Positions 1 through 64,000 of a DNA stretch of 64,000 bases are shown one piece after another. Below the pieces are notes generated by a model. It saw only the letters and a program-made list of their open reading frames with translations, did no database searches and was not told the DNA's origin. The translations under genes were made by a program, and so were the position numbers. The stretch's first letter is position 1, and every line of letters begins with the position of its first letter. Source of the stretch: Ruminococcus sp. NK3A76 (GTDB taxonomy: Bacteria > Bacillota > Clostridia > Oscillospirales > Ruminococcaceae); contig NZ_JMMA01000002.1 of NCBI RefSeq assembly GCF_000686125.1, positions 868,001 to 932,000 on the forward strand. The letters are read 5' to 3'.

Positions 1-1536
1 CTTGTGTGCTACATAGAGTGCGCAGCCTGCGTTTAAGAGAATGATGTCTCTCTTGGCACCTGTTATGCTGCCGTCAAGCACGCCCTTGGTGATAGCTGCG
101 TTGTCCTTTGCCTCGCCGCCTGTAACGTCTGATTTGTTGTAGCGTTTAAGACCGAAATCCTCAGGGCATATCTCGTACTTGATTATCTTGCCGTCTCTTA
201 CCTCGCATACAGTTGTCGGAGCGGATATGGATATCTCGTCAAAGCCGTCCTGGCCGTGAACGAGCATAGCGCTTTTGACACCGATGTTCATGAGCACCTT
301 TGCCATGTTTTCAAGCAGCTCGTCGCTGTATGCACCGAGCAGCATATACTCAGCCTTTGCAGGGTTTGCCAAAGGCCCTAAGATGTTGAATATGGTTCTT
401 ACGCCTATCTGTCTTCTTGTAAGGCCTACAAAGCGCATTGCGGAGTGATACTTCTGCGCAAAGAGGAATGTGTAGCCTGCTTCGTTTATCAGGCTCTTTG
501 CCTTGTCAGGCGAGAGGGAGATGTTGCAGCCGAGAGCTTCGAGCACGTCTGCCGCACCGCTCTTTGAAGAAACGCCCCTGTTGCCGTGCTTTGCAACTGC
601 CTGGCCTGCGCCTGCGATAACAAAGCCCGAGGTAGTCGAGATATTGAAGCTGAACGAAAGATCGCCGCCTGTGCCTACTATCTCTAAAACAGGTGTGTCG
701 GGGATAACTTCGGTCATGTTCTTTCTCATGCCCTTTACAAAGCCTGTTATCTCGTCAACATTCTCGCCCTGGAGCCTCATTGCTGTGAGCAGGCAGGCTA
801 TCTGAGCGTTTGTTGCCCTGTCGTTCATGATGATGTCAACAGCCTCAAAGCTCTCCTGCTCAGTCAGGTGCTCGCCCTTGTCAACTACCTTTCTTATAAA
901 CTTTACAAGCTCTGTTCTCTCGCCGTCGGGGATAGAGGGGAGAGCAGCCTTTGTAGTCTTGACACCGCAGATGTTAGTGAGGAAGTTGTCTATCATCTTC
1001 ATGCCTGTATCTGTCAGTATGCTCTCGGGGTGGAACTGCACACCGTAGGTCTTGTGCTCTCTGTGCTGAAGTGCCATTATCTGAGCTGTGTCGTCAGTTG
1101 CGATGACAGACAGGCAGGAGGGCAGCGTAACGCTGTCAGCCACGAGCGAGTGATAGCGTGCAGCCTTTATGCTCTTTGTAAGCCCTGCAAAAAGAGGGTT
1201 GGCTGTGTTTATGCTTATCTCTGTCTGCTTGCCGTGGAGCTGCTCTTTTGCGTGTATTATCTTTCCGCCGAAGGCCTCAGCTATTGCCTGGTGGCCAAGG
1301 CATACGCCTAAGATAGGGTATTTGCCGCTGAATCTCTTTATAAGCTCCTCGCAGATGCCTGCATCAGCAGGCCTGCCGGGGCCGGGGGAGAGGATAATGC
1401 CCTCGGGAGCGAGCTTTTCTATCTCGTCAAGAGTTATCTCGTCGTTTCTCTTTACCTCGATGTGGGGATAGAGCACGCCGATAGCCTGATAAAGGTTGTA
1501 AGTGAAGCTGTCGTAATTATCTATCATCAGTATCAT
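1..1536 (-). CDS. trpGD: TrpG-TrpD fusion: anthranilate synthase glutaminase / anthranilate phosphoribosyltransferase (3' end beyond window)
   Basis: One uninterrupted frame of 512 codons begins ATGATACTGATGATAG and runs off the left edge. Residues 1 to about 190 are a class I glutamine amidotransferase with the SPGPG loop, the GVCLGHQAI nucleophile elbow (Cys) and the QFHPES His-Glu pair. After a short linker the frame continues as anthranilate phosphoribosyltransferase with GTGGD, the KHGNRGVSS phosphate-binding loop and the GVRTIFNILGPL segment. It would supply ammonia to TrpE and then attach phosphoribosyl to anthranilate. It is the third gene of the trp operon, 22 bp after trpS. TrpG-TrpD fusions are known from other bacteria. 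The C-terminal part of TrpD is missing only because the window ends. Confidence 0.95.
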   Translation of the reverse strand, partial: MILMIDNYDSFTYNLYQAIGVLYPHIEVKRNDEITLDEIEKLAPEGIILSPGPGRPADAGICEELIKRFSGKYPILGVCLGHQAIAEAFGGKIIHAKEQLHGKQTEISINTANPLFAGLTKSIKAARYHSLVADSVTLPSCLSVIATDDTAQIMALQHREHKTYGVQFHPESILTDTGMKMIDNFLTNICGVKTTKAALPSIPDGERTELVKFIRKVVDKGEHLTEQESFEAVDIIMNDRATNAQIACLLTAMRLQGENVDEITGFVKGMRKNMTEVIPDTPVLEIVGTGGDLSFSFNISTTSGFVIAGAGQAVAKHGNRGVSSKSGAADVLEALGCNISLSPDKAKSLINEAGYTFLFAQKYHSAMRFVGLTRRQIGVRTIFNILGPLANPAKAEYMLLGAYSDELLENMAKVLMNIGVKSAMLVHGQDGFDEISISAPTTVCEVRDGKIIKYEICPEDFGLKRYNKSDVTGGEAKDNAAITKGVLDGSITGAKRDIILLNAGCALYVAHK

Positions 1537-1558
1537 GGTGTATCGTCCCTTTCAGTTG

Positions 1559-2641
1559 TTACTTCACGAATTTATCCAGGAATGTGCTGTCGGTAAAGTA
1601 GTCGATACCTATTGCGGCCCTTACCTCTGCTACTGTCTTGTTTGATATCTCGACTGCACGCTCGGTGCCTTTTTTGAGTATGTCGAGCAGATACTGCCTG
1701 TCGCCCTCAAACTGTGCTCTGCGCTCTCTTATCGGCTTAAGGGTCTCCTGCATCACGCTGTTTAAGAGCTTTTTGCACTTCATGTCGCCAAGGCCGCCCC
1801 TGCGGTAGTGCTCCTTCATTTCTTCGAGCGTCTTGTAGTCGGGAGCGTATTCCTGTATCATCTCGTCTGTGCAGAAAGCATCGAGGTATATGAACACCGG
1901 GTTGCCCTCTGTGTGGCCGGGGTCGGAAACGTTTATGTGTGTCGGGTCGGTGTACATACTCATGACCTTTTCCTTAAGGGTCTTCTCATCGTCCTTAAGG
2001 TAGATGCAGTTGCCGAGAGATTTTGACATCTTTGCATTGCCGTCGATGCCCACAAGCCTGTTGCAGCTCTCGTTGTCAGGGAGCACAGCCTGCGGCTCAA
2101 CGAGTATCTCGCACTTGTATATCCTGTTGAATGATGAAACTATCTCTCTTGCCTGTTCGAGCATCGGCAGCTGGTCTTCACCGACGGGGACGTACTTTGC
2201 CTTGAAAGCCGTGATATCCGCTGCCTGCGAGATAGGATATGTCATAAAGCCTACCGGGATAGAGCGCTCAAAGCCACGCATCTTTATCTCGTTCTTTATT
2301 GTGGGGTTGCGCTCTAACCTTGACATAGTAACAAGGTTTGAGTAGTACATCGGCAGCTCGTAGAGTGCCGGGATATGCGACTGCACGAAGATGTTGCACT
2401 TCTCGGGGTCAAGCCCTGCTGCGAGGTAGTCAAGAGTTATGCCCAGGATGCTCTCTCTTATCTTCTCGGGGTTCTCTGCGTTGTCTGTGAGCGCCTGTAA
2501 GTCTGCGATCATTATAAAGGGGAGATACTTGCCTGTGTTCTGCATCTCGACTCTCTTTCTGAGCGAGCCTACATAGTGCCCTAAGTGTAATGACCCTGTC
2601 GGTCTGTCGCCTGTTAAGATTATTTCCTTCTCGTTTGCCAT
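1559..2641 (-). CDS. trpS: Tryptophanyl-tRNA synthetase
   Basis: A 360-residue class Ic aminoacyl-tRNA synthetase that charges tRNA-Trp. The HIGH-type signature is HLGH at residues 19-22, after GDRPTGS, and the KMSKS loop is exact at about 204-208, followed by LGN. Length is in the upper normal range. It lies between trpE and trpGD with gaps of 22 bp on each side, so it should be co-transcribed with the biosynthetic genes and be subject to the same T-box. That placement makes physiological sense, because the T-box senses uncharged tRNA-Trp, which both more tryptophan and more synthetase would relieve. Confidence 0.97.
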   Translation of the reverse strand: MANEKEIILTGDRPTGSLHLGHYVGSLRKRVEMQNTGKYLPFIMIADLQALTDNAENPEKIRESILGITLDYLAAGLDPEKCNIFVQSHIPALYELPMYYSNLVTMSRLERNPTIKNEIKMRGFERSIPVGFMTYPISQAADITAFKAKYVPVGEDQLPMLEQAREIVSSFNRIYKCEILVEPQAVLPDNESCNRLVGIDGNAKMSKSLGNCIYLKDDEKTLKEKVMSMYTDPTHINVSDPGHTEGNPVFIYLDAFCTDEMIQEYAPDYKTLEEMKEHYRRGGLGDMKCKKLLNSVMQETLKPIRERRAQFEGDRQYLLDILKKGTERAVEISNKTVAEVRAAIGIDYFTDSTFLDKFVK

Positions 2642-2663
2642 TTTGATTTACCCTCCATATATC

Positions 2664-4139
2664 TTATAGCTTGTTAGCTTCTTTTATCGCATTGATTACT
2701 GCCATCGACTTGTTTACCGACTCCTCATATTCCTTCTCGGGGTCAGAGTCGGCAACGACACCGCCGCCTGCCTGAACGTAAGCCTTGCCGTTTCTGAAAA
2801 GCACTGTTCTTATAGCTATGCAGGTGTCGATCGAGCCGTCGAACGCAAGATAGCCGACCGTGCCGCCGTAAAGGCCACGCTTTGTAGTTTCAAGCTCGTC
2901 GATTATCTCCATAGCCCTTACCTTGGGTGCGCCCGAGAGCGTTCCTGCCGGGAGGAGCGCCATGAGAGCATCAAGAGGTCTCTTGTCATCAGCAAGCTCA
3001 CCTTTTACAGTCGATACAAGGTGCATTACCTTTGAGTAGCGCTCTACAGCCATATACTCTGCAACACTCACACTGCCGAAGCTGCTCACCTTGCCGACAT
3101 CGTTCCGGCCGAGGTCAACAAGCATCGTGTGCTCTGCTCTTTCCTTGGGGTCATTAAGGAGCGTCTGCTCATTTTTCTTGTCCTCATCGTTAGTAAGGCC
3201 GCGCTTTATAGTGCCGGCGATAGGCTTGTTTACTATCACGCCGTCATTTACCGACACGAGCATCTCAGGCGATGCGCCTGCTATAGCATAATCCTCGTGC
3301 GAGAAGTAGTAAAGGTAAGGCGAGGGGTTTGTAGTTCTCAGCATTCTGTAAACATCAAAGCTCTCGGGCGGCTGGTCTACCTCAAATCTCTGCGAGGGGA
3401 CTACCTGGAAGATATCGCCCTCTCTGATGTATTCCTTGGCCTTCTTTACATTTGCAAGATACTGCTCCTTGGTGATGTTTGATTTTACTGTGAGCTCTCT
3501 GTTCTCGTTCCTGGGAGCTCTCTCCCCCGGAGTGTAGCTTCTTAAAACTTCGATTATCTCCTCAGCACGCCTTGTGCAGGCTGCATACTGAGCTTCAATG
3601 TCGCTCTCGGTGTTGATGTTTAAGATTATTACAGCCTTGTTTGAAAGGTGGTCGTAGGCTACCAGCTCGTCAAAGATGTGCAGGTCGATGTCGGGCATAC
3701 CGAGGTCGTCCTTCGGGGGAGAGGTGAGCGTCTTTTCATAGTAGCGCACGCAGTCGTATGCAAAATAGCCTATCAGGCCGCCTGTGAGCTTGGGATAGCC
3801 GTTTATCCTGGGCGAGCGGTGCTCATCGAGTATGCTCTGCAAAAAGTCCTTCGGGTCAGCTATCTGAGCATCACGCTTTGTGCCGTCAGCCTTCTTTACA
3901 GTCGCAGTGCTGCCGTTTATGATTATCTCTTCCTTGGGGTCGATGCCGACATAGGAATAGCGCCCCCACTGGTCTTTGTTGTCAACTGATTCAAGTATGA
4001 AGCAGTTTTTGTATCTTTCATGCAGGCAGTTAAAAAGCCTTATCGGGGTGAACTGGTCAACAAGCAGCTCATAGAACACGGGAACTGTCTTGTATTCTTT
4101 CAGCAGCTCTTTTACTGTTTCGATCTCTGGAAATAACAT
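2664..4139 (-). CDS. trpE: Anthranilate synthase component I
   Basis: A 491-residue chorismate-binding enzyme that makes anthranilate from chorismate with ammonia from TrpG. The N-terminal regulatory part has the ILESVD segment, equivalent to the LLES tryptophan-feedback motif. The catalytic part shows the GDIFQVVPSQR, IAGTIKRG, LVDLGRNDVG, LPAGTLSGAPK and GGGVVADSDP signatures in the expected order. It is the first gene of the trp operon. A 175-bp repeat element sits between its start codon and the T-box terminator. The start ATG is preceded by a purine-rich GAAAGGAG at usual spacing. Confidence 0.97.
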   Translation of the reverse strand: MLFPEIETVKELLKEYKTVPVFYELLVDQFTPIRLFNCLHERYKNCFILESVDNKDQWGRYSYVGIDPKEEIIINGSTATVKKADGTKRDAQIADPKDFLQSILDEHRSPRINGYPKLTGGLIGYFAYDCVRYYEKTLTSPPKDDLGMPDIDLHIFDELVAYDHLSNKAVIILNINTESDIEAQYAACTRRAEEIIEVLRSYTPGERAPRNENRELTVKSNITKEQYLANVKKAKEYIREGDIFQVVPSQRFEVDQPPESFDVYRMLRTTNPSPYLYYFSHEDYAIAGASPEMLVSVNDGVIVNKPIAGTIKRGLTNDEDKKNEQTLLNDPKERAEHTMLVDLGRNDVGKVSSFGSVSVAEYMAVERYSKVMHLVSTVKGELADDKRPLDALMALLPAGTLSGAPKVRAMEIIDELETTKRGLYGGTVGYLAFDGSIDTCIAIRTVLFRNGKAYVQAGGGVVADSDPEKEYEESVNKSMAVINAIKEANKL

Positions 4140-4162
4140 ATTGATTTGCTCCTTTCAATTTT

Positions 4163-4337
4163 AAGGCAATACCACACGACCAATGTGTGTCAGATACGCA
4201 GACAGATTTTTCGTCAGATCACCTGAATTTGACGCAGGCGGGCTACCGCCCGGCAAGGAGAATTTGGGCGATATGACGGAAAATATGCAAGCAGATGACA
4301 TACAAAGGCGCAGCCGGTGGTCGTGCGGTGTTGCCTT
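4163..4337. repeat. MITE-like repeat element, copy 1
   Basis: 175 bp bounded by AAGGCAATACCACACGACC on the left and its near inverse GTCGTGCGGTGTTGCCTT on the right. The interior carries TTTTTCGTCAGAT and a downstream ATATGACGGAAAATATGCAAG, so the element can fold into one long imperfect hairpin. It has no coding capacity. It lies between the T-box terminator and trpE and so is part of the trpE 5' UTR. Same family as the copies at 25500, 27219, 55540 and 56535; closest in sequence to the 27219 copy. Confidence 0.9.
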
Positions 4338-4345
4338 AGGGCAAT

Positions 4346-4625
4346 AAAAAAAGCCCTAACGCCTATAGCAGACTGCTATGGGACGATAGAACCGTGGTGC
4401 CACCCAAATTCCGGCACTTAAAGTGCCGCTCAACCGAGTACTTGTTGTTAATGTATGCATTAACAGCGCCATACCCTCTCACACTAACGTAGGAATACAC
4501 GGCGAGTGATACTCACAAAACGCTTTCACACCGCTCCTCACAAATCCATTCACACTTGCCGCCTATGTATCGGCATCACACCGCCGCCGACTCTCTGAAA
4601 CACTCTTGCAAGGCTACTTACCTTT
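4346..4625 (-). promoter_or_regulatory. T-box leader of the trp operon, tRNA-Trp specifier
   Basis: On the minus strand the T-box core GGGTGGCACCACG (4393-4405) is followed by TCGTCCC, as in the standard antiterminator, and then by a hairpin ending in seven T residues (4346-4352), the terminator. Upstream lie an AGAGAG bulge and a GGTGTGATG distal-loop motif, and then GAATGGA, in which TGG (4546-4548) sits where T-boxes carry the specifier codon after GAA. It therefore reads as a tRNA-Trp sensor that fits trpE-trpS-trpGD downstream. The specifier assignment is by motif position, not by a computed fold. Confidence 0.93.
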
Positions 4626-4660
4626 GCTCACAGGATTTTAAAAATATTAACTTTAAACCT

Positions 4661-4689
4661 ATTATATGCCTTTTGCCCCGATTTGTCAA
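4661..4689 (-). promoter_or_regulatory. Promoter of the trp operon
   Basis: Minus-strand TTGACA (4684-4689) and TATAAT (4661-4666) are separated by exactly 17 bp, just upstream of the T-box leader. Both hexamers are perfect sigma-A consensus. Confidence 0.9.
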
Positions 4690-4752
4690 TAGTCTTGCTT
4701 ATTAATTTTTTATGAACGCAAAAGATTTTTCCCAAATATCCCGATATTTGTA

Positions 4753-4781
4753 TTGATTTTTTGGAAAAGAGAGTGTATAAT
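4753..4781 (+). promoter_or_regulatory. Promoter for the AI-2E family permease gene
   Basis: TTGATT, 17 bp, TATAAT on the plus strand, divergent from the trp promoter. The gene starts at 5136, so the transcript would carry a 5' UTR of about 350 nt that includes the heptamer element at 4844-5085. Confidence 0.75.
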
Positions 4782-4843
4782 AAAATATGTATAGTTCGTT
4801 TTTGGCTTTGTGAAGCTGGTCAGACACCGGACGCCTTTGCAAT

Positions 4844-5085
4844 GCACAATTATAATGCAGAATTAAGAATGCATAATGCATAATTGTGATGTCGTGTCTT
4901 ATCGGCAAAGCCGATAAGAAGAAAGTTTTGCTTTGCAAAACATTTCCCTGCGGCGTATTATGCCCATTCGGGCGTTTCTTTCCGGCGGCTTGGCTTAAGA
5001 TCGTCAGGTTGACAGGCCGAATGGCCATAAGTCCGCCAAAGGCGGACACCGCAACTGTTAACTGTTAACTGTAAACTGTTAGCTT
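4844..5085. repeat. Heptamer-ended palindromic element with unlike arms (ATGCATA / AACTGTT)
   Basis: The left arm (4844-4887) is a degenerate run of 7-nt units ending CATAATG CATAATT G. The right arm (5053-5081) is AACTGTT AACTGTT AACTGTA AACTGTT followed by AGC. Next to the left arm is a hairpin with TCTTATCGGC/GCCGATAAGA; next to the right arm is the hairpin GTCCGCCAAAGGCGGAC followed by ACC. The overall plan matches the elements at 14114, 35627 and 38564, but here the two arms are of different heptamer types. No gene was recognised in this stretch. Confidence 0.75.
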
Positions 5086-5135
5086 TACCTATAGCAGCAA
5101 AAAGCGAACAAATATAATCAAGTGGGAGTGTTATA

Positions 5136-6416
5136 ATGAAAATATCTCCGAACAAGCGGTATAATACCGTGGCGTTCTATGCGACTATCGTTATAGCCAT
5201 AAACGTGGTGCTCGTGGCGGCACTGTTAAAGGCTGATACGATAATGGATTTCCTTGACAAGTGCGTCGCTGTTATGAGCCCGATAACATGGGGTGTCGTC
5301 ATCGCATTTCTGATGAACCCTATCATGGTGAGGACAGAGGGCGTGCTCAACAAGACGGTGTTCAAAAGCAAGCCCAAGCCAAAGGCTTCAAGGGCGATAG
5401 CTGTAGTGACGGCCTGTCTGATATTCGCAGGCATCATAGTCGGCCTTGTGTGGGTAGTCGTGCCTGAGCTTTTAAACAGCGTCAGCGAGATAATCGACAA
5501 CTTCTCGAGCTACGCCGACACGGCGCAGGACTGGGTGATGAAGCTCTTTAAAAACAACAAGCACGTTGAAAAGGCGCTCACCGACACGATAAAGAAATTC
5601 ACCTCGGATTTCGGCACGACGCTGAACGAGCTCCGCCCATACATCAACGATATCCTCTCGGGTGCGTGGGATTTCATAAACGTTCTCAAAGACTTCGTGC
5701 TCGGATTTATAGTTTCTATCTATCTGCTTTTCTCAAAGGAGACGCTCTTTGCACAGGCCAAGAAGATACTCATATCCATCTGCAAAAAGAGCACCTATAC
5801 AAAGCTCATAAGGCTCTTCAAGAAGACAAACAGCGTTTTCTCGGGCTTTATCGGCGGCAAGATAATAGACTCGTTTATCATAGGCGTGCTCTGCTACATC
5901 GGCCTTATGATAATGAATATGGACTATGCGCTGATGATAAGCGTTATAATAGGCGTTACGAATATCATTCCCTTCTTCGGCCCCTTTATAGGAGCTGTGC
6001 CGTCGGGCATATTCATTCTCCTCGTTCAGCCGAACAAGTTTATAGCACTTCTCATATTCATCTTCGCACTCCAGCAGTTTGACGGAAATGTATTAGGCCC
6101 CAAGATCCTCGGCAACTCAACAGGTCTTCCCGGCTTCTGGGTGCTCGTGTCGCTGTTTATCGGCGGCGGCTTATTCGGCTTTGCAGGCATGGTGCTCGCA
6201 GTGCCGGTATTCGCACTGTTCTATGCTCTCGTGCGTGAGGGCGTTGAGAACACTCTCAGAAAGAAGAACCTGCCTGTTGACACCAAGCACTACTTCGGCG
6301 ACGACCTTGAAAAGATATACGGCCGCCCGAGAAAGAGCGTGCCTTTCACTCAGGAGGAGCTTGAAAACATCGTTATCCCCTCGATAGAGGAGGCAAACGA
6401 GGCAACGCAGGGATAA
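5136..6416 (+). CDS. AI-2E family (PerM/UPF0118) membrane transporter
   Basis: A 426-residue polytopic protein. It has two N-terminal helices (about residues 10-60), a helix near 88-110, a soluble amphipathic segment to about 180, then a dense C-terminal membrane block containing GVTNIIPFFGPFIGAVP and the FDGNVLGPKILGNSTGLPGFWVL signature typical of the family. Family members have been implicated in autoinducer-2 export or Na+/H+ exchange; the substrate here cannot be told from sequence. It stands alone between repeat elements. A weak ribosome binding site, GTGGGAG, precedes the ATG. Confidence 0.88.
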   Translation: MKISPNKRYNTVAFYATIVIAINVVLVAALLKADTIMDFLDKCVAVMSPITWGVVIAFLMNPIMVRTEGVLNKTVFKSKPKPKASRAIAVVTACLIFAGIIVGLVWVVVPELLNSVSEIIDNFSSYADTAQDWVMKLFKNNKHVEKALTDTIKKFTSDFGTTLNELRPYINDILSGAWDFINVLKDFVLGFIVSIYLLFSKETLFAQAKKILISICKKSTYTKLIRLFKKTNSVFSGFIGGKIIDSFIIGVLCYIGLMIMNMDYALMISVIIGVTNIIPFFGPFIGAVPSGIFILLVQPNKFIALLIFIFALQQFDGNVLGPKILGNSTGLPGFWVLVSLFIGGGLFGFAGMVLAVPVFALFYALVREGVENTLRKKNLPVDTKHYFGDDLEKIYGRPRKSVPFTQEELENIVIPSIEEANEATQG

Positions 6417-6425
6417 GCGCTGCTT

Positions 6426-6517
6426 TAAAAGAATAAAGAATTAATAAGAAATAACAATAGAGGTACCGGCTGCGCCGATGATATTCAACATCATCTGACG
6501 CAAGTCGGTATCTTTTT
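6426..6517 (+). repeat. Heptamer half-element joined to a terminator-like hairpin
   Basis: Period-7 units AAGAATA AAGAATT AATAAGA AATAACA run into TAGAGGTACCGG. This is followed by a long hairpin (GGTACCGGCTGCGC... pairing with ...GCAAGTCGGTATC) and a T-run at 6511-6516. It closes the AI-2E permease transcript and resembles the left half of the elements at 35627 and 38564. Confidence 0.65.
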
Positions 6518-6640
6518 TATAAGTATTTTCCAATTCACAGAAAATTTATGCTTTTCACTACAAAATCAACACATATATGAGATATACTATCTATTGTGTT
6601 ATTATATCGTGAAAACAACAAAAGAAAGGAAATATATATC

Positions 6641-7897
6641 ATGCTTAAAAGATCATTGGCATTTACTCTTTCGCTGCTCGTTGCAGCGGTATGCTTTGCA
6701 GGGTGCGGCAACGGCTCGTCGTCAGATGCAGCATCGGGTGACAGCACATCATCATCTGCTGAGAGCCAGACAGACAGCACCTCAGGCGGCGACAGCTCGA
6801 CAGCAGACAGCACAGACGGCTCCTCGACAGAGGAGAAGACCCACCCCGAGGCATCGCTTACTATCGACGGCGAAAAGGTCGATACATCTGACCTCATTAT
6901 GCTCACAGTTGACGGCATAGATATCGACTTTGATACATTCAGATATTACTACTACTATGTGCTCAACGTATACAGCCTGACACCTGACACTGTTACAGAG
7001 GACGTTTTCCCTGATGTGCTCAGCAACACGGTGAACCAGCTCAAGCAGGAATTCGTGACCCACAAGATAGCAAGGGAAGAAAAGATAGAGCTCGACGAGG
7101 AAGACAAAAAGAATATCGAGAATGATATAAGCACTATCAAGGGCCAGTATGAATCCGAGGAGGCTTTCGTTGAGGGCATGAAGGATTACTACCTCACAGA
7201 AGACGTGCTCAGGTCAATGGAGGAGATGACAGCTCTTTACCAGAAGGTATATGCTAAGGTGCTCACACACGACGGCAAGTATGCTATCAAGGAAAAGGAT
7301 TTCAGAAAGCTGCTAAAGGACAAGGACAACTACGCAAGAGTAAAGCATATCCTCATTCCTTACTACTCGCAGGCAGAGCTTGACGACGAGACACAGAAGC
7401 AGTTTGACTCGCTTGACCTTGCATCAAAGAACGGCCTCAAACAGCAGGCATACCAGCAGCTCAACGACGCTGACCAGGAAAAGTGCCAGAAAGCAGCAAA
7501 GAAGGTCGCTGACGAAGTTCTTCAGAAGGTCAAGGACGGCGAGGATTTTGACAAGCTGATAAAGGAATACGGCTGGGATTCCGGCATGGAAATGGAGTCT
7601 TCAAAGGACGGCTACTTCGTGACACCTGATACCAAGTTCGTTCAGGAATTCAAGGATGCTTCATTCAAGCTCAAAGAGGGCGAGTATACCGAGGAGCTCG
7701 TGGTCAATCAAAGCTACGGCTACTTCATCATAAAGCGTCTGCCGTTTGATGATGAATATGTTGATGCTCACATCGACTCGATGAAGGAGGAGTACGACAA
7801 GGCCAACATCAAGTCGCTCTACAACGAGCTCATGGAGGAAATGGACGTAAAGCTCTCCGACACATACAGCAAGCTCACATATCAGAGCATAAAGTAA
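6641..7897 (+). CDS. PrsA-like foldase lipoprotein (PpiC-type peptidyl-prolyl isomerase)
   Basis: A 418-residue lipoprotein. The start ATG at 6641 is chosen because GAAAGGA lies 10 nt upstream and it opens a classic signal peptide with the lipobox FAGC (Cys22). A low-complexity Ser/Thr/Asp linker follows to about residue 70. The SurA-like N-terminal helical part is followed by a parvulin domain, about 245-385, with RVKHILI, VLQKVKDGEDFDKLIKEYG, and GYFV...FKLKEGE...SYGYFIIK. It likely folds secreted proteins on the outer face of the membrane. It is monocistronic with a strong terminator. Confidence 0.9.
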   Translation: MLKRSLAFTLSLLVAAVCFAGCGNGSSSDAASGDSTSSSAESQTDSTSGGDSSTADSTDGSSTEEKTHPEASLTIDGEKVDTSDLIMLTVDGIDIDFDTFRYYYYYVLNVYSLTPDTVTEDVFPDVLSNTVNQLKQEFVTHKIAREEKIELDEEDKKNIENDISTIKGQYESEEAFVEGMKDYYLTEDVLRSMEEMTALYQKVYAKVLTHDGKYAIKEKDFRKLLKDKDNYARVKHILIPYYSQAELDDETQKQFDSLDLASKNGLKQQAYQQLNDADQEKCQKAAKKVADEVLQKVKDGEDFDKLIKEYGWDSGMEMESSKDGYFVTPDTKFVQEFKDASFKLKEGEYTEELVVNQSYGYFIIKRLPFDDEYVDAHIDSMKEEYDKANIKSLYNELMEEMDVKLSDTYSKLTYQSIK

Positions 7898-7906
7898 TAA
7901 GACATT

Positions 7907-7939
7907 CACCCCGGGGATAATATACCCCGGGGTGTTTTT
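7907..7939 (+). terminator. Intrinsic terminator after the PrsA-like gene
   Basis: CACCCCGGGG and CCCCGGGGTG flank an 8-nt loop, followed by TTTTT. Confidence 0.93.
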
Positions 7940-8186
7940 GTCATTTGGTAATCAATAGTATGATGTTTTAACATTTTGTGCAAATATAATTCACAGGGAG
8001 TTAGTTGAAACCTGTCGGGATTTGTTATACAATTTATTGAGAGAGGGGAGAGCTTTACCCTTTTTGTGATAATATGCAATTATATTAATATATTACCCCG
8101 TGGACGGCAGATGCGTCCCGGGAATTTTAAGACGAAGTACCGAAAACGTTATCGCTGTGACAATAATGGAGGAAGACTCGTAATTT
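7940..8186. other. Intergenic region upstream of the HD-GYP gene
   Basis: About 250 bp. It contains AT-rich candidate -10 boxes (TATAC, ATAATAT) and a small hairpin, GGACG...CGTCC, at 8101-8117. No known riboswitch signature was recognised; I looked for c-di-GMP I and II cores because the downstream gene is HD-GYP. Confidence 0.5.
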
Positions 8187-10289
8187 ATGAAGGAAAAAAA
8201 GAAACCTGCTGATAGCTTAATAAAGCTCAATTCTGTGCGCAAGGATCTGTCAAGGCTGTCTATACTGGTGCCGCTGGTGATGTATTTTGTGCTGACTATA
8301 TGCACGGCTTTTACTGTGCAATCGGGCAAGATGATAGTGATCGGCGACGCAACGATGCCTATGCAGTCGTTTGCAGGTGTTTTCACATCGCTTGCCAATA
8401 TATGGCTGGTGGTGATGGTCATATACTATAAAAAGCCGGGCTTTGTGCTTTCAATGCTGTTTTTGCTGCTGAACTTTGTGATGCTTGTGTTCGGGATCTT
8501 CGTGCAGAAGAACCTGATGAATTTCACCGGCGTGTTCACATCGGTGTTCACTATCATGATGCTCATTATCCTGCGCCTGAATCAGGTCAAGAACGACAAA
8601 GAGCACAAGCGTGTGCAGAGCCTGTTTGAGCAGACGGCCACAGCGCTTGTAAATGCGATAGATGCCAAGGATAAATATACCCACGGCCATTCAACGAGAG
8701 TGGCGGAGTATTCACGCAAGCTCGCAGAGCTAAACGGCAAGAGCGATGAGGAGTGCGAGGAGATATACTACGCAGCGCTGCTGCACGATGTCGGCAAGAT
8801 AGGCATTCCTGAGAGCATAATCAATAAGGACGGCGAGCTGACACCTGAGGAATACGAGATCATCAAGCAGCACCCGGTCTTAGGCGAGCAGATACTTAAG
8901 AGTATCAGCGAATTTCCGTATCTTAGCATTGGTGCCTGCGCCCACCACGAGCGCTACGACGGCAAGGGCTACCCCTATGGCCTTAAGGGCACCGATATCC
9001 CAGAGATAGCAAGGATAGTCTCTGTGGCAGATGCTTACGACACCATGTCGTCAAAGCGCAGCTACCGTGACCCCATACCTCAGCAGATAGTGCGTGAGGA
9101 GATAGTCAAGGGCATAGGCGAGCAGTTTGACCCTGTGTATGCAAGGCTGATGCTCCACCTCATAGACATCGACACAGAGTATGAGATGCGTGAGCGTGAG
9201 GAGGTAAGAGCCCTCTCCGGCAAGAACGAGCTCACAGTCGGCAAATACCGCAGCGAGGTGTCAAACGGCCTGCTGATAACGCCGTATATGTCCACCGTTT
9301 ACCTGACAGTCACCCCTTCAAACAAGCTGCCGGGCAGGTCGCCTGTGGCTTCGCTGATACTCTTTGACTCGCTCGACGGGCGTGTGCATGAGACACAGAA
9401 GCAGATAGACGAGCTCAACTACTTTGAATACGGCGAGGTGTGGCTCGACGGGCGCACGGCTGTGACAGGTGCAAGGAAGATGCATACAAGCACCGCCGAC
9501 ACCGGCGACAGCAGCCTTACAAAGCCTAACGAATACAAGATAGAAGCTGTAAAATACAAAGACCATGCGCTTATAAACATAAAGACGCAGACGCAGACCC
9601 ACGAAGTGATAATTGCGCTGTCTGACAGCACAAGATACCTCTACATTGCCCTCACCGGCGAGCATTGCAGGATAAGCGATGTGAGGACTGAAAAGGCAAA
9701 CGTCAAGACGGATGAGTTGTTTATTCCACGCATAGCCGAGAAGATAAGCTACATAAACGAACCGGCAGGGGATATACCGAACGTTCAGGTAGACGGCTAC
9801 CGCACTGAGTCATCGCTCGGTGTCGAGATTAAGGACGGGCTTACGCTGTCCTTCCACGCAAGGTCGCTTCCGACGGCAAGGCTCGTATGGCACTGCCCGT
9901 TTATCGACCTTTTCTGTGCTGATGACGGCATGGTGGGCGGAAAGAATTACCGTGACCTTGCGTTCATGCGCTTTGACGGCGAGTTCTGGGAGAGCGACAA
10001 GGCCTGCAAGACCGAGCTCAACGTGATAAAGAAAGAGAGCTTCGGCGGCTGGGAGGCATGGAAGGAATATAACAGCCAAGGCTTTGACACGACCGTGACC
10101 TTTAAGGTGAACGGCAGCAGGATACAGATAATCACCGAAAACGCCGGTATCCTGATAAAGAGCACAGCCGTTATGTCAGGCATTGACAAGAAGATATACG
10201 CTGCACTCACAGGCGACCAGGTGGCTATCACCGGGATAAACATAAGCCTGCCTGAAACGGCTGAGAGCACGGATAAAGCGGCTGAATAA
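8187..10289 (+). CDS. Membrane-anchored HD-GYP domain protein with a large C-terminal extension
   Basis: 700 residues. About four membrane helices occupy residues 20-135. An HD-GYP phosphohydrolase domain follows at about 150-335, with HGHST, the metal-binding LLHDVGKIGIP, HP at IIKQHPVLGE, HHERYDGKGYPYGL (the GYP signature), and VADAYDTMSS. HD-GYP enzymes usually hydrolyse cyclic di-GMP; every catalytic motif looks intact. The last 350 residues form one or more beta-rich domains that I do not recognise, with no cysteine clusters and no known output motif. It is monocistronic. The ribosome binding site GGAGGAAG is 14 nt from the ATG, longer than usual. Confidence 0.88.
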   Translation: MKEKKKPADSLIKLNSVRKDLSRLSILVPLVMYFVLTICTAFTVQSGKMIVIGDATMPMQSFAGVFTSLANIWLVVMVIYYKKPGFVLSMLFLLLNFVMLVFGIFVQKNLMNFTGVFTSVFTIMMLIILRLNQVKNDKEHKRVQSLFEQTATALVNAIDAKDKYTHGHSTRVAEYSRKLAELNGKSDEECEEIYYAALLHDVGKIGIPESIINKDGELTPEEYEIIKQHPVLGEQILKSISEFPYLSIGACAHHERYDGKGYPYGLKGTDIPEIARIVSVADAYDTMSSKRSYRDPIPQQIVREEIVKGIGEQFDPVYARLMLHLIDIDTEYEMREREEVRALSGKNELTVGKYRSEVSNGLLITPYMSTVYLTVTPSNKLPGRSPVASLILFDSLDGRVHETQKQIDELNYFEYGEVWLDGRTAVTGARKMHTSTADTGDSSLTKPNEYKIEAVKYKDHALINIKTQTQTHEVIIALSDSTRYLYIALTGEHCRISDVRTEKANVKTDELFIPRIAEKISYINEPAGDIPNVQVDGYRTESSLGVEIKDGLTLSFHARSLPTARLVWHCPFIDLFCADDGMVGGKNYRDLAFMRFDGEFWESDKACKTELNVIKKESFGGWEAWKEYNSQGFDTTVTFKVNGSRIQIITENAGILIKSTAVMSGIDKKIYAALTGDQVAITGINISLPETAESTDKAAE

Positions 10290-10294
10290 TCATC

Positions 10295-10326
10295 ACGCCC
10301 CGGAGGATATTTTCCTCACGGGGCGT
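10295..10326. terminator. Bidirectional terminator between convergent genes
   Basis: ACGCCCCG and CGGGGCGT stems around a GGA/TCC-closed loop lie between the HD-GYP gene and the converging ABC permease gene. The T-rich flank is modest. Confidence 0.75.
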
Positions 10327-10345
10327 ATTGTATTATATGTGGGTG

Positions 10346-11017
10346 TTAGTCCTTGTATTTGTCATAGAAAAACTCCGAGAACTTATAGCTGAGCGGAAAA
10401 AACGGTATCGCTATGACCCCTGACACCACCATAAGCCATGTGGGGACTGCCAGCATGGCGGCGTTGTCAGATTCGTTTGCCAAAAGAAACACAAACACGG
10501 CCGTTATGACGACATATTCTGCTGCTGTGGCTGTCAGCAGCTTTGATGTGCGGCCTGAGTATCTGTAGATGACGATGCAGCTTATCCCGAAGCAGATAAG
10601 TGATAAAAACATCATCATAAACATCAGCTTGAAAAACCCACCGCCGAGGATAGTCACCTCATCGCCGCCCGGCAGGTCGAATGCGCCGTCTGCTATCCTG
10701 CACACGATGCAGCCTGTGATGTTGCCGATGATAGTTGATAAGATGTATGAAGCTGTGTTTATAAGCGCTGTCACATACACGCCCGACACCACCTGCTCGG
10801 AGGTCGAGGGCAGCATATCTTCATAGACACGCCAGCCTGTAGTGTATCTGCTGCCGCCCGAGACGAGAGGGAGGAGTATCATAAACAGCGGATATATCAT
10901 CATGAATGCAGAATTCTGCGCAAATATGCTGAGTATGCAGATAAAAAAGTTCACCGCAAAAAAGACTTTGAGCAGACCCTTTACCTGCCATAGACTGTAT
11001 TGTAGGCTGCCGTTCAT
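10346..11017 (-). CDS. ABC-2 type transporter permease subunit
   Basis: A 223-residue protein with about six hydrophobic helices and no ATPase motifs. It overlaps the stop codon of the ATPase gene by 4 bp (ATGA), so the two are translationally coupled. It is probably the membrane part of the transporter whose ATPase is encoded just upstream. The substrate is unknown; by analogy with YtrA-controlled operons, a cell-wall stress or antimicrobial response is possible. Confidence 0.8.
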   Translation of the reverse strand: MNGSLQYSLWQVKGLLKVFFAVNFFICILSIFAQNSAFMMIYPLFMILLPLVSGGSRYTTGWRVYEDMLPSTSEQVVSGVYVTALINTASYILSTIIGNITGCIVCRIADGAFDLPGGDEVTILGGGFFKLMFMMMFLSLICFGISCIVIYRYSGRTSKLLTATAAEYVVITAVFVFLLANESDNAAMLAVPTWLMVVSGVIAIPFFPLSYKFSEFFYDKYKD

Positions 11018-11877
11018 TTTCCTTCCTCCTTCTGTGCTCTTGCCATGCAGATGATTATTTCTTCAAGCGTTGTGCGCTCCTTGCAAAATCCTAAAGGCAC
11101 AAGGCTGTTTTTCATGAGCACCTCGCACCCGAACTGCCCCTTTTTGACCCCTAAGCAGGAGCTTTTTGCAAGGGCTGAGAGCTGCTGCTCGCTGCATCTG
11201 ACGATGCGGTAATCATCGAGCAGCCTGTCCTTCTCATCACAGAACATCAGCCTGCCGTCGTGCATATACGCCACATAGTCACATATCTTCTCTAAGTCGC
11301 TTATTATGTGCGAGGATATGAGGACGGAGTGCTTTTCATCGAGCGTGAACGCATTGAGCATTTCAAGCAGCTCGTCACGCACAAGAGGGTCAAGACCGTT
11401 GGTCGGCTCGTCAAGTATCAGCAGCCTTGCATCGTGGCAGAGGGCTGTGGATATCATCAGCTTCATCTTAGTGCCTGCTGAGAGCCTGTAAATGGGCTTG
11501 TTCTGCTCGACCCCGAAGCGTTTTAGCAGGTCAAAGAACTGCTCGCTGTTCCAGCTTTTGTAGTAGCGCTTGAGCAGCATATCCATGTCCTTGGCATCAG
11601 CGTTTGAGGGCAGGCAGCCGGGGTCTATCACAAAGCCTATCTCCTGCCTCGGGTCATCAAGCGACAGCCCCATGTACTCATGCCCCAGCACCTCGACTGT
11701 TCCGCTGTCACGGCTGCTCGCCCCCATGATAAGGCGGATAAGCGTTGATTTTCCGGCACCGTTCTCGCCTATTAGCCCCATTATGCAGCCCTCGGGCAGC
11801 GTAAGCGAGAGGTTTTCTATATGAAAGCTGCCGTAGCTTTTGCAAAGGTTTTTTATTCTGATAGCATTGTCAGCCAT
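11014..11877 (-). CDS. ABC transporter ATP-binding protein (YtrB-like)
   Basis: About 287 residues. Walker A is GENGAGKST, the signature is LSAGTKMK (a variant of LSGGQ seen in the YtrB/YxlF-type group), and Walker B is LLILDEPTNGLDP. The start at 11877 is preferred because AGGAGG is 9 nt upstream; ATG 11883 would be only 3 nt from it. The gene overlaps the preceding gntR gene, so regulator, ATPase and permease form one tightly packed operon. Confidence 0.9.
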   Translation of the reverse strand: MADNAIRIKNLCKSYGSFHIENLSLTLPEGCIMGLIGENGAGKSTLIRLIMGASSRDSGTVEVLGHEYMGLSLDDPRQEIGFVIDPGCLPSNADAKDMDMLLKRYYKSWNSEQFFDLLKRFGVEQNKPIYRLSAGTKMKLMISTALCHDARLLILDEPTNGLDPLVRDELLEMLNAFTLDEKHSVLISSHIISDLEKICDYVAYMHDGRLMFCDEKDRLLDDYRIVRCSEQQLSALAKSSCLGVKKGQFGCEVLMKNSLVPLGFCKERTTLEEIIICMARAQKEEGK

Positions 11878-12256
11878 TTTCATCAGCCTCCTCGTAGATA
11901 AGATCTATCATCTCAATAAGCTCTTTCTTGCTGAGCTTTATCATCCCTGCAAGGGCGGCCGTTTTTTCGATAAGCCCCTCTATCTCACGCAGGCGGCTCT
12001 CTCTTATCAGCCCGGAATTTGTGTCGCTTACATAGCTGCCCTTTGAGGAGACTGTGTATATAAACCCGTCCTTTTCAAGCTCGTCATAGGCACGCTTGGT
12101 GGTTATGACGCTGATATGCAGCTCCTTTGCAAGCAGCCTTATAGACGGCAGTGCATCGCCGGGGCTTAGCTCACCTGACGCTATCAGCCCCTTTATCTGC
12201 GAGCTTATCTGCTCATATATCGGCATATCTGTGGTATTGCTTATCAGAATATTCAT
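11870..12256 (-). CDS. GntR family transcriptional regulator (YtrA subfamily)
   Basis: A 128-residue regulator. The N-terminal winged helix, about residues 10-75, has PIYEQISSQIKGLIASGEL, GDALPSIRLLAKELHIS and TTKRAYDELEKDGFI, the usual GntR signature; the short C-terminal tail fits the YtrA subfamily. The ATG at 12256 has AAAGGAG upstream. The reading frame stays open further upstream, but only through the operator repeats. It probably represses its own operon by binding the tandem repeats at 12281-12374. Confidence 0.92.
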   Translation of the reverse strand: MNILISNTTDMPIYEQISSQIKGLIASGELSPGDALPSIRLLAKELHISVITTKRAYDELEKDGFIYTVSSKGSYVSDTNSGLIRESRLREIEGLIEKTAALAGMIKLSKKELIEMIDLIYEEADENG

Positions 12257-12280
12257 GAGCCGGCTCCTTTCATGGTGTGT

Positions 12281-12397
12281 ATACCGTGTATAGTGCATAC
12301 TGTGTATAGTGCATACTGTGTATAGTGCATACTGTGTATAGTGCATACTGTGTATGCCGTATATATACAGTATACACTATATTACTTTGTTTGTCAA
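12281..12397 (-). promoter_or_regulatory. Promoter and 16-bp tandem operator array of the GntR-ABC operon
   Basis: The minus-strand promoter is TTGACA (12392-12397), 17 bp, TATACT (12369-12374). Immediately downstream are five 16-bp units (plus-strand reading ATACTGTGTATAGTGC; 12281-12360), three of them identical and the two outer ones diverged. The -10 region itself contains the palindrome AGTGTATACT, related to the repeat unit. Regularly phased sites just below the start point suggest cooperative GntR repression. Confidence 0.8.
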
Positions 12398-12521
12398 GGG
12401 GATCTTGGGAAAATATATTTGATATTTCATAAATATCATAAGAAAGTTCATAATGCTGTTACATCTTTATGCTATAATAAGCGCTGATAGTTGGACTATC
12501 AGCAGAAAGGAATGGTCAAAG

Positions 12522-12938
12522 ATGTTGTTTGATGAAGTGCTGGAGCAGCTCGCCGTCAAGGCTGACAGCCCCGAGTGGAAGCGTGCAAAGACCCAGCTTT
12601 ACGTCAATCTTGGGATAGATACGGAGAAAACAGAATGCACAGGCGGCCAGGCGGTGAAGTTTATACAGAAGACTATCCGTGGCGAGGTGGAGATAGGCGA
12701 GCGTGAGGGTTATGTATTTGCGCTGCCAAACGGTCTGCTCGTCGTATGCCCGGCGGTCGATGATATGCCGCTGACGGTGCTTATTGATAAAAAGCTTATC
12801 AGGATAGTAGAATCGGAAGCAAAGCTGCTGCGCTCGTGCGTTATCGTCAAGACAAACGATATACTATACGAGCTGCGTGTTCCCAAAAAGCAGGTGGACA
12901 CGCTTGAAAAGCTGGTAAACAGAGTGAGAAACAAATGA
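12522..12938 (+). CDS. Protein of unknown function, 138 residues
   Basis: Not recognised. The start at 12522 is supported by AGAAAGGA upstream. A hairpin, CTGATAG...CTATCAG, lies at 12484-12502 just before the ribosome binding site, and TATAAT is at 12473. The protein is soluble, with an N-terminal helical part (residues 1-45) and then alternating strands (residues 55-115), ending in an amphipathic helix with a basic tail. The strand pattern could fit a PH-like fold, but that is a guess. It stands alone between the GntR operon and leuB. Confidence 0.7.
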
Positions 12939-13029
12939 TAAAGGGCAGAGTGTTATCTCTGCCTTGATTTTTGTAGCGGTATGTGATATAATTATTATGT
13001 ACTATATTTATTCTATGGAGTTGATTATA

Positions 13030-14112
13030 ATGAACAAGAAAATAACAGTCATCAAGGGCGACGGCATAGGCCCTGAGATAGTAACTCAGGCTCAGGTCGT
13101 GCTTGACAAGGTGTGCGAGAAGTTTGGCCACAAGTTTGAGTATACCGACATACTCATGGGCGGCTGCTCGATAGATGCCTGCGGCGTTCCGCTGACAGAT
13201 GAGGCTGTGGCTACAGCAAAGGCAGCAGATGCAGTGCTTTTAGGCGCTATAGGCGGCAACACATCCACTTCTCCCTGGTATAAGCTGGAGCCAAAGCTCC
13301 GTCCCGAAGCAGGCCTTTTGAAGATAAGAAAAGAGCTCGGCCTTTTTGCAAACCTGCGCCCTGCACTTCTCTACGACGAGCTTAAGAGCGCCTGCCCTCT
13401 GCGTGAGGAAGTCGCTGACAAGGGCTTTGACATGATGATGATGAGAGAGCTTACAGGCGGCCTTTACTTCGGCGCAAGGGAGACTAAGGAAGTTGACGGC
13501 GTTATGACAGCAATAGACACTCTCACCTACAATGAGAACGAGATAAGGCGCATAGCTGTCAAGGGCTTTGACATAGCCATGAAACGCCGCAAGAAGGTAA
13601 CGAGCGTTGACAAGGCGAACGTGCTCGATTCTTCACGCCTCTGGAGAAAGGTAGTAAACGAGGTCGCAAAGGACTACCCCGAGGTAGAGCTTGAGCATAT
13701 GCTCGTTGACAACTGCGCTATGCAGCTTGTGCGTGACCCGTCGCAGTTTGACGTTGTGCTGACTGAGAATATGTTCGGCGACATTCTTTCCGACGAAGCT
13801 GCACAGGTGAGCGGCTCGCTCGGTATGCTCGCATCGGCATCACTTAACGAGACAAAGTTTGGTATGTACGAGCCCAGCCACGGCTCTGCACCCGACATCG
13901 CAGGCCAGGACATCGCAAACCCGATAGCTACTATAATCTCGGCTGCTATGATGCTGCGCTATTCCTTCGACATGGACAAGGAAGCAGACGCAATAGAAAA
14001 TGCCGTAAAGCAGGTGCTCGCAGAGGGCTACCGCACGGGCGACATCATGTCCGATGGCATGAAGAAGGTCGGCTGCAAGGAAATGGGCAGGCTCATAGCT
14101 GAGAGAATATAG
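13030..14112 (+). CDS. leuB: 3-isopropylmalate dehydrogenase
   Basis: A 360-residue NAD-dependent decarboxylating dehydrogenase of leucine synthesis. Seen are [10 protein letters not shown] near the N terminus, [13 protein letters not shown], the [15 protein letters not shown] segment, the metal site in [23 protein letters not shown] split over two lines of the active site, and the NAD-binding [13 protein letters not shown]. The start at 13030 is chosen because GGAG lies 9-12 nt upstream; earlier in-frame codons lack a ribosome binding site. leuA, leuC and leuD are not in the window. The 3' end runs into a heptamer element. Confidence 0.96.
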
Positions 14113-14113
14113 T

Positions 14114-14325
14114 ATTTCAGGTAACAGGTTACAGGTAACAGGTAACAGGTGAGGTATGCGGCTGCGCCGCATATATGCCCATTCGAGCAATGTCAGGCAA
14201 ACAATACTCAATACAATAAGCAACACCCCGAGGTCACACAAAAACCTCGGGGTGTAGTTTTTTATGATCCTTCCGCCGAAGGCGGACTCCTTACCTGTAA
14301 CCTGTAACCTGTTACCTGTTAGCTT
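14114..14325. repeat. Heptamer-ended palindromic element (CAGGTAA type) enclosing a terminator
   Basis: The left arm (14117-14150) is CAGGTAA CAGGTTA CAGGTAA CAGGTAA CAGGTGA; the right arm (14288-14320) is its inverse (TTACCTG TAACCTG TAACCTG TTACCTG) followed by TTAGC. Inside, next to the left arm, are GAGGTATG and the hairpin GCGGCTGCGCCGC. Next to the right arm is TCCGCCGAAGGCGGA followed by CTCC. A rho-independent terminator sits in the middle. It separates leuB from the convergent alkD-like gene. Confidence 0.88.
14224..14262. terminator. Terminator inside the heptamer element, between convergent genes
   Basis: CACCCCGAGGT and ACCTCGGGGTG form the stem, with TTTTTT after it on the plus strand. 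It ends leuB transcription. Confidence 0.9.
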
Positions 14326-14328
14326 CGT

Positions 14329-15006
14329 TCACGCCAGTGAACGAAGTACCGCCTTGTGCTCCTCTGTCACACGGAAGCTCTCTATCGCCTTGCGAATCGC
14401 TTTCTTGTGGGTAAAGGGGTCAAGGGCTTTGTCCCTGATGTACTTTATCGCCGTGTCGTACTGCTTGGCGAGCGCTGTTGCGAAGTACCACGCTATCATC
14501 ATCTTGACGTAGTATTCGTCGCTCCTGACAGCTGCGATAAGGCGCATATATTCCTCGTCAAACAGCTCGTCAAGGAAGTATCTCATAAACGTGCCTATGC
14601 CGTAGCGGATAGTGAACCTGTCAGAAGATGCCGTCCATTTCTTTGCGTAGGGCAGCAGCTTTTCGGCGTTTTTCTTAAAGCACTGAGGTATCAGCTGGTC
14701 GCAGGTCGCCCAGTTGTCAACATAGGGCAGAAAGCGCTCGACTTCAGTTATGCAGCGGTCAAAATCCTTCTCATTGCAGAGAACGAAGGCGTGCAGCTGG
14801 TTCTCGTCGAAGTATTTGTGCGGCAGCGTGTTCAAAAACTGCGTCGCATCGTCCTTGTAAAGCTCCTTTGCAAAGGCTTTGAGGTCGGGCGTGCGGCAGC
14901 CGATGAAGGTGTCCTTCGACACCCCCGGCATAAGCCCACCCTGAAACTCGGCGTAGGCCTTGTCCTGCATAAGAAACAGTCTGTCTGTTATCTCGGCGTT
15001 GGTCAT
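14329..15006 (-). CDS. DNA alkylation repair protein, AlkD-like HEAT-repeat glycosylase
   Basis: About 225 residues, all helical, with the AlkD-family pattern: an N-terminal GVSKDTFIGCRTPDLKAFAK, the WATCDQLIPQCF segment around the active-site cleft, and FTIRYGIGTFMRYF then MMIAWYFATALAKQY repeats. The family removes alkylated bases (N3 and N7 alkylpurines) from DNA. The start at 15006 is preferred because GGAG is 10 nt upstream; the ATG at 15015 is only one base from it. It is the last gene of the tmcAL operon. Confidence 0.88.
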   Translation of the reverse strand: MTNAEITDRLFLMQDKAYAEFQGGLMPGVSKDTFIGCRTPDLKAFAKELYKDDATQFLNTLPHKYFDENQLHAFVLCNEKDFDRCITEVERFLPYVDNWATCDQLIPQCFKKNAEKLLPYAKKWTASSDRFTIRYGIGTFMRYFLDELFDEEYMRLIAAVRSDEYYVKMMIAWYFATALAKQYDTAIKYIRDKALDPFTHKKAIRKAIESFRVTEEHKAVLRSLA

Positions 15007-15033
15007 TGTTGTCATGCTCCTTTGGCTGTCTGT

Positions 15034-15963
15034 TTATTTTATGTTTCTCTCCATAAAGTCTATCACCGACTGCTCGTCCTTGCGGTCAAAGCTGTCAGCG
15101 CAGGGGCTTAAGCTCCAGTGCTCGGTGTGGGTGATAGTCTCATCCGGCTCCAGCTCATAAAGAGGGCTCAAAGACTCTATCTCCATCATAAAGAAGTTTG
15201 TGAAGCACTCGCAGTTGCAGCCGTTGTCGGGATACTCGGCACCCTCGATGTATTCAAACCTCTTTGTGAAAAGCTGCCCCTTGTTATACATTGCCATGTA
15301 GCCCTTGTCGTCATTGAAGCCGAGCTTGAAGTTTGCCTTGCAGTCATCAGACTGCTTGATGGTTATGTACTTGTTGCCGAACATCAGCCTGTCGTCATGC
15401 ATATCGCTGTAAGGCCATACCGTGTAGGTGCGGTTTGGCAGCAGGCCTGTTTGCTTGTCGCACTGGGGGAGTATCGCTATGCTGTCGTGGTCTACAACAG
15501 TCATCGCCCAAACGGCGATCTTCTGCATCTCGTCGCCTGTGTTCTTTATCGTGTGGGTAGCGGTGATGTTGCTGCTTGTCTCGTCAAAATCAAGTATCAG
15601 TTCAAACTGAAAGCCTGTCTCATACTGCTCGGGCGGCGTGAATATGAATCTGCTGCCCTCCTGCCTTACTATTACAGGGTCGTTGTCGGGGTAGTAGCTC
15701 TTGGGGTCATGCTCAGGCGAGAACCATATCCTGTGGCCGCCGTAGATGAACCACTTCTTGTCGCCGAAGACCTCGGCATATCTTCCGCCCGACATGGTCG
15801 AGTGCTCGTTTATGTCTTCGCCCATGATGTTTTCCATGCCGCTGCATTTTAAGGATATCACACGGGGACCCTTGTCAACAGTGATGAGCGCTTCTATGCT
15901 CTCGTTGCTCACCTTAAGGCACCTGCCGAAATATCCGTAGTCGATGTACTCATGCTTTAACAT
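15034..15963 (-). CDS. Galactose-mutarotase-fold protein (DUF4380-like)
   Basis: 309 residues of mostly beta structure with the layout of an aldose-1-epimerase-like supersandwich: GPRVISLKCSGMENIMGED near the N terminus, GGHRIWFSPE, TATHTIKN in the middle, and VWAMTVVDHDS. It resembles DUF4380-type proteins of unknown substrate. It starts 4 nt after tmcAL stops and ends 27 nt before alkD, so the three are one transcript. A sugar-handling role is inferred from the fold only. Confidence 0.7.
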   Translation of the reverse strand: MLKHEYIDYGYFGRCLKVSNESIEALITVDKGPRVISLKCSGMENIMGEDINEHSTMSGGRYAEVFGDKKWFIYGGHRIWFSPEHDPKSYYPDNDPVIVRQEGSRFIFTPPEQYETGFQFELILDFDETSSNITATHTIKNTGDEMQKIAVWAMTVVDHDSIAILPQCDKQTGLLPNRTYTVWPYSDMHDDRLMFGNKYITIKQSDDCKANFKLGFNDDKGYMAMYNKGQLFTKRFEYIEGAEYPDNGCNCECFTNFFMMEIESLSPLYELEPDETITHTEHWSLSPCADSFDRKDEQSVIDFMERNIK

Positions 15964-15967
15964 TTTT

Positions 15968-17119
15968 CTACTCCCTTTCTATGGTTATCTTTCTTGTGTA
16001 TTCGTTTATGCAGTCCTGCTCTCTGTCAGTGCAGAGATAGCGGAAATATGAAGCCTTGATGATGTTCTGTACAATATTTGGTACCCTTTCCTCTATCCTT
16101 GCAAGCGAGGTGTCAAAGAGCACGCTGCTATCCTTTGCCTTAGCTAAAAGCTCAGTGCCACGCTTGTTGAATGCGAGGACCCTTGCAGCATCAAGCCCGT
16201 CAGGGGAGATGCTTTCAAGCCCTGCCGAGAGATAAACGGATATCCGCCTCAGCCTTGCAAGCGTCACGCCCTTGGTCTTTAATGATATGTAAAGCTCCTC
16301 CAGTGTCGAGGGGGCGCTCTTTCGCATTTTCATGATGCTTTCAAGTATCTGTGTGTTTATGTCGGGGCAAGACTTAAGCGTCTGCTCGTCTGCGGTGCAG
16401 AGGGTAAAGAGAATGTGCGTCTCCATTCTGCCTATGAATGCAGGCTGCTCGTTTGTCATATCAAGCAGGGTGAGTGATGAAACGTCAAGCTCTTTTCTGA
16501 GCATCTTGCGTATAGTGCCTGCTGCGGCATAGCTGCCTACAATATCTCCGCTGCCGTGGTCGGTGCCTTTGCGCTTTATGGCTATGAATTCATTTATCCC
16601 GAGCGCTCTTGCGGCCTTGATGTATTCAACAGCAAGCGTTGCATTCGGCTGCGAGAAGACTTCTACGAATTTCTTGCCGTATTTTCTCTCGATAACGAGC
16701 GACACAGCCCTCGGGTAGCTAAGCCCGTCTGCGGTTATGGCGGCAACGTCGGGGTCGTTTTCAAGGTCTAAGGATATGTCTGCGCATTCGGAAAGCAGCT
16801 GTGCGTCATCGATCTCCGAGCCGAAGGCTATGCAGTCAGCACCGGCGGCCTTTAAAAGCCTTACAGCCCCCTGTGCGAACACCTGCGAGCAGGAGCAGCA
16901 AAAAGGCGGCGGCAGCTCGACAACAAGGTCGGCACCGTTGTTTACAGCACACTGCGCCCTTGACTGCTTGTCGGCAACGGCAACATCGCCCCTCTGGGTA
17001 AGGTCGCCGCTCATGGCGCAGACTATATGCGTGATGCCTTTTTTCCTGACACTTTCAAGAAGATACCTGTGCCCGTTGTGGAACGGGTCGAATTCACATA
17101 CTATTCCTGCACAATGCAT
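15968..17119 (-). CDS. tmcAL: tRNA(Met) cytidine acetate ligase
   Basis: A 383-residue YlbM-type nucleotidyltransferase that uses acetate and ATP to make N4-acetylcytidine at the wobble base of elongator tRNA-Met. The N-terminal CEFDPFHNGHRYLL holds the HxGH-type motif. MSGDLTQRGD and VELPPPFCC follow, then the family's helical C-terminal half. The ATG at 17119 is chosen because it opens directly on the conserved AGIVCEFDPFHNGH and has AAGGTCGGTG upstream; an in-frame extension to 17188 looks non-coding. It heads an operon with the mutarotase-fold and AlkD-like genes. Confidence 0.92.
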   Translation of the reverse strand: MHCAGIVCEFDPFHNGHRYLLESVRKKGITHIVCAMSGDLTQRGDVAVADKQSRAQCAVNNGADLVVELPPPFCCSCSQVFAQGAVRLLKAAGADCIAFGSEIDDAQLLSECADISLDLENDPDVAAITADGLSYPRAVSLVIERKYGKKFVEVFSQPNATLAVEYIKAARALGINEFIAIKRKGTDHGSGDIVGSYAAAGTIRKMLRKELDVSSLTLLDMTNEQPAFIGRMETHILFTLCTADEQTLKSCPDINTQILESIMKMRKSAPSTLEELYISLKTKGVTLARLRRISVYLSAGLESISPDGLDAARVLAFNKRGTELLAKAKDSSVLFDTSLARIEERVPNIVQNIIKASYFRYLCTDREQDCINEYTRKITIERE

Positions 17120-17211
17120 CAAATCACCGACCTTGATAAAATGTTCTATGTATAAATCCCATAACAAAACCGACCGCTTTTTGTGCAAAATGAAAATTTC
17201 GGCAAAAGCAC

Positions 17212-17240
17212 TTGAAAAAGCAGTGCAATCTTGTTATAAT
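17212..17240 (+). promoter_or_regulatory. Promoter of ackA
   Basis: TTGAAA, 17 bp, TATAAT, about 100 nt upstream of the GTG start. Confidence 0.82.
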
Positions 17241-17339
17241 ATAATAGTATAATAAAAACCGGAAAATGTCAAGAGCAAAAGGCGTTTATGCGCTCATCTT
17301 TTGTATTAGCATCTGTCCGGGCTGAAAGGATGTTTTTAA

Positions 17340-18536
17340 GTGAAAATATTAGTAGTTAATGCAGGCTCATCTTCTCTTAAGTATCAGCTCCTCAACATGG
17401 AGAATGAGGAAGTTATCGCAAAGGGCAACTGTGACAGGATTGGCATCGGCGGCCACGTTTCCGCAAAGACAGGCGACGGCAGAGCATTAGAGGCTGACTG
17501 TGATTTCCCGACACACACCGAGGCTTTTGAAAAGCTCGTTGAAGTGCTCACAACAGGTGAGACAAAGGTCATCGACTCCATGGCTGAGATATCTGCTGTA
17601 GGTCACAGAATAGTACAGGGCGCTGAAGTTTTCAAGGAGACCTGCCTTGTTACCGATGAGGTAATAGATAAGATAGACTCTCTCGCAGAGCTCGCACCTG
17701 TTCACAACCACCCCCACGCACTCGCACTCCGTGCCTGCAAGAAGGTGCTTCCCGAGGGTACACCTCAGGCAGTTGTTTTCGATACAGCATTCCATTCCAA
17801 TATGCCGAGAAAGGCTTATCTCTTCGGTCTGCCCTATGAGGATTACGAGAACTACGCTGTAAGAAAGTACGGCTTCCACGGCACATCACACCGCTTTGTA
17901 TCTGCTGAGCTCGCAAAGGTGCTCGGCAAGGACTTAAAGGACCTTAAGATAGTTTCCTGCCACCTCGGCAATGGTTCTTCCATCACAGCTGTCAAGGACG
18001 GTATCTCGGTAGACACATCAATGGGCTTCACACCCCTTGACGGTCTTGTAATGGGCACACGCTGCGGCGCTGTTGACCCGTCTGCTATTACATTCGTTAT
18101 GAAGAAGCACGGCTTCACACCCGACGAGATGACAGACTACATGAACAAGAAGTCCGGCTTCCTCGGCGTTTCGGGCATCAGCTCCGACAACAGAGACATT
18201 CAGGCTGCTGCTGACAAGGGCAACGAGAGAGCACAGGCTGTTTCCGAGCTGCTCACATACCAGATAAAGAAGTACATCGGCTCCTACGCTGCTGCTATGA
18301 ACGGCGTTGACGCTATACTCTTTACCGGCGGTATCGGCGAGAACTCGCCCGAGGTAAGAGCTGCTGTTCTAAGCGATATGGATTTCTTAGGCATAGAGCT
18401 CGACGCTGCTGCAAACAACGTTCGTGGCAAGCTCACAAAGATCTCCACAGACGCTTCCAAGGTGGCTTGCTATGTTGTTCCCACAAACGAGGAGCTTCTT
18501 ATCGCAAGAGACACACTTGCACTTATCTCAAAGTAA
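17340..18536 (+). CDS. ackA: Acetate kinase
   Basis: 398 residues. VVNAGSSSLKYQL at the N terminus, FDTAFHSNMP, GFHGTSHRFVS, HLGNGSSITA, GFTPLDGLVMGTRCG and LFTGGIGENS are all present. It converts acetyl phosphate and ADP to acetate and ATP, the last energy-yielding step of acetate fermentation. The start is GTG, with GAAAGGATG upstream. Phosphotransacetylase (pta), often adjacent, is not here. Codon use is more biased (AAG, CTC, GCT) than in neighbours, as expected for a highly expressed enzyme. Confidence 0.98.
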   Translation: MKILVVNAGSSSLKYQLLNMENEEVIAKGNCDRIGIGGHVSAKTGDGRALEADCDFPTHTEAFEKLVEVLTTGETKVIDSMAEISAVGHRIVQGAEVFKETCLVTDEVIDKIDSLAELAPVHNHPHALALRACKKVLPEGTPQAVVFDTAFHSNMPRKAYLFGLPYEDYENYAVRKYGFHGTSHRFVSAELAKVLGKDLKDLKIVSCHLGNGSSITAVKDGISVDTSMGFTPLDGLVMGTRCGAVDPSAITFVMKKHGFTPDEMTDYMNKKSGFLGVSGISSDNRDIQAAADKGNERAQAVSELLTYQIKKYIGSYAAAMNGVDAILFTGGIGENSPEVRAAVLSDMDFLGIELDAAANNVRGKLTKISTDASKVACYVVPTNEELLIARDTLALISK

Positions 18537-18549
18537 TATAGGCAAAGCT

Positions 18550-18584
18550 AAAGCCCTGCTCATCACGAGCAGGGCTTTATTAGT
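18550..18584 (+). terminator. Terminator of ackA
   Basis: AAAGCCCTGCTC and GAGCAGGGCTTT form the stem, with TTATTAGTT after it. Confidence 0.92.
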
Positions 18585-18596
18585 TGGTGGCTTTTG

Positions 18597-18677
18597 AGGT
18601 ATCGTCTGCGGAAATGATTTTATAATCCGTCCGCCGCAAGGCGGACACCTCAATTATGCATTATGCATTATGCATTG
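18597..18677. repeat. Heptamer element, right half (ATGCATT type)
   Basis: GAGGTATCG (18597-18605) is followed by GTCCGCCGCAAGGCGGACACCTC and then the period-7 run AATTATG CATTATG CATTATG CATTGAT. The left heptamer arm is missing. Confidence 0.75.
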
Positions 18678-18678
18678 A

Positions 18679-18921
18679 TCATGGAATGATCCTGTAATTA
18701 TCCGCCGCATTCTCCTTTGTGGCGTATTCGCTGATAGACAGCACCTCGGCCTTGAGGGGCTTTACGCCCATGTTTATCTCGATGACATCGCCGACCTTCA
18801 CGTCGTATGACGCACGGGCTATCTTGCCGTTTACCGAGATCTTGCCGGCATCGCAGGCCTCGTTTGCAACGGTGCGGCGCTTTATCAGCCTTGTTATCTT
18901 CAGGTATTTGTCAAGTCTCAT
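18679..18921 (-). CDS. rqcP: S4-domain RNA-binding protein RqcP (YabO)
   Basis: An 80-residue single S4 domain: MRLDKYLKITRLIKRRTVAN at the start, then GKISVNGK and KVGDVIEI. RqcP stabilises P-site tRNA on obstructed large ribosomal subunits during poly-alanine tailing in bacterial ribosome quality control. Its position downstream of mazG and hup matches the yabN-(hup)-yabO order known in Firmicutes. Confidence 0.9.
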   Translation of the reverse strand: MRLDKYLKITRLIKRRTVANEACDAGKISVNGKIARASYDVKVGDVIEINMGVKPLKAEVLSISEYATKENAADNYRIIP

Positions 18922-18942
18922 TTTCTTTCCTTTCTGCTTAAG

Positions 18943-18973
18943 TAAAAAAGCCCGGGCATTTAGAGCCCAGGCT
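18943..18973 (-). terminator. Terminator between hup and rqcP
   Basis: Minus-strand CAGCCTGGGC...GCCCGGGCT followed by TTTTTT. The stem has a mismatch or two. It would limit read-through into rqcP. Confidence 0.82.
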
Positions 18974-18991
18974 GATCATCATAAGTTCTGA

Positions 18992-19267
18992 TTACTTGTT
19001 TACAGCATCCTTAAGAGCCTGTGAGGGCTTGAAAGCAGGAACCTTCTTAGCAGGGATGTGTATAGCCTTCTTTGTGAGGGGGTTGATACCGTCCTTAGCA
19101 GCTCTCTCTCTAACCTCGAATGTACCGAAGCCTACGAGTGTGATCTTGTCACCCTTCTCAAGTGTCTCGCTGATAGCGTCAACTACAGCGCTGAGAACTC
19201 TGCCGGCCTCTGCCTTGGAATAGTCTCCGTTCTTTGCAATAACTTCAATAAGCTCTGCCTTTGTCAT
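18992..19267 (-). CDS. hup: HU family DNA-binding protein
   Basis: 91 residues: MTKAELIEVIAK, the helix pair, LVGFGTFEVRERAAKDG on the beta arm, and IPAKKVPAFKPSQALKDAV at the end. It is a nucleoid-associated dimer that bends DNA. The start at 19267 is set by GGAGGTATAAAAAC upstream. It has its own promoter and terminator although it sits inside the mazG-rqcP cluster. Confidence 0.97.
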   Translation of the reverse strand: MTKAELIEVIAKNGDYSKAEAGRVLSAVVDAISETLEKGDKITLVGFGTFEVRERAAKDGINPLTKKAIHIPAKKVPAFKPSQALKDAVNK

Positions 19268-19288
19268 GTTTTTATACCTCCATAGTGT

Positions 19289-19318
19289 TTTATATTCATT
19301 AACAGTATGATCTGTCAA
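19289..19318 (-). promoter_or_regulatory. Promoter of hup
   Basis: Minus-strand TTGACA (19313-19318), 18 bp, TATAAA (19289-19294). Confidence 0.8.
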
Positions 19319-19330
19319 TTTTAACTTGAA

Positions 19331-20098
19331 TCAGTATGAATAAAGCTCGTTTGCGCCGATGTCCTTAAGCTCTCTGCCGCTCTTTTCAAGCTGCGAGAAA
19401 CGTGTGATGAACTCCTTGCAGCAGTCTGCGAGCGCTTCCTCGCAATCGACATCGTTCTTTCTTGCAAGTGCTGTTACGAGCATCAGAAGATCAGCTATCT
19501 CGCTTGTGGGCTTTCTCTCCTCCGACTTGCTTACCGCAATGTCTGAAAGCGCAGTCTTTATAAGCGAAAATATCTCGTCCTCGGTCTCAAAGTCGATGCC
19601 GGCTCTTGCTGCACGCTTGCCGAGCTTCTGGGCACGCATGAGCGCAGGGAAGTTCTTAGGCACGCTTTCCAGTGTGTCGGTGTAAGTCTCCTGCCCCTTG
19701 GTCTGCTTCTTTATAGCGTCCCAGTTGGTGAGCACCTTGTCTACCGTGTCAGCCTGAACATCTCCGAAAACGTGGGGGTGACGCACGATGAGTTTTTTGC
19801 ACAGCTCGTCTGCGACATCGTCAAGGGTGAACACGCCCTTTTCCTCCTCGATGACCGAATGGAAAACAGCCTGGAGCATGACATCGCCAAGCTCCTCTCT
19901 GAGCATCTCAGCGCTGCAGCAGTCGATAGCGTCTGCCACCTCGTAGGCTTCCTCGATCATGTCCTTCTTGATACTGGAGTGTGTCTGCACCTTATCCCAC
20001 GGGCAGCCGTTCTCAGAACGGAGTATCCTGACTATCTCCTGCATATCGTAGACATTGTAGTTATCCTTTTCGAGTATTGCCTTTATACGTTGCTCCAT
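19331..20098 (-). CDS. mazG: MazG-type nucleoside triphosphate pyrophosphohydrolase
   Basis: 255 residues. The first MazG domain has LRSENGCPWDKVQTHSSIK, EEAYEVADAID, EELGDVMLQAVFH and the metal-binding EExxE/ExxD pattern; a second, weaker MazG-like half follows (EIADLLMLVTAL). It cleaves aberrant NTPs to NMPs. The start at 20098 is preferred (AAAGGGATG upstream). It is followed by hup and preceded by the SpoVB-like gene, the gene order of the B. subtilis yabM-yabN-yabO region. Confidence 0.93.
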   Translation of the reverse strand: MEQRIKAILEKDNYNVYDMQEIVRILRSENGCPWDKVQTHSSIKKDMIEEAYEVADAIDCCSAEMLREELGDVMLQAVFHSVIEEEKGVFTLDDVADELCKKLIVRHPHVFGDVQADTVDKVLTNWDAIKKQTKGQETYTDTLESVPKNFPALMRAQKLGKRAARAGIDFETEDEIFSLIKTALSDIAVSKSEERKPTSEIADLLMLVTALARKNDVDCEEALADCCKEFITRFSQLEKSGRELKDIGANELYSY

Positions 20099-20162
20099 AC
20101 ACTTCATCCCTTTAAGAATTTTATCCGTGTACATATTATTTTAACTCATATCGCCGCATTTT

Positions 20163-21824
20163 TCAAGCCCTTTTTGCAATTTTTTTTAATTTTCCTTGAA
20201 AAAGCACTCTTTTCGGCATAATGTTCAATAAATACAGTGAAAAAATGTATATTATGCTACCCGAGAGTATAGAAATCAACAAGCAAGCCCGGGAATTTTT
20301 GGTAAGAATGCCGGTAAAAAGCCTGTCATAGCAAAGCCTTGCGCCTGCCGCACACAGCATGGCCGCAAACGCCGGAGAAAGTATACATTTTCTTACATCA
20401 GGCAGGCTGCCGCAGCTCTTTTTGAGCAGTATGAGCGCAATGAGCAGAGCCGTCATATCAGCCGCCACGAGCGAGAGCGCTGCCCCTGTGACACCAAGCC
20501 CCGGAATGAGCATAAAGGTCAGATTTCCCATTAGCTTCACAAGGCAGGAGACAAGCATTATCCGCACGCAGCTTTTCGGCCTGCCGACTGCCTGTAAAAG
20601 CGCAAACACCGGCGGCAGCATACACCCGGCAGAAAGCCCTGCGCACAGCACCGCAAAAGCATCTGCCGATACGGCTGTTTCGTACACCCTTGCCGGGAAC
20701 AGAAACTGTAATACCTCACGAGAAAACACCGTCATGCCAAACGATGCCGGGAAAGCGATGAGCGATGAGAGAAGGAAAATATCATCAAGCCCCTTTCTGA
20801 GCTCTGCCTTGTCGCCGCAGGCTCGTGCCTTTGATACCTTGGGAAGTGCCGGTTTGCCGAGCATGGCTGTAAAACCGGGGATTATCCCAGTGACGGTGAG
20901 TGCGAGCGCTGTGAAAGAGCCGTAGATAAACTCCGGGATATCCTGAGCTTCAATGCCCGAGCCGCCGAGAGGGGAGATATCAAGCAGCCCCCTGCCTTGC
21001 AGGTGTCCAAGCATCGCAGGCACAGTCAGCAGGTCAACGGTGTTTATGAGCGTCGATATCGCCGCAGTCATCGCTATCGGGAAAGCGTAGCCTGTAAGCT
21101 CCCTTATGATGTGCCGGCGGCTGTCGGTGCATCTGTCCTTTTCAAGCTGTCGCTTTGTTATGCCGTCACCCTTTATCCTGAGCCGCAGGGCGAGATATAT
21201 GCACGCAAACAGCGACGACATACTCACCCCGAGGATAGATGCCGCAGCGGTGAGCGAGAGGGCAGTCGGCGTGTCGTAAAGCCCTTTGGTCTTTTTGTAT
21301 GTAATGTATGCAAAGGCAAGGCCTAACAGCAGCTTGAAAAACGCCTCGATAGTCTCGGATACGGCGGTGGGTATCATGTCGCAAAGCCCCTCTGAATACC
21401 CTCTGTAGACGGATATCACGCAGCAAAAAAGCACAGTCGGTGCTGCGGCTATAAGCCCGGGGCTGAGGTTTGCCGAGCCTGAGAGAGACTTTGATATCAC
21501 CCCTGAACAGAGTGCTGTGATAAGTGCCGCCACCGCCCCTGTGAGTGTGAAAAAAGCCAGTGCCGTGCGGCGGATCTTTCGGGCGTTTTTGTATCTTTCA
21601 AGGGCGAAGTTCTCAGCCGTCATGATAGCCACGGCAGACGGTATGCCGCCTATAGCTATGGCATACACCGGCGTGAACACCGCATACACGCTCTGAAAGC
21701 AAGCCATGCCCGTGCCGCCCAGGAGATTTGTGAGCATCAGCTTATAGAAAAGCCCCATCACCTTTGTCACGGCCACCATTGTCATAAGAATGAACGACCC
21801 CTTGTAAAAGCTCTGTCCTTTCAA
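20163..21824 (-). CDS. SpoVB/YabM-like polysaccharide (lipid II-type) flippase
   Basis: 553 residues with about 14 membrane helices in the MOP superfamily arrangement, starting KGSFILMTMVAVTKVMGLFYK and containing the GGTGMACFQSVYAVF loop. Such proteins move lipid-linked cell-wall or spore-cortex precursors. The start codon is TTG (21822-21824), with AGGGGGTG 6 nt upstream and no better ATG nearby. That ribosome binding site is the 3' arm of a strong hairpin (see 21823-21864). Its place next to mazG argues for the YabM/SpoVB group rather than MurJ. Confidence 0.85.
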   Translation of the reverse strand: MKGQSFYKGSFILMTMVAVTKVMGLFYKLMLTNLLGGTGMACFQSVYAVFTPVYAIAIGGIPSAVAIMTAENFALERYKNARKIRRTALAFFTLTGAVAALITALCSGVISKSLSGSANLSPGLIAAAPTVLFCCVISVYRGYSEGLCDMIPTAVSETIEAFFKLLLGLAFAYITYKKTKGLYDTPTALSLTAAASILGVSMSSLFACIYLALRLRIKGDGITKRQLEKDRCTDSRRHIIRELTGYAFPIAMTAAISTLINTVDLLTVPAMLGHLQGRGLLDISPLGGSGIEAQDIPEFIYGSFTALALTVTGIIPGFTAMLGKPALPKVSKARACGDKAELRKGLDDIFLLSSLIAFPASFGMTVFSREVLQFLFPARVYETAVSADAFAVLCAGLSAGCMLPPVFALLQAVGRPKSCVRIMLVSCLVKLMGNLTFMLIPGLGVTGAALSLVAADMTALLIALILLKKSCGSLPDVRKCILSPAFAAMLCAAGARLCYDRLFTGILTKNSRACLLISILSGSIIYIFSLYLLNIMPKRVLFQGKLKKIAKRA

Positions 21825-21864
21825 AAAAACACCCCCTCTTGGATAATATTATCCGAAAGGGGGA
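21823..21864 (-). promoter_or_regulatory. Terminator-like hairpin that contains the ribosome binding site of the flippase gene
   Basis: On the minus strand CCCCCTTT, an inner palindrome GGATAATATTATCC, and AAGAGGGGG form a strong stem followed by seven T residues. The T-run ends in the TTG start codon and the 3' arm is the Shine-Dalgarno sequence. It can both terminate transcription from the MATE gene and hide the ribosome binding site. Confidence 0.8.
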
Positions 21865-21874
21865 ATTATTCTTA

Positions 21875-23254
21875 TCAGGCGGTCTCGGCTTCGAGCTTTT
21901 TCATGTCCTTGAATTCAATATAGCACATTACTATAGCGATTATAGCCGAGATAAAGTCTGCTATAGGGCCTGCGTAAACTATGCCGTCGATGCCCATTAT
22001 ACGGGGGAGTATCAGCAGAGCCGGCAGGAAGAAGATTATCTGCCTTGTGAGAGAGAGGAACACGCCCTTGATAGCCTTGCCGATAGATGTAAAGAATGTC
22101 GATGTAACAGGCTGCAATGCCACGAGCCACAGGAAGAAAAGAAATCTTCTCATAAAGCGTATGCCGAACTCGAAATACTCGGGCGTGCCGTCGCCGAACA
22201 GCGAGAGTATCTGCTTCGGGAATACCTGGAAGCATACAAAGCATACAAACGAGAACCCGACTGCAAACACGCTTGCGAGCATATAGGCTTTCTTTACCCT
22301 GTCAAATCTCTTAGCACCGTAGTTAAAGCTCTCTATCGGCTGCGTGCCCTGCGAGAGGCCTATTACTATCGAGAAGACGAGCTGGCTTATCTTCATTATG
22401 ATGCCTGCACAGGAGAGCGGTATGCTGTCGCCGTAGACGCTCTGTGCGCCGTAGGTCTTTAGCGAGTTGTTAAGAACTACCTGCACTATCATCATAGCTA
22501 TCTGGTTGAAAAACGATGCCATTCCGATAGCGAATATCTTCCTGCAATAGCTGAGTGAGGGCTTGAGGTGCTTGGGGCTGAGAGTGACAGTCTTGCAGCT
22601 GAATCTCAGATACCATAAAACGATAAGCCCCGATATCAGCTGACCTATGACTGTAGCGATAGCCGCACCCTTCATGCCCCATTCAAAGCCTACAACGAAC
22701 ACCGCATCGAGAATGGTGTTGATTATAGCGCCTGTGAGCGAGCATATCATAGTCATTCTCGGGCTGCCGTCTGCCCTGATAAGGTGGCCGCCGCCTGTCG
22801 TCAGCACAAGGAACGGGAAGCCGAATGCCGTGATGCTGACATAATCTGCAGCGTAGGGCATTACATCATCAGGCGAGCCGAAAAGCCGCAGCAATGGCTT
22901 TAAGAAGACAAGCGTTATCACCATGAGCGCAACACCGCTTATCACGAGCATGGTGGCGGCGTTGCCCATAAAGTAAGGCGCTTTTTCCTTTTTGCCCTGA
23001 CCGAGCGTTAAGTTGAAAGCCGACGCACCGCCTATACCGAACAGCAGCGAGAGCGCAATACACGAGGTGGTAAGAGGGAACGCCACATTGGTCGCAGCGT
23101 TGCCGAGCATACCGACCTTCTGGCCGATAAAGAGCTGGTCTACGATGTTGTAAAGTGCGCCCACGAGCATTGCTATGATGCTTGGTATTGAGAATTTCAG
23201 CATCAGCTTGCCGACAGGGTCAGTGCCGAGGATATTCTGTTTTGTGTTGTCCAT
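21875..23254 (-). CDS. MATE family efflux transporter (MepA-like)
   Basis: 459 residues and 12 helices. The N-terminal KLMLKFSIPSIIAMLVGALYN and IVDQLFIGQ, and GIGGASAFNLTLGQGKK, match the MATE signature of the MepA/DinF branch. It exports drugs or metabolites against Na+ or H+. AAAAAGGAATG precedes the ATG. It may be co-transcribed with the flippase gene below, subject to the intervening hairpin. Confidence 0.92.
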   Translation of the reverse strand: MDNTKQNILGTDPVGKLMLKFSIPSIIAMLVGALYNIVDQLFIGQKVGMLGNAATNVAFPLTTSCIALSLLFGIGGASAFNLTLGQGKKEKAPYFMGNAATMLVISGVALMVITLVFLKPLLRLFGSPDDVMPYAADYVSITAFGFPFLVLTTGGGHLIRADGSPRMTMICSLTGAIINTILDAVFVVGFEWGMKGAAIATVIGQLISGLIVLWYLRFSCKTVTLSPKHLKPSLSYCRKIFAIGMASFFNQIAMMIVQVVLNNSLKTYGAQSVYGDSIPLSCAGIIMKISQLVFSIVIGLSQGTQPIESFNYGAKRFDRVKKAYMLASVFAVGFSFVCFVCFQVFPKQILSLFGDGTPEYFEFGIRFMRRFLFFLWLVALQPVTSTFFTSIGKAIKGVFLSLTRQIIFFLPALLILPRIMGIDGIVYAGPIADFISAIIAIVMCYIEFKDMKKLEAETA

Positions 23255-23285
23255 TTTATCATTCCTTTTTTAGGAAAAACCTATG

Positions 23286-23324
23286 CAAAAATTATCATTC
23301 CCCCACGAAAAACGCAAGGGAATG
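23286..23324 (-). terminator. Terminator of the GH3 gene
   Basis: Minus-strand CATTCCCTTGCG and CGTGGGGGAATG (with a mismatch) enclose TTTTT; ATAATTTTT follows. Confidence 0.78.
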
Positions 23325-23393
23325 ACCTCTATAACTATTATATTACAGTATCCGGCATATTTCAAGCCGTTTTGATAAAATTTATTGATTTGC

Positions 23394-25472
23394 TCAAATA
23401 TTGACCCCGATGCTCACAAAATCTGTGCCATTTAGCTTACAGCTGAGCTCGTCGGGCTGGTGGGTCGATGCATAGAGCTTAAAGCTGCCTGCCCTTACTC
23501 TCTCGCCCTGCTCTGTGACAAAGGTAAACGCCTTGTCTGGTATCTTAACTGTCACCTCGCCGCTTTGACCTGCCTTTGTGTCAACTCTTGCAAAGCCGCA
23601 GAGGTGGTAGTTCTCACGGCATCTTTCATCGTCAGGCTTGATGTATAGCTCTATTACGTCCTGCGTGTCGCTGCTGCCTGTGTTCTTGAAGCTGACCTTT
23701 GCATTGCCGCTGTCGTAAGTGAGCCCGGTCACCTCGACCTTGGAATAAGTAAGCCCGAAGCCGAACGGATAGAGCACGTTGCTGCCGTTTTCGATGTATC
23801 TGTATGTCCTGCCCTTCATCGAGTAGTCGGTGAAGTCGGGCAGCTCGTCAGCGTCCTTGTAGAATGTCACGGGCAGCTTTGCAGAGGGTGATATCCTGCC
23901 GAAAAGTATATCCGCAAGCGCTCTGCCGCCCTCAGCGCCGCTGTACCATGCGTGTATCAGCGCATCAAACTCAGTCTCGGTGTTTATAGCGCTTCCTGCG
24001 GCAACTACGGCGATAACAGGCTTGCCCGTCTTCCTGACGCACTCGATGAGCCTGCGCTGGCTCTCGGGAAGGCGGAGGTCGAGCTTGTCACCTGCGGCGA
24101 ATTCGTTGCCTGTGTCGCCCTCCTCGCCCTCGATAGTTGCATCAAGGCCTAAGCAGAGGATAACAACATCAGCAAGCGATGCTACAGTGTATGCTTCGCT
24201 GAGTCTGTCGTCAGGCTGTGCGAGCACCGACACTCTGTCCTTGAACAGGTGGCAGCCCTCGGAATAGAGCACACGCCCGTCAAAGCTGTCCTTTATGCCT
24301 TCAAGGAAGGTGTGGTATGTATCGGAGGTGCCGTTGTAGTTGCCCTCCAGAACTGCCGTGCTCGTGGCTGTGGGGCCTATCACGGCAATGGTTTTCAGTT
24401 TGCTTTTGTCAAGCGGGAGAATGCCGTTGTTTTCAAGCAGCACTATTGCCTTCTGCGATGCTTCATACGACTTCTGCTTGTGCTCGTCGCAGGCGCAGAC
24501 GGTGTAGGGGATATCATCATAAGGCGTGCTGCCGCCCAGCATACCGAGCTTGTATCTTGTAGTAAAGAGGTGAACTGCCGCTTCTCTTATCTTCTCCTCA
24601 GTGGTGAGCCCCTGTTCAAGAGCTGCGATAAGGTTAACATAGCAGCAGCCGCAGTTTACGTCGCACCCGGCATTGAGAGCCATAGCAGCGCTCTCGACAG
24701 CGTTAGATGTCACCATGTGGTGAGTGTGGAAATCATTTATAGCCCAGCAGTCTGACACGAAGTAGCCTGCAAAGCCCCAGTCATGCAGCTTGCTCATAAG
24801 GAAATCGCTCGCACAGGCAGGCTCGCCGTTAACACGGTTGTATGCGCCCATAACGCCCTCAACGTCAGCTTCCTTTACAAGCTCCTCAAATGCGTAGAGA
24901 TAGGTGTCTTCAAGGTCAAATGCATCTGCCTCGGCATTGAATTCATGCCTTACCCCCTCAGGCCCCGAGTGAACTGCAAAGTGCTTGGCGCAGGCGGCGG
25001 TCTTCAAGATATCTTCATCGCCCTGCAGGCCGTGAACGTAAGCCTTGCCGAGCGTTGCTGTCAGGAATGGGTCCTCGCCGTATGTTTCCTGCCCTCTGCC
25101 CCAGCGTGGGTCACGGAATATGTTGATGTTGGGCGCCCACATAGTAAGCCCTTTGTAGATATCCCTGTCGCCCTGCTTTGAGAAGACGTTGAACTTTGCC
25201 CTTGTCTCGGTAGAGGTGATGTCTGCGACTTCAAACACGAGCTTCTCATCAAAGCTCGCCGCAAGCGCTATCGCCTGCGGAAAAACGGTCGTGATGCCGT
25301 TTCTTGCAAGGCCGTGCAGAGCCTCGTTCCACCAGTTGTATGCAGGTATCCCAAGCCTTTCAATAGCCGGCGAGTCATATCTCAGCTGAGATGCTGCCTC
25401 CTCGACTGTCATTTTGCTCACAAGCTCCTGCGCTTTGTTTCTTGCATCCGAATAAGCTGCTGCATTTTTCAT
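23394..25472 (-). CDS. Glycoside hydrolase family 3 (beta-xylosidase/beta-glucosidase type)
   Basis: 692 residues without a signal peptide, so likely cytoplasmic. The N-terminal (alpha/beta)8 domain has NWWNEALHGLAR, TVFPQAIALAASFD, NIFRDPRWGRGQETYGEDP, KHFAVHSGPE and the nucleophile segment GYFVSDCWAI (Asp). The sandwich domain, with the LGLDATIEGEEGD loop, and a C-terminal fibronectin-III-like domain follow. The NWWNEALHG and HSGPE signatures favour a xylan or aryl beta-xylosidase/arabinosidase-type member acting on imported oligosaccharides. The promoter is upstream of the MITE copy at 25500, which therefore forms most of the 5' UTR. Confidence 0.93.
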   Translation of the reverse strand: MKNAAAYSDARNKAQELVSKMTVEEAASQLRYDSPAIERLGIPAYNWWNEALHGLARNGITTVFPQAIALAASFDEKLVFEVADITSTETRAKFNVFSKQGDRDIYKGLTMWAPNINIFRDPRWGRGQETYGEDPFLTATLGKAYVHGLQGDEDILKTAACAKHFAVHSGPEGVRHEFNAEADAFDLEDTYLYAFEELVKEADVEGVMGAYNRVNGEPACASDFLMSKLHDWGFAGYFVSDCWAINDFHTHHMVTSNAVESAAMALNAGCDVNCGCCYVNLIAALEQGLTTEEKIREAAVHLFTTRYKLGMLGGSTPYDDIPYTVCACDEHKQKSYEASQKAIVLLENNGILPLDKSKLKTIAVIGPTATSTAVLEGNYNGTSDTYHTFLEGIKDSFDGRVLYSEGCHLFKDRVSVLAQPDDRLSEAYTVASLADVVILCLGLDATIEGEEGDTGNEFAAGDKLDLRLPESQRRLIECVRKTGKPVIAVVAAGSAINTETEFDALIHAWYSGAEGGRALADILFGRISPSAKLPVTFYKDADELPDFTDYSMKGRTYRYIENGSNVLYPFGFGLTYSKVEVTGLTYDSGNAKVSFKNTGSSDTQDVIELYIKPDDERCRENYHLCGFARVDTKAGQSGEVTVKIPDKAFTFVTEQGERVRAGSFKLYASTHQPDELSCKLNGTDFVSIGVNI

Positions 25473-25499
25473 TTTTCTCCTTCCGCCGTGGCGGTATTA

Positions 25500-25675
25500 A
25501 AGGCAACACCGCACAAAGACCGCCTGAAGGCTTTGTACGCAACTCACTTGCATCTTTTCCGTCATATTACACATTTTTTCCTTGAAATACGGTAGTATTC
25601 CTTCGGAAAATCTGTGCAATCTGACGAAAAAGCTGACTGCGCAATTTGCGCACAATCTTCGTGCGGTGTTGCCTA
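25500..25675. repeat. MITE-like repeat element, copy 2
   Basis: 176 bp, with terminal inverted repeats AAGGCAACACCGCACAAAGA and TCTTCGTGCGGTGTTGCCT (one mismatch in 19). Inner arms CCGTCATATTACACATTTTTTCC and its imperfect inverse give a long hairpin; only short parts are quoted here. It is almost identical to the copy at 56535 and in the opposite orientation to the copies at 4163 and 27219. Confidence 0.92.
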
Positions 25676-25714
25676 AATATAAGTTGTGCGGCGGCCTTTT
25701 CCGCCGCTATACAT

Positions 25715-25743
25715 ATTATAAGATAAACCCTGTCAAAAATCAA
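25715..25743 (-). promoter_or_regulatory. Promoter of the GH3 gene
   Basis: Minus-strand TTGATT (25738-25743), 17 bp, TATAAT (25715-25720), upstream of the repeat element. Confidence 0.72.
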
Positions 25744-25815
25744 TACCCCTATAGCATCTGTTAAGAATTTGTTAGGAAATATCAGGCAGAAAAATGATAT
25801 GAAACAACACCTTTT

Positions 25816-26187
25816 TTACACCTTGCTGTCCTTTGCACGCTTTAGCAGAAAATGCATGACCGATGCAAGCGCTCCGAATAGCAGAGCAGCGCTCATTCCT
25901 GCGGCAGCTGCTGTAAAGCCGCCTGTTAAGATGCCGAGTGCGCCGTCTTCGGCGACGGCTTTTTTGACCCCCTGCGAGAGGTTGTAGCCAAAGCCTGTCA
26001 GCGGCACGCTCGCACCCGCCCCTGCAAGCCTGATAAGCGGTTCATACAGCCCTGCCGCACCTAATAACACCCCTGCTACAACGTATGCCACAAGTATCCT
26101 CGCCGGGGTGAGCTTCGTAAAGTCGATAAGCGCCTGCCCGATAAGGCAGAACACTCCTCCTGCCAAAAATGCGTAAAGATAAACCAT
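25816..26187 (-). CDS. spoVAE: Stage V sporulation protein AE
   Basis: A 123-residue membrane protein with four helices and the GFGYNLSQGVKKAVAEDG loop followed by a Gly/Ala-rich helix, as in SpoVAE. It is part of the SpoVA channel that moves dipicolinic acid into the forespore. It lies 13 bp after spoVAD. spoVAC, which often precedes spoVAD, is not beside it. Confidence 0.9.
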   Translation of the reverse strand: MVYLYAFLAGGVFCLIGQALIDFTKLTPARILVAYVVAGVLLGAAGLYEPLIRLAGAGASVPLTGFGYNLSQGVKKAVAEDGALGILTGGFTAAAAGMSAALLFGALASVMHFLLKRAKDSKV

Positions 26188-26200
26188 AAAGCACCCCTCC

Positions 26201-27202
26201 TTAAACGCTGTGTGAGAGCCATACTGCGTGCGAGACAGACGGTATGCTCTCGCCCTGCTGTGTCATCGTGGGGGACATAAGCGCCCCGGTCGCCGCAAGC
26301 AGGATATTCTCATATTCGCCGGTTATTATCTTCGGCAGCAGATAAGCGCAGCTGACTGATGCCACACAGCCGCAGCCGCTTCCGCCTGAGTGAACGTCCT
26401 GTGTGTCGGGGTCATATAGCAGGCAGCCGCAGTCGAGGTGCTTGTCTTTTATATCCACCCCGTCACGCTCAAAGAGCTTATATAAAAGCGATGAGCCTAT
26501 CATACCAAGGTCGCCGGTGATTATACGGTCAAAGTCAGCAATGCTCCTGCCGCTCTCATTAAGAAAGCGTGTTATCGTGTCGTATGCAGCAGGCGCCATA
26601 GCTGCACCCATGTTGGCAGCATCGGTAACGCCCATATCGACTATCCGCCCGACTGTAAAGCCCCTGATAAACGGCGCACACTCGCCCTGCCCGACTATCA
26701 CGGCACCTGCGGCTGTGGCTGTGCGCTGGGTGGTGGGGGCACGCTGGCCGCCGTATTCTATCGGCATACGGTACTGACGCTCGGCTGAGTAGAAGTGCGA
26801 CGAGGTGATGCCGAGAGCCTTGCCTGCAAGCCCGTATGAAGTGAGCATGCCTGATAATATCAGCCCCTCGGTAAAGGTCGAGCAGGCAGCGTAAAGCCCG
26901 AGTATGCTCACCCCCGACTCCCTGTGCCCGAAGGAGGTCGCAACGCACTGATTCAGCAGGTCGCCGCCTAAGATAACGTCTATGTCGCTAAACTTAAGCC
27001 CTGCCTTTTCAAGAGCTATGGCTGCCGTCTGCCTTTGCAGCTCGCTCTCGGCCTGCTCGTAGGTCGTCCTGCCGAAGTATTCATCATCGCTGATGTAGTC
27101 AAAATGGTTCCCCAGAGGCCCCTTGCCCTCGCTTGAACCGCCGACTGCCGCAAATGAGGTTATGCAGGGCGGTGTATCAAATATCCTTGTCACAGTCATC
27201 AT
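26201..27202 (-). CDS. spoVAD: Stage V sporulation protein AD
   Basis: A 333-residue thiolase-fold protein: ITSFAAVGGSSEGKGPLG, the FGRTTYEQAE segment, GGDLLNQCVATSFGHRE, GLYAACSTFTEGL, and a C-terminal SGGSGCGCVASV. SpoVAD binds dipicolinic acid on the cytoplasmic side of the SpoVA complex. Start at 27202 (ATGATG) behind AAAGAAAGA. A repeat element begins 17 bp upstream, so a forespore promoter must lie inside or beyond it; I could not identify one. Confidence 0.92.
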   Translation of the reverse strand: MMTVTRIFDTPPCITSFAAVGGSSEGKGPLGNHFDYISDDEYFGRTTYEQAESELQRQTAAIALEKAGLKFSDIDVILGGDLLNQCVATSFGHRESGVSILGLYAACSTFTEGLILSGMLTSYGLAGKALGITSSHFYSAERQYRMPIEYGGQRAPTTQRTATAAGAVIVGQGECAPFIRGFTVGRIVDMGVTDAANMGAAMAPAAYDTITRFLNESGRSIADFDRIITGDLGMIGSSLLYKLFERDGVDIKDKHLDCGCLLYDPDTQDVHSGGSGCGCVASVSCAYLLPKIITGEYENILLAATGALMSPTMTQQGESIPSVSHAVWLSHSV

Positions 27203-27218
27203 TCTTTCTTTTTTGTTT

Positions 27219-27393
27219 AGGTAATACCGCACAACCATTGTACGTCAGATACACAGTCAAATTTTTCGTCAGATTGCCTAAATTTTCCGCAGGCTTGCTG
27301 GCGCAAGTCAAGGAAAATTTGGGTAATATGACGGGAAATTTGCAAGTAGATGGCGTACAAAGGCTGGGGCCGGTGGTTGTGCGGTGTTGCCTT
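27219..27393. repeat. MITE-like repeat element, copy 3
   Basis: 175 bp from AGGTAATACCGCACAACC to GGTTGTGCGGTGTTGCCTT. It contains the family cores TTTTTCGTCAGATT and ATATGACGGGAAATTTGCAAG, in the same orientation as copy 1. It fills most of the gap between the divergent spoVAD and queH genes. Confidence 0.9.
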
Positions 27394-27426
27394 TATTATG
27401 GTAAAAACAGCTGTGATTATTCAAGC

Positions 27427-27455
27427 CTTGCAAAAAAAGCTGTGATGTGGTATAA
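27427..27455 (+). promoter_or_regulatory. Promoter of queH
   Basis: TTGCAA, 17 bp, TATAAT (27450-27455). The gene starts only 17 nt after the -10 box, so the 5' leader is very short. Confidence 0.75.
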
Positions 27456-27471
27456 TGACTATGGTGATTAT

Positions 27472-28119
27472 ATGCAAAACAAGATAAACATTCAGGCACA
27501 GACCGATGAGATACTAAAAAGCATAAAAGACAGCGGTGAGAAGAAAACGCTTTTGCTGCACAGCTGTTGTGCGCCGTGTTCGAGCTACTGCCTTGAATAT
27601 CTGTCGGAGTATTTTGAGATAACCGATATGTTCTATAACCCAAACATCTATCCGCCTGAGGAGTATGACAAGAGAAGCGCCGAGCTTGAGCGGCTGATAA
27701 GCGAGATGCCGCTTGCAGGCAGGGTGACGTTTCTGCCGGAGGAGTATGACGAGCAGGAATTCTACGATGCAGTAAAGGGTCTTGAAGCGCTCGGCGAGGG
27801 GAGCGAGAGGTGCTTTGCCTGCTTCAGATTACGCCTTGAAAGGGCGGCGAAATACGCCAAGGAGCACGGCTTTGATTACTTCACGACGACGCTTTCTATC
27901 TCGCCCTACAAGAATGCGCAGGCACTCTATGACATATCAAGGGAGCTGTCGGAAAAGTACGGCGTGGCTTTCCTGCCGTCTGATTTTAAAAAGAAAAACG
28001 GCTATAAGCGCTCGATAGAGCTGTCACACGAATATGACCTTTACAGGCAGGATTACTGCGGCTGCGTGTTCTCAAAAAGGGAAGCAGAGCAAAGACACAA
28101 GGAGAAAGAGAATGGCTAA
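27472..28119 (+). CDS. queH: Epoxyqueuosine reductase QueH
   Basis: 215 residues (DUF208 family). The cysteine motifs HSCCAPCSS near the N terminus, CFACF in the middle and DYCGCVFS near the C terminus bind the iron centres; YYPPEEYDKR-like and TTTLSISPYKN segments are typical. It performs the last step of queuosine synthesis in tRNA and replaces QueG. The start at 27472 is chosen by homology, as no strong ribosome binding site is visible. It overlaps ybaK by 8 bp. Confidence 0.92.
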   Translation: MQNKINIQAQTDEILKSIKDSGEKKTLLLHSCCAPCSSYCLEYLSEYFEITDMFYNPNIYPPEEYDKRSAELERLISEMPLAGRVTFLPEEYDEQEFYDAVKGLEALGEGSERCFACFRLRLERAAKYAKEHGFDYFTTTLSISPYKNAQALYDISRELSEKYGVAFLPSDFKKKNGYKRSIELSHEYDLYRQDYCGCVFSKREAEQRHKEKENG

Positions 28120-28600
28120 GAACAAAGACAAAGACGTTAAGACAAACGCCATGCGCATACTTGACAAAGCAGGCGTTGAATACAAGGTGAACACCTACGA
28201 GTGCGAGGACTTTATAGACGGAGTTCACATCGCAGATATGCTCGGCCAGAGCAGGGAGCAGTCGTTCAAGACGCTTGCAGGCAAGGCCAAGGACGGCGAG
28301 ATATGCGTGTTCGTTATCCCGATCGAGAAAGAGCTTGACCTTAAGGCGGCAGCAAGGGCAGCAGGCAAGAAAAGCGTCGAGCTTCTGCACGTCAAGGATA
28401 TAAACGCCGCCACAGGCTACATCAGGGGCGGTGTATCGCCGATAGGCATGAAAAAGCTGTTTCTGACGGTGATCGATGAGAGCGTTAAACAGTTTGACGA
28501 GGTGATAATAAGCGGCGGACGGTTAGGCTCGCAGATATTCTTATCACCCAAAGACCTGATAGCCGTTACAAAGGCAAAAACAGAAAAAATAACAGTATAA
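28112..28600 (+). CDS. ybaK: YbaK/EbsC family Cys-tRNA(Pro) deacylase
   Basis: 162 residues with the YbaK fold: TNAMRILDKAGVEYK, the LAGKAKDG loop, VIPIEKELDLKAAARA with the conserved Lys, and GGVSPIGMKK. It hydrolyses Cys mischarged on tRNA-Pro. AAGGAGAAAGAG precedes the ATG, which overlaps the end of queH, so both tRNA-quality genes are translated from one transcript. Confidence 0.93.
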   Translation: MAKNKDKDVKTNAMRILDKAGVEYKVNTYECEDFIDGVHIADMLGQSREQSFKTLAGKAKDGEICVFVIPIEKELDLKAAARAAGKKSVELLHVKDINAATGYIRGGVSPIGMKKLFLTVIDESVKQFDEVIISGGRLGSQIFLSPKDLIAVTKAKTEKITV

Positions 28601-28699
28601 ATACTGGAAGATGTTATCAGCTGCAAAACTTGTTTTGGGGGCTTTCCGGTCGCCCCCAAGCCCCTTCGGCAATGCACTTGTAGCATTATGAATGATTAC

Positions 28700-28727
28700 C
28701 AGCCCTCTGAGCAAAGAGGGCTTTTCT
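28700..28727 (+). terminator. Terminator of queH-ybaK
   Basis: AGCCCTCT and AGAGGGCT with TTTTCT after it. A second GC-rich hairpin (GGGGGC...GCCCCC) lies upstream near 28636-28660. Confidence 0.82.
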
Positions 28728-28857
28728 CGTTCTTCATATTTCTTACATTTTGCCTCTAAATGTCGCTTCGCAGGCGACCACTTCATCATAAAAGTATGCT
28801 ATTATATATACAGAGCAGGGGAGAGACCGCTGCGGAATGATGAAAGGAAGATGTGCT

Positions 28858-29484
28858 ATGAAAAAGAACTTAACGGAAATGGTATTTATTTTGGACAGAA
28901 GCGGTTCGATGTCAGGCCTTGAGAGCGACACGATAGGCGGCTTCAACTCGATGATAGAAAAGCAGAAAACGCAGGAGGGCGAGGCGTTCGTATCAGTCGT
29001 GCTCTTTGATGACAGGAGCGAGGTCATCTACGACAGAGTAAAGCTCTCCGAGATAAGGCAGATGACAAGGGAGGACTACTTCGTGCGTGGCTGCACAGCG
29101 CTCTATGACGCAGTGGGCGATGCGATAAAGCACATAGCAAATATCCACAAATACGCCCGTGAGGAGGACGTGCCCGAGCACACTGTGTTTGTGATAACAA
29201 CCGACGGCATGGAGAACGCATCACGCAGCTTCACGCAGGACAGTCTCAAAAAGCTCATCGAGCAGCAGAAGGAAAAACACGGCTGGGAGTTTATCTTCAT
29301 AGGTGCAAATATCGACTCGGTAAAGACTGCAAAGAGCGTCGGCATCTCTGAGGACATGGCGTGCGACTACGAGGCAACAGAAACGGGCACAAGAGCGATG
29401 TTCGCCGCAATGGCTGCACCGTTAATGCAGATAAGAGCCAAGGGCAAGGCATCTGCTGACTGGAAAGAGCAGCTCCGTAAATAG
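28858..29484 (+). CDS. VWA-domain protein
   Basis: A 208-residue single von Willebrand A domain. The MIDAS is complete: DRSGSMSG near residue 13, a Thr in GCTALYDAVG, and TTDGMENAS. It has no signal peptide or membrane helix, so it is cytoplasmic. The start at 28858 follows GAAAGGAAG. VWA proteins of this compact type are often found with tellurium-resistance-like or phosphatase partners, but none is here; the gene is alone, so no role is assigned. Confidence 0.85.
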   Translation: MKKNLTEMVFILDRSGSMSGLESDTIGGFNSMIEKQKTQEGEAFVSVVLFDDRSEVIYDRVKLSEIRQMTREDYFVRGCTALYDAVGDAIKHIANIHKYAREEDVPEHTVFVITTDGMENASRSFTQDSLKKLIEQQKEKHGWEFIFIGANIDSVKTAKSVGISEDMACDYEATETGTRAMFAAMAAPLMQIRAKGKASADWKEQLRK

Positions 29485-29547
29485 CATTTCCGGCGATATC
29501 CGTCTTTTTATTGCAGGACGGGTATCGCTTTTTTTGCGCTTTTTTGC

Positions 29548-29576
29548 TTGACAAAAGGAGTTAAATATAGTAAAAT
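29548..29576 (+). promoter_or_regulatory. Promoter of the leader ORF and first mgtE
   Basis: TTGACA (29548-29553), 17 bp, TAAAAT (29571-29576). Confidence 0.85.
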
Positions 29577-29638
29577 AAATGTGTATGCGGCATTTGTGTG
29601 CCGTGTGCATATCATATCATAAAAAAGGAGTTGAAGAC

Positions 29639-29719
29639 ATGGACGACGCAAGTCGATTGCGGGATAGGTATACAGCACCCGGGCTAAGTCTGTCCGTGTG
29701 TGATAATGCCTGCCCGTGA
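29639..29719 (+). CDS. Putative leader peptide of mgtE, 26 residues
   Basis: AAAAAAGGAG lies 8 nt before an ATG that opens a 26-codon frame beginning MDDASRLRDRYTAPG and ending in CDNACP then TGA. The stop codon is 26 nt upstream of the mgtE start. It falls in the 5' arm of a hairpin (29713-29737) whose 3' arm carries the mgtE ribosome binding site. It is rich in charged residues (two Asp right after Met) and ends in Pro. Its position, own ribosome binding site and coupling hairpin suggest regulatory translation. The peptide itself is not one I recognise. Confidence 0.6.
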   Translation: MDDASRLRDRYTAPGLSLSVCDNACP

Positions 29720-29737
29720 ATAAATTTCACGAAAGGG
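29713..29737 (+). promoter_or_regulatory. Hairpin joining the leader stop codon to the mgtE ribosome binding site
   Basis: CGTGAA and TTCACG pair around TAAAT, extended by CC and GG. The leader TGA lies in the left arm and AAAGGGTG, the mgtE ribosome binding site, begins in the right arm. A ribosome finishing the leader would melt it. Confidence 0.6.
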
Positions 29738-29745
29738 TGATATGA

Positions 29746-31122
29746 TTGAACGCAGAAATAATGGAGCTTCTTGACTCCAAGGACGTAAAAAAGATAAAAG
29801 AGCTCTTTGTCGATATGAATGAGGCCGATATCGCCGATATACTGCGATACTACTACGAGCACACAGAAAACGACAAGACCGAGCTCCCGCTGCTTTTCAG
29901 GCTGCTGCCAAAGGACGTTGCGGCAGACGTTTTCTCCTATATGGAGAGCGATATGCAGATGACGCTGATAAACGCCTTCTCTGATAAGGAGCTTGAAGCG
30001 GTGTTTGATGACCTCTTCATCGACGATACGGTAGATATCATCGAGGAGATGCCTGCAAATGTCGTTTCCCGAATACTCCAGTCAACAGACAGCGAAACGA
30101 GAAAGCAGATAAACCAGATACTCAAATACCCCAAGGACTCGGCAGGCTCTATCATGACCACCGAGTATGTGTACCTCACAAAGGATATGACCGTCAAGGA
30201 AGGCCTTCGCAAGATAAAGGAGGTAGGCGTTGTCAAGGAGACAGTCTACACCCTGTATGTCACAGAAGCGAGAAAGCTCATAGGCGTGCTCTCGGTGCTT
30301 GACCTTATAACCTCTGACGATGACAAGCGTATGGAGGAGATAATGGATACCAACGTTATCTCTGTCGATACTCTTGAAGATCGTGAGGTCGTTGCAAGGC
30401 AGTTCTCTAAATACGACTTCCTGGCGCTGCCGGTGGTCGATAAAGAGGGCAGGATAGTCGGCATCATAACCTTCGACGATGTAATGGACGTTATCGAGGA
30501 CGAGGTAACGGAGGACTTCTCGAAGATGGCAGCCGTTGCCCCTGCTGAGGACGAGTATTTCAAGACGAGCGTTTTCAGACACGCAAGAAACAGGATAATG
30601 TGGCTGCTGATACTTATGCTCTCGGCAACGCTCACAGGTACTATAATCACAAAATACGAGGCGGCCTTTGCAGCCGTGCCGCTGCTGGTGTCGTTCATAC
30701 CAATGCTTACAGGCACGGGCGGCAACTGCGGCTCGCAGACTTCTACCATGGTCATTCGTGGTATGTCGGTAGGCGAGATAAAGCTGAGAGATTTCTTCAG
30801 GGTGGTATTCAAGGAATTCCGCATAGCGCTTATCGTAAGCTCGATACTTGCCTTCGTAAACGGCCTCAGGATATACATCACCTACACATATTTCGTTGAG
30901 AGCGATTCTGACCCGCTCAAGATGTCGATATGCGTCAGCGGGGCGATAATTTGTACAGTTATCATGTCAAAGCTCATCGGCTGTATGCTGCCGATGCTCG
31001 CAAAGCGCTGCAAGCTCGACCCTGCTATCATGGCAGCACCGCTCATCACGACCATCGTTGATACGGCGACTACATTTGTGTTCTTCAACATCGCTATGAT
31101 CGTTTTCGGGCTCAGCGTATAA
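29746..31122 (+). CDS. mgtE: Magnesium transporter MgtE (first copy)
   Basis: 458 residues: an MgtE N-terminal superhelical domain (about 5-120), a CBS pair (about 125-260; SAGSIMTTEYVYLTKDMTV is the start), a plug helix and five membrane helices with the pore signature TGTGGNCGSQTSTMVIRGM. It is a Mg2+ channel gated by cytoplasmic Mg2+. The start is TTG (29746), because the ATG 4 nt earlier runs into a stop after ten codons and AAAGGGTG is well spaced to the TTG. A second mgtE lies at 56753. Confidence 0.95.
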   Translation: MNAEIMELLDSKDVKKIKELFVDMNEADIADILRYYYEHTENDKTELPLLFRLLPKDVAADVFSYMESDMQMTLINAFSDKELEAVFDDLFIDDTVDIIEEMPANVVSRILQSTDSETRKQINQILKYPKDSAGSIMTTEYVYLTKDMTVKEGLRKIKEVGVVKETVYTLYVTEARKLIGVLSVLDLITSDDDKRMEEIMDTNVISVDTLEDREVVARQFSKYDFLALPVVDKEGRIVGIITFDDVMDVIEDEVTEDFSKMAAVAPAEDEYFKTSVFRHARNRIMWLLILMLSATLTGTIITKYEAAFAAVPLLVSFIPMLTGTGGNCGSQTSTMVIRGMSVGEIKLRDFFRVVFKEFRIALIVSSILAFVNGLRIYITYTYFVESDSDPLKMSICVSGAIICTVIMSKLIGCMLPMLAKRCKLDPAIMAAPLITTIVDTATTFVFFNIAMIVFGLSV

Positions 31123-31125
31123 ACA

Positions 31126-31153
31126 AAAGAGCTGCGTTATGCGGCTCTTTTTG
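31126..31153 (+). terminator. Terminator between mgtE and pheA
   Basis: AAAGAGC and GCTCTTTTT enclose TGCGTTATGCG. Confidence 0.8.
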
Positions 31154-31177
31154 GTAATAGAAAAGGAAAGAAAAACT

Positions 31178-32293
31178 ATGGATCTAACACAACTCAGACA
31201 ACAGATAAACGAAACTGACAAGCAGATACAGCAGCTCTTTGAAAAGCGCATGGGGCTGTGCATGGACGTGGCTGAATACAAGATAAAGAACAATATCAAG
31301 GTGTTCCAGTCGGGCAGGGAAAAGGAGATAATCGACCGTGTCAGGGGAGATGCCCCCGACTGGCTCGAAAACTCCGCCGAGGTGCTTTTCACAACACTTA
31401 TGGATATATCAAAGAGTTTGCAGTATCGGCGCTTTTTTGCCGACACGACAAATATAGTACACCGCACGCTCGACCTCAGTGCTCCTGCAAAGGTCGCAGT
31501 TCCGGGAACGGTAGGCTCATACTCGGAGGAGGCTGCCTGCAAGCTGCTGCCGAAGGGCGTATTTACCTTCTTTGCCGATTTTGAGGACGTTATAAGATGC
31601 GTTATGGACGGCGAGGCTGACTTTGGCATACTGCCGATACAGAACTCGACCGCCGGCAGCGTTTCAAGGACATACGACCTTATGAAAAAGTATGACCTGA
31701 ACATCTGCGCTTCCACCAAGGTCAGGATAGACCACTGCCTTGCTGCAAAGAAGGGCACAAAGATATCCGATATCAGCATAGTTTATTCCCACACGCAGGC
31801 GCTCATGCAGTGCTCGGACTTTTTGTCGGAGAACCACTTAAAGAGCCACGAGCATTTCAACACTGCCCTTGCAGCCGACAAGGTAAAGGAAAGCAGCGAG
31901 CCGATAGCCGCTGTATGCTCACGCAAGTGCGCAGCAGAAAAGGGGCTCGATATCCTTGCTGAGAACATAGCAAACGCAAACGACAACTTCACACGCTTTA
32001 TACTTATCTCAAAGGAAACACTTATCTCTGGGGACGCTGACACGATATCGGTTAGCCTTACACTTCCGCACACACGCTCGGCACTTTACAGGATGCTCAC
32101 AAAGTTCTCGGTCGCAGGCTTGAATCTTACGATGATAGAGTCAAAGCCGATAGCAAATTCTGATTTTGACGTTGTGTTTTACCTCGATTTTGAGGGAAGC
32201 ATAAAGCGCCCCGAGGTAGTAAAGCTGATAACCGAGCTTGAAAACGAGCTTGCGTTCTTCCGCTTCCTCGGCAACTATAAGGAGATAGTATGA
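31178..32293 (+). CDS. pheA: Bifunctional chorismate mutase / prephenate dehydratase (P-protein)
   Basis: 371 residues. Residues 1-90 are an AroQ-type chorismate mutase ([20 protein letters not shown]...). About 105-285 is prephenate dehydratase, with [23 protein letters not shown] and NDNFTRF (the TRF motif). About 290-371 is an ACT domain (ESKP region and FYLDFEGS), likely giving feedback by phenylalanine. It converts chorismate to phenylpyruvate. The start at 31178 has AAAAGGAAAG upstream. The stop overlaps the ispF start. Confidence 0.96.
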
Positions 32294-32769
32294 TGATGCG
32301 TATAGGTCACGGTTACGATGTACACAGACTTGTTACGGGCAGAAAGCTCATTTTGGGCGGCGTCGATATCCCTTACGAAAAGGGGCTTGACGGCCACAGC
32401 GATGCTGACGTGCTCGTTCATGCGATAATGGATTCGCTTCTCGGCGCTCTCGCACTCGGCGACATCGGCAGGCATTTCCCCGACACCGACCCTGCATACA
32501 AGGGTGCTGACAGCATAGAGCTTTTAAAAAGGGTGAGGGAGATAATAGCCGGCCAGGGCTATACAGTCGGCAACATCGACAGCACTGTCTGCGCCCAGCG
32601 CCCCAAGCTCGCACCGTTTATAGCAGCAATGCGTGAGAATATTGCCGCAGCTCTTGACATAGACATCTCGCAGGTTTCTGTCAAGGCGACCACCGAAGAA
32701 AAGCTCGGGTTTACCGGCGAGGGCTTAGGCATAAGTGCAACGGCGGTATGCCTGTTGCTTCGCAGGTAA
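32290..32769 (+). CDS. ispF: 2-C-methyl-D-erythritol 2,4-cyclodiphosphate synthase
   Basis: 159 residues: [11 protein letters not shown] with the metal ligands D and [22 protein letters not shown], and [17 protein letters not shown] near the C terminus. It makes the cyclic diphosphate in the MEP isoprenoid pathway. It overlaps pheA by 4 bp (ATGA). Its last codons and TAA come from a CAGGTAACAGG heptamer remnant, so the C-terminal end may have been set by an element. Confidence 0.97.
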
Positions 32770-32798
32770 CAGGTGATGTGTCCGCTGTCGGCGGACGT
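32764..32798. repeat. Remnant of a heptamer element at the ispF 3' end
   Basis: CAGGTAACAGGTGATG followed by GTCCGCTGTCGGCGGAC. It is a shortened relative of the CAGGTAA-type elements at 14114 and 34316. Confidence 0.55.
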
Positions 32799-32813
32799 AT
32801 TTAAAAGAGTTTG

Positions 32814-32847
32814 CCCCTGAGATTTTAAAGTATCTCGGGGGCTTTTT
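32814..32847 (+). terminator. Terminator of pheA-ispF
   Basis: CCCCTGAGAT and ATCTCGGGGG stem followed by CTTTTT. Confidence 0.9.
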
Positions 32848-32904
32848 GAATGATAAAGCCACAAAATGTGCATTAAAAAGTCACATAATTATCGGCTTAA
32901 TTAT

Positions 32905-32933
32905 TTGACAAAACGCTGATTATGTGGTATAAT
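32905..32933 (+). promoter_or_regulatory. Promoter of the citrate synthase gene
   Basis: Perfect TTGACA, 17 bp, TATAAT. Confidence 0.92.
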
Positions 32934-32968
32934 AGTAATCCATATAAGATGTTACGGAGGTAAAGGCA

Positions 32969-34315
32969 TTGATAAATGAGAATGCAAGAAAGCTGCTGTG
33001 CAGCCAGTTTGTGAATAATAATACCATAGACCCCAAGTATTACGACAAATATACGATAAAGCGTGGCCTGAGAAACGCCGACGGAACAGGTGTGCTTGCA
33101 GGGCTTACTAATATATGTAACGTTCACGGCTATGTCATCAACGAGGGTGAGAAGGCTCCTATACAGGGTCAGCTCATTTTCAGAGGATATAATATCAACG
33201 ACCTTGTAGGCAATGTCGTAAAGGAAAACCGCTTCGGCTATGAGGAGATAGTTTATCTTCTGCTCATGGGCGACCTGCCGTCAAAGGACGAGCTCACGGC
33301 TTTCTCGCAGATAATATCTGAAAACAGAGAGCTGCCTGAGAATTTCTTTGAGGATATGATACTTAAATCCCCCTCGCCGAATATCATGAACAAGCTCGCA
33401 AGGTCGGTGCTCTCGCTCTATTCCTATGACGATGACCCCGAGAACCGCTCGCCCGAGGTCGAAATGGCGACGGCTATATCTATAATATCCAAGATGCCCA
33501 ATATCATGGTGTCGGCTTATCAGGTGAAAAAGCGTGCTTACGATAACGAGAGCATGGTGCTCCATCCGCTTATCAGGGAGCATTCGACTGCTGAGATGAT
33601 ACTCTCCGCTTTAAGACCTGACAGAAAGTTCACAGATGCCGAGGCAAAGCTGCTTGATATCATGCTCATGATTCACGCAGAGCACGGCGGCGGTAACAAC
33701 TCGACATTCACCTGCCGTGTGCTGACATCTTCCGGCACTGACCCCTATTCGGCATACTCGGCAGCTATCGGCTCGCTCAAAGGCCCCCGTCACGGCGGCG
33801 CAAATGCAAAGGTCATCAGTATGCATGACGTTATCAAGAAAAACGTCAAGAACTGGGAAGACGAGGGCGAGGTCGCAGATTGTTTAAGAAAGATCTTAAG
33901 AAAAGAGCTGCACGACGGCTCGGGGCTTATCTACGGTATGGGGCACGCAGTTTACACCCTTTCCGACCCGAGGGCTGTTATACTTAAGGCAAATGCCGAG
34001 AAGCTCGCAAAGGGTACCGAGTTTGAAAAGGAATTCAATCTCCTTAAGCTTATCGAGGAGCTTTCCCCCGAGCTGTTTGCCGAGGTAAAGGGCTCATCAA
34101 AGGTGATGTGTGCAAATGTTGATATGTATTCAGGCCTTGTGTACAGAATGCTCGGCATACCCGAGGATCTTTTCACACCGCTTTTCGCAGTATCGAGAAT
34201 GGCCGGCTGGGCTGCACACCGCTTCGAGGAAATGGTAACAGGCAAGCGTATTATAAGGCCTGCGTATAAGTCTGTTATCAGGGAAAAGGTATACATACCG
34301 CTTGAAAACAGGTGA
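32969..34315 (+). CDS. gltA: Citrate synthase
   Basis: 448 residues: IFRGYNINDLVGN, EEIVYLLLMGDLP, LIHAEHGGGNNSTF-type active-site His (in MLMIHAEHGGGNN), GPRHGGANAKV and YGMGHAVYTLSDPRA, covering the catalytic His/His/Asp set. It condenses oxaloacetate with acetyl-CoA, probably feeding glutamate synthesis. The start is TTG (32969), with GGAGG 8 nt upstream. It is monocistronic. Confidence 0.95.
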   Translation: MINENARKLLCSQFVNNNTIDPKYYDKYTIKRGLRNADGTGVLAGLTNICNVHGYVINEGEKAPIQGQLIFRGYNINDLVGNVVKENRFGYEEIVYLLLMGDLPSKDELTAFSQIISENRELPENFFEDMILKSPSPNIMNKLARSVLSLYSYDDDPENRSPEVEMATAISIISKMPNIMVSAYQVKKRAYDNESMVLHPLIREHSTAEMILSALRPDRKFTDAEAKLLDIMLMIHAEHGGGNNSTFTCRVLTSSGTDPYSAYSAAIGSLKGPRHGGANAKVISMHDVIKKNVKNWEDEGEVADCLRKILRKELHDGSGLIYGMGHAVYTLSDPRAVILKANAEKLAKGTEFEKEFNLLKLIEELSPELFAEVKGSSKVMCANVDMYSGLVYRMLGIPEDLFTPLFAVSRMAGWAAHRFEEMVTGKRIIRPAYKSVIREKVYIPLENR

Positions 34316-34380
34316 ATTTCAGGTAACAGGTAATAGGTAACAGGTAACAGCTGAGGTATCGCCTGCGGTGTTGCCTTAAA
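34316..34380. repeat. Heptamer half-element (CAGGTAA type) fused to a MITE end
   Basis: CAGGTAA CAGGTAA TAGGTAA CAGGTAA CAGCTGA is followed by GGTATCGCC and then by TGCGGTGTTGCCTTA (34364-34378), which matches the terminal repeat of the MITE-like family. It suggests recombination or insertion between the two repeat families. Confidence 0.65.
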
Positions 34381-34529
34381 TAATTCTGCCCCTGAGGTCT
34401 GCGTGGTCTCGGGGGCATATTGTGCTGCGGCAATGGCTGTGTGAATGTCAGGACAATGCTTATACCGGGAGCTTTACCGTTTAGTAAGAACGTTTTACCA
34501 ATATGGTGAAAAATTTATTAATTGACCCC

Positions 34530-34558
34530 TTGTATATTTTAACAAACTGTGTTATAAT
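34530..34558 (+). promoter_or_regulatory. Promoter of the acetolactate decarboxylase gene
   Basis: TTGTAT, 17 bp, TATAAT. Confidence 0.65.
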
Positions 34559-34592
34559 ATACGCAGATAAACCATGAAAGGGGAGTTATTCC

Positions 34593-35510
34593 ATGAAAAC
34601 CAAAGTATTACTTGCTCTGCTTGCGGCTGTGCTGCTGACATCATGCGGCGAGAGCAGCTCATCAGACAGTAAAAAGGATAGCAGCAGCGTGCAGACCACA
34701 GCATCTGCGGCTGAGAGCGACAACACCGCTGCTGCTGCGGCAGGATCTGACCCTGAACCCGAGCCCGAGCCGGCAGCTGACACGCAGGCCGACAGGGAGA
34801 CTATCTATCAGGTATCGCTGCTGCAGGGGCTTACCCTTGGCGACTACAACGGCAGCGTGAGCGTTGCTGACCTGAAAGCCAACGGCGACACGGGCATAGG
34901 CACATTTGACGGGCTCAACGGTGAGCTTATCATGTCAGACGGTGTGGTATACAGAGGGCTTTCAGACGGCTCGGTCGAGGTCGTTGCCGATGACGAGACT
35001 ATCCCCTTTGCAAACGTTACTTTCTTTGACGCAGACGAGCAGGAGGACGTAAGCGGTATAGCCACCATAGCTGATATCAAGGCTCTGCTCGATGAAAGAG
35101 TTGAAAAGCTCGGCAAGAACAGCTTCTACATGGTAAAGATAGAGGGCACTTTCAACAAGGTACACGCACGCAGCGAGCTTAAGCAGGAAAAGCCCTACAA
35201 GCCGCTTGCCAAGGTGCTGGAGACCGACCAGAGGGAGTTTGAGTGGGAGAATATCGAGGGCACAGTCGTTGCGCTCTACTGCCCTGAGTATATGAAGGAT
35301 CTGAACGCTGCCGGCTGGCATCTGCACTTTATCTCAAGCGACAAGACAAAGGGCGGCCACGTCCTTGATGTTGATATCAACTCTGCAAAGCTGAGTATCG
35401 ACCCGACACAGGGCTACAATATGCAGCTGCCTGAGACAGAGATGTTCCCGACACTTGATCTTACAAAGGATCAGTCGGAGGACATAAAGAAGGTCGAGAC
35501 TAAAGACTGA
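34593..35510 (+). CDS. Alpha-acetolactate decarboxylase, predicted lipoprotein
   Basis: 305 residues. A lipoprotein signal peptide ends at LLTSC (Cys18), followed by a Ser/Ala/Glu-Pro-rich linker to about residue 65. The rest is a full acetolactate decarboxylase: YQVSLLQGLTLGDYNGSVS, GDTGIGTFDGLNGE, PFANVTFFD, KIEGTF, QEKPYKPLAKV, and the zinc ligands in GWHLHFIS and GGHVLD. The reaction is acetolactate to acetoin. Being anchored outside the membrane is notable, as most homologues are cytoplasmic. It is monocistronic, with no alsS nearby. Confidence 0.88.
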   Translation: MKTKVLLALLAAVLLTSCGESSSSDSKKDSSSVQTTASAAESDNTAAAAAGSDPEPEPEPAADTQADRETIYQVSLLQGLTLGDYNGSVSVADLKANGDTGIGTFDGLNGELIMSDGVVYRGLSDGSVEVVADDETIPFANVTFFDADEQEDVSGIATIADIKALLDERVEKLGKNSFYMVKIEGTFNKVHARSELKQEKPYKPLAKVLETDQREFEWENIEGTVVALYCPEYMKDLNAAGWHLHFISSDKTKGGHVLDVDINSAKLSIDPTQGYNMQLPETEMFPTLDLTKDQSEDIKKVETKD

Positions 35511-35571
35511 TCTATAGGTAAAAAAGTACAAGCCGCCCTTAGCGCAGGCGCAATAAAGAAGTTTTTATTCC

Positions 35572-35606
35572 GACACTTCTGCTGTATCACGGCAGAAGTG
35601 TCTTTG
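35572..35606 (+). terminator. Terminator-like hairpin after the acetolactate decarboxylase gene
   Basis: GACACTTCTGC and GCAGAAGTGTC stem, then TTTGCGTT. It is nested in a wider inverted pair, TTAGCGCAGGCGC and GCGCCTGCTAA. Confidence 0.75.
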
Positions 35607-35626
35607 CGTTACTTAGTGCAGCGCCT

Positions 35627-35787
35627 GCTAAAAGAAAAAAGAAGAAAGAATAAATAAGAAATAATAATCAAGGTATCGTGTCTTATCGGCAAAAGCCGAT
35701 AAGACACGATATATTTTGAAATATGTCCGCAAAGCGGACACCTTGTTTATTCTTTATTCTTTCTTCTTTATTATTTATTCTTTTAGC
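35627..35787. repeat. Complete heptamer-ended palindromic element (GAATAAA type)
   Basis: The best specimen of the family. It has GCTAA at the left end and TTAGC at the right. The left arm has period-7 units (AAGAAAG AATAAAT AAGAAAT AATAATC); the right arm is TTTATTC TTTATTC TTTCTTC TTTATTA TTTATTC. Inner left: AAGGTATCG and the hairpin GTCTTATCGGC/GCCGATAAGAC. Inner right: GTCCGCAAAGCGGAC then ACCTT. About 161 bp, no coding capacity. Confidence 0.85.
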
Positions 35788-35884
35788 GGTGGCACATACA
35801 AAGCTGTAATTGTCAAATACTTCTTTATCGCCACCGCGCTTTATGCAAAGGGCGGCTTTTCTATGTAAAAAAATCGTTAAATCA

Positions 35885-35913
35885 TTGACAATGGGGCGGC
35901 GGTGTAGTATAAT
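35885..35913 (+). promoter_or_regulatory. Promoter of tpiA
   Basis: Perfect TTGACA, 17 bp, TATAAT. Confidence 0.92.
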
Positions 35914-35961
35914 AGAAGGGTAGATATTTATCCCAATTTTCAATGAAAAGGAGTTTTTAAA

Positions 35962-36738
35962 ATGAACAAAGCAGTAAGAAAAGCGATAATCGCAGGCAAC
36001 TGGAAGATGAACAAGACAAGACCCGAGGCTAAGGAGCTTTTAGAGGCTATCAAGCCCTTAGTTGCTAACGCAGAGGGCAATGTTGAAGTAATAGCTTGCG
36101 TTCCCTTCACAAACCTTGAAACAGCAGTAGCTGCAACAGCAGGCTCTAACGTTAAGGTCGGCGCTGAGAACGTTCACTTTGAAAAGAGCGGCGCTTTCAC
36201 AGGCGAGATATCCGCTGATATGCTCGTTGAGGTAGGCGTAGAGTACGTTGTTATCGGCCACAGCGAGAGAAGACAGTATTTCGGCGAGACAGACGAGACA
36301 GTGAACAAGAGAACTGTTGCTGCTCTTAACGCTGGCCTTAAGCCCATCGTTTGCGTAGGCGAGCTCAAGTGGGAGAGAGAATGCAACATCACTGAGGAAG
36401 TTATCGCACGTCAGATCAAGCTCGATCTCTGGAGCCTTACAGCAGAGCAGGTAAAGAAGGTAGTTATCGCTTACGAGCCTGTATGGGCTATCGGCACAGG
36501 CCTTACAGCTACACCCGATCAGGCTCAGGAGGTATGCGCATTTATAAGAGCACAGCTCGCAAAGCTCTATGACCAGGCAACAGCTGATGCAGTTACTATC
36601 CAGTACGGCGGCTCCATGAATGCAGGCAACGCAGCAGAGCTTTTAGCAAAGCCTGACATCGACGGCGGCCTTATCGGCGGCGCTTCACTTAAGGCTGCTG
36701 ATTTCAACACAATAGTTCAGGCAGCTGTAAACGGTTAA
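35962..36738 (+). CDS. tpiA: Triosephosphate isomerase
   Basis: 258 residues: AGNWKMNKT with the catalytic Asn-Lys, GAENVHFEKSGAFTGE, VIGHSERR (catalytic His), AYEPVWAIGTG (catalytic Glu) and YGGSMN phosphate loop. It interconverts DHAP and GAP in glycolysis. Codon usage is strongly biased. It is followed by a damaged DUF4177-like gene and gpmI, forming a glycolytic transcript. Confidence 0.98.
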   Translation: MNKAVRKAIIAGNWKMNKTRPEAKELLEAIKPLVANAEGNVEVIACVPFTNLETAVAATAGSNVKVGAENVHFEKSGAFTGEISADMLVEVGVEYVVIGHSERRQYFGETDETVNKRTVAALNAGLKPIVCVGELKWERECNITEEVIARQIKLDLWSLTAEQVKKVVIAYEPVWAIGTGLTATPDQAQEVCAFIRAQLAKLYDQATADAVTIQYGGSMNAGNAAELLAKPDIDGGLIGGASLKAADFNTIVQAAVNG

Positions 36739-36748
36739 GGAGAAAAAA

Positions 36749-36937
36749 ATGAAAAAGTATATCTACAAGGTAGACTCCTTCGGCTGCACCTTTTCAACAA
36801 GAGCATAGTTCACACAACAGCTTGCCGAAATGATAGACAAGTATGCGCAGGAGGGCTGGAGGCTTCACTCCTATGAGACCCCGGGCGCTATAGGCGAGCT
36901 TTGTGTATGCGTGTTTGAAAAGGAAGCAGAGGAATAG
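36749..36937 (+). pseudogene. DUF4177-like small protein interrupted by an in-frame TAG
   Basis: TAAGGAGAAAAAA (starting in the tpiA stop) precedes an ATG that reads MKKYIYKVDSFGCTFSTRA, then TAG at 36806-36808, then continues in the same frame FTQQLAEMIDKYAQEGW and ends in FEKEAEE and TAG. The KYIYKV start and the AQEGWRL segment followed by a short strand match DUF4177-type proteins of about 60 residues. Apart from the amber codon the frame is clean and has a canonical ribosome binding site, so it is either freshly broken, a sequencing error, or read through. Confidence 0.72.
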
Positions 36938-36979
36938 TTTAAGGTATTAAATTGCTTTTATAGAAAGGTTGGTTTTTTT

Positions 36980-38563
36980 ATGGCAAAGAAAAAACCCGTA
37001 ATTTTAGTAGTAATGGACGGTGTAGGCATCTCCGTGACAGGTCTTGGCGACGCTGTTACCGAGGCTAACACCCCCACACTTGACAGACTCAAGGCAGAGT
37101 GCCCCTATACAACGCTTAAGGCTCACGGCGGCGCAGTTGGTCTGCCCTCTGATGACGATATGGGTAACTCTGAGGTCGGCCACAATGCTTTAGGCTGCGG
37201 CCAGATCTACTCTCAGGGTGCAAAGCTCGTTAACGAGAGCATCGAGAGCGGCAAGATGTTCGCTTCCGACACATGGAAGACCCTTATCGAGAATGTCAAG
37301 AGCAAGGGCACTACTCTCCACTTCTTAGGCCTTCTCTCTGACGGTAATGTTCACTCGAATATCCACCACCTCGAAAAGATGCTCGCAAAGGCTAAGGAGG
37401 AGGGCGTCAAGACTGTAAGATGCCACATTCTCCTTGACGGACGTGACGTTCCTGCAACAAGTGCTCCCGTTTATATCAAGGAGCTTGAAGACTGCATCGC
37501 AGCTCTTAACGACGGCAGCTTTGACGCTCAGATAGCTTCCGGCGGCGGCAGAATGAAGATAACTATGGACAGATATCAGGCTGACTGGGGCATGGTAGAA
37601 AAGGGCTGGAACACACACGTTCACGGCGATGCAAGACAGTTTGCAAACGCTCTTGAAGCTGTTGACACACTCAGAAATGAGACAGGCGCTATAGATCAGG
37701 ATCTTCCTGAGTTCGTTATCGCTAAGGACGGCAAGCCCGTAGGCGCTATGCAGGACGGCGACAGCGTTGTTCTCTTCAACTTCCGCGGCGACAGAGCAAT
37801 AGAAATATCTATGGCATTCGACGGCGGCGATGAGTTTAACAGCTTTGACAGAGGCACTATCCCGGACGTTATATATGCAGGTATGCTCGAATACGACGGC
37901 GACCTTAAGATCCCCAAGAGATATCTTGTGAATCCGCCTGAGATAAAGAACACACTCTCCGAGCTGCTCGTTAATGCTGGCCTTTACTCCTATGCTGTTT
38001 CCGAAACTCAGAAGTACGGCCACGTTACATACTTCTGGAACGGCAACCGTTCCGAGCGCTTTGACGAGGAGCTTGAAACATGGAAGGAGATACCCTCTGA
38101 CAAGGTATCCTTCGACGAGAGACCGTGGATGAAGTCCGCTGAGATAACTGATGACCTTATCGAAGCTATCAAGGCTGACAAGTATGACTTCATCAGATGC
38201 AACTACCCGAACGGCGACATGGTAGGCCACACAGGCTCTATGGACGCAACTATCATCGGCGTTGAGAGCGTTGACCTCCAGCTTGCAAGACTTCTCAAAG
38301 TTGCAGACGAGTATGACTGCACAGTTCTTATCACAGCTGACCACGGCAACGCTGACGAGATGCTTGAAAAGAACAAGAAGGGCGAGATCCAGGTAAGAAC
38401 AGCTCACTCTCTTAACAGAGTTCCTTTCTATATCGTAAGCAAGGACAAGTATGTTATCAAGGACGCAGAGTCTACAAAGTACGGCCTTGCAAACGTTGCA
38501 CCTACAGTTGCAAAGATCTTAGGTCTTACACCTCCCGACTGCTGGGAAGAGTCCATGATATAA
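36980..38563 (+). CDS. gpmI: Phosphoglycerate mutase, 2,3-bisphosphoglycerate-independent
   Basis: 527 residues of the alkaline-phosphatase superfamily: VVMDGVGIS with the first metal Asp, DDDMGNSEVGHNALG containing the phosphorylated Ser, LDGRDVPATS, YGHVTYFWNGN, NYPNGDMVGHTG, and TADHGNAD plus AHSLNRVPF near the end. It interconverts 3- and 2-phosphoglycerate using Mn2+. It is 42 bp after the damaged DUF4177 gene and about 240 bp after tpiA. Confidence 0.97.
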   Translation: MAKKKPVILVVMDGVGISVTGLGDAVTEANTPTLDRLKAECPYTTLKAHGGAVGLPSDDDMGNSEVGHNALGCGQIYSQGAKLVNESIESGKMFASDTWKTLIENVKSKGTTLHFLGLLSDGNVHSNIHHLEKMLAKAKEEGVKTVRCHILLDGRDVPATSAPVYIKELEDCIAALNDGSFDAQIASGGGRMKITMDRYQADWGMVEKGWNTHVHGDARQFANALEAVDTLRNETGAIDQDLPEFVIAKDGKPVGAMQDGDSVVLFNFRGDRAIEISMAFDGGDEFNSFDRGTIPDVIYAGMLEYDGDLKIPKRYLVNPPEIKNTLSELLVNAGLYSYAVSETQKYGHVTYFWNGNRSERFDEELETWKEIPSDKVSFDERPWMKSAEITDDLIEAIKADKYDFIRCNYPNGDMVGHTGSMDATIIGVESVDLQLARLLKVADEYDCTVLITADHGNADEMLEKNKKGEIQVRTAHSLNRVPFYIVSKDKYVIKDAESTKYGLANVAPTVAKILGLTPPDCWEESMI

Positions 38564-38763
38564 CAATGCATAATGCAAAATGCATAATGCATAATTGTGG
38601 TGCGCCCTTCGGGCGGATCATAAAAGCGGCTGCGCCGCAAATCAATAATTCTCAATTATAAAAGCAACCCCCGAGGAACTTGTAATCCCTCGGGGGCTAT
38701 TTTTTAAATCCGTCCTGCGCAGCAGGACACCTTAATTATGAATTATGCATTATGCATTATTAG
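38564..38763. repeat. Heptamer-ended palindromic element (ATGCATA type) enclosing a terminator
   Basis: It begins directly after the gpmI stop. The left arm is ATGCATA ATGCAAA ATGCATA ATGCATA ATTG; the right arm is TTAATTA TGAATTA TGCATTA TGCATTA TTAG. Inner hairpins are GCGCCCTTCGGGCG, GCGGCTGCGCCGC and GTCCTGCGCAGCAGGAC followed by ACCTT. The right arm encodes the last residues and stop codon of the convergent FAD-oxidoreductase gene. Confidence 0.88.
38667..38705. terminator. Bidirectional terminator inside the element
   Basis: CCCCCGAGG and CCTCGGGGG stem, TATTTTTT on the plus strand. It separates gpmI from the convergent gene. Confidence 0.9.
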
Positions 38764-40342
38764 AGGGTGCCTGGTCTTTCATCACGGCAAGGGCAGTCTT
38801 TATGCCGTCAACGGCTGCCGACATGATGCCGCCGGCGTAGCCTGCACCCTCGCCGCAGGGGTAGAGGTCAGGCAGGGTGAGCGACTGACGGTTTTCGCCA
38901 CGGGTAATGCGCACAGGCGAGGAAGTCCTCGTTTCAGGGGCGGTGAGAAGTGCGTCGCCGTCTGCAAAGCAGGCCATTTTGCGACCGAAGCTCTGTAGAC
39001 CTGTCTTTAGCATATCCGTCACAAACCCCGGGAAAAGCTCACTCATATCTGCCGCCTCGACACCTCTTGAATAGGTGGGATTTATCTTGTCGCTGAGCAT
39101 GGCCTTGCCCTCGAATAAGCCCTTGACCGAGCAGGCAGGGGCTTTGTTTTTGGTGAGAGCGAAAGCACGCCTTTCTATCTCACGCTGAAACCTCATTCCG
39201 TCAAGAGCGCCTCTGCCGAAATCATCAGGCGTTACCGATACGGCGACTGCGGCGTTTGCGTTTTCGCCGTCTCTTGCAAACTCGCTCATGCCGTTGGTGA
39301 CGGTCGAGTTTTCCTCGCTCGCCGAGGGCACAACGTAGCCGCCAGGGCACATACAGAAGGTGTAGACCCCTCTGCCCTCGCTGTTGCGGTAGGAGAGCTG
39401 GTATTCGCCCTTGGGCAGCACAGGGTCGCCTGCGTAACTGCCGTAAAGCGAGCGGTCAACGTCCTGCTGCCTGTGCTCTATCCTGACACCTACCGAGAAA
39501 GGCTTTGGCTCTAAGAATACGTTCTTTGAAGCGAGCATCTCGAAGGTGTCTCTTGCGCTGTGGCCTATCGCTAAGATAAGCGACGAGCATAGCACCTCGC
39601 TGCCGTCGGATAGTGAGGCTTTAAGCCCGTCGGGGGTCTGCGTTATGTCGGTAAGCGCAGTCTCAAACCTTACCTCGCCGCCTAAGCGAATAGTTTCAAG
39701 GCGGATGTTTTTGACGACCTCACGCAGCTTGTCCGTGCCGATGTGCGGCTTTGCCTTGTGCAGTATCTCCTCCGGAGCGCCGAAGGCAACCAGCTCCTTT
39801 GATACAAGTGCGCATAGCTCGTCCTTGGTGCGGCAGGTGAGCTTGCCGTCTGAGAAAGTACCTGCACCGCCCTCGCCGAACTGTATGTTGGTGTTCGTGT
39901 CAAGCGCACCGCCGAGAGAGTATTCTTTTACCTTGCTTATGCGCTTGTCCATCTCAGCACCACGCTCGATTATAAGCGGCCTGTAGCCGCAGCGTGCAAG
40001 TATCAGCCCTGCGAACATTCCTGCCGGGCCGTAGCCTGCAACGACTACTCGTCCGTTTTTATGTACAGTGCCTATTTCCGGTTCAAGCCTTGCGTTCACG
40101 GCAAAGGATATGTTCTTGTTCCTCTCAGCCATGCTCCGCTCTGCCTTTTCGCTCGTCAGGCAGACATATACCGAGCTTACCGTCACGATGTTCTGATTGT
40201 CTCTTGCATCGATCGAAGTCTTGTGAATGTCAGCGCTCACGATGTCAGAGCGCCTGAGCTTTGCTGCGGCAACGGCCTTTTGTATTATCTCGTCCGGCAT
40301 ACTGCCGAGGGGAGCTTTTATGTTGTTTATGATTATTGGCAT
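38750..40342 (-). CDS. FAD-dependent oxidoreductase (COG2509-type dehydrogenase)
   Basis: 530 residues. After an N-terminal ferredoxin-like part (1-95), the dinucleotide-binding loop GYGPAGMFAGLILA is at about 104, followed by the FAD signatures IQFGEGGAGTFSDGKL and ILAIGHSARDTFEML. The C terminus has YPCGEGAGYAGGIMSAAVDG. It belongs to a conserved family annotated as uncharacterised FAD-dependent dehydrogenases. The last four residues and TAA are encoded by a heptamer array, so its C terminus has probably been rewritten by the element. Confidence 0.88.
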   Translation of the reverse strand: MPIIINNIKAPLGSMPDEIIQKAVAAAKLRRSDIVSADIHKTSIDARDNQNIVTVSSVYVCLTSEKAERSMAERNKNISFAVNARLEPEIGTVHKNGRVVVAGYGPAGMFAGLILARCGYRPLIIERGAEMDKRISKVKEYSLGGALDTNTNIQFGEGGAGTFSDGKLTCRTKDELCALVSKELVAFGAPEEILHKAKPHIGTDKLREVVKNIRLETIRLGGEVRFETALTDITQTPDGLKASLSDGSEVLCSSLILAIGHSARDTFEMLASKNVFLEPKPFSVGVRIEHRQQDVDRSLYGSYAGDPVLPKGEYQLSYRNSEGRGVYTFCMCPGGYVVPSASEENSTVTNGMSEFARDGENANAAVAVSVTPDDFGRGALDGMRFQREIERRAFALTKNKAPACSVKGLFEGKAMLSDKINPTYSRGVEAADMSELFPGFVTDMLKTGLQSFGRKMACFADGDALLTAPETRTSSPVRITRGENRQSLTLPDLYPCGEGAGYAGGIMSAAVDGIKTALAVMKDQAPSNNA

Positions 40343-40356
40343 AGCCTTTTCCTTTC

Positions 40357-40387
40357 ATAAAAACAGCCCCGTTTTCACAGGGCTGTA
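40357..40387 (-). terminator. Terminator of cdaA-cdaR
   Basis: Minus-strand ACAGCCCTGTG and ACGGGGCTGT stem with TTTTTAT after it. Confidence 0.85.
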
Positions 40388-40391
40388 TATG

Positions 40392-41663
40392 TTATGAGCT
40401 TATGGTTATCTGTATCTCGTTTGTGCCGACGCACCATACGTTGCGGTATTTTGACGAGTAGATAGTTGCATTCTTTATCATAGAGCCTGCCGATGTGCCT
40501 ATGTCTGAAAGGTCTATCTGTGCGGTCAGGTCGTCAGCTTTGAGCTTGCTTATCACATTCTCAGGGCCGTATATCACAACATCTGTGAGCTTGCCTGTAT
40601 CGAAGCTCACCTTCTTGCCGGAGGGGTTGTTGAGCACCTCGAACTGCGATTTCGGAATACTGAAGCTCTTTGATGTGAAGCCTTCCTTGTCGAATGTCAC
40701 CTTGACGCTCGTGATGCCCTCGGCAGATGTCTCGCCGGCGCTGAACGGTATGTCGAAGGTGTATATCCTTTCAAGGTCGAGCTCACTTAGCGGTATCGAG
40801 CCTACCGTGATGTCTTCCTCGTTCTTGTCATCAAGGTCAGATGTCAGCAGCGCTATCGGGTTGTCGCTGATGCTGTATTTTAAGGCAGACAGATCAAACC
40901 CTGCCGGCACACCCGTGAAGTCTACCTTAAGGTTGCCCGTCTTCTTTTTGAATATCGGGAAGGAGAGGGTGTATTCCTCATCGGGGAACTGATACAGCGA
41001 GCTGTCGAGCACGTCGTCGTTCTTGTCGTAGAGCACAATCTTGTTGGTGGTCATGTTCCTGTCCTCAGAAAGGCTCATCGAATTGTCAACAACGGCATAT
41101 GCCTTTGCTATCTTTGAAAGGTCGTTGTCAGCGCCTGTTATGCTTATCTTGTCGGGAGCACACGATACTGTACCGAGCGAGTAGCCGTCCTCCGCCGAGA
41201 TATTCGGAGCACTTGGGCTTAAGTCAAATTCCTTAGAGGTTATCGCATCAAACTGCACCTCGACTGTCTCAGGAGTTATCGAGAGTATTGACACCTTGTC
41301 TGCCGAGTGTGCGCTCTTGACATCTATATCGAGCTTGTAGGTGCCTTTCTTGGTAACGCTCGACACATCGACTGTCGCTGTAAGGTCGCTTGCGGCGTAG
41401 CTGCCTATCTCGTAGTTCATGCCCTCTATGATGACATCGACCGTCATGTCCTTGAAATTGAGTGCCGAAAGCCCCTTTTCCTCGGCTATCGTGCCGGTGA
41501 GCGTCAGGTCAACAGGCACGCTCGAAACAGTCTTGCTTATCGTCGGATACTGGGTGATAGAGAGTATCATCCATATGATTATTGCAAGAGCGATAGCAAG
41601 TATCCTCTGCCCGAGGTCAGAGCCGAGCTTTGCAGCAAGACCCTTGCCTTTTACTTTTTCCAT
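40392..41663 (-). CDS. cdaR: CdaR, YbbR-repeat regulator of the diadenylate cyclase
   Basis: 423 residues: one N-terminal membrane helix (about 15-38; RILAIALAIIIWMIL), then four YbbR-type beta domains outside the membrane (recurring VEVQFDAI, VTGADNDLSKI-like and VVIYGPENVISKL strands). CdaR binds CdaA and modulates its activity. The start overlaps the end of cdaA by 13 bp, with AGGGAGGGTG upstream, so the pair is translationally coupled. glmM, the usual third gene, is not adjacent. Confidence 0.92.
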   Translation of the reverse strand: MEKVKGKGLAAKLGSDLGQRILAIALAIIIWMILSITQYPTISKTVSSVPVDLTLTGTIAEEKGLSALNFKDMTVDVIIEGMNYEIGSYAASDLTATVDVSSVTKKGTYKLDIDVKSAHSADKVSILSITPETVEVQFDAITSKEFDLSPSAPNISAEDGYSLGTVSCAPDKISITGADNDLSKIAKAYAVVDNSMSLSEDRNMTTNKIVLYDKNDDVLDSSLYQFPDEEYTLSFPIFKKKTGNLKVDFTGVPAGFDLSALKYSISDNPIALLTSDLDDKNEEDITVGSIPLSELDLERIYTFDIPFSAGETSAEGITSVKVTFDKEGFTSKSFSIPKSQFEVLNNPSGKKVSFDTGKLTDVVIYGPENVISKLKADDLTAQIDLSDIGTSAGSMIKNATIYSSKYRNVWCVGTNEIQITISS

Positions 41664-42538
41664 TTAGACATCACCCTCCCTGCAAACGTGTTCTTCTCCT
41701 TGCCGGAGGTGTCAGGTTCCTGCTCTGCGAGCAGCCTTGTGCGCAGCAGCTTCTTTAGGCTGTCCTTTGAAAAGCCTCTTGTCAGCTCGCCGTTCTCAGC
41801 AACGGATATCGTACCCGTTTCTTCTGATACGACTATGACGAGAGCATCGGAGTTCTCGCTCATGCCTATCGCAGCCCTGTGTCGTGAGCCCAGCTGCTTT
41901 GCTATAAGCTCCTCCTTCTGCGGCTTTGGCAGAAAGCAGCCAGCTGCGAGTATCATTCCGTCACGCATTACCACTGCGCCGTCGTGCAGGGGAGTGTTGG
42001 GAAAGAATATATTCCCGAACACCGCCGCAGAGGGGGTGCAGTTGAGCACTGTGCCGGTGGCTATCTGCTCACCGAGCCTTGTTTTCTGCTCTATTATTAT
42101 CAGAGCGCCTGTCTTGGTAGACGAGAGGTCTGCCGAGGCGTCGCATATGGCATCTATCGCTTCGTTCCACTTTTCGGCGAGCAGGTCGTCCTCACTCTGC
42201 GTAAAGAACGAGCCAAGCTCTGTAAGCCTTGTGCGGCCTATCTTTTCTATGATGCGCCTAAGCTCCGGCTGGAACAGGATTATGATAGCAAGTATTCCCC
42301 ACTGGAAGCAGTTTTTGAGTATAAAGCGCATAGTCTGCAAATTTGCAAATACGGCGATAAGGTATGCAGCGACGAGCACTATGATACCCTTTATGAGCTG
42401 CTGCGCCCTTGTCTCCCTTACAAGCCTTATGCCGTGGTAGATAAGGTATGACAGCAGTGCCATATCTATTATATCAGTTATCCTGATCGATACGAGCACA
42501 TTCCATATCGACTGGATAATATTATCTAAACCGAACAT
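41651..42538 (-). CDS. cdaA: Diadenylate cyclase CdaA
   Basis: 295 residues: three N-terminal membrane helices (about 10-80) and a DAC domain with LHDGAVV (DGA motif) and LGSRHRAAIG (RHR motif), the two catalytic signatures. It makes cyclic di-AMP from two ATP, a second messenger of potassium and osmotic control. The start at 42538 is preferred over 42547 because AAAGGA is 9 nt upstream. Confidence 0.95.
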   Translation of the reverse strand: MFGLDNIIQSIWNVLVSIRITDIIDMALLSYLIYHGIRLVRETRAQQLIKGIIVLVAAYLIAVFANLQTMRFILKNCFQWGILAIIILFQPELRRIIEKIGRTRLTELGSFFTQSEDDLLAEKWNEAIDAICDASADLSSTKTGALIIIEQKTRLGEQIATGTVLNCTPSAAVFGNIFFPNTPLHDGAVVMRDGMILAAGCFLPKPQKEELIAKQLGSRHRAAIGMSENSDALVIVVSEETGTISVAENGELTRGFSKDSLKKLLRTRLLAEQEPDTSGKEKNTFAGRVMSKWKK

Positions 42539-42586
42539 AGCTAACATTCCTTTATGTTTCTTGTGGCCATAACTTCACATAATAAT

Positions 42587-42615
42587 ATTGTAGCATAATT
42601 TTATCAAAAGTACAA
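42587..42615 (-). promoter_or_regulatory. Promoter of cdaA-cdaR
   Basis: Minus-strand TTGTAC (42610-42615), 17 bp, TACAAT (42587-42592). Confidence 0.7.
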
Positions 42616-42680
42616 GAGGAAAATATGAAAAAATCAAAAAAACAGGCAAATTTTTGCCCGTTTTTATGAAAAATGTTCTG

Positions 42681-43820
42681 TCAGATAGCCTTGCCCGAGG
42701 CTATGCGGTCTATCTCGTTTATCAGCATATTCACCTGCCGCCTGTCGTTGAATGCCGACGGTGAAAATCTCACAACTCCGGTCAGCAGCGTGCCTAAGCT
42801 GTGGTGTGCAAGTGCTGAGCATTGCAGCCCCCCTCTGAGCGCAAAGCCACGGCTGTTAAGATACTCCGTCACCTGCTCGGAGGAATACTCGCCGATGTTG
42901 AATGCAACTATCGGCGCATAGCTTGCCCCCTCGCTTCGGTAGACGGTGATGCTTTTGTGCCGCTTAAGAGCTGACAGCAGCTGCTCGCATAAAGCACTCT
43001 CGTGGGCTTTTATCCTTTGCTGTGTTTTGTAGTTTACAAAATCTATCCCCTTGCCAAGCCCCATGATGCCTACTGTGTTGACGGTGCCGCTCTCTAACTT
43101 CTCAGGCATCACATCTGTCTGTAGAAGCTCTGCCGATGTAGCGCCCGTGCCGCCCTCGATTATCGTCGAGAGGGGGAACTCGCCGTTTGTTATCAAAAGC
43201 CCTGTGCCTGCCGGCCCGTAAAGTCCCTTGTGGCCTGATGTGCATATAAAGTCCATGCCGTCAGCAAGGGTAACGCCCAGCACGCCGCTTGCCTGAGCGC
43301 AGTCGCAGACAAAAGCTATTCCGTGCTCGTGTGCAAGTTCTGCAAGGTGTTTGTATGGCGTTATCTGCCCGGTTACGTTTGATGCGGCGGTGCAGATAAG
43401 GCATTTTGTGTCCTTGTTTATCAGCCGCCGGAAATTGTCTATCGTCCTGTCATCGTCAGCTTCAATTCTTGCTATGCTGTAGCTCACATCACGGGTCTTG
43501 TAGAGATTATACACCGGGCGTGATGCCGAGTTGTGTTCGAGCGAGGAAATGACAGTGTGTCCGCCGTATTGCAGCAGACCCTTTATCGCCATGTTGAGCG
43601 CATAGGTGCAGTTTTGCGTAAACGCCACGTTCTCGACCTCTGCGCCAAACAGCTTCGCCGCCTTTTCACGCACGTTGTATACCTGCACGGCTGCGGCTTT
43701 TGATATCTCGTGGCCGCTGCGCCCCGGGTTGCCGCCGAAGCGCTCGACTGCTAAAGCCACGGCATTTCTGACCGACTGCGGCTTTGGGTAGGTGGTGGCT
43801 GAGTTGTCAAAGTTTATCAT
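42681..43820 (-). CDS. Cysteine desulfurase-like class V aminotransferase (EF2568-type)
   Basis: 379 residues, PLP-dependent: INFDNSATTYPKP at the N terminus, SSLEHNS, the PLP Lys in TSGHKGLYGPAGTG, and a C-terminal RGGLQCSALAH whose Cys is the likely persulfide/selenide-carrying residue. This subtype (TIGR01977-like) is often found with a DUF3343 gene in selenium-dependent molybdenum hydroxylase loci. Here the DUF3343 gene is 5 bp upstream, but selD and the hydroxylase genes are not in the window. ATG 43820 is behind AAAGGGGTGAGC. Confidence 0.88.
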   Translation of the reverse strand: MINFDNSATTYPKPQSVRNAVALAVERFGGNPGRSGHEISKAAAVQVYNVREKAAKLFGAEVENVAFTQNCTYALNMAIKGLLQYGGHTVISSLEHNSASRPVYNLYKTRDVSYSIARIEADDDRTIDNFRRLINKDTKCLICTAASNVTGQITPYKHLAELAHEHGIAFVCDCAQASGVLGVTLADGMDFICTSGHKGLYGPAGTGLLITNGEFPLSTIIEGGTGATSAELLQTDVMPEKLESGTVNTVGIMGLGKGIDFVNYKTQQRIKAHESALCEQLLSALKRHKSITVYRSEGASYAPIVAFNIGEYSSEQVTEYLNSRGFALRGGLQCSALAHHSLGTLLTGVVRFSPSAFNDRRQVNMLINEIDRIASGKAI

Positions 43821-43825
43821 CACGC

Positions 43826-44041
43826 TCACCCCTTTAAAATATTCTTGTGGGGTATGCTGTTTTGCTCCAATATACGCACTATTTCTCTCGGGTCTTTTTT
43901 CACCGAGAGCGAATAGCCGCACCCCGAGCCTAAGTTCTTTGGCGTTCTCACTATCTCGCAGAATATCCCTTTATCATTAAGCAGGCGCTTTGCCTTCATC
44001 GCATAGGTTATTGATGTCATGGCTATCAGGCTCCTTTGCAT
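43826..44041 (-). CDS. DUF3343 protein (putative Se/S carrier)
   Basis: 71 residues: QRSLIAMTSITYAMKAKRLL, then RTPKNLGSGCGYSLSV and a final strand-helix. The GCGYSLSV segment holds the single conserved Cys. DUF3343 proteins are thought to pass selenium or sulfur to a maturation system. The first ATG is chosen because GGAGAGGTG is 5 nt upstream and the family begins at this point; a second ATG at 44020 also has a good ribosome binding site (AAAGGAG). Confidence 0.85.
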   Translation of the reverse strand: MQRSLIAMTSITYAMKAKRLLNDKGIFCEIVRTPKNLGSGCGYSLSVKKDPREIVRILEQNSIPHKNILKG

Positions 44042-44131
44042 ATTATCACCTCTCCATATGGTTTTTTAACAGTATATGCAGGGTGGGGGGATGTTGACAA
44101 GGGGTCTGTATCCGATGCAAAAGTGGCATAA

Positions 44132-44170
44132 TAAAGCCCCGAAGTGCATCAATAACGCTTCAGGGCTTTG
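44132..44170 (-). terminator. Terminator of the pyrK-pyrD-VOC transcript
   Basis: Minus-strand AAAGCCCTGAAGCG and the inverse TGCACTTCGGGGCTTT, then ATTATG. Confidence 0.8.
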
Positions 44171-44180
44171 TGATATCCGA

Positions 44181-44591
44181 TTATTTATCCTTCTGATCAA
44201 AAGGCTTGTCCCACGAGCCTATCTCGATAAGATTGCCTTCGGGGTCAGCTATGTAACAGGTCCTCTGTCCCCACGGTTCAAGCTCCGGCTCCAGGACAGG
44301 TGTTGCTCAGTTTTCGACTGCCTTTTTAAACGCTTCATCGACTTCTGCAAAGCTGTCAACATAAAGAGCTATCTCAAAATGACCGTTGAGCCCCTTTATG
44401 TATTCATATCTTCGGCTCGTCATTTTTTCAAAGTCTTTCCTGCCGTACAGCAAAAACAATGTGCCGTCCTTGACGAGGTAAACATTCGATGTGTCCTCGG
44501 CTTCCTTTATCTCAAAGCCAAGCACATCTCTGTAAAAGCGTATCATCTTCGCCATATCATCAACAAGCAATCCGAAACCGTCAAGCCTCAT
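44181..44591 (-). pseudogene. VOC-family (glyoxalase fold) protein with in-frame TGA
   Basis: The frame starts MRLDGFGLLVDDMAKMIRF with the usual VOC strand-helix pattern (FYRDVLGFE). It meets TGA at codon 95 (44307-44309, after KKAVEN) and then continues without interruption as ATPVLEPELEPWGQRT and YIADPEGNLIEIGSW to TAA at 44181. The normal residue here is Gly (AVENGATPV), and a GGA-to-TGA change explains the stop. Total 136 codons, the normal length. The 94-residue product lacks the last metal ligand strand, so it is probably inactive unless read through. Confidence 0.85.
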
Positions 44592-44606
44592 AAGCTGCCT
44601 CCATAT

Positions 44607-45518
44607 TTACCACGGCAAAACCGTGCCTATAATATCCGCAAGGCGCTCAACGCCGTTTTCCTCGCACCATTTGTCAAGCCCGTCAACAATCTTCACGGGT
44701 ACAAACGGGTCTTGGAAAATCGCAGCACCTACCTGTATGGCCGATGCGCCTGCCATCATCATCTCGACTGCGTCCTCGGCCGATGCTATGCCGCCCATGC
44801 CGACAACGGGTATCTTGACAGCATTTGCGACCTGCCATACCATTCTCACAGCCACAGGGAACACCGCCGGGCCTGAAAGACCGCCTACGTTGTTTTTAAG
44901 TATCGGCCTGCGTGTCTTTATGTCTATCCTCATGCCGAGGAGCGTGTTTATAAGTGATACAGCATCTGCGCCGTTTGCTTCGACGCTCTTTGCGATGTCG
45001 GTTATGCTCGTGACGTTTGGCGAGAGCTTTACCATGAGAGGAATGTCTGTAGCATCTCTTACAGCCTTTGTCACCTGACCTGCTATCACACAGTCAGTTC
45101 CGAAAGCCGCACCGCCCTGCTTTACATTCGGGCAGGAGATGTTAAGCTCTATCATGTCAACGCCGCTGCCGTTTAGCATCGCAGCAAGCTCGCCGCTCTC
45201 CTCGACTGATGAGCCGGCTATGTTTGCGATTATGCGTGTGCCTTTGGTCTTAAGGTTTGGCAGCTCGTATGAGAGGAACTTCTCAACGCCGCCGTTTTGC
45301 AGACCGACTGAGTTGAGCATTCCGCTCGGAGTCTCAGCCACTCGGGGCCCCGGGTTGCCCTGACGCTCAAAGCGTGTAGTGCCCTTTACCGATATGCCGC
45401 CTAAACGTGAGAGGGGATAGAACTTCTCATATTCACGCCCGTAGCCGAAGCAGCCGCTTGCAGGGATAACAGGGTTTTTAAACTCGACACCTGCCACACT
45501 AACTCTCAGATCAGCCAT
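44607..45518 (-). CDS. pyrD: Dihydroorotate dehydrogenase B, catalytic subunit
   Basis: 303 residues, class 1B: VEFKNPVIPASGCFGYG, NSVGLQNGGVE, the active-site Cys in NISCPNVKQGG, VKLSPNVTSI, and VGMGGIASAEDAVEMMMAGASAIQVG split around the FMN phosphate site. It oxidises dihydroorotate and passes electrons to PyrK. It overlaps pyrK by 8 bp. pyrC and pyrF are 4 kb upstream in the same direction. Confidence 0.96.
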   Translation of the reverse strand: MADLRVSVAGVEFKNPVIPASGCFGYGREYEKFYPLSRLGGISVKGTTRFERQGNPGPRVAETPSGMLNSVGLQNGGVEKFLSYELPNLKTKGTRIIANIAGSSVEESGELAAMLNGSGVDMIELNISCPNVKQGGAAFGTDCVIAGQVTKAVRDATDIPLMVKLSPNVTSITDIAKSVEANGADAVSLINTLLGMRIDIKTRRPILKNNVGGLSGPAVFPVAVRMVWQVANAVKIPVVGMGGIASAEDAVEMMMAGASAIQVGAAIFQDPFVPVKIVDGLDKWCEENGVERLADIIGTVLPW

Positions 45519-46281
45519 CGAACACTACCTCCTCACTGTCAAATACAGGGCCGTCCTTGCAGACGTGCGAGAATATCTCACGCCCGTCCTTTACTGTGCG
45601 GCATACGCATACTAAGCAGGCGCCCACGCCGCAGGCCATTCTCTGCTCTAATGATACCTGACATTCAATGCCGTTTTCCTGCGCTATCGCAGCTACGCCT
45701 TTGAGCATCACCATAGGACCGCAGGCGTATATTATGTCAGGCTTTTCCTTTGCTATCTCGGCTCTGAGTGCGTCTGTGACAAAGCCCTTTATGCCGGCCG
45801 TGCCGTCGTCGGTGCAGAGTATCGCCTGCGCACCTGCTGCCTTAAAGTCCTCCTGCAAGATAGCGATACCGGCTGTGCGGAAGCCGCTTATAGCCTTTGC
45901 GTTCTCGCCGTAAAGGGAAGCTATGCCGAGCATTGGCGGTGTGCCTATGCCGCCGCCTACGCAGATCGCCTTTTTGCCTTCGAGCACCTTGAAGCCCTTG
46001 CCAAGAGGTGCTATCATGTCGATGTTCATGCCGACATTAAGCTCAGATATCTTGTCTGTGCCCTTGCCTCTTACCTCAAATACGAGCCTCAGTGTGCCTT
46101 TTTCCTTGTCTATGCCGCAGATAGAGATAGGCCTTCTTAAAAAGAACCCCTCAGCTGCTATCTGTACGAACTGCCCGGCCTGTGCCTGTGCTGCCACCTC
46201 GGGGCAGAGCACAGTGAAGTCATACACGCCCTTTGCTATCGCTTTTTTTGCGATCAACGGGTATTTGCCCTGTGTGTACAT
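45511..46281 (-). CDS. pyrK: Dihydroorotate dehydrogenase B, electron-transfer subunit
   Basis: 256 residues: FAD-binding FFLRRPISICG, the NAD-binding VGGGIGTPPM, and the [2Fe-2S] cluster cysteines CGVGACLVCVC followed by a later HVCKDGPVF. It links PyrD to NAD+. The start at 46281 has GAAAGGAG 8 nt upstream. Confidence 0.95.
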   Translation of the reverse strand: MYTQGKYPLIAKKAIAKGVYDFTVLCPEVAAQAQAGQFVQIAAEGFFLRRPISICGIDKEKGTLRLVFEVRGKGTDKISELNVGMNIDMIAPLGKGFKVLEGKKAICVGGGIGTPPMLGIASLYGENAKAISGFRTAGIAILQEDFKAAGAQAILCTDDGTAGIKGFVTDALRAEIAKEKPDIIYACGPMVMLKGVAAIAQENGIECQVSLEQRMACGVGACLVCVCRTVKDGREIFSHVCKDGPVFDSEEVVFDG

Positions 46282-46330
46282 ACACCTTTCTCCTTTCAAA
46301 TCAAAGCGGTATTACGCTGTGTTTTCAGAA

Positions 46331-47092
46331 TTACGATTCTTTCAGCTTGTCAAGAACTATCTGCGCCCACCTTGCAGCTGCGAGAGGTGAAAAGCCGTGC
46401 CCTTCGTTCTCGATGACGTGAAGACTTACATCACGCCCGAGCGCTTTCTGCTGCTCATAGAGCCGCTGCGAATAGCTTATGTTCACTGTCTTGTCAGCAT
46501 CGCCGTGAGCTACTGTTATGCTGCCGGGGTAGCTCTTTATCATCTCATAAACATCAAACTGCGGCAGCTCGTCTATGTATTTTTTCGATATGTCCATTCC
46601 CATAAGATGATGCACGCCGCCCTCAGGAATGACCACCTTGCTCATATCATCGGGTATGCAGAGTGCCGGGTATAAAAGCAGCAGCCCGTTCACCTTGTCG
46701 CCGAGCATGGCAGCTGTCAGGCAGGAAACAAGCCCTCCCTGGCTCTCGCCGTAGAGAAACAGCCTGTCATACTGCCCCTCTCTTGTGCGCTTTAAGAAAG
46801 CCACAGCCTCAGTTGCGTCCTCGACCTCGGTCTTTAAGCTCATGTCGGTCGTCTTGCCCATTGATATTACGTTGTTGCCGCCGCCCCTGAAATCCACAGT
46901 CAGCGCTAAATAGCCGTTTTGAGCAAGTATCTTTGCTAACCATTCAAGGTCAGCCTGGCAGCTGTTGTAGCCGTGAAAGAGGATAACAGCCGTGCGGTTT
47001 CTTTTCTCCTCGTTCTCGTTTTCAAATATGTAGCCGAACACCCTGTCAGAGCAGGGGCCGTACATTATCTTTATCTTCTTTACGTTTTCCAT
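46331..47092 (-). CDS. Alpha/beta hydrolase (esterase)
   Basis: 253 residues: oxyanion segment ILFHGYNS, nucleophile elbow GESQGG (Ser about 117), acid in VAHGDADKTV, and His in ENEGHGFS. No signal peptide. The layout resembles small cytoplasmic carboxyl or feruloyl esterases of rumen Clostridia; the substrate cannot be fixed. It ends 50 bp before pyrK and shares its transcript, perhaps by chance. Confidence 0.85.
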   Translation of the reverse strand: MENVKKIKIMYGPCSDRVFGYIFENENEEKRNRTAVILFHGYNSCQADLEWLAKILAQNGYLALTVDFRGGGNNVISMGKTTDMSLKTEVEDATEAVAFLKRTREGQYDRLFLYGESQGGLVSCLTAAMLGDKVNGLLLLYPALCIPDDMSKVVIPEGGVHHLMGMDISKKYIDELPQFDVYEMIKSYPGSITVAHGDADKTVNISYSQRLYEQQKALGRDVSLHVIENEGHGFSPLAAARWAQIVLDKLKES

Positions 47093-47124
47093 TTTACTTC
47101 ACCTCGGTGATGTATTCTGTTATA

Positions 47125-47153
47125 ATTATACCATATCCCCGCCGCTTTGTCAT
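47125..47153 (-). promoter_or_regulatory. Promoter upstream of the esterase and pyrK-pyrD
   Basis: Minus-strand ATGACA (47148-47153), 17 bp, TATAAT (47125-47130). Confidence 0.7.
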
Positions 47154-47177
47154 TACATATTTTTGAATTTTTACAAG

Positions 47178-47204
47178 CAAAAGACCCGTGCATCAGCACG
47201 AGCC
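47178..47204 (-). terminator. Terminator overlapping the end of the deaminase gene
   Basis: Minus-strand GGCTCGTGC and GCACGGGTC stem then TTTTG; the gene's last codons and TGA lie inside the stem-loop. Confidence 0.75.
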
Positions 47205-47819
47205 TTTCATGTTCATTATCATATCATATACTTTACCGCAGGGGGCGTTCTTCCCTGCAAGAGCATCAAGAGCCTTGTCTTTGTAAAGCGCCTTTGCTAT
47301 GTTCACGGCAGCGGGGTCTGTGGCTTCAAACTGCCTTATAACCTTGTCTGAGCAGCCACGCTCTAAATGCCGCAGCTCATAATAGCTTTGAATGGTGAGC
47401 TGAAAAAGCTGCATATCGCCGCCTTCGTGGGTGCAGGTGACATTCTTGCCTATGTAGTAAGGCTCTGTCTGAGTGAGATGCACCATGCCGCAGTATGCAT
47501 CAAGTGACGCAAAGTGAATGTCTTTAATGTGCCCCATAAGTATCATGCCCATGCACATAGGGCATGGCTCCATTGAGGTGTAAAGGTTAAGCTCATAGGA
47601 GTTGGATCTATCTGTGTCAAGCGAACGCAGAGCATTGGCTTCGGCGTGAGATATCTCACGGTTTATAGTGCTTTCTTCACGGCTTCGATTTCTGTCAGAG
47701 ATGACAAGCCGCCCCTCTTTGTCAAACAAAGCCGCACCTATCGGGGTGGAGCCGTAGCCGAACGCCTTCCACGCCTGCTCAAATACCACCTGCCACTGGG
47801 ATGATAAGTTTTTCCACAT
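47193..47819 (-). CDS. Nucleoside deaminase (CDA superfamily)
   Basis: 208 residues. The zinc site is HAEANALRSL (His and catalytic Glu) and PCPMC in SMEPCPMCMGMILMG. The N-terminal strand-helix PIGAALFDKEGR is typical of guanine or tRNA-adenosine deaminases, but the C-terminal 60 residues are not those of TadA, so a free base or nucleoside is the likelier substrate. It is 12 bp after the AraC-GGDEF gene. Confidence 0.8.
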   Translation of the reverse strand: MWKNLSSQWQVVFEQAWKAFGYGSTPIGAALFDKEGRLVISDRNRSREESTINREISHAEANALRSLDTDRSNSYELNLYTSMEPCPMCMGMILMGHIKDIHFASLDAYCGMVHLTQTEPYYIGKNVTCTHEGGDMQLFQLTIQSYYELRHLERGCSDKVIRQFEATDPAAVNIAKALYKDKALDALAGKNAPCGKVYDMIMNMKGSC

Positions 47820-47831
47820 AAAGCCTCCACC

Positions 47832-48677
47832 TTACTGCATTAACTCAAACTTGCCGCTTTCCCGTGCCTTTTTCATCACAGCCTCAAAGTCACTGCAAAG
47901 TACGGTGTATTTTAAGTTCTTGCCTATCATTATAGCGCCGCACCATAGGGTCACGTCAATTTCCTGCCCGTTATGGGGAATGGTGTTTCCGTTCTGGCTC
48001 ATGACCCTTTCTGCAATAGCTGCGACCTTTTCGCTGTCGTCAGTTTCTGTTATCATAACAAACTCATCTCCGCCCATTCGCAGACAGAGCATATTCTCAT
48101 CAGCCGCTTCGTTTATCCGCCGAAACGATTCAAGTATCACCTTGTCGCCTGCATCACGGCCTATCTCGGTGTTTATCGGCATCAGGTTCTTTATGTCAAA
48201 GCAGAGAATGTAAGTGCCTGCCTGACCCTTTAAATAATCATAAAACTCAGATACATCAAATTTCTTAACGTTACGCATATTTATCAGCTCCTCTTTCTCG
48301 ATATACTTGGTGTTGAGTTTCGGGTAGAGGTCAGTGCTGCCCTTCCATTCCTTCTTGAATTTGGTAGGCGGCACGCCCCAGACCTTTGTAAATGCCCTTG
48401 TGAACACCTCGTGCGAGTTGTAGCCGTATTTCATTGCTATGTCGAGCATATTCATATCAGTGCGCAGGATGTCACGCCCTGCAAGCGTCACACGCCTTTT
48501 CTGGATATACTCCTTAAGGCTCAGGTGCGTGCAGAACTTCCACGTCTTTTGCAGCGACGACAGCGAGCAGTAACAGTGCGCAGCGATATCCTCCTGAGAA
48601 AATTCGCTCATCAGGTTCTCCTCGATGTATTCAAGCGCTGATATGAAAATTGTAAAGCTGTTTTCAAAGGTGTTCAT
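47832..48677 (-). CDS. AraC-type regulator fused to a GGDEF domain
   Basis: 281 residues. About 1-112 is an AraC/XylS double helix-turn-helix (YCSLSSLQKTWK; MLDIAMKYGYNSHEVFTRAF; WGVPPTKFKKEW). About 150-280 is a GGDEF domain: CFDIKNLMPINTEIGRDAGD, then RMGGDEFVMI with an intact GGDEF motif. The order is the reverse of usual, with DNA binding N-terminal and no sensor between. It may couple c-di-GMP synthesis or nucleotide binding to transcription of the deaminase gene that follows. A palindrome, GTAACGTTAC, lies 19 bp before the start. Confidence 0.85.
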   Translation of the reverse strand: MNTFENSFTIFISALEYIEENLMSEFSQEDIAAHCYCSLSSLQKTWKFCTHLSLKEYIQKRRVTLAGRDILRTDMNMLDIAMKYGYNSHEVFTRAFTKVWGVPPTKFKKEWKGSTDLYPKLNTKYIEKEELINMRNVKKFDVSEFYDYLKGQAGTYILCFDIKNLMPINTEIGRDAGDKVILESFRRINEAADENMLCLRMGGDEFVMITETDDSEKVAAIAERVMSQNGNTIPHNGQEIDVTLWCGAIMIGKNLKYTVLCSDFEAVMKKARESGKFELMQ

Positions 48678-48695
48678 AGTGCTTCTCCATATACA

Positions 48696-48705
48696 GTAAC
48701 GTTAC
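48696..48705. promoter_or_regulatory. Palindrome GTAACGTTAC upstream of the AraC-GGDEF gene
   Basis: A perfect 10-bp palindrome between a possible -10 box (minus-strand TATACT near 48716-48721) and the start codon; placed as an operator would be. Confidence 0.45.
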
Positions 48706-48757
48706 CTTATGATACAAGTATAGCACACTCGTCAGGATAATTCTTGATGTTTTGAGT

Positions 48758-48786
48758 AAAAAAGCCCGAGATGTTATCCCGGGCTT
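48758..48786 (-). terminator. Terminator of pyrC-pyrF
   Basis: Minus-strand AAGCCCGGGAT and ATCTCGGGCTT, then TTTT. Confidence 0.92.
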
Positions 48787-48792
48787 GAAATG

Positions 48793-49722
48793 TTATATTG
48801 ATATTTTCGGCAGATAAGAAGTGATATCCTCTTTCATTCTTATTACCTCACGCCTTGCGGCCTTTGCAAAGTCAGTCTCGTCGCAGCCTTCCTTCTGATA
48901 AGCGCACATAACGCCTCTTGAAGAATTGACGATAGCGCCTAAGCCGTTTGCATCGAAAGCCTTTGCAACGCCCTCAGCACCGCCGCCCTGTGCGCCGTAG
49001 CCGGGAACGAGGAAGAATGTGTGCGGCAGCCTCTTGCGCAGAGTTTCAAGCTGCTCGGGGTATGTAGCGCCCACAACTGCACCGACTGAGCTGTAGCCGT
49101 ATCTGCCCGACTGCTCTAAGCCCCACTTCTCGCACATATCGCCCATTGTCTCATATACTGAGTTCTGGCCTATCAGCAGATCCTGAAGCTCGCCCGAGGA
49201 CTTGTTCGATGTCTTTACGAGCACGAATATGCCCTTGTCATATTTCACGCACTTGTCAAGCAGGGGAGTGATGCCGTCAGTGCCTAAGTAGCCGTTGACT
49301 GTCAGCGCATCAGCACCGAAAGCCTCAAATTCCTCGCCGGCGACCTCGGTGATGCCAAGGTGAGCTGTCGCATAAGCCTCCATAGTAGCGCCTATGTCGT
49401 TTCTCTTGCCGTCAGTGATGACGAACATTCCCTTTTCCTTGGCGTACTTTATCGTCTTGTAAAGTGTCTTGACGCCCTCGTAGCCGTACATCTCGTAGTA
49501 TGCTGCCTGCGGCTTTATAGCAGGGCATATGTCGTGTATCTCGTCTATAATGCCCTTGTTGAATTCGAGTATAGCCTTAGCTGCACCCTTTAAGCTCTTG
49601 CCGTATTTTGAGAATTTCTTTGCCTTTATGTACTGCGGCACATAGTCGAGCTTTGGGTCAAGTCCGACTACTGAGGGGTTCTGTGTGCTTACTATCTTTT
49701 CTATAAGTCTGTCAAATGACAT
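48793..49722 (-). CDS. pyrF: Orotidine 5'-phosphate decarboxylase (type 2)
   Basis: 309 residues, the longer bacterial subfamily: SVVGLDPKLDYVP, the catalytic FVITDGKRNDIG with the Asp-Lys-Asp set, ADALTVNGYLG, and a C-terminal FLVPGYGAQGGGAEG phosphate site. It makes UMP from OMP. It follows pyrC by 18 bp. Confidence 0.96.
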   Translation of the reverse strand: MSFDRLIEKIVSTQNPSVVGLDPKLDYVPQYIKAKKFSKYGKSLKGAAKAILEFNKGIIDEIHDICPAIKPQAAYYEMYGYEGVKTLYKTIKYAKEKGMFVITDGKRNDIGATMEAYATAHLGITEVAGEEFEAFGADALTVNGYLGTDGITPLLDKCVKYDKGIFVLVKTSNKSSGELQDLLIGQNSVYETMGDMCEKWGLEQSGRYGYSSVGAVVGATYPEQLETLRKRLPHTFFLVPGYGAQGGGAEGVAKAFDANGLGAIVNSSRGVMCAYQKEGCDETDFAKAARREVIRMKEDITSYLPKISI

Positions 49723-49740
49723 TTTTTTAACTCCTTTATT

Positions 49741-51009
49741 TTATAGTTCAAAAACAACTCTGCCCTTTGATACGGTGTAGAGTACCTTGCCCTTTAGCTT
49801 CTCACCCTTGAAGACGCTGTTTTTGCTCTTTGAGTGAAGCTCCTCAGGTATTACCTCCCACTCGTAGTCGGGGTCAAATATCGTCAGGTCGCATGGCTGG
49901 CCTGCGCATATGCTAAGCTCAGGAACGCCGATTATCTTTCTCGGGTTCTGTGACATAAGTCTTGCTATGTGCATAAGGTCGCACTTGCCTGTGTGATACA
50001 GCTTTGTCAGAGTTGCCGCAAGAGATGTTTCAAGGCCTACAACGCCGTTCGGGGCTTTTTCAAAGTCAGCCTTTTCCTCTTTGGTGTGGGGGGCGTGGTC
50101 GGTGATTATGCAGTCTATCGTGCCGTCGAGCACTGCCTGCTCTACTGCCGCCCTGTCCTCCTCAGTCCTCAGAGGGGGAGACATTCTGTAGTCAGCATCT
50201 CTGCTGTAGAGCTTTTCCTCTGTGAAGGTGAAATAGTGCGGTGCTGTCTCGCAGGTGACGTTCACGCCGTCCTTCTTGGCAGCCCTTATGATGTTTACCG
50301 AGCCCTTTGTTGAAACGTGGCATATATGAACGTGCGCATCGCAGCTCATTGCAAGTGCTATCTCACGGGCTGTGATGTAATCCTCGCTCGCTCTGTCAAG
50401 ACCGCCTACGCCGAGTTCCTCTGACACCTTGCCCTTGTTGATGATGCCGCCTCTTGTGATATTAATGTCCTCACAGTGCGAGAGAACAGCCAGGCCGTTT
50501 GTCTTGCTGAGTTCGATAGCCTTTCTCATAAGCTCTGCGTTCTCAACAGGCCTGCCGTCGTCGGAGACAGCATATACACCTGCACGCCTGAGCTCGTCAA
50601 AGTCGCACAGCTCGAAGCTCTGCATACCCTTTGTTATGCAGGCAACGGGATAAACGTCGATGCCTGTCTTTGAAGCCTTGTCTAAAACGTACGAGACAAG
50701 CTGCTCGTTGTCGATCGGCGGCTTGGTGTTCGGCATACAGCAGACGGCTGTGAAACCGCCTGCCTTTGCCGCATCTGTGCCTGTGAAAATATCTTCCTTG
50801 TGGGTCTGCCCTGGGTCACGGAAGTGAACGTGTATATCCATAAGCCCCGGGAAAGCCACAAGACCCTTTGCATCGATCACCCGTGCGCCGTCCTCGTCAG
50901 CAGCAGTGCCTACTGCCGTGATTATGCCGCCCTCTGCGGTGATATCCGTCACTGTGTCGGTGCCCGTTACCGGGTCGATGACTCTTGCATTCTTGATTAT
51001 CAGTTTCAT
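49741..51009 (-). CDS. pyrC: Dihydroorotase
   Basis: 422 residues, class I: metal site DIHVHFRDPGQTHKEDI, CCMPNTKP, SHCEDINI, HICHVSTKGS and DHAPHTKEEKADF. It cyclises carbamoyl aspartate. It lies between an unknown membrane protein gene and pyrF. pyrB/pyrI are not present. Confidence 0.96.
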   Translation of the reverse strand: MKLIIKNARVIDPVTGTDTVTDITAEGGIITAVGTAADEDGARVIDAKGLVAFPGLMDIHVHFRDPGQTHKEDIFTGTDAAKAGGFTAVCCMPNTKPPIDNEQLVSYVLDKASKTGIDVYPVACITKGMQSFELCDFDELRRAGVYAVSDDGRPVENAELMRKAIELSKTNGLAVLSHCEDINITRGGIINKGKVSEELGVGGLDRASEDYITAREIALAMSCDAHVHICHVSTKGSVNIIRAAKKDGVNVTCETAPHYFTFTEEKLYSRDADYRMSPPLRTEEDRAAVEQAVLDGTIDCIITDHAPHTKEEKADFEKAPNGVVGLETSLAATLTKLYHTGKCDLMHIARLMSQNPRKIIGVPELSICAGQPCDLTIFDPDYEWEVIPEELHSKSKNSVFKGEKLKGKVLYTVSKGRVVFEL

Positions 51010-51032
51010 TTGATCTCCTTGATCTTAGGGTA

Positions 51033-51572
51033 TTACCACTCGATATCCTTGGAGTTGTATACGTCTATATCGTCAGGTCTCTGAGTTACTTCGTATGACT
51101 GCTTGCCTACGATAAGTGTTGTCGTAGCATCAGGAATGTTCTGTACCTCGTCGCTGTGCTTCTTCTTCATCTGGAACTGGAGGTCAGAATACTTGATAGT
51201 TGTGAAGAACTTGAGGTTGTATTCAAAGTCTATCTCAGACTGGTCGAGATAATCGGGGAGTATGAGCAGCTTGATCTTCTTCTTGTCGTCGTCTACCTTG
51301 AAGTAGCCCTTGGAGATAAGATCCTTGTCCTCATCATAATCGTCGTATTCGCCTTCCTCGTGGTAGTAGTGAGCAGTGAATTCGCCTGACTTGTCGAAAT
51401 CGAATACTATGCCCTTGCCGTCTTCGAGCTGTGTGTACCAGGGACCGTTGATGAATGCTCTTGAATCACCGTCTCTTGACGGCTGCTTGAATACATAAGT
51501 ACCTACAACTATACCGCATACTACAGCCACAACAAAGATTATGCCGAGTATGACTCCTATGACCTTTTTCAT
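51033..51572 (-). CDS. Single-pass membrane protein of unknown function
   Basis: 179 residues: an N-terminal hydrophobic helix (about 4-28) without a lipobox, then an Asp/Glu/Tyr-rich extracytoplasmic part of mainly beta strands beginning INGPWYTQLEDGKG and FDKSGEF. This opening resembles small lipocalin-like or glycosyl-response proteins seen in Clostridia (DUF5640-like), but I cannot assign it. It sits between ilvD and pyrC with short gaps. Confidence 0.7.
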   Translation of the reverse strand: MKKVIGVILGIIFVVAVVCGIVVGTYVFKQPSRDGDSRAFINGPWYTQLEDGKGIVFDFDKSGEFTAHYYHEEGEYDDYDEDKDLISKGYFKVDDDKKKIKLLILPDYLDQSEIDFEYNLKFFTTIKYSDLQFQMKKKHSDEVQNIPDATTTLIVGKQSYEVTQRPDDIDVYNSKDIEW

Positions 51573-51602
51573 AAATGATTACTCCCTTTCCTTATCTTGA
51601 TA

Positions 51603-53270
51603 TTACTTTTTTATTTCAAGGACAGCGCCACGGTTTGCAGAAGTAACGAGCGATGCATATCTTGCAAGATAGCCGCTTGTTATCTTGGGCTCTCTGGGTG
51701 TCCATGAGCTTCTTCTCTGTGCGAGCTCTTCATCGCTTACCTTAAGCTCGATGCTGTGAGCATTGATGTCTATTGCGATGATGTCGCCCTCGTGTACGAG
51801 TGCAATGTTTCCGCCGAGTGCAGCCTCAGGAGAAACGTGGCCGATAGATGCACCTCTTGTAGCGCCGCTGAAGCGTCCGTCAGTGATAAGTGCAACAGAC
51901 GAGCCGAGACCCATGCCTGCGATAGCAGATGTAGGATTGAGCATCTCTCTCATGCCGGGGCCGCCCTTCGGGCCTTCGTAGCGGATAACTACTACATCGC
52001 CGGGGTTTATCTTGCCGCCTCTGATAGCAGCTATAGCCTCCTCCTCGCTGTCGAATACTCTTGCAGGGCCTTCGTGCTTAAGCATCTCAGGTGCAACAGC
52101 CGACCTCTTTACAACGCAGGTGTCGGGGGCAAGGTTGCCTCTGAGCACTGCGATACCGCCGTTAGGCATATAGGGGTTGTCGATAGGTCTTATGACCTCA
52201 GGGTTGCGGTTTACAGCACCCTTTACGTTCTCAGCAACAGTCTTGCCTGTAGCTGTGAGACAGTCGCCGTTTATAAGGCCTGCATCGAGCAGCTGCTTTA
52301 ATACTGCGTATACACCGCCTGCTTCGTTCAGGTCCTCCATGTATGTGGGGCCTGCGGGTGCTAAGTGGCAGAGGTTAGGTGTTCTCTCGCTTATCTCGTT
52401 TACGAGCTCGAGGTCAAGGTCTATGCCGCATTCGTGTGCAATAGCAGGCAGGTGGAGCATCGAGTTTGTCGAGCAGCCGAGTGCCATGTCAGCAGCGATA
52501 GCGTTCTTGAATGCTTCCTCTGTCATTATGTCACGGGGTCTGATGTTCTTCTTTAAAAGCTCCATAACAGCCATGCCTGCGTGCTTGGCGAGCTTAAGTC
52601 TCTCAGAGTAAACAGCCGGAATAGTGCCGTTGCCACGAAGACCCATTCCGAGCACTTCTGTCAGGCAGTTCATAGAGTTTGCTGTGTACATACCCGAGCA
52701 GGAGCCGCAGGTCGGGCAGGTCTTGTTCTCAAATTCCTCAACATCATCAAGAGTGAACTTGCCTGCGTTGTAAGAGCCTACTGCCTCGAACATCGAGGAG
52801 AGCGATGTCTTGTGACCCTTTACATGACCTGCCAGCATCGGACCGCCCGATACGAAAACGGTAGGCACATTTACTCTTGCAGCAGCCATAAGCAGGCCGG
52901 GAACGTTCTTATCGCAGTTGGGTATCATAACGAGCGCATCAAAGTGATGAGCGAGCGCCATGCATTCTGTCGAATCAGCGATAAGGTCACGGGTAACGAG
53001 CGAATACTTCATGCCCTGATGACCCATAGCGATACCGTCACATACAGCGATAGCCGGGAACACGATAGGTGTGCCGCCTGCCATAGCAACGCCGAGCTTT
53101 ACAGCTTCGGTTATCTTGTCGATGTTCATGTGACCGGGTACGATCTCGTTGTAGGAGGAAACGATGCCGACGATAGGCCTTTCCATTTCTTCCTTTGTCA
53201 TGCCGAGTGCGTTGAACAGCGATCTCTGGGGAGCCTTGTCTACTCCCTCACAGAAAAAATTCTTTTCCAT
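51603..53270 (-). CDS. ilvD: Dihydroxy-acid dehydratase
   Basis: 555 residues: [10 protein letters not shown] and [19 protein letters not shown] supply the iron-sulfur cysteines; [20 protein letters not shown] and [10 protein letters not shown] are present. It is the third common step of branched-chain amino-acid synthesis. It starts 36 bp after glucokinase and no promoter is visible between them, so it may be read from the manA promoter. Confidence 0.97.
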
Positions 53271-53306
53271 TTTGATTACCCTCTTTTTATATAGATTTAA
53301 TTGTTA

Positions 53307-54260
53307 TCAATGTGACAGCCCTAAGAATGCAGCACCGATGATGCCTGCATCATTGCCGAGCTTGGCTATTACTATCTCACTGTTTCTTGCAGAGTTTCTT
53401 GTGTATACTTCCTTTGCTACGAGCTCCTTTAAAGGCAGTAATAACGGGTCGCCCTCGTTGCATACACCGCCGCCTATGCAGAGAATGTCGGGCTGGAAGA
53501 TGTTTATGGTGTTGGTGATGCCGAGTGCTAAGTATCTGATGTACTTGTCAACGACCTCCTTGCCTGCCTTGTCGCCCTCACGCATAGCGTTGAATGCTGT
53601 TCTTGCAGACACCTTGCCCATTTCCTCGCTCATCTTGTTCATGATAGAGTCGGGATACTGCTCCATAGCTTCCTTTGTCATTCTGATAAGGCCTGTTGCA
53701 GAGGAGAACACCTCAAAGCAGCCCTTTCTGCCGCAGGTACACTGAGGACCGTTGGGGTCAACGACTGTGTGGCCTATCTCAGCGCCAGCGAAGTTGAAGC
53801 CTGAGTATATCTTGCCGTCGATGATTATGCCGCCGCCGACACCTGTGCCGAGGGTGATGCATACTGCATCGTTCGCGCCCTTTGCAGCGCCTGCCACGAA
53901 CTCGCCGTATGCAGCTGCGTTTGCGTCGTTCTCAACGAAGCAGGGCTTGTCGATGAATGTCTTCATAAGCTCTACAACGTGGAAATCCTTGAAGCCTAAG
54001 TTGTTTGAATATTCTATTATGCCGTCTGCCGAGTTTGCAGTGCCGGGTGTGCCGATGCCCACGCTCTCGATGTCGTCAAGAGTAAGGCCTGCCTCAGCTA
54101 CAGCCTTCTTTGCCACCTCTGCCATGTCCTTGCAGATATCCTCTGCCGGACGGGGGAGGTTAGTCTTGCAGGTGGCCTTTGCGATGATTTTGAAATCCTC
54201 ATCTACAACGCCAGCCTTGATGTTTGTTCCGCCTAAGTCAATGCCTATGTAGTATTTCAT
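53307..54260 (-). CDS. glcK: ROK family glucokinase
   Basis: 317 residues: GIDLGGTNIKAGVVD (phosphate 1), FVENDANAAAYGEF, LGTGVGGGIIIDGKIY, GHTVVDPNG and the zinc-binding CTCGRKGCFE of the ROK family. It phosphorylates glucose. It abuts a 63-residue membrane protein gene and follows manA, so the three make a sugar-phosphate transcript. Confidence 0.94.
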   Translation of the reverse strand: MKYYIGIDLGGTNIKAGVVDEDFKIIAKATCKTNLPRPAEDICKDMAEVAKKAVAEAGLTLDDIESVGIGTPGTANSADGIIEYSNNLGFKDFHVVELMKTFIDKPCFVENDANAAAYGEFVAGAAKGANDAVCITLGTGVGGGIIIDGKIYSGFNFAGAEIGHTVVDPNGPQCTCGRKGCFEVFSSATGLIRMTKEAMEQYPDSIMNKMSEEMGKVSARTAFNAMREGDKAGKEVVDKYIRYLALGITNTINIFQPDILCIGGGVCNEGDPLLLPLKELVAKEVYTRNSARNSEIVIAKLGNDAGIIGAAFLGLSH

Positions 54261-54452
54261 TTATTCGTCCTCCGATATATCTTTTCTGAAAAATTCAACT
54301 ATGAATTGCCCCATCATAAAGCCTGCGACGGTAAAAAACGTGCGCTTTACGGTCTTGTTCTTTATGCTGAGCGCCCCTGCAAGGTAAGCGAGTGCCGAAG
54401 CCGCCGTTATAAAGCAGACCATAAACCTTGCATTCTTTATTTTCTCTTTCAT
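54261..54452 (-). CDS. Small two-helix membrane protein of unknown function
   Basis: 63 residues with two hydrophobic segments (about 9-28 and 38-55) joined by a basic turn, charged at both ends. It is directly adjacent to the glucokinase start and 13 bp after manA. No recognised family. Confidence 0.65.
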   Translation of the reverse strand: MKEKIKNARFMVCFITAASALAYLAGALSIKNKTVKRTFFTVAGFMMGQFIVEFFRKDISEDE

Positions 54453-54465
54453 GGTGATGCGCCTC

Positions 54466-55410
54466 CTATACCTTTGTGAGTATAGCTTTGCACTTTCCGT
54501 TTACTGCATATTCGCCTGTGCCGGCTGTGATGAATACGCTGTCGCCCTTTCTGAAAGGTATTCCGCCGATGTCGCCCTCACCCTCTAAGACGAGTATGCT
54601 GTTAAAGCTCTTGTCATCGGCGCTGAGTACGGCCTTGCTGTCGATATCAAGCACATATGTCGTGAAATACTCGCAGCTTGCCATGAGCTTTTGTGTAAAG
54701 CCGTCTTTCTGTTCTATCGGTGTCTCGGGGTACTGCTTTGCCGGTGCAAGCGTTGTCACGTCCTTTGCCTTTTCAACGTGCAGCTCTCTCGGCTTGCCGT
54801 CCTTGCCGACTCTGCCGTAGTCATATATGCGGTAGGTGGTGTTGGAATTCTGCTGTATCTCGGCAATGAGTATGCCTTTGCCGATAGCGTGCAGAGTGCC
54901 TGCCTCGATGAAGAACACATCGCCCTTGTGAACCGGAACGCTCTGTGTGACCTCAAGCAGCGTGTTGTCTGCTATGCGGGAAGCGAACTCGTCCTTGCTT
55001 ATCTCGCTTTTAAAGCCGTAGAGCAGCTCTGCGCCCTCGTCGCAGTCAACTATGTACCACATCTCTGTCTTGCCGTATTCGCCCTCGACACGCTGAGCGT
55101 ATTCGTTGTCCGGGTGGACCTGAACAGACAGGTTGTCCTTTGCATCTATGAGCTTGATAAGGATAGGGAAGTTCTCAAACTTCTCGCAGTCAGTACCGAG
55201 CACGCCCTTGCCGTGTTTTTCGATGTACTGTGCAAGAGTCAGCCCCTTGTCCTCGCCGTCAGCAACGACAGATGCACCGTCCTTGTGGCAGGAAAGCTCC
55301 CAGCTCTCTGCTATCTTTTCAAAGTCACACTGCTTGCCAAAATCGTCCCTGAGCCTTGTTCCGCCCCAGAGATAATCCTTGAAAGCAGGCGACAGCCTGA
55401 ATATTGCCAT
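54466..55410 (-). CDS. manA: Mannose-6-phosphate isomerase, class I
   Basis: 314 residues, the short Firmicute type: YLWGGTRLRDDFGK, AESWELSCH, LIDAKDNLSVQVHPDNEYA (metal His), GKTEMWYIV (metal Glu), and EIQQNSNTTYRIYDYGR. It interconverts mannose-6-P and fructose-6-P. It is first in the manA-small protein-glcK group. Confidence 0.95.
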   Translation of the reverse strand: MAIFRLSPAFKDYLWGGTRLRDDFGKQCDFEKIAESWELSCHKDGASVVADGEDKGLTLAQYIEKHGKGVLGTDCEKFENFPILIKLIDAKDNLSVQVHPDNEYAQRVEGEYGKTEMWYIVDCDEGAELLYGFKSEISKDEFASRIADNTLLEVTQSVPVHKGDVFFIEAGTLHAIGKGILIAEIQQNSNTTYRIYDYGRVGKDGKPRELHVEKAKDVTTLAPAKQYPETPIEQKDGFTQKLMASCEYFTTYVLDIDSKAVLSADDKSFNSILVLEGEGDIGGIPFRKGDSVFITAGTGEYAVNGKCKAILTKV

Positions 55411-55444
55411 AAAATTACATCTCCTAAATATAATTATTCAATTT

Positions 55445-55474
55445 ATTATACCATAAACTATATTATAATGTCAA
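55445..55474 (-). promoter_or_regulatory. Promoter of manA
   Basis: Minus-strand TTGACA (55469-55474), 18 bp, TATAAT (55445-55450). Confidence 0.85.
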
Positions 55475-55539
55475 TTACAATTTGGTATAAATTTATAAAA
55501 AAACACCCCTTTGCATGATACAAAGAGGCAGTTGCTATT

Positions 55540-55736
55540 AAGGCAACACCGCCGGGCCACCGGCCAATGCCTTTGTATGCCATCTACTTGCAAATTTTTA
55601 TGTCATATCACCCAAATACTCCTTGTCTTGCGTCAGCAAAACTTCGTCGCATTTGGGCAATCTGACGAAAAATTTGACGTTTCAGCTTTGCTGAAACAAT
55701 GTATACTGACATACAATGGTCGTGCGGTATTGCCTT
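55540..55736. repeat. MITE-like repeat element, copy 4 (longest)
   Basis: 197 bp from AAGGCAACACCG to CGTGCGGTATTGCCTT, flanked on both sides by TTAA-like sequence. Family cores CAATCTGACGAAAAATTTGACG and ACTTGCAAATTTTTATGTCATAT are both present; an extra small hairpin, CAGCTTTGCTG, accounts for its length. The last two bases contribute to the stop codon of the lipoprotein gene. Confidence 0.9.
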
Positions 55737-56448
55737 AAAATGTCAGGCTTTGCGCAAAGGCCGTCAGCTCGTCAAGGGTCGTGTCCTTGGTTATCGAGCT
55801 TATCTCGGCTCTGAAACCGTCGGGGGTGAGTACATCGACAGTGTATTCAAAGTATATGCTCTCGGTGAAGTGCTCTATCACGGCGCTGTCGGTGATGTCT
55901 ATCCAGTCACGGGTCAGGTCTGTCGTATCTGCTGATACCTTGTCGTAGAGCGACTGTAAGCTGTCGTATCTGTTATCAAGCATTATTACGACAGAGAACG
56001 TCCTGTTAGTGTCGGGGGAGTTTATGTCGCCCTTTACCATGCCGCAGTTGATGCTCGTAAGATTTGCTGCACCGCCCATGTCGCTGACACCCTCGGGGCA
56101 CTTAGGGATAAGCCTTGACTTGTCAGCGCCGTACCTGCTCTCGTAGTATGCGCCCCAGACTGACTTCCCGATGTCCTGACAGTTGGTGAAGGTCTCGTAA
56201 TCCTGCACCCACTCGTCGCTGTTCTGCTCTTTCTGTTTCTCGACCTCAAATGGGTCTACCTTCGTGTCGGTGTATTCATAGCTCTGCGGCTGCTCTGTTT
56301 CTGCCGCCGATGAGCTTTCCCTGCCTGCTGTCGCCTGTGCTGCCGATGAGCTCTCGGCAGTCTTGCCTGTCTCCTGTGAGCTTATATCATCGCCGCACCC
56401 TGTCAGCAGCACAGCCGCCGCCAAAAGGGCAAGTATATTCCTTTTCAT
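55735..56448 (-). CDS. Predicted lipoprotein of unknown function
   Basis: 237 residues. ATG 56448 is behind AAGGAG and begins a lipoprotein signal peptide ending LLTGC (Cys18). A Ser/Ala/Glu-rich linker follows to about 60, then an alpha/beta domain with FTNCQDIGKSVWGAYYESRYG and two cysteines. Not recognised. The gene is flanked by two MITE-like copies (55540 and 56535), and its stop codon TAA is made from the end of the first, so the C terminus may have been cut or altered by the insertion. Confidence 0.75.
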   Translation of the reverse strand: MKRNILALLAAAVLLTGCGDDISSQETGKTAESSSAAQATAGRESSSAAETEQPQSYEYTDTKVDPFEVEKQKEQNSDEWVQDYETFTNCQDIGKSVWGAYYESRYGADKSRLIPKCPEGVSDMGGAANLTSINCGMVKGDINSPDTNRTFSVVIMLDNRYDSLQSLYDKVSADTTDLTRDWIDITDSAVIEHFTESIYFEYTVDVLTPDGFRAEISSITKDTTLDELTAFAQSLTF

Positions 56449-56534
56449 ATTGTTCTCCTTGTTTTGTTCTTTTTCTACGGCAATATTATAGCACACAGAA
56501 AATGATATGTCAACAGCGAATAATGCAGATATAT

Positions 56535-56708
56535 AGGCAACACTGCACAAAGACCGCCTGAAGGCTTTGTACGCAACTTACTTGCATCTTTTCCGTCATA
56601 TTACACATTTTTTCCTTGAAATACGGTAGTATTCCTTCGGAAAATCTGTGCAATCTGACGAAAAAGCTGACTGCGCAATTTGCGCACAATCTTCGTGCGG
56701 TGTTGCCT
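56535..56708. repeat. MITE-like repeat element, copy 5
   Basis: 174 bp, nearly identical to the copy at 25500 (only a few substitutions), flanked by TATA on both sides. It lies between the lipoprotein gene start and the end of the second mgtE. Confidence 0.92.
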
Positions 56709-56752
56709 ATAAAGAAAGAACAGACAGCCCGAAGACTGCCTGCTTGTATACT

Positions 56753-58174
56753 TTATGATGAAAGCCCCATTACATTTATGAGCAGTATCCAGCTCATGCC
56801 GTAGTAGGTCACGACTGCCACAAGGTCGTTTATCGTGGTTATCAAAGGCCCTGATGCGACTGCCGGGTCTACCTTTATCTTCTTGAAGAAAAGCGGTATC
56901 AGCGTGCCTGATGCACTCGATATTATCATGGCAAGCAGCAGCGATACGCCTATGCACCCCGAAACGGCATATGCAAACCCGAAAGGCCGCCCCTTGAAAA
57001 GCATGATGTAAAGCCCTATCAGCCCGAAGGATATGCCGCCTAAGATGATGCCGTTGAAAAAGCCTATGCGCATCTCCTTGCCGACAAGGTGCAGCTTCTG
57101 CCCGAAGGAAAGGTTCTCATCGGTAAGCACCCTGATAGTCACCGCAAGCGACTGTGTGCCGACGTTACCTGCCATGTCAAGTATCAGCGACTGGAAAGCC
57201 ATAATAAGCGTCAGCTGTGCGACCACCTTTTCAAACACGCCCACAACGCTTGAAACGGCGATGCCTAAGCCTAACAGTATAAGCAGCCAGGGCAGGCGCT
57301 TTTTCATGCTGTCCTTCAAAGGCTCTTTGAGGTCTTCCTCCGCAGTAAGACCTGCAAGACGTGCGTAGTCTTCGCCCATCTCGTCGTCAACTGCTTCTAT
57401 GATGCTCTGCGCCGTGATAACGCCGAGCAGCTTGTTTGAATTGTCAAGCACGGGTATCGTGCTCTCCGAGTAGTCCTTCAGCCGCTCTATGCAGTCGCCT
57501 ATGTCTTCCGTTGCATACACATAGGGGAAAGATGTCGCAATAAGCTCTGACAGCTCGTCTGTGCTGCGTGCGGTGATAAGGTCTTTGAGGTCTATCGCCC
57601 CGTAGAACTCCTCGTTCTCATCTACCACGAACAGGGTGGATATGTTGTCGTTGTCCTTTGCCTGCGATATAAGCTCGGTCATCGCCTGCTTTATCGTCAG
57701 GCCGTCGCCTATGATTATGCAGTTGGTGGTCATTCTGCTGCCTATCTCGTCCTCGTCAAAGGAAGCAATCAGCTTTATCTCCTTCTGTATCTCGGGGTTG
57801 ATAAGCTCGATTATGAGCGAGCGCTTTTCCTTTTCGACCTCACGCAGGATATTTACTGCCGTGTCTGTGTCAAGCTCGCTGACAAGGTCGGCAGCCTTCT
57901 TGATGTCCATATCGACAAGATATGTGCCTGCGTTGTCCTCGTCGATGAATTCAAATATCCCGGCAAGCATCTGTGCCGGGCAGATGCGGCAGAGCTTCTT
58001 TCTTGCCGCAGGATCGAGAGCTTCAAAGGCCTGCGCTATGTCGTTCTCGTGATAATCCTCAAGTGCAGCGAGCACTGCCTTTGGCGAGCGGTCGCTCGTG
58101 ATGATGTCTGTTATCTCCGATATGTAATCGGGTCTTACGTTCTCGACCGTTTCGGTCATTACTGTTTCTTCCAC
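56753..58174 (-). CDS. mgtE: Magnesium transporter MgtE (second copy)
   Basis: 473 residues with the same domain order as the first copy: an N-terminal domain (about 25-135), a CBS pair (about 140-275; DEIGSRMTTNCIIIGDGLTI), then five membrane helices. The pore segment DMAGNVGTQSLAVTIR replaces the GTGGNCGSQ of the first copy, a conservative variant. The start is GTG (58174), with GGAGGGATAACA upstream. It has its own leader ORF and terminator-attenuator. Confidence 0.94.
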   Translation of the reverse strand: MEETVMTETVENVRPDYISEITDIITSDRSPKAVLAALEDYHENDIAQAFEALDPAARKKLCRICPAQMLAGIFEFIDEDNAGTYLVDMDIKKAADLVSELDTDTAVNILREVEKEKRSLIIELINPEIQKEIKLIASFDEDEIGSRMTTNCIIIGDGLTIKQAMTELISQAKDNDNISTLFVVDENEEFYGAIDLKDLITARSTDELSELIATSFPYVYATEDIGDCIERLKDYSESTIPVLDNSNKLLGVITAQSIIEAVDDEMGEDYARLAGLTAEEDLKEPLKDSMKKRLPWLLILLGLGIAVSSVVGVFEKVVAQLTLIMAFQSLILDMAGNVGTQSLAVTIRVLTDENLSFGQKLHLVGKEMRIGFFNGIILGGISFGLIGLYIMLFKGRPFGFAYAVSGCIGVSLLLAMIISSASGTLIPLFFKKIKVDPAVASGPLITTINDLVAVVTYYGMSWILLINVMGLSS

Positions 58175-58215
58175 TGTTATCCCTCCGCTTCGTAAAAATG
58201 CAAAGGGTCACAAAA

Positions 58216-58246
58216 GCAAAAACCCACGGCCTATGAGCCGTGGGGG
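58216..58246 (-). terminator. Attenuator terminator between the leader ORF and mgtE
   Basis: Minus-strand CCCACGGC and GCCGTGGG around TCATAG, then TTTTTGCTTTT. It begins about 14 nt after the leader stop and ends about 40 nt before the mgtE start. Confidence 0.9.
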
Positions 58247-58258
58247 AAAGCTGTTCTT

Positions 58259-58369
58259 TTATATGCTCACAGCAAACAAAGCGCCGCACGTTTTAGCACA
58301 GCCGCCGTTGTGAGTATATGAAAAAATACGTTTTCGCCCTTCCGACCCATAACTGTCACCTGCTGACAC
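58259..58369 (-). CDS. Putative leader peptide of the second mgtE, 36 residues
   Basis: A GTG start lies 8 nt after AGGAGG, the strongest ribosome binding site of the area. It opens a 36-codon frame: MSAGDSYGSEGRKRIFSYTH, then NGGCAKTCGALFAVSI and TAA. Its RNA starts at a perfect promoter about 28 nt upstream. The mgtE terminator follows the stop by about 14 nt. The C-terminal half has a Cys-x3-Cys. It is not a known leader to me; the context points to translation-coupled attenuation. Confidence 0.65.
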   Translation of the reverse strand: MSAGDSYGSEGRKRIFSYTHNGGCAKTCGALFAVSI

Positions 58370-58404
58370 TTCGTTCACCTCCTGTGTTTTTGGTTTACAT
58401 ATAT

Positions 58405-58433
58405 ATTATACCACCACGCCTATCAATTGTCAA
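58405..58433 (-). promoter_or_regulatory. Promoter of the leader ORF and second mgtE
   Basis: Perfect minus-strand TTGACA (58428-58433), 17 bp, TATAAT (58405-58410). Confidence 0.93.
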
Positions 58434-58478
58434 TAATTTTTACAGATTTTCAGCGTTACTTTTTTGCTTTTTGTCCGC

Positions 58479-58507
58479 TTGACTTGATGTATCAAAAGTG
58501 CTATAAT
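58479..58507 (+). promoter_or_regulatory. Promoter of ruvX
   Basis: TTGACT, 17 bp, TATAAT, divergent from the mgtE promoter. Confidence 0.85.
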
Positions 58508-58535
58508 CAAACCATACTATATATAAAGGATTGAT

Positions 58536-58976
58536 ATGATGAAGATAATGGCAGTAGATTACGGCGATGCAAGAACAGGCCTTGCAGTCTGTGACAGGAC
58601 AGAGTTCCTTGCTTCCCCGGTCGGTACTATAGAAGAAAGAAATATGCAGCTTCTCGCTATGAAGGTGTCGCATATGGCAGAGCAGTATGAGGTGGGCGAG
58701 ATAGTTGTAGGCCTGCCGCTCAATATGAACGGCTCGTTCGGCCCGAGGGCTGAAAAGTGCAGGCAGTTTGCCGATATGCTCAACGAGATCGCTCCCTGCC
58801 CTGTGAATATGTGGGACGAGCGCTCGACGACCGTTTCGGCGCATAATATCTTAAACGAAACAAACGTCAGAGGCAAAAAGCGCAAGGCGGTCGTAGATAC
58901 CGTGGCTGCTACTCTGATACTGGAGGGCTATCTTGAATACAGAAAAAACAAAAAAGCCGCTGAGCAGGAAACGTAA
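58536..58976 (+). CDS. ruvX: YqgF/RuvX pre-16S rRNA nuclease
   Basis: 146 residues of the RNase H fold: IMAVDYGDARTGLAV, IVVGLPLNMNGSFGP, WDERSTTVSAHNIL and the last Asp in VVDTVAATLILEGYL. It matures the 5' end of 16S rRNA. It overlaps the next gene by 44 bp. Confidence 0.93.
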   Translation: MMKIMAVDYGDARTGLAVCDRTEFLASPVGTIEERNMQLLAMKVSHMAEQYEVGEIVVGLPLNMNGSFGPRAEKCRQFADMLNEIAPCPVNMWDERSTTVSAHNILNETNVRGKKRKAVVDTVAATLILEGYLEYRKNKKAAEQET

Positions 58977-59805
58977 GATAGCTTATGCTATTATCCTCGT
59001 CTTTTTCCTGCTGCTCGGCGGTGAGATGGTAAGGTCAAATACTGTTATTCAGGTCGAGGACTTTGAGTATAAGAGAGATTCTGTCCCCGACAGCTTTGAC
59101 GGTGTTAAGATAGTCTCTGTGACCGACTACCACAACCACGGCGGCAGCTATGAAGACAAGCTGATAAAGACAATAAAAGACCAGTCGCCTGACTATATCT
59201 TCCTTGTCGGCGATATTACCGACCGCCACAGGACAGACCTTGATGATGTCGGGCGGTTTTTCAAAAAGTGCGTTGACATAGCGCCCTGCTATCTTGTCTA
59301 CGGCAACCACGAGCTTGCCTTGCAGCAGAAGTCGGGCGAGTTTGAAAGGTATAACGAAAAGGCAAAAGATGCAGGCGTTACCATACTTGCAGGCGATATC
59401 ATTGAGCTTGACCGTGGCGAAGACAGCATTTACCTCGCCGGCATTGATACTATCACATCGCTCAATGACCTTGATGAGCAGATGGAAGGCCTTGACACAT
59501 CAAAGCCGCTGCTCTGGCTGCACCACTACCCGGAGAATTTCGAGCAGCTTACGGCTTATGCAAAAGACCACGGCTTTAAAGACACGCTCTTTTTCTGCGG
59601 CCACGCACACGGCGGGCTGATAGAGTTGGGGCCAACCTATATAGGCCTTTATGCACCGGGGCAGGGGATATGCCCGAAATACACCTCAGGTGCCTACTAC
59701 AGCGGCAGCAGCGAGATGCTCTTAAGCCGTGGCTGCGGCAACAGCGGCTATACGCTCAGGGTGTTCGACCCGTTCCACCTGATAGTATGCACGCTGAGAA
59801 AATAA
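58933..59805 (+). CDS. Membrane-anchored metallophosphoesterase (YkuE-like)
   Basis: 290 residues. One N-terminal membrane helix (about 15-35), then a calcineurin-type domain: VSVTDYHNHGG, LVGDITDRHR, YGNHELAL, LHHYPENFE and FCGHAHGGLIELG carry the di-metal ligands. The start is TTG (58933), with TGGAGGG upstream; it overlaps ruvX by 44 bp, so the two are translationally coupled. The substrate is unknown; the first motif is DYHNH rather than DLH. Confidence 0.88.
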   Translation: MNTEKTKKPLSRKRKIAYAIILVFFLLLGGEMVRSNTVIQVEDFEYKRDSVPDSFDGVKIVSVTDYHNHGGSYEDKLIKTIKDQSPDYIFLVGDITDRHRTDLDDVGRFFKKCVDIAPCYLVYGNHELALQQKSGEFERYNEKAKDAGVTILAGDIIELDRGEDSIYLAGIDTITSLNDLDEQMEGLDTSKPLLWLHHYPENFEQLTAYAKDHGFKDTLFFCGHAHGGLIELGPTYIGLYAPGQGICPKYTSGAYYSGSSEMLLSRGCGNSGYTLRVFDPFHLIVCTLRK

Positions 59806-59880
59806 AAAAACAAAAGAGGTATCGCATCTTATCAGTATTTGCCGATAAGATACGATACCTTAATAATTTATTATTATAGT
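59806..59880. repeat. Small heptamer-element relative with a long hairpin
   Basis: AAAGAGGTATCG then a hairpin of ATCTTATC...GATAAGAT type closing to CGATACCTT, then an AT-rich arm. Its hairpin closely matches those at 4893-4919 and 35680-35710. It lies between convergent genes and can serve as a terminator. Confidence 0.65.
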
Positions 59881-59903
59881 GGCGGCACTGCCGCTGTGCT
59901 CAG

Positions 59904-60881
59904 TTATTCATCATAAAGGTTTTCAAGGAAAGCCACAGTGCGCTCGTCAAACACGATGTCCTGCGCTGTCATGTCTTCCTCAAGCTGCCAGAGCTTTGAT
60001 ACTGCAAACACCGATGCAGTCGGGAAAGGCTGCGAGTTTAAGTATGCAAGAGTTATAACAGCCGGCGAATAGCCTGTCTTGTCGGATAAGCGCTTTACCT
60101 TTGCGAGCCTTGCTAAGTTGGCAGTCGTCGCATAGCTGCTCTCGAGCTGATTGGTCGCGCTCTGCCCTGCTGCGAGCTTTGAGAAAAAGCCCTTTGCCTG
60201 CGGCGAGAATGCCATGACAGGGAAGTGGTTCTTCTCGTACCACATATACTCCCTCATGTCCATGCTGACCTGTGTGTCGTCGCCTAATATGTCAGCGCTC
60301 GAATGTGCAAGGCTGTAGTTTATCTGGCTCACCGAGAAAGGTGTCAGCCCGTTTTTGAGTGCGAACTTGTTTGCCTTTGCTATCCTTGCAGCCGACCAGT
60401 TTGAAGCCCCCAGTATGTGTACCTTGCCGGACTTGACGAACTTGTCAAGATACGGCATTATCTCCTCGACAGGTACCGATGTGTCATCTCTGTGGAGCAT
60501 ATATATGTCGGTGTAGTCAGTCTTTAGCGCTTCGAGCGACTGCCCGAGGTCTTCCGTCACGGACTTCTCGTCTATGCGGTGGATAGTTTCTTCCTCTGTG
60601 AAATACGGGTGGCCGCCCTTTGTTGCGATGAGAATGTCAGAGCGGTTGCCCCTTTTCTCCATCCACCTGCCTATAACCTGCTCGCTCGCACCGTCGCCGC
60701 CCTCAATCCAGTTGCAGTATACACGGGCGGTGTCAAGACAGCTGCCGCCAAGCTCGCAGTATCTGTCAAATATCTCAAAATAGCCCTCGTCATTGTCCTG
60801 TCTGTCGATGTTTGCCGTGCCGAGGACGAGCCCGGGCATCTCGATAGAGTAATCGTCATTCTTTAAGGTGTACTTTAACAT
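59904..60881 (-). CDS. Aldo/keto reductase
   Basis: 325 residues: LGTANI near the N terminus, CLDTARVYC (catalytic Asp and Tyr), IATKGG (Lys), YMLHRDD (His), LGASNWSAARI and the C-terminal SLAHSSADI-linked NADPH loop. It reduces aldehydes or sugars with NADPH. The start at 60881 has AGGGGAAG upstream. It is monocistronic. Confidence 0.92.
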   Translation of the reverse strand: MLKYTLKNDDYSIEMPGLVLGTANIDRQDNDEGYFEIFDRYCELGGSCLDTARVYCNWIEGGDGASEQVIGRWMEKRGNRSDILIATKGGHPYFTEEETIHRIDEKSVTEDLGQSLEALKTDYTDIYMLHRDDTSVPVEEIMPYLDKFVKSGKVHILGASNWSAARIAKANKFALKNGLTPFSVSQINYSLAHSSADILGDDTQVSMDMREYMWYEKNHFPVMAFSPQAKGFFSKLAAGQSATNQLESSYATTANLARLAKVKRLSDKTGYSPAVITLAYLNSQPFPTASVFAVSKLWQLEEDMTAQDIVFDERTVAFLENLYDE

Positions 60882-61015
60882 TTGTCTTCCCCTCGAAGTA
60901 TTCATTATTTATTATAACTATATTTTCTAATAGTATGATTATATTATATTGTATCATATTTTTCTAATGATAGTAATAAATTTTTTGTAAACAAATATAT
61001 TTTGTGAAAAAGCAC

Positions 61016-61044
61016 TTGACAAGTCGGGAAAAATGTTATATAAT
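61016..61044 (+). promoter_or_regulatory. Promoter of ylxM-ffh
   Basis: Perfect TTGACA, 17 bp, TATAAT. Confidence 0.93.
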
Positions 61045-61117
61045 ACATAAATGTAAAGTATGATAGCTTTACAGCTTGTAAAAAATTTGTCGTTTACTTA
61101 TGTAAGGCGGTGTGCTT

Positions 61118-61501
61118 ATGTCAAAAAATCTTGAATACGGTATACTGCTTGATGTTTACGGCTGTCTGCTGACGGATAAGCAGCTCGAAATGATGGAGCT
61201 TTATTATAATGAAGACCTTTCGCTCTCCGAGATAGGTGAGCAGTTCGGTATTTCGAGGCAGGGCGTTCATGACAGTATAAAGCGCTCTGAGCAGGCTCTT
61301 GATGAATTCGAGTCAAAGCTCGGTATCCTTAAAGCAAGGCAGGAGGAGATAAATGCGCTCCTCAGTGTCAAGAGCGATGCGCTCGAAGCACTGGAGCAGT
61401 GCAGGAAGGTGTCCTTCGGCAAGAATATAGCAGATAAAGTGATAAATACGCTTGAAAATATAGATTCCCGCCTGGCAGAGCTCGGTGAGGAGCAGGAATA
61501 G
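61118..61501 (+). CDS. ylxM: YlxM/UPF0122 DNA-binding protein
   Basis: 127 residues. The N-terminal helix-turn-helix (LTDKQLEMMELYYNEDLSLS; IGEQFGISRQGVHDSIKR) resembles sigma-70 region 4; the C-terminal half is a coiled-coil-like helix. It is conserved next to ffh and reported to influence SRP function. The ATG at 61118 is behind AAGGCGGTG. It precedes ffh by 13 bp. Confidence 0.93.
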   Translation: MSKNLEYGILLDVYGCLLTDKQLEMMELYYNEDLSLSEIGEQFGISRQGVHDSIKRSEQALDEFESKLGILKARQEEINALLSVKSDALEALEQCRKVSFGKNIADKVINTLENIDSRLAELGEEQE

Positions 61502-61514
61502 AGGGGGTAAGCAC

Positions 61515-62882
61515 ATGGCATTTGAAGGTCTTTCGGATAAGCTCGGTAAAGTATTCAAGGGCTTGAAAAACAGAGGTAAGCTCTCAGAGGCTGATGTAAA
61601 GGCAGCTATGCGAGAGGTAAGGCTCGCACTGCTCGAAGCAGATGTAAGCTATAAGGTCGTTAAGGACTTTATAAATAAAGTAACAGAGCGCAGTATCGGT
61701 GAAGAGGTTCTTAAGAGCCTGACCCCCGGCCAGCAGGTGATAAAGATAGTTAATGAGGAGCTCATAAGCCTCATGGGCGAGTCGAACTCCAAGATAAACT
61801 TCCCCAATAAGCCGCCTTGTATCATCATGATGTGCGGTCTCCAGGGCTGCGGTAAGACTACACACTCTGCAAAGCTCGCAAAGTATTTCAAGGCACAGGG
61901 CAAAAGGCCGCTGCTTATCGCTGCCGACGTTTACAGACCTGCTGCTATCGAGCAGTTAAAGGTAGTCGGCGAGAGAGCTGATGTTGCAGTTTTCGAGATG
62001 GGTCAGATCGACCCCCGCAAGATAGTAAAAGAAGGTATCAGGCACGCCAAGGATTACGGCAATGACCTTGTTATCATAGATACAGCAGGCCGTCTGCATA
62101 TAGACGAGGAGCTCATGCAGGAGCTCAAGGACATAAAGGCTATAGCTGAGCCTAACGAGATAATGCTCGTTGTCGATGCTATGACCGGTCAGGACGCTGT
62201 AAACGTTGCGGCTGCATTTGACGGTGCGCTCGGTATCGACAGCGTTATCTTGACAAAGCTCGACTCTGACACCCGTGGCGGTGCTGCACTGTCTGTACTT
62301 TCAGTTACAGGTAAGCCTATCAAGTTCGTCGGTATGGGCGAAAAGCTCGACGAGTTCGAGCCCTTCCACCCCGAGAGAATGGCTTCCCGTATCCTCGGTA
62401 TGGGCGATATGCTCACACTTATCGAGAAGGCAACAGCATCTGTTGACGAGGAGGAGGCTAAGAAGCTCGCAGATAAGATGGCTTCCGAGGGCTTTGACCT
62501 TAATGACCTGCTCGAACAGATGAAGACTCTGCAGAAGATAGGCAACGTCAAGAGCATTATCAGAATGCTCCCCGGCGCTAATAAGATAAACGATGAGCAG
62601 ATGGAGCAGGGCGAAAAGGCGCTGCGCAAGACCGAGGCTATGATAAATTCCATGACCAAGGCCGAGAGAAGAAAGCCCTCTATCATCGACCCTAAGAGAA
62701 AAAGACGTATCGCTGCCGGCTCAGGCACTGAGGTGGCTGATGTAAACCAGCTGCTTAAGCAGTATGAGCAGATGAAGAAGATGATGAAGCAGTTCGGCAT
62801 AGGCGGTAATCTGCACGGCAAGAAGCAGCGCAAGGCAAGAGCCAACCTGCTTAAAGGCCTTGGCGGCAACGGCATGAACTAA
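61515..62882 (+). CDS. ffh: Signal recognition particle protein Ffh
   Basis: 455 residues: an N domain ([20 protein letters not shown]), the G domain with [20 protein letters not shown], and the M domain at the end with [10 protein letters not shown] and methionine-rich helices binding 4.5S RNA. It targets nascent membrane proteins. The start at 61515 has GAGGGGGTAA upstream; the frame is open slightly further 5'. Confidence 0.97.
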
Positions 62883-62950
62883 AGCATTACCTATGGTATT
62901 TTCGCTTGTGCGATGATATACAACAAATATATTATGGAGGTGAAAGAAAA

Positions 62951-63190
62951 ATGGCAGTAAAGATCAGACTGAGAAGACTCGGTGCTAAGAAGAAGCCCTT
63001 CTACCGTGTTGTTGTTGCTGATTCCAGATACCCCAGAGACGGTAGATTTATCGAGGAGATCGGCTACTATGATGCTACTAAGGAGCCTTCCGTTATCAAC
63101 ATCGATCAGGAGAAGGCTAAGAGCTGGATAGCTAACGGCGCACAGCCCACAGAGACAGTAAAGGCTCTCCTTAAGAGGATCGAGAAGTAA
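62951..63190 (+). CDS. rpsP: 30S ribosomal protein S16
   Basis: 79 residues: [37 protein letters not shown] and a short C-terminal helix. GGAGGTGAAAG precedes the ATG. It lies in the conserved ffh-rpsP-khpA order. Confidence 0.98.
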
Positions 63191-63194
63191 TTAT

Positions 63195-63315
63195 CGTGTG
63201 ATGTAATATAAAGGCGGCGTACATATATAATGTACGTTTGCCTGATGATTACAGCTTACCGGGGCTTACGGCACTTATCCTGCAAGATGCGCTGTAGGCT
63301 TTTTATTTTTCAGGA
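63195..63315 (+). ncRNA. Structured spacer between rpsP and khpA
   Basis: About 140 bp. A stem GGCGGCGTACAT...ATGTACGTTTGCC is followed by a larger closed element TACAGC...GCTGTA and a T-run (TTTTTATTTTT) before the khpA ribosome binding site. It could be an attenuator or a partial terminator; no known class recognised. Confidence 0.45.
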
Positions 63316-63331
63316 AAAAGAGGTAAATTAA

Positions 63332-63565
63332 ATGAAAGAATTACTCGAAGCAATAGTAAGCGAGCTTGTTGAAGACAAGAGCGCTATCGTTATCACTGAG
63401 GACGACCCCGATGAGGAGGGCGTAATAACCTTCCACCTGCACGTTGCCGAGCCTGATATGGGCAGAGTTATCGGCAAGCAGGGCAGGATAGCAAAGGCTA
63501 TCAGAACTGTTATGCGTGCATCGGCATCCCGCCAGGATCAGAAGATAATGGTCGAGATAGACTGA
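63332..63565 (+). CDS. khpA: KH-domain RNA-binding protein KhpA
   Basis: A 77-residue single KH domain with GRVIGKQGRIAKAIRTVM (the GxxG loop). It partners KhpB in post-transcriptional control of cell division in Firmicutes. It follows rpsP as usual; rimM and trmD are not downstream, where the transcript stops. Confidence 0.95.
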   Translation: MKELLEAIVSELVEDKSAIVITEDDPDEEGVITFHLHVAEPDMGRVIGKQGRIAKAIRTVMRASASRQDQKIMVEID

Positions 63566-63579
63566 TATAATAAAAAATA

Positions 63580-63620
63580 CCCTTTATACAGCTTTTATCG
63601 GCTGTATAAAGGGGTTTTTT
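63580..63620 (+). terminator. Terminator of the ffh-rpsP-khpA operon
   Basis: CCCTTTATACAGC and GCTGTATAAAGGG around TTTTATCG, then TTTTTT. Confidence 0.95.
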
Positions 63621-63715
63621 GTTTGTATTCAAACAAAATGACTTGTTTTTCATCATTATTGCCGTTTTCAAAGCTGTGCAAATGTGGTGAGATGCAGTTT
63701 TTTGATAAGATTTTT

Positions 63716-64000
63716 TTACCATTCTATGCTAAGTATAACTAAAGCGGAATCGTTTCCGAAAAATCCGGTAGCATTGATTTTTCCGATAGGTGTATTTTCC
63801 CAGCAGCAACTAAGATCTGTAGCATTGCTTGTTATTGCTTTGAGTACATCCTTTGTTATAGTATCACCCTCATTCCAGGAATAAACCTCGGGCTCATAAT
63901 ATATTCCGCTATTTGTCGCTTTAGGCTCTCCATATATGTCAATAAGTGCAGTTACTATTTCGTAGTAGTTGTCGGCAGAGATCTTTTCCATTGCCCGAAT
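63716..64000 (-). CDS. Protein of unknown function, 5' part outside the window
   Basis: The frame ends at 63716 and is open to the right edge. Visible residues include a Met 3 codons in, then EKISADNYYEIVTALIDIYG and DLSCCWENTPIGKINATGFF. The Met may be internal, so the true start is unknown. The mixed alpha/beta pattern with a GEP...PEVYSW segment was not recognised. Confidence 0.5.
   Translation of the reverse strand: MRAMEKISADNYYEIVTALIDIYGEPKATNSGIYYEPEVYSWNEGDTITKDVLKAITSNATDLSCCWENTPIGKINATGFFGNDSALVILSIEW

Follow-up and report, generated by a model that had tools for sequence, protein, structure and literature searches.

What kind of element lies at positions 35627-35787 of the 64,000-nucleotide stretch of the Ruminococcus sp. 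NK3A76 genome analysed here (the window), where tandem heptamers on one side face their own complement on the other? A period-7 scan, palindrome analysis and folding identify on the forward strand a complete element with AAAGAAT-type heptamers that lacks the S23 gene discussed below. Its left arm is a period-7 array (35631-35667) and its right arm an inverted period-7 array (35742-35783), both located by array scan, and the arms are complementary to each other over 34 nt at 85%. Between them, on the same strand, lie a left core, AAGGTATCG (35670-35678), an inner hairpin found by folding, TATCGTGTCTTATCGGC..GCCGATAAGACACGATA (35674-35711), and a right core, GTCCGCAAAGCGGACACCTT (35725-35744); AAGG at 35670 also pairs with CCTT near 35741. 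The predicted fold has an energy of -70.9 kcal/mol, compared with a mean of -23.4 (sd 3.6) for 200 shuffled sequences (z -13.1), none of which folds as well. Thus, the array scan, the pairing and the z score bear out the palindrome with complementary period-7 arms described in the original prediction. As a whole, that observation is partly confirmed. The inner cores, which had been read as mutually complementary, are not simply so because they form two independent hairpins, with GTCCGCAAAGCGGAC (35725-35739) making one and TATCGTGTCTTATCGGC..GCCGATAAGACACGATA a separate second, and the proposed GCTAA..TTAGC ends are not a family feature, as the element at 14114 carries TTAGC on the right only.

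Related elements are present elsewhere on the forward strand of the window. Two are complete and enclose a terminator-like hairpin, one with CAGGTAA arms (14114-14325) and one with AATGCAT arms (38561-38762, the 38564 element), and a hybrid has a left AATGCAT arm and a right AACTGTT arm (4841-5084, the 4844 element). The remainder are partial: a left array plus a GAGGTACCG palindrome with no right array (6426-6515), cores plus a right ATTATGC array with the left arm missing (18596-18677, the 18597 element), a left half with a CAGGTAA array (34316-34380), a core palindrome, GAGGTATCG..CGATACCTT, whose A/T arms are weak (59806-59880), and a half-element, CAGGTAACAGGTGATGTGTCCGC.. (32763-32797), that had previously been overlooked. 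Of the at least eight sites proposed originally, all hold related elements, but matching heptamer arms on two sides occur only at 35627, 14114 and 38564. The proposal that the heptamer varies while the plan is kept holds both between elements and at the same site in sister species. An Rfam scan of the window returned a single match, to a T-box, and no family that fits the elements; five NK3A76 element loci likewise have no Rfam match.

The family extends well beyond the window. In 464 kb of the NK3A76 genome (the window plus 20 segments of 20 kb, or 13% of the total), we found 30 period-7 arrays, compared with 0, 2, 1 and 1 arrays of periods 8, 9, 10 and 11. Periods 6, 12 and 15 gave 8 arrays each, as coding DNA would. 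The excess of period 7 over its neighbours indicates that the periodicity is real. Two copies at different places (L003 and L009) are 95.6% alike over 205 columns, or 91% over 240 under other settings. A core pattern, GCGGACACCTYA, yielded 69 matches with at most one mismatch compared with 47 for a reversed control, and for this reason it was used only for fetching loci.

Several other features share this DNA. Window positions 4158-4338, 25495-25682, 27203-27398, 55537-55741 and 56531-56724 hold copies of a different palindromic repeat, which is ~190 bp long and has ends resembling AAGGCAAYACCRCAC..GTGCGGTGTTGCCTT. This second family is probably another MITE, and the half-element at 34316 runs into one of its ends. 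The T-box leader (RF00230) lies at 4376-4640 on the reverse strand, and a 16-bp tandem array of GTGCATACTGTGTATA occupies 12277-12355 in 4.9 copies. An open reading frame at 34593-35510, between the 34316 half-element and the main element, is missing at this site in the congeners G148 and G152 and has no relative among viral contigs. Nested composites of 400-600 bp (L175:17370-17930; L176:3800-4230, 6650-7195 and 15595-16190), in which two types of heptamer arm enclose common GC-rich hairpin modules, have no obvious gene and no Rfam match.

A point missed by the original prediction is that complete elements carry a gene. This gene encodes PF05635, a four-helix-bundle protein called ‘S23’ or 23S rRNA IVP and related to the Avd protein of diversity-generating retroelements (DGRs). 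The protein is also assigned to TIGR02436, and a match to NF033474 (Avd) is present but falls under the profile cut-off. All four PF05635 genes of the NK3A76 genome adjoin period-7 arrays: two have arms on both sides (L031 and L032), and two (L033 and L034), each just 3′ of a tRNA gene, have an inverted array pair upstream. Across the genus, 11 such genes occur in six of seven genomes, and all 11 adjoin period-7 arrays (one, L266, as scored by eye). The complete form, as seen in L031, L032 and others, consists of an array of about five heptamer boxes, a core, the PF05635 gene, a second core and an inverted array, totalling ~0.5 kb, and the cores are hairpins in this genus.

On both the left and the right, the end cores of L031 and L032 are similar to those of the window elements. 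On the 5′ side of S23, both loci share AAGGTATCGGCGC..GCGCCGAT and also the AAGGTATCGG.. of the 35627 left core; on the 3′ side, L032 has GTCTGCC..GGCGGACACCTC, which resembles the 35627 right core, and L031 has the variant ATCCGCC..GGCGGATACATC. Because these end cores are held in common, we infer that the window elements, none of which carries the gene, are derivatives of S23 elements that lack S23. The sequence at 35627-35787 therefore looks like a gene-less member of a mobile family whose complete copies include a small-protein gene. The sole congener with no PF05635 match (G113) also has the fewest matches to a query of the element plus genes (3 versus 6-89). Such matches are not simply tied to S23 number, as G150 has 81 matches and one S23 gene and G152 has 25 and three, although completeness is only 58-81% for four of the six congener assemblies.

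The association between S23 genes and heptamer arrays is not confined to this genus. Among public loci, represented by the best 80 of 582 confirmed S23 loci and therefore biased toward the S23 proteins of this genome, period-7 arrays occur in 113 of 160 near flanks (151 of them full length) but in only 7 of 138 flanks located 1 kb away. In the same near flanks, periods 4-6 and 9-13 are absent, period 8 appears twice (both at the A/T-rich locus L130), period 14 appears 13 times and period 15 once. Arrays are present on either side at 66 of these 80 loci and on both sides at 47, and in 44 of the 47 pairs the heptamers are inverted copies at six or more of seven positions (30 at 7/7 and 14 at 6/7). 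When 12 of the 14 loci below the array threshold were inspected by eye, 10 had heptamer-like units and two (L109 and L132) had other repeats. The array score threshold was 13 for these 80 loci (flank counts, arms and heptamers) and for the stop-codon distances given below, 12 for the 464-kb scan, the genus, the viral and plasmid loci and the pooled set, and 11 for loci L031-L060 and the Y1 transposase loci; arrays of shorter period were filtered out of the period scan of the best 80 loci and of the 464-kb scan.

Other collections give a similar picture to differing degrees. A family-level search found an S23 match in 19 of 148 genomes, and the 30 loci retained (L031-L060, four of them from NK3A76) have arrays on both sides in 8 cases, on one side in 4 and, at the threshold used, on neither in 16, with L033 and L034 carrying the upstream pair. 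Arrays accompany 10 of 11 viral S23 loci from IMG/VR (both sides at 7; L205 and L208 share one contig) and 13 of the 14 plasmid S23 loci fetched from 26 records (both sides at 11); 12 of these 14 are cyanobacterial, the others being from Treponema and Bernardetia. Pooling gave 121 loci, of which 103 have an array on either side and 76 on both. The pool leaves out 12 of the loci L031-L060, most of which are short, degraded or lack a placement, as well as L203, whose arms are those of L202, and L215, which nearly duplicates L214. According to record titles and taxonomy lines, S23 loci with arrays come from Clostridia, Bacteroidales, Prevotella, Opitutales, Pyrinomonadaceae, Ignavibacteriae, Treponema and cyanobacteria, which we take to represent about seven phyla. 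Twenty array-poor S23 loci scanned with Rfam contain no rRNA; tRNAs are found at seven of them (L041, L043, L048, L049, L106, L108 and L138). At two other loci (L220 and L221), on Nostoc and Anabaena plasmids, the S23 element sits between cas2 and cas1; IVP genes in cas loci have been noted before (PMC3936711).

Comparison of orthologous sites bears on whether these elements move. At the L032 site of NK3A76, TAA is followed by AACAGTTAAC..S23..AACTATTATC and then AAGGAGC, and in G148 only ACGCAGA separates TAA from AAGGAGC, leaving a clean empty site. An element occupies the L265 site in G152, with a terminator-like hairpin on one side and a ribosome site on the other; the site is cleanly empty in G150 and NK3A76. 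The element of L031 is missing from G151, leaves array remnants in G148 and is represented by single near-heptamers in G152. At 14114, G148 and G151 are empty, G152 lacks the left half and has a CAGTTAA-type right heptamer, synteny is lost in G113 (no element) and G149 (another half-element), and in G150 the interior is inverted, a second point not made originally. The 34316 site has CAGGTAA in NK3A76, an AATGCAC half in G148 and nothing in G152; the 32763 site is empty in G148 and G152; and the 38564 site is empty in G148 and holds an element with an interrupted right arm in G150.

The empty sites, the inverted interior and the heptamer differences at a single site point to mobility. The empty orthologous sites thus support the original interpretation of scattered elements that look mobile, sit at the 3′ ends of genes and vary in their heptamer, and are not what vertical descent alone, with non-periodic arms, would give. 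Neither of the two clean empty sites (L032 and L265), as compared across species, shows a target duplication, and they therefore indicate no particular transposition chemistry. Their targets also contain no copy of the element's heptamer. In Nostoc plasmids, a DNA cytosine methyltransferase gene is broken by an S23 element that takes the place of ~320 bp. Three empty Nostoc relatives (L223-L225) have at position 687, the left junction, one CAATTCG, the element's own heptamer, and a fourth (L227) has none; a second Nostoc comparison (L217 versus L272, L273 and L275) was too unclean and was left out.

The arms themselves have a preferred size. In the best 80 of 582 loci, arm length peaks at 32 nt (34 of 113 arrays exactly, 55 of 113 at 31-33 nt), as it does in a larger arm set (37 of 179 exactly), and 32 nt corresponds to five 4-nt boxes joined by four 3-nt spacers. 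Pooled arms have five boxes in 90 of 152 cases, and the 62 with another number include 20 with four and 19 with six. The two arms of one locus match as inverted copies at six or more of seven positions in 65 of 76 loci and as direct copies in 15 of 76, compared with 115 inverted matches among 1502 comparisons between loci. The heptamer forms the outer arm of the element rather than the variable tip that was originally envisioned.

The reading that we favor, with as much doubt as conviction, is that the window elements belong to a mobile family but lack its gene, and that an S23 pentamer binds an arm and mobilizes such copies in trans. Solved relatives in the PDB (2RLD, E 4e-53; 2GSC, E 0.001) have five chains each, and by analogy S23 itself may be a homopentamer. 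Because five subunits would face five boxes, so far a numerical match, we propose that the homopentamer binds one arm, either as a single strand or as a hairpin, with one subunit per 7-nt repeat. A precedent for such counting is TRAP, an 11-mer ring that binds 11 spaced RNA triplets. Once bound, S23 would flag the element to be copied or moved by a catalyst acting in trans, and copies without the gene would be mobilized by S23 made elsewhere. Because repeat units would be kept alike by slippage and by hairpin-mediated copying from one arm to the other, their letters could drift while the protein holds pitch, number and complementarity. Several results count against this reading: 62 of 152 pooled arms deviate from five boxes, the box numbers of the two arms are not clearly coupled, 14 of the best 80 loci and 16 of the loci L031-L060 have no array above threshold, and matches to the element query do not simply track S23 number.

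The same arms might instead be explained with no binding role at all, which we consider unlikely although it is the strongest competitor. The S23-heptamer element would be real, but its arms would be old tandem inverted repeats maintained by slippage and palindrome correction, the period of 7 would be inherited by descent, and S23 would be a selfish passenger, as in rRNA intervening sequences (IVSs). Both replication slippage and template switching at hairpins are well established, and sequence drift is indeed free, with 53 distinct heptamers among the 113 arrays of the best 80 of 582 loci. Heptamers share ~4.0 of 7 letters when S23 identity is below 60%, 5.2 at 70-80% (91 pairs), 6.0 at 80-90% (21 pairs) and 7.0 at 90% or more (3 pairs). 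Because likeness rises only among close S23 relatives, the letters turn over fast and the pitch does not. Such tracking counts in favor of the S23-binding reading, but it is also expected if the element is inherited as one unit, and several close S23 pairs look by eye like one orthologous insertion site. Differences between arms also carry no mark of selection for RNA pairing, with 18 G·U-compatible and 28 A·C changes (p 0.18). Moreover, a function as stop codons in all frames, an idea that arose from the listed heptamers of this genome, all of which have an inward-strand stop, is unsupported, since 38 of the 53 heptamers have such a stop compared with 39.4 (sd 2.7) after letter shuffling; on the reverse strand, stops occur in 15 of 53 versus 21.8 in shuffles (70 of 5000 as low). 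Against an account free of binding stand the strict 7-nt pitch across widely different bacteria despite randomized sequence, the arm-length peak at 32 nt and a strand asymmetry of the arms (77 G and 29 C on the upstream strand over the 53 heptamers). The two arms of the Nostoc plasmid locus L226 are each one unit shorter, which suggested concerted arm length, but this is not clear over 76 loci: box numbers are equal in 34 of 76 (shuffled mean 29.3, maximum 40), and left and right arm lengths have a Spearman correlation of 0.19 (p 0.096).

An improbable alternative is that the element acts between cistrons as RNA, with the arms forming a long mRNA stem that is cut by RNase III like that of a 23S rRNA IVS, with S23 or the stem controlling message processing, and with location after a stop codon reflecting function. 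The strong folds and the IVS precedent (PMC4990558) are consistent with this view, as is the placement of the 45 two-arm S23 elements whose flanks are long enough to score: in 43, a co-directional open reading frame ends near the left arm, in 35 its stop codon is within 10 nt of the element start, and 34 of the 45 lie between co-directional frames, as measured with mechanically called frames of at least 80 codons and without a random control. However, an insertion into a short intergenic gap is near a stop codon in any case, several copies in the window are half-elements lacking a partner arm, and the arm differences have no G·U preference, which leaves the RNA-level role suggested originally without support from them; the original interpretation is, as a whole, partly supported.

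Although the elements are short, palindromic and dispersed and the NK3A76 genome has two Y1 transposase genes with open frames, it is very improbable that they are REP/RAYT-type or other MITEs that owe their mobility to a Y1 or other transposase gene located elsewhere, S23 being a bystander, since three of the four Y1 match loci (the fourth being the other piece of a broken gene) were scanned and have no period-7 array and no end-core pair (one lone GTCCGCC in L261), the gene found between arms is S23, and target duplication is not seen at the L032 and L265 empty sites. A reverse transcriptase was likewise considered as a partner and set aside, as there is no array in the loci scanned. The only reverse transcriptase match in the NK3A76 genome (L264, G000:C2:2826910-2827539) has RT_UG26 as its best PADLOC match.

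Returning to binding by an S23 pentamer, we raise more tentatively the possibility that these elements form a separate class whose ends are recognized by geometry rather than sequence, the pentamer counting five repeats at a 7-nt pitch. Every lineage could then drift to its own heptamer because repeats would be counted by pitch, an unusual form of end recognition for mobile DNA. If so, the heptamer repeats of cyanobacteria, Beggiatoaceae and gut bacteria would be footprints of one element class, and rRNA IVSs would be its rRNA-resident members.

Among known systems, MITEs, REP/REPIN sequences and BIMEs are short, dispersed, palindromic and free of open reading frames. The window elements resemble MITEs in their terminal inverted repeats, dispersed copies and lack of an open reading frame. 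Unlike MITEs, REPs, REPINs and BIMEs, however, their ends are alike in period and not in sequence; unlike MITEs, they lack target duplication at the two clean empty sites, and the gene between the arms encodes S23 and not a transposase. Unlike those of REP/RAYT systems, the three Y1 match loci scanned are not flanked by the repeats and have no arrays. The ends of the window elements match those of the S23 element. DGRs use a related four-helix-bundle protein, Avd, which works with a reverse transcriptase and a template RNA (PMC12875486, PMC10053308), but the S23 gene nearest to the sole reverse transcriptase match in NK3A76 is 158 kb away. Four-helix genes are also described in Arthrospira and Flavobacterium (PMC8700078, PMC5524665).

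Heptamer repeats have been described in other settings. The TAACTGA repeats of Beggiatoaceae are similarly intergenic, with 2-6 units and a patchy phylogeny, and a binding protein has been sought (MacGregor 2015, PMC4679880). They differ in having one fixed heptamer, with S1, Csp and CsrA as candidate binders, and a term search of the accessible text of that paper found no S23, 23S, intervening sequence or four helix. Cyanobacterial STRRs, whose function is called unknown (PMC2670836), are likewise tandem 7-nt repeats in intergenic DNA, and the P6b region of the Nostoc trnL intron has 7-nt units and complementary stem arms, and heptamer classes there have replaced one another repeatedly (PMC4476775). 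In the portions of these two papers available to us, there is no link to S23; here, period-7 arrays flank all but one of the 12 S23 genes fetched from cyanobacterial plasmids (11 of 12), which lends support to the connection with cyanobacterial heptamer repeats drawn in the original prediction.

Another close comparison is with the IVSs of 23S rRNA that carry an S23 open reading frame, such as the 428-nt IVS of Coxiella, whose inverted terminal repeats form a 28-bp stem and whose origin and function, as for rRNA IVSs generally, are called unclear in the accessible text of the source (PMC4990558); the IVP protein of rRNA insertions in CPR bacteria is similarly called functionally uncharacterized (PMC11270868). 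The PF05635 family, a similar size and terminal inverted repeats that can fold into a stem are common to both. IVSs lie within rRNA genes, whereas the elements described here lie mostly between protein genes, have arms made of heptamer arrays and, in this genus, exist in many copies with no open reading frame. We found no paper linking S23 with heptamer repeats in open-access full text, although one may exist elsewhere, and the association of S23 with period-7 arrays is a new result of this study. An S23 gene between inverted heptamer arms, found in widely different bacteria, links the IVS, IVP and STRR puzzles in a way that can be tested by one binding assay.
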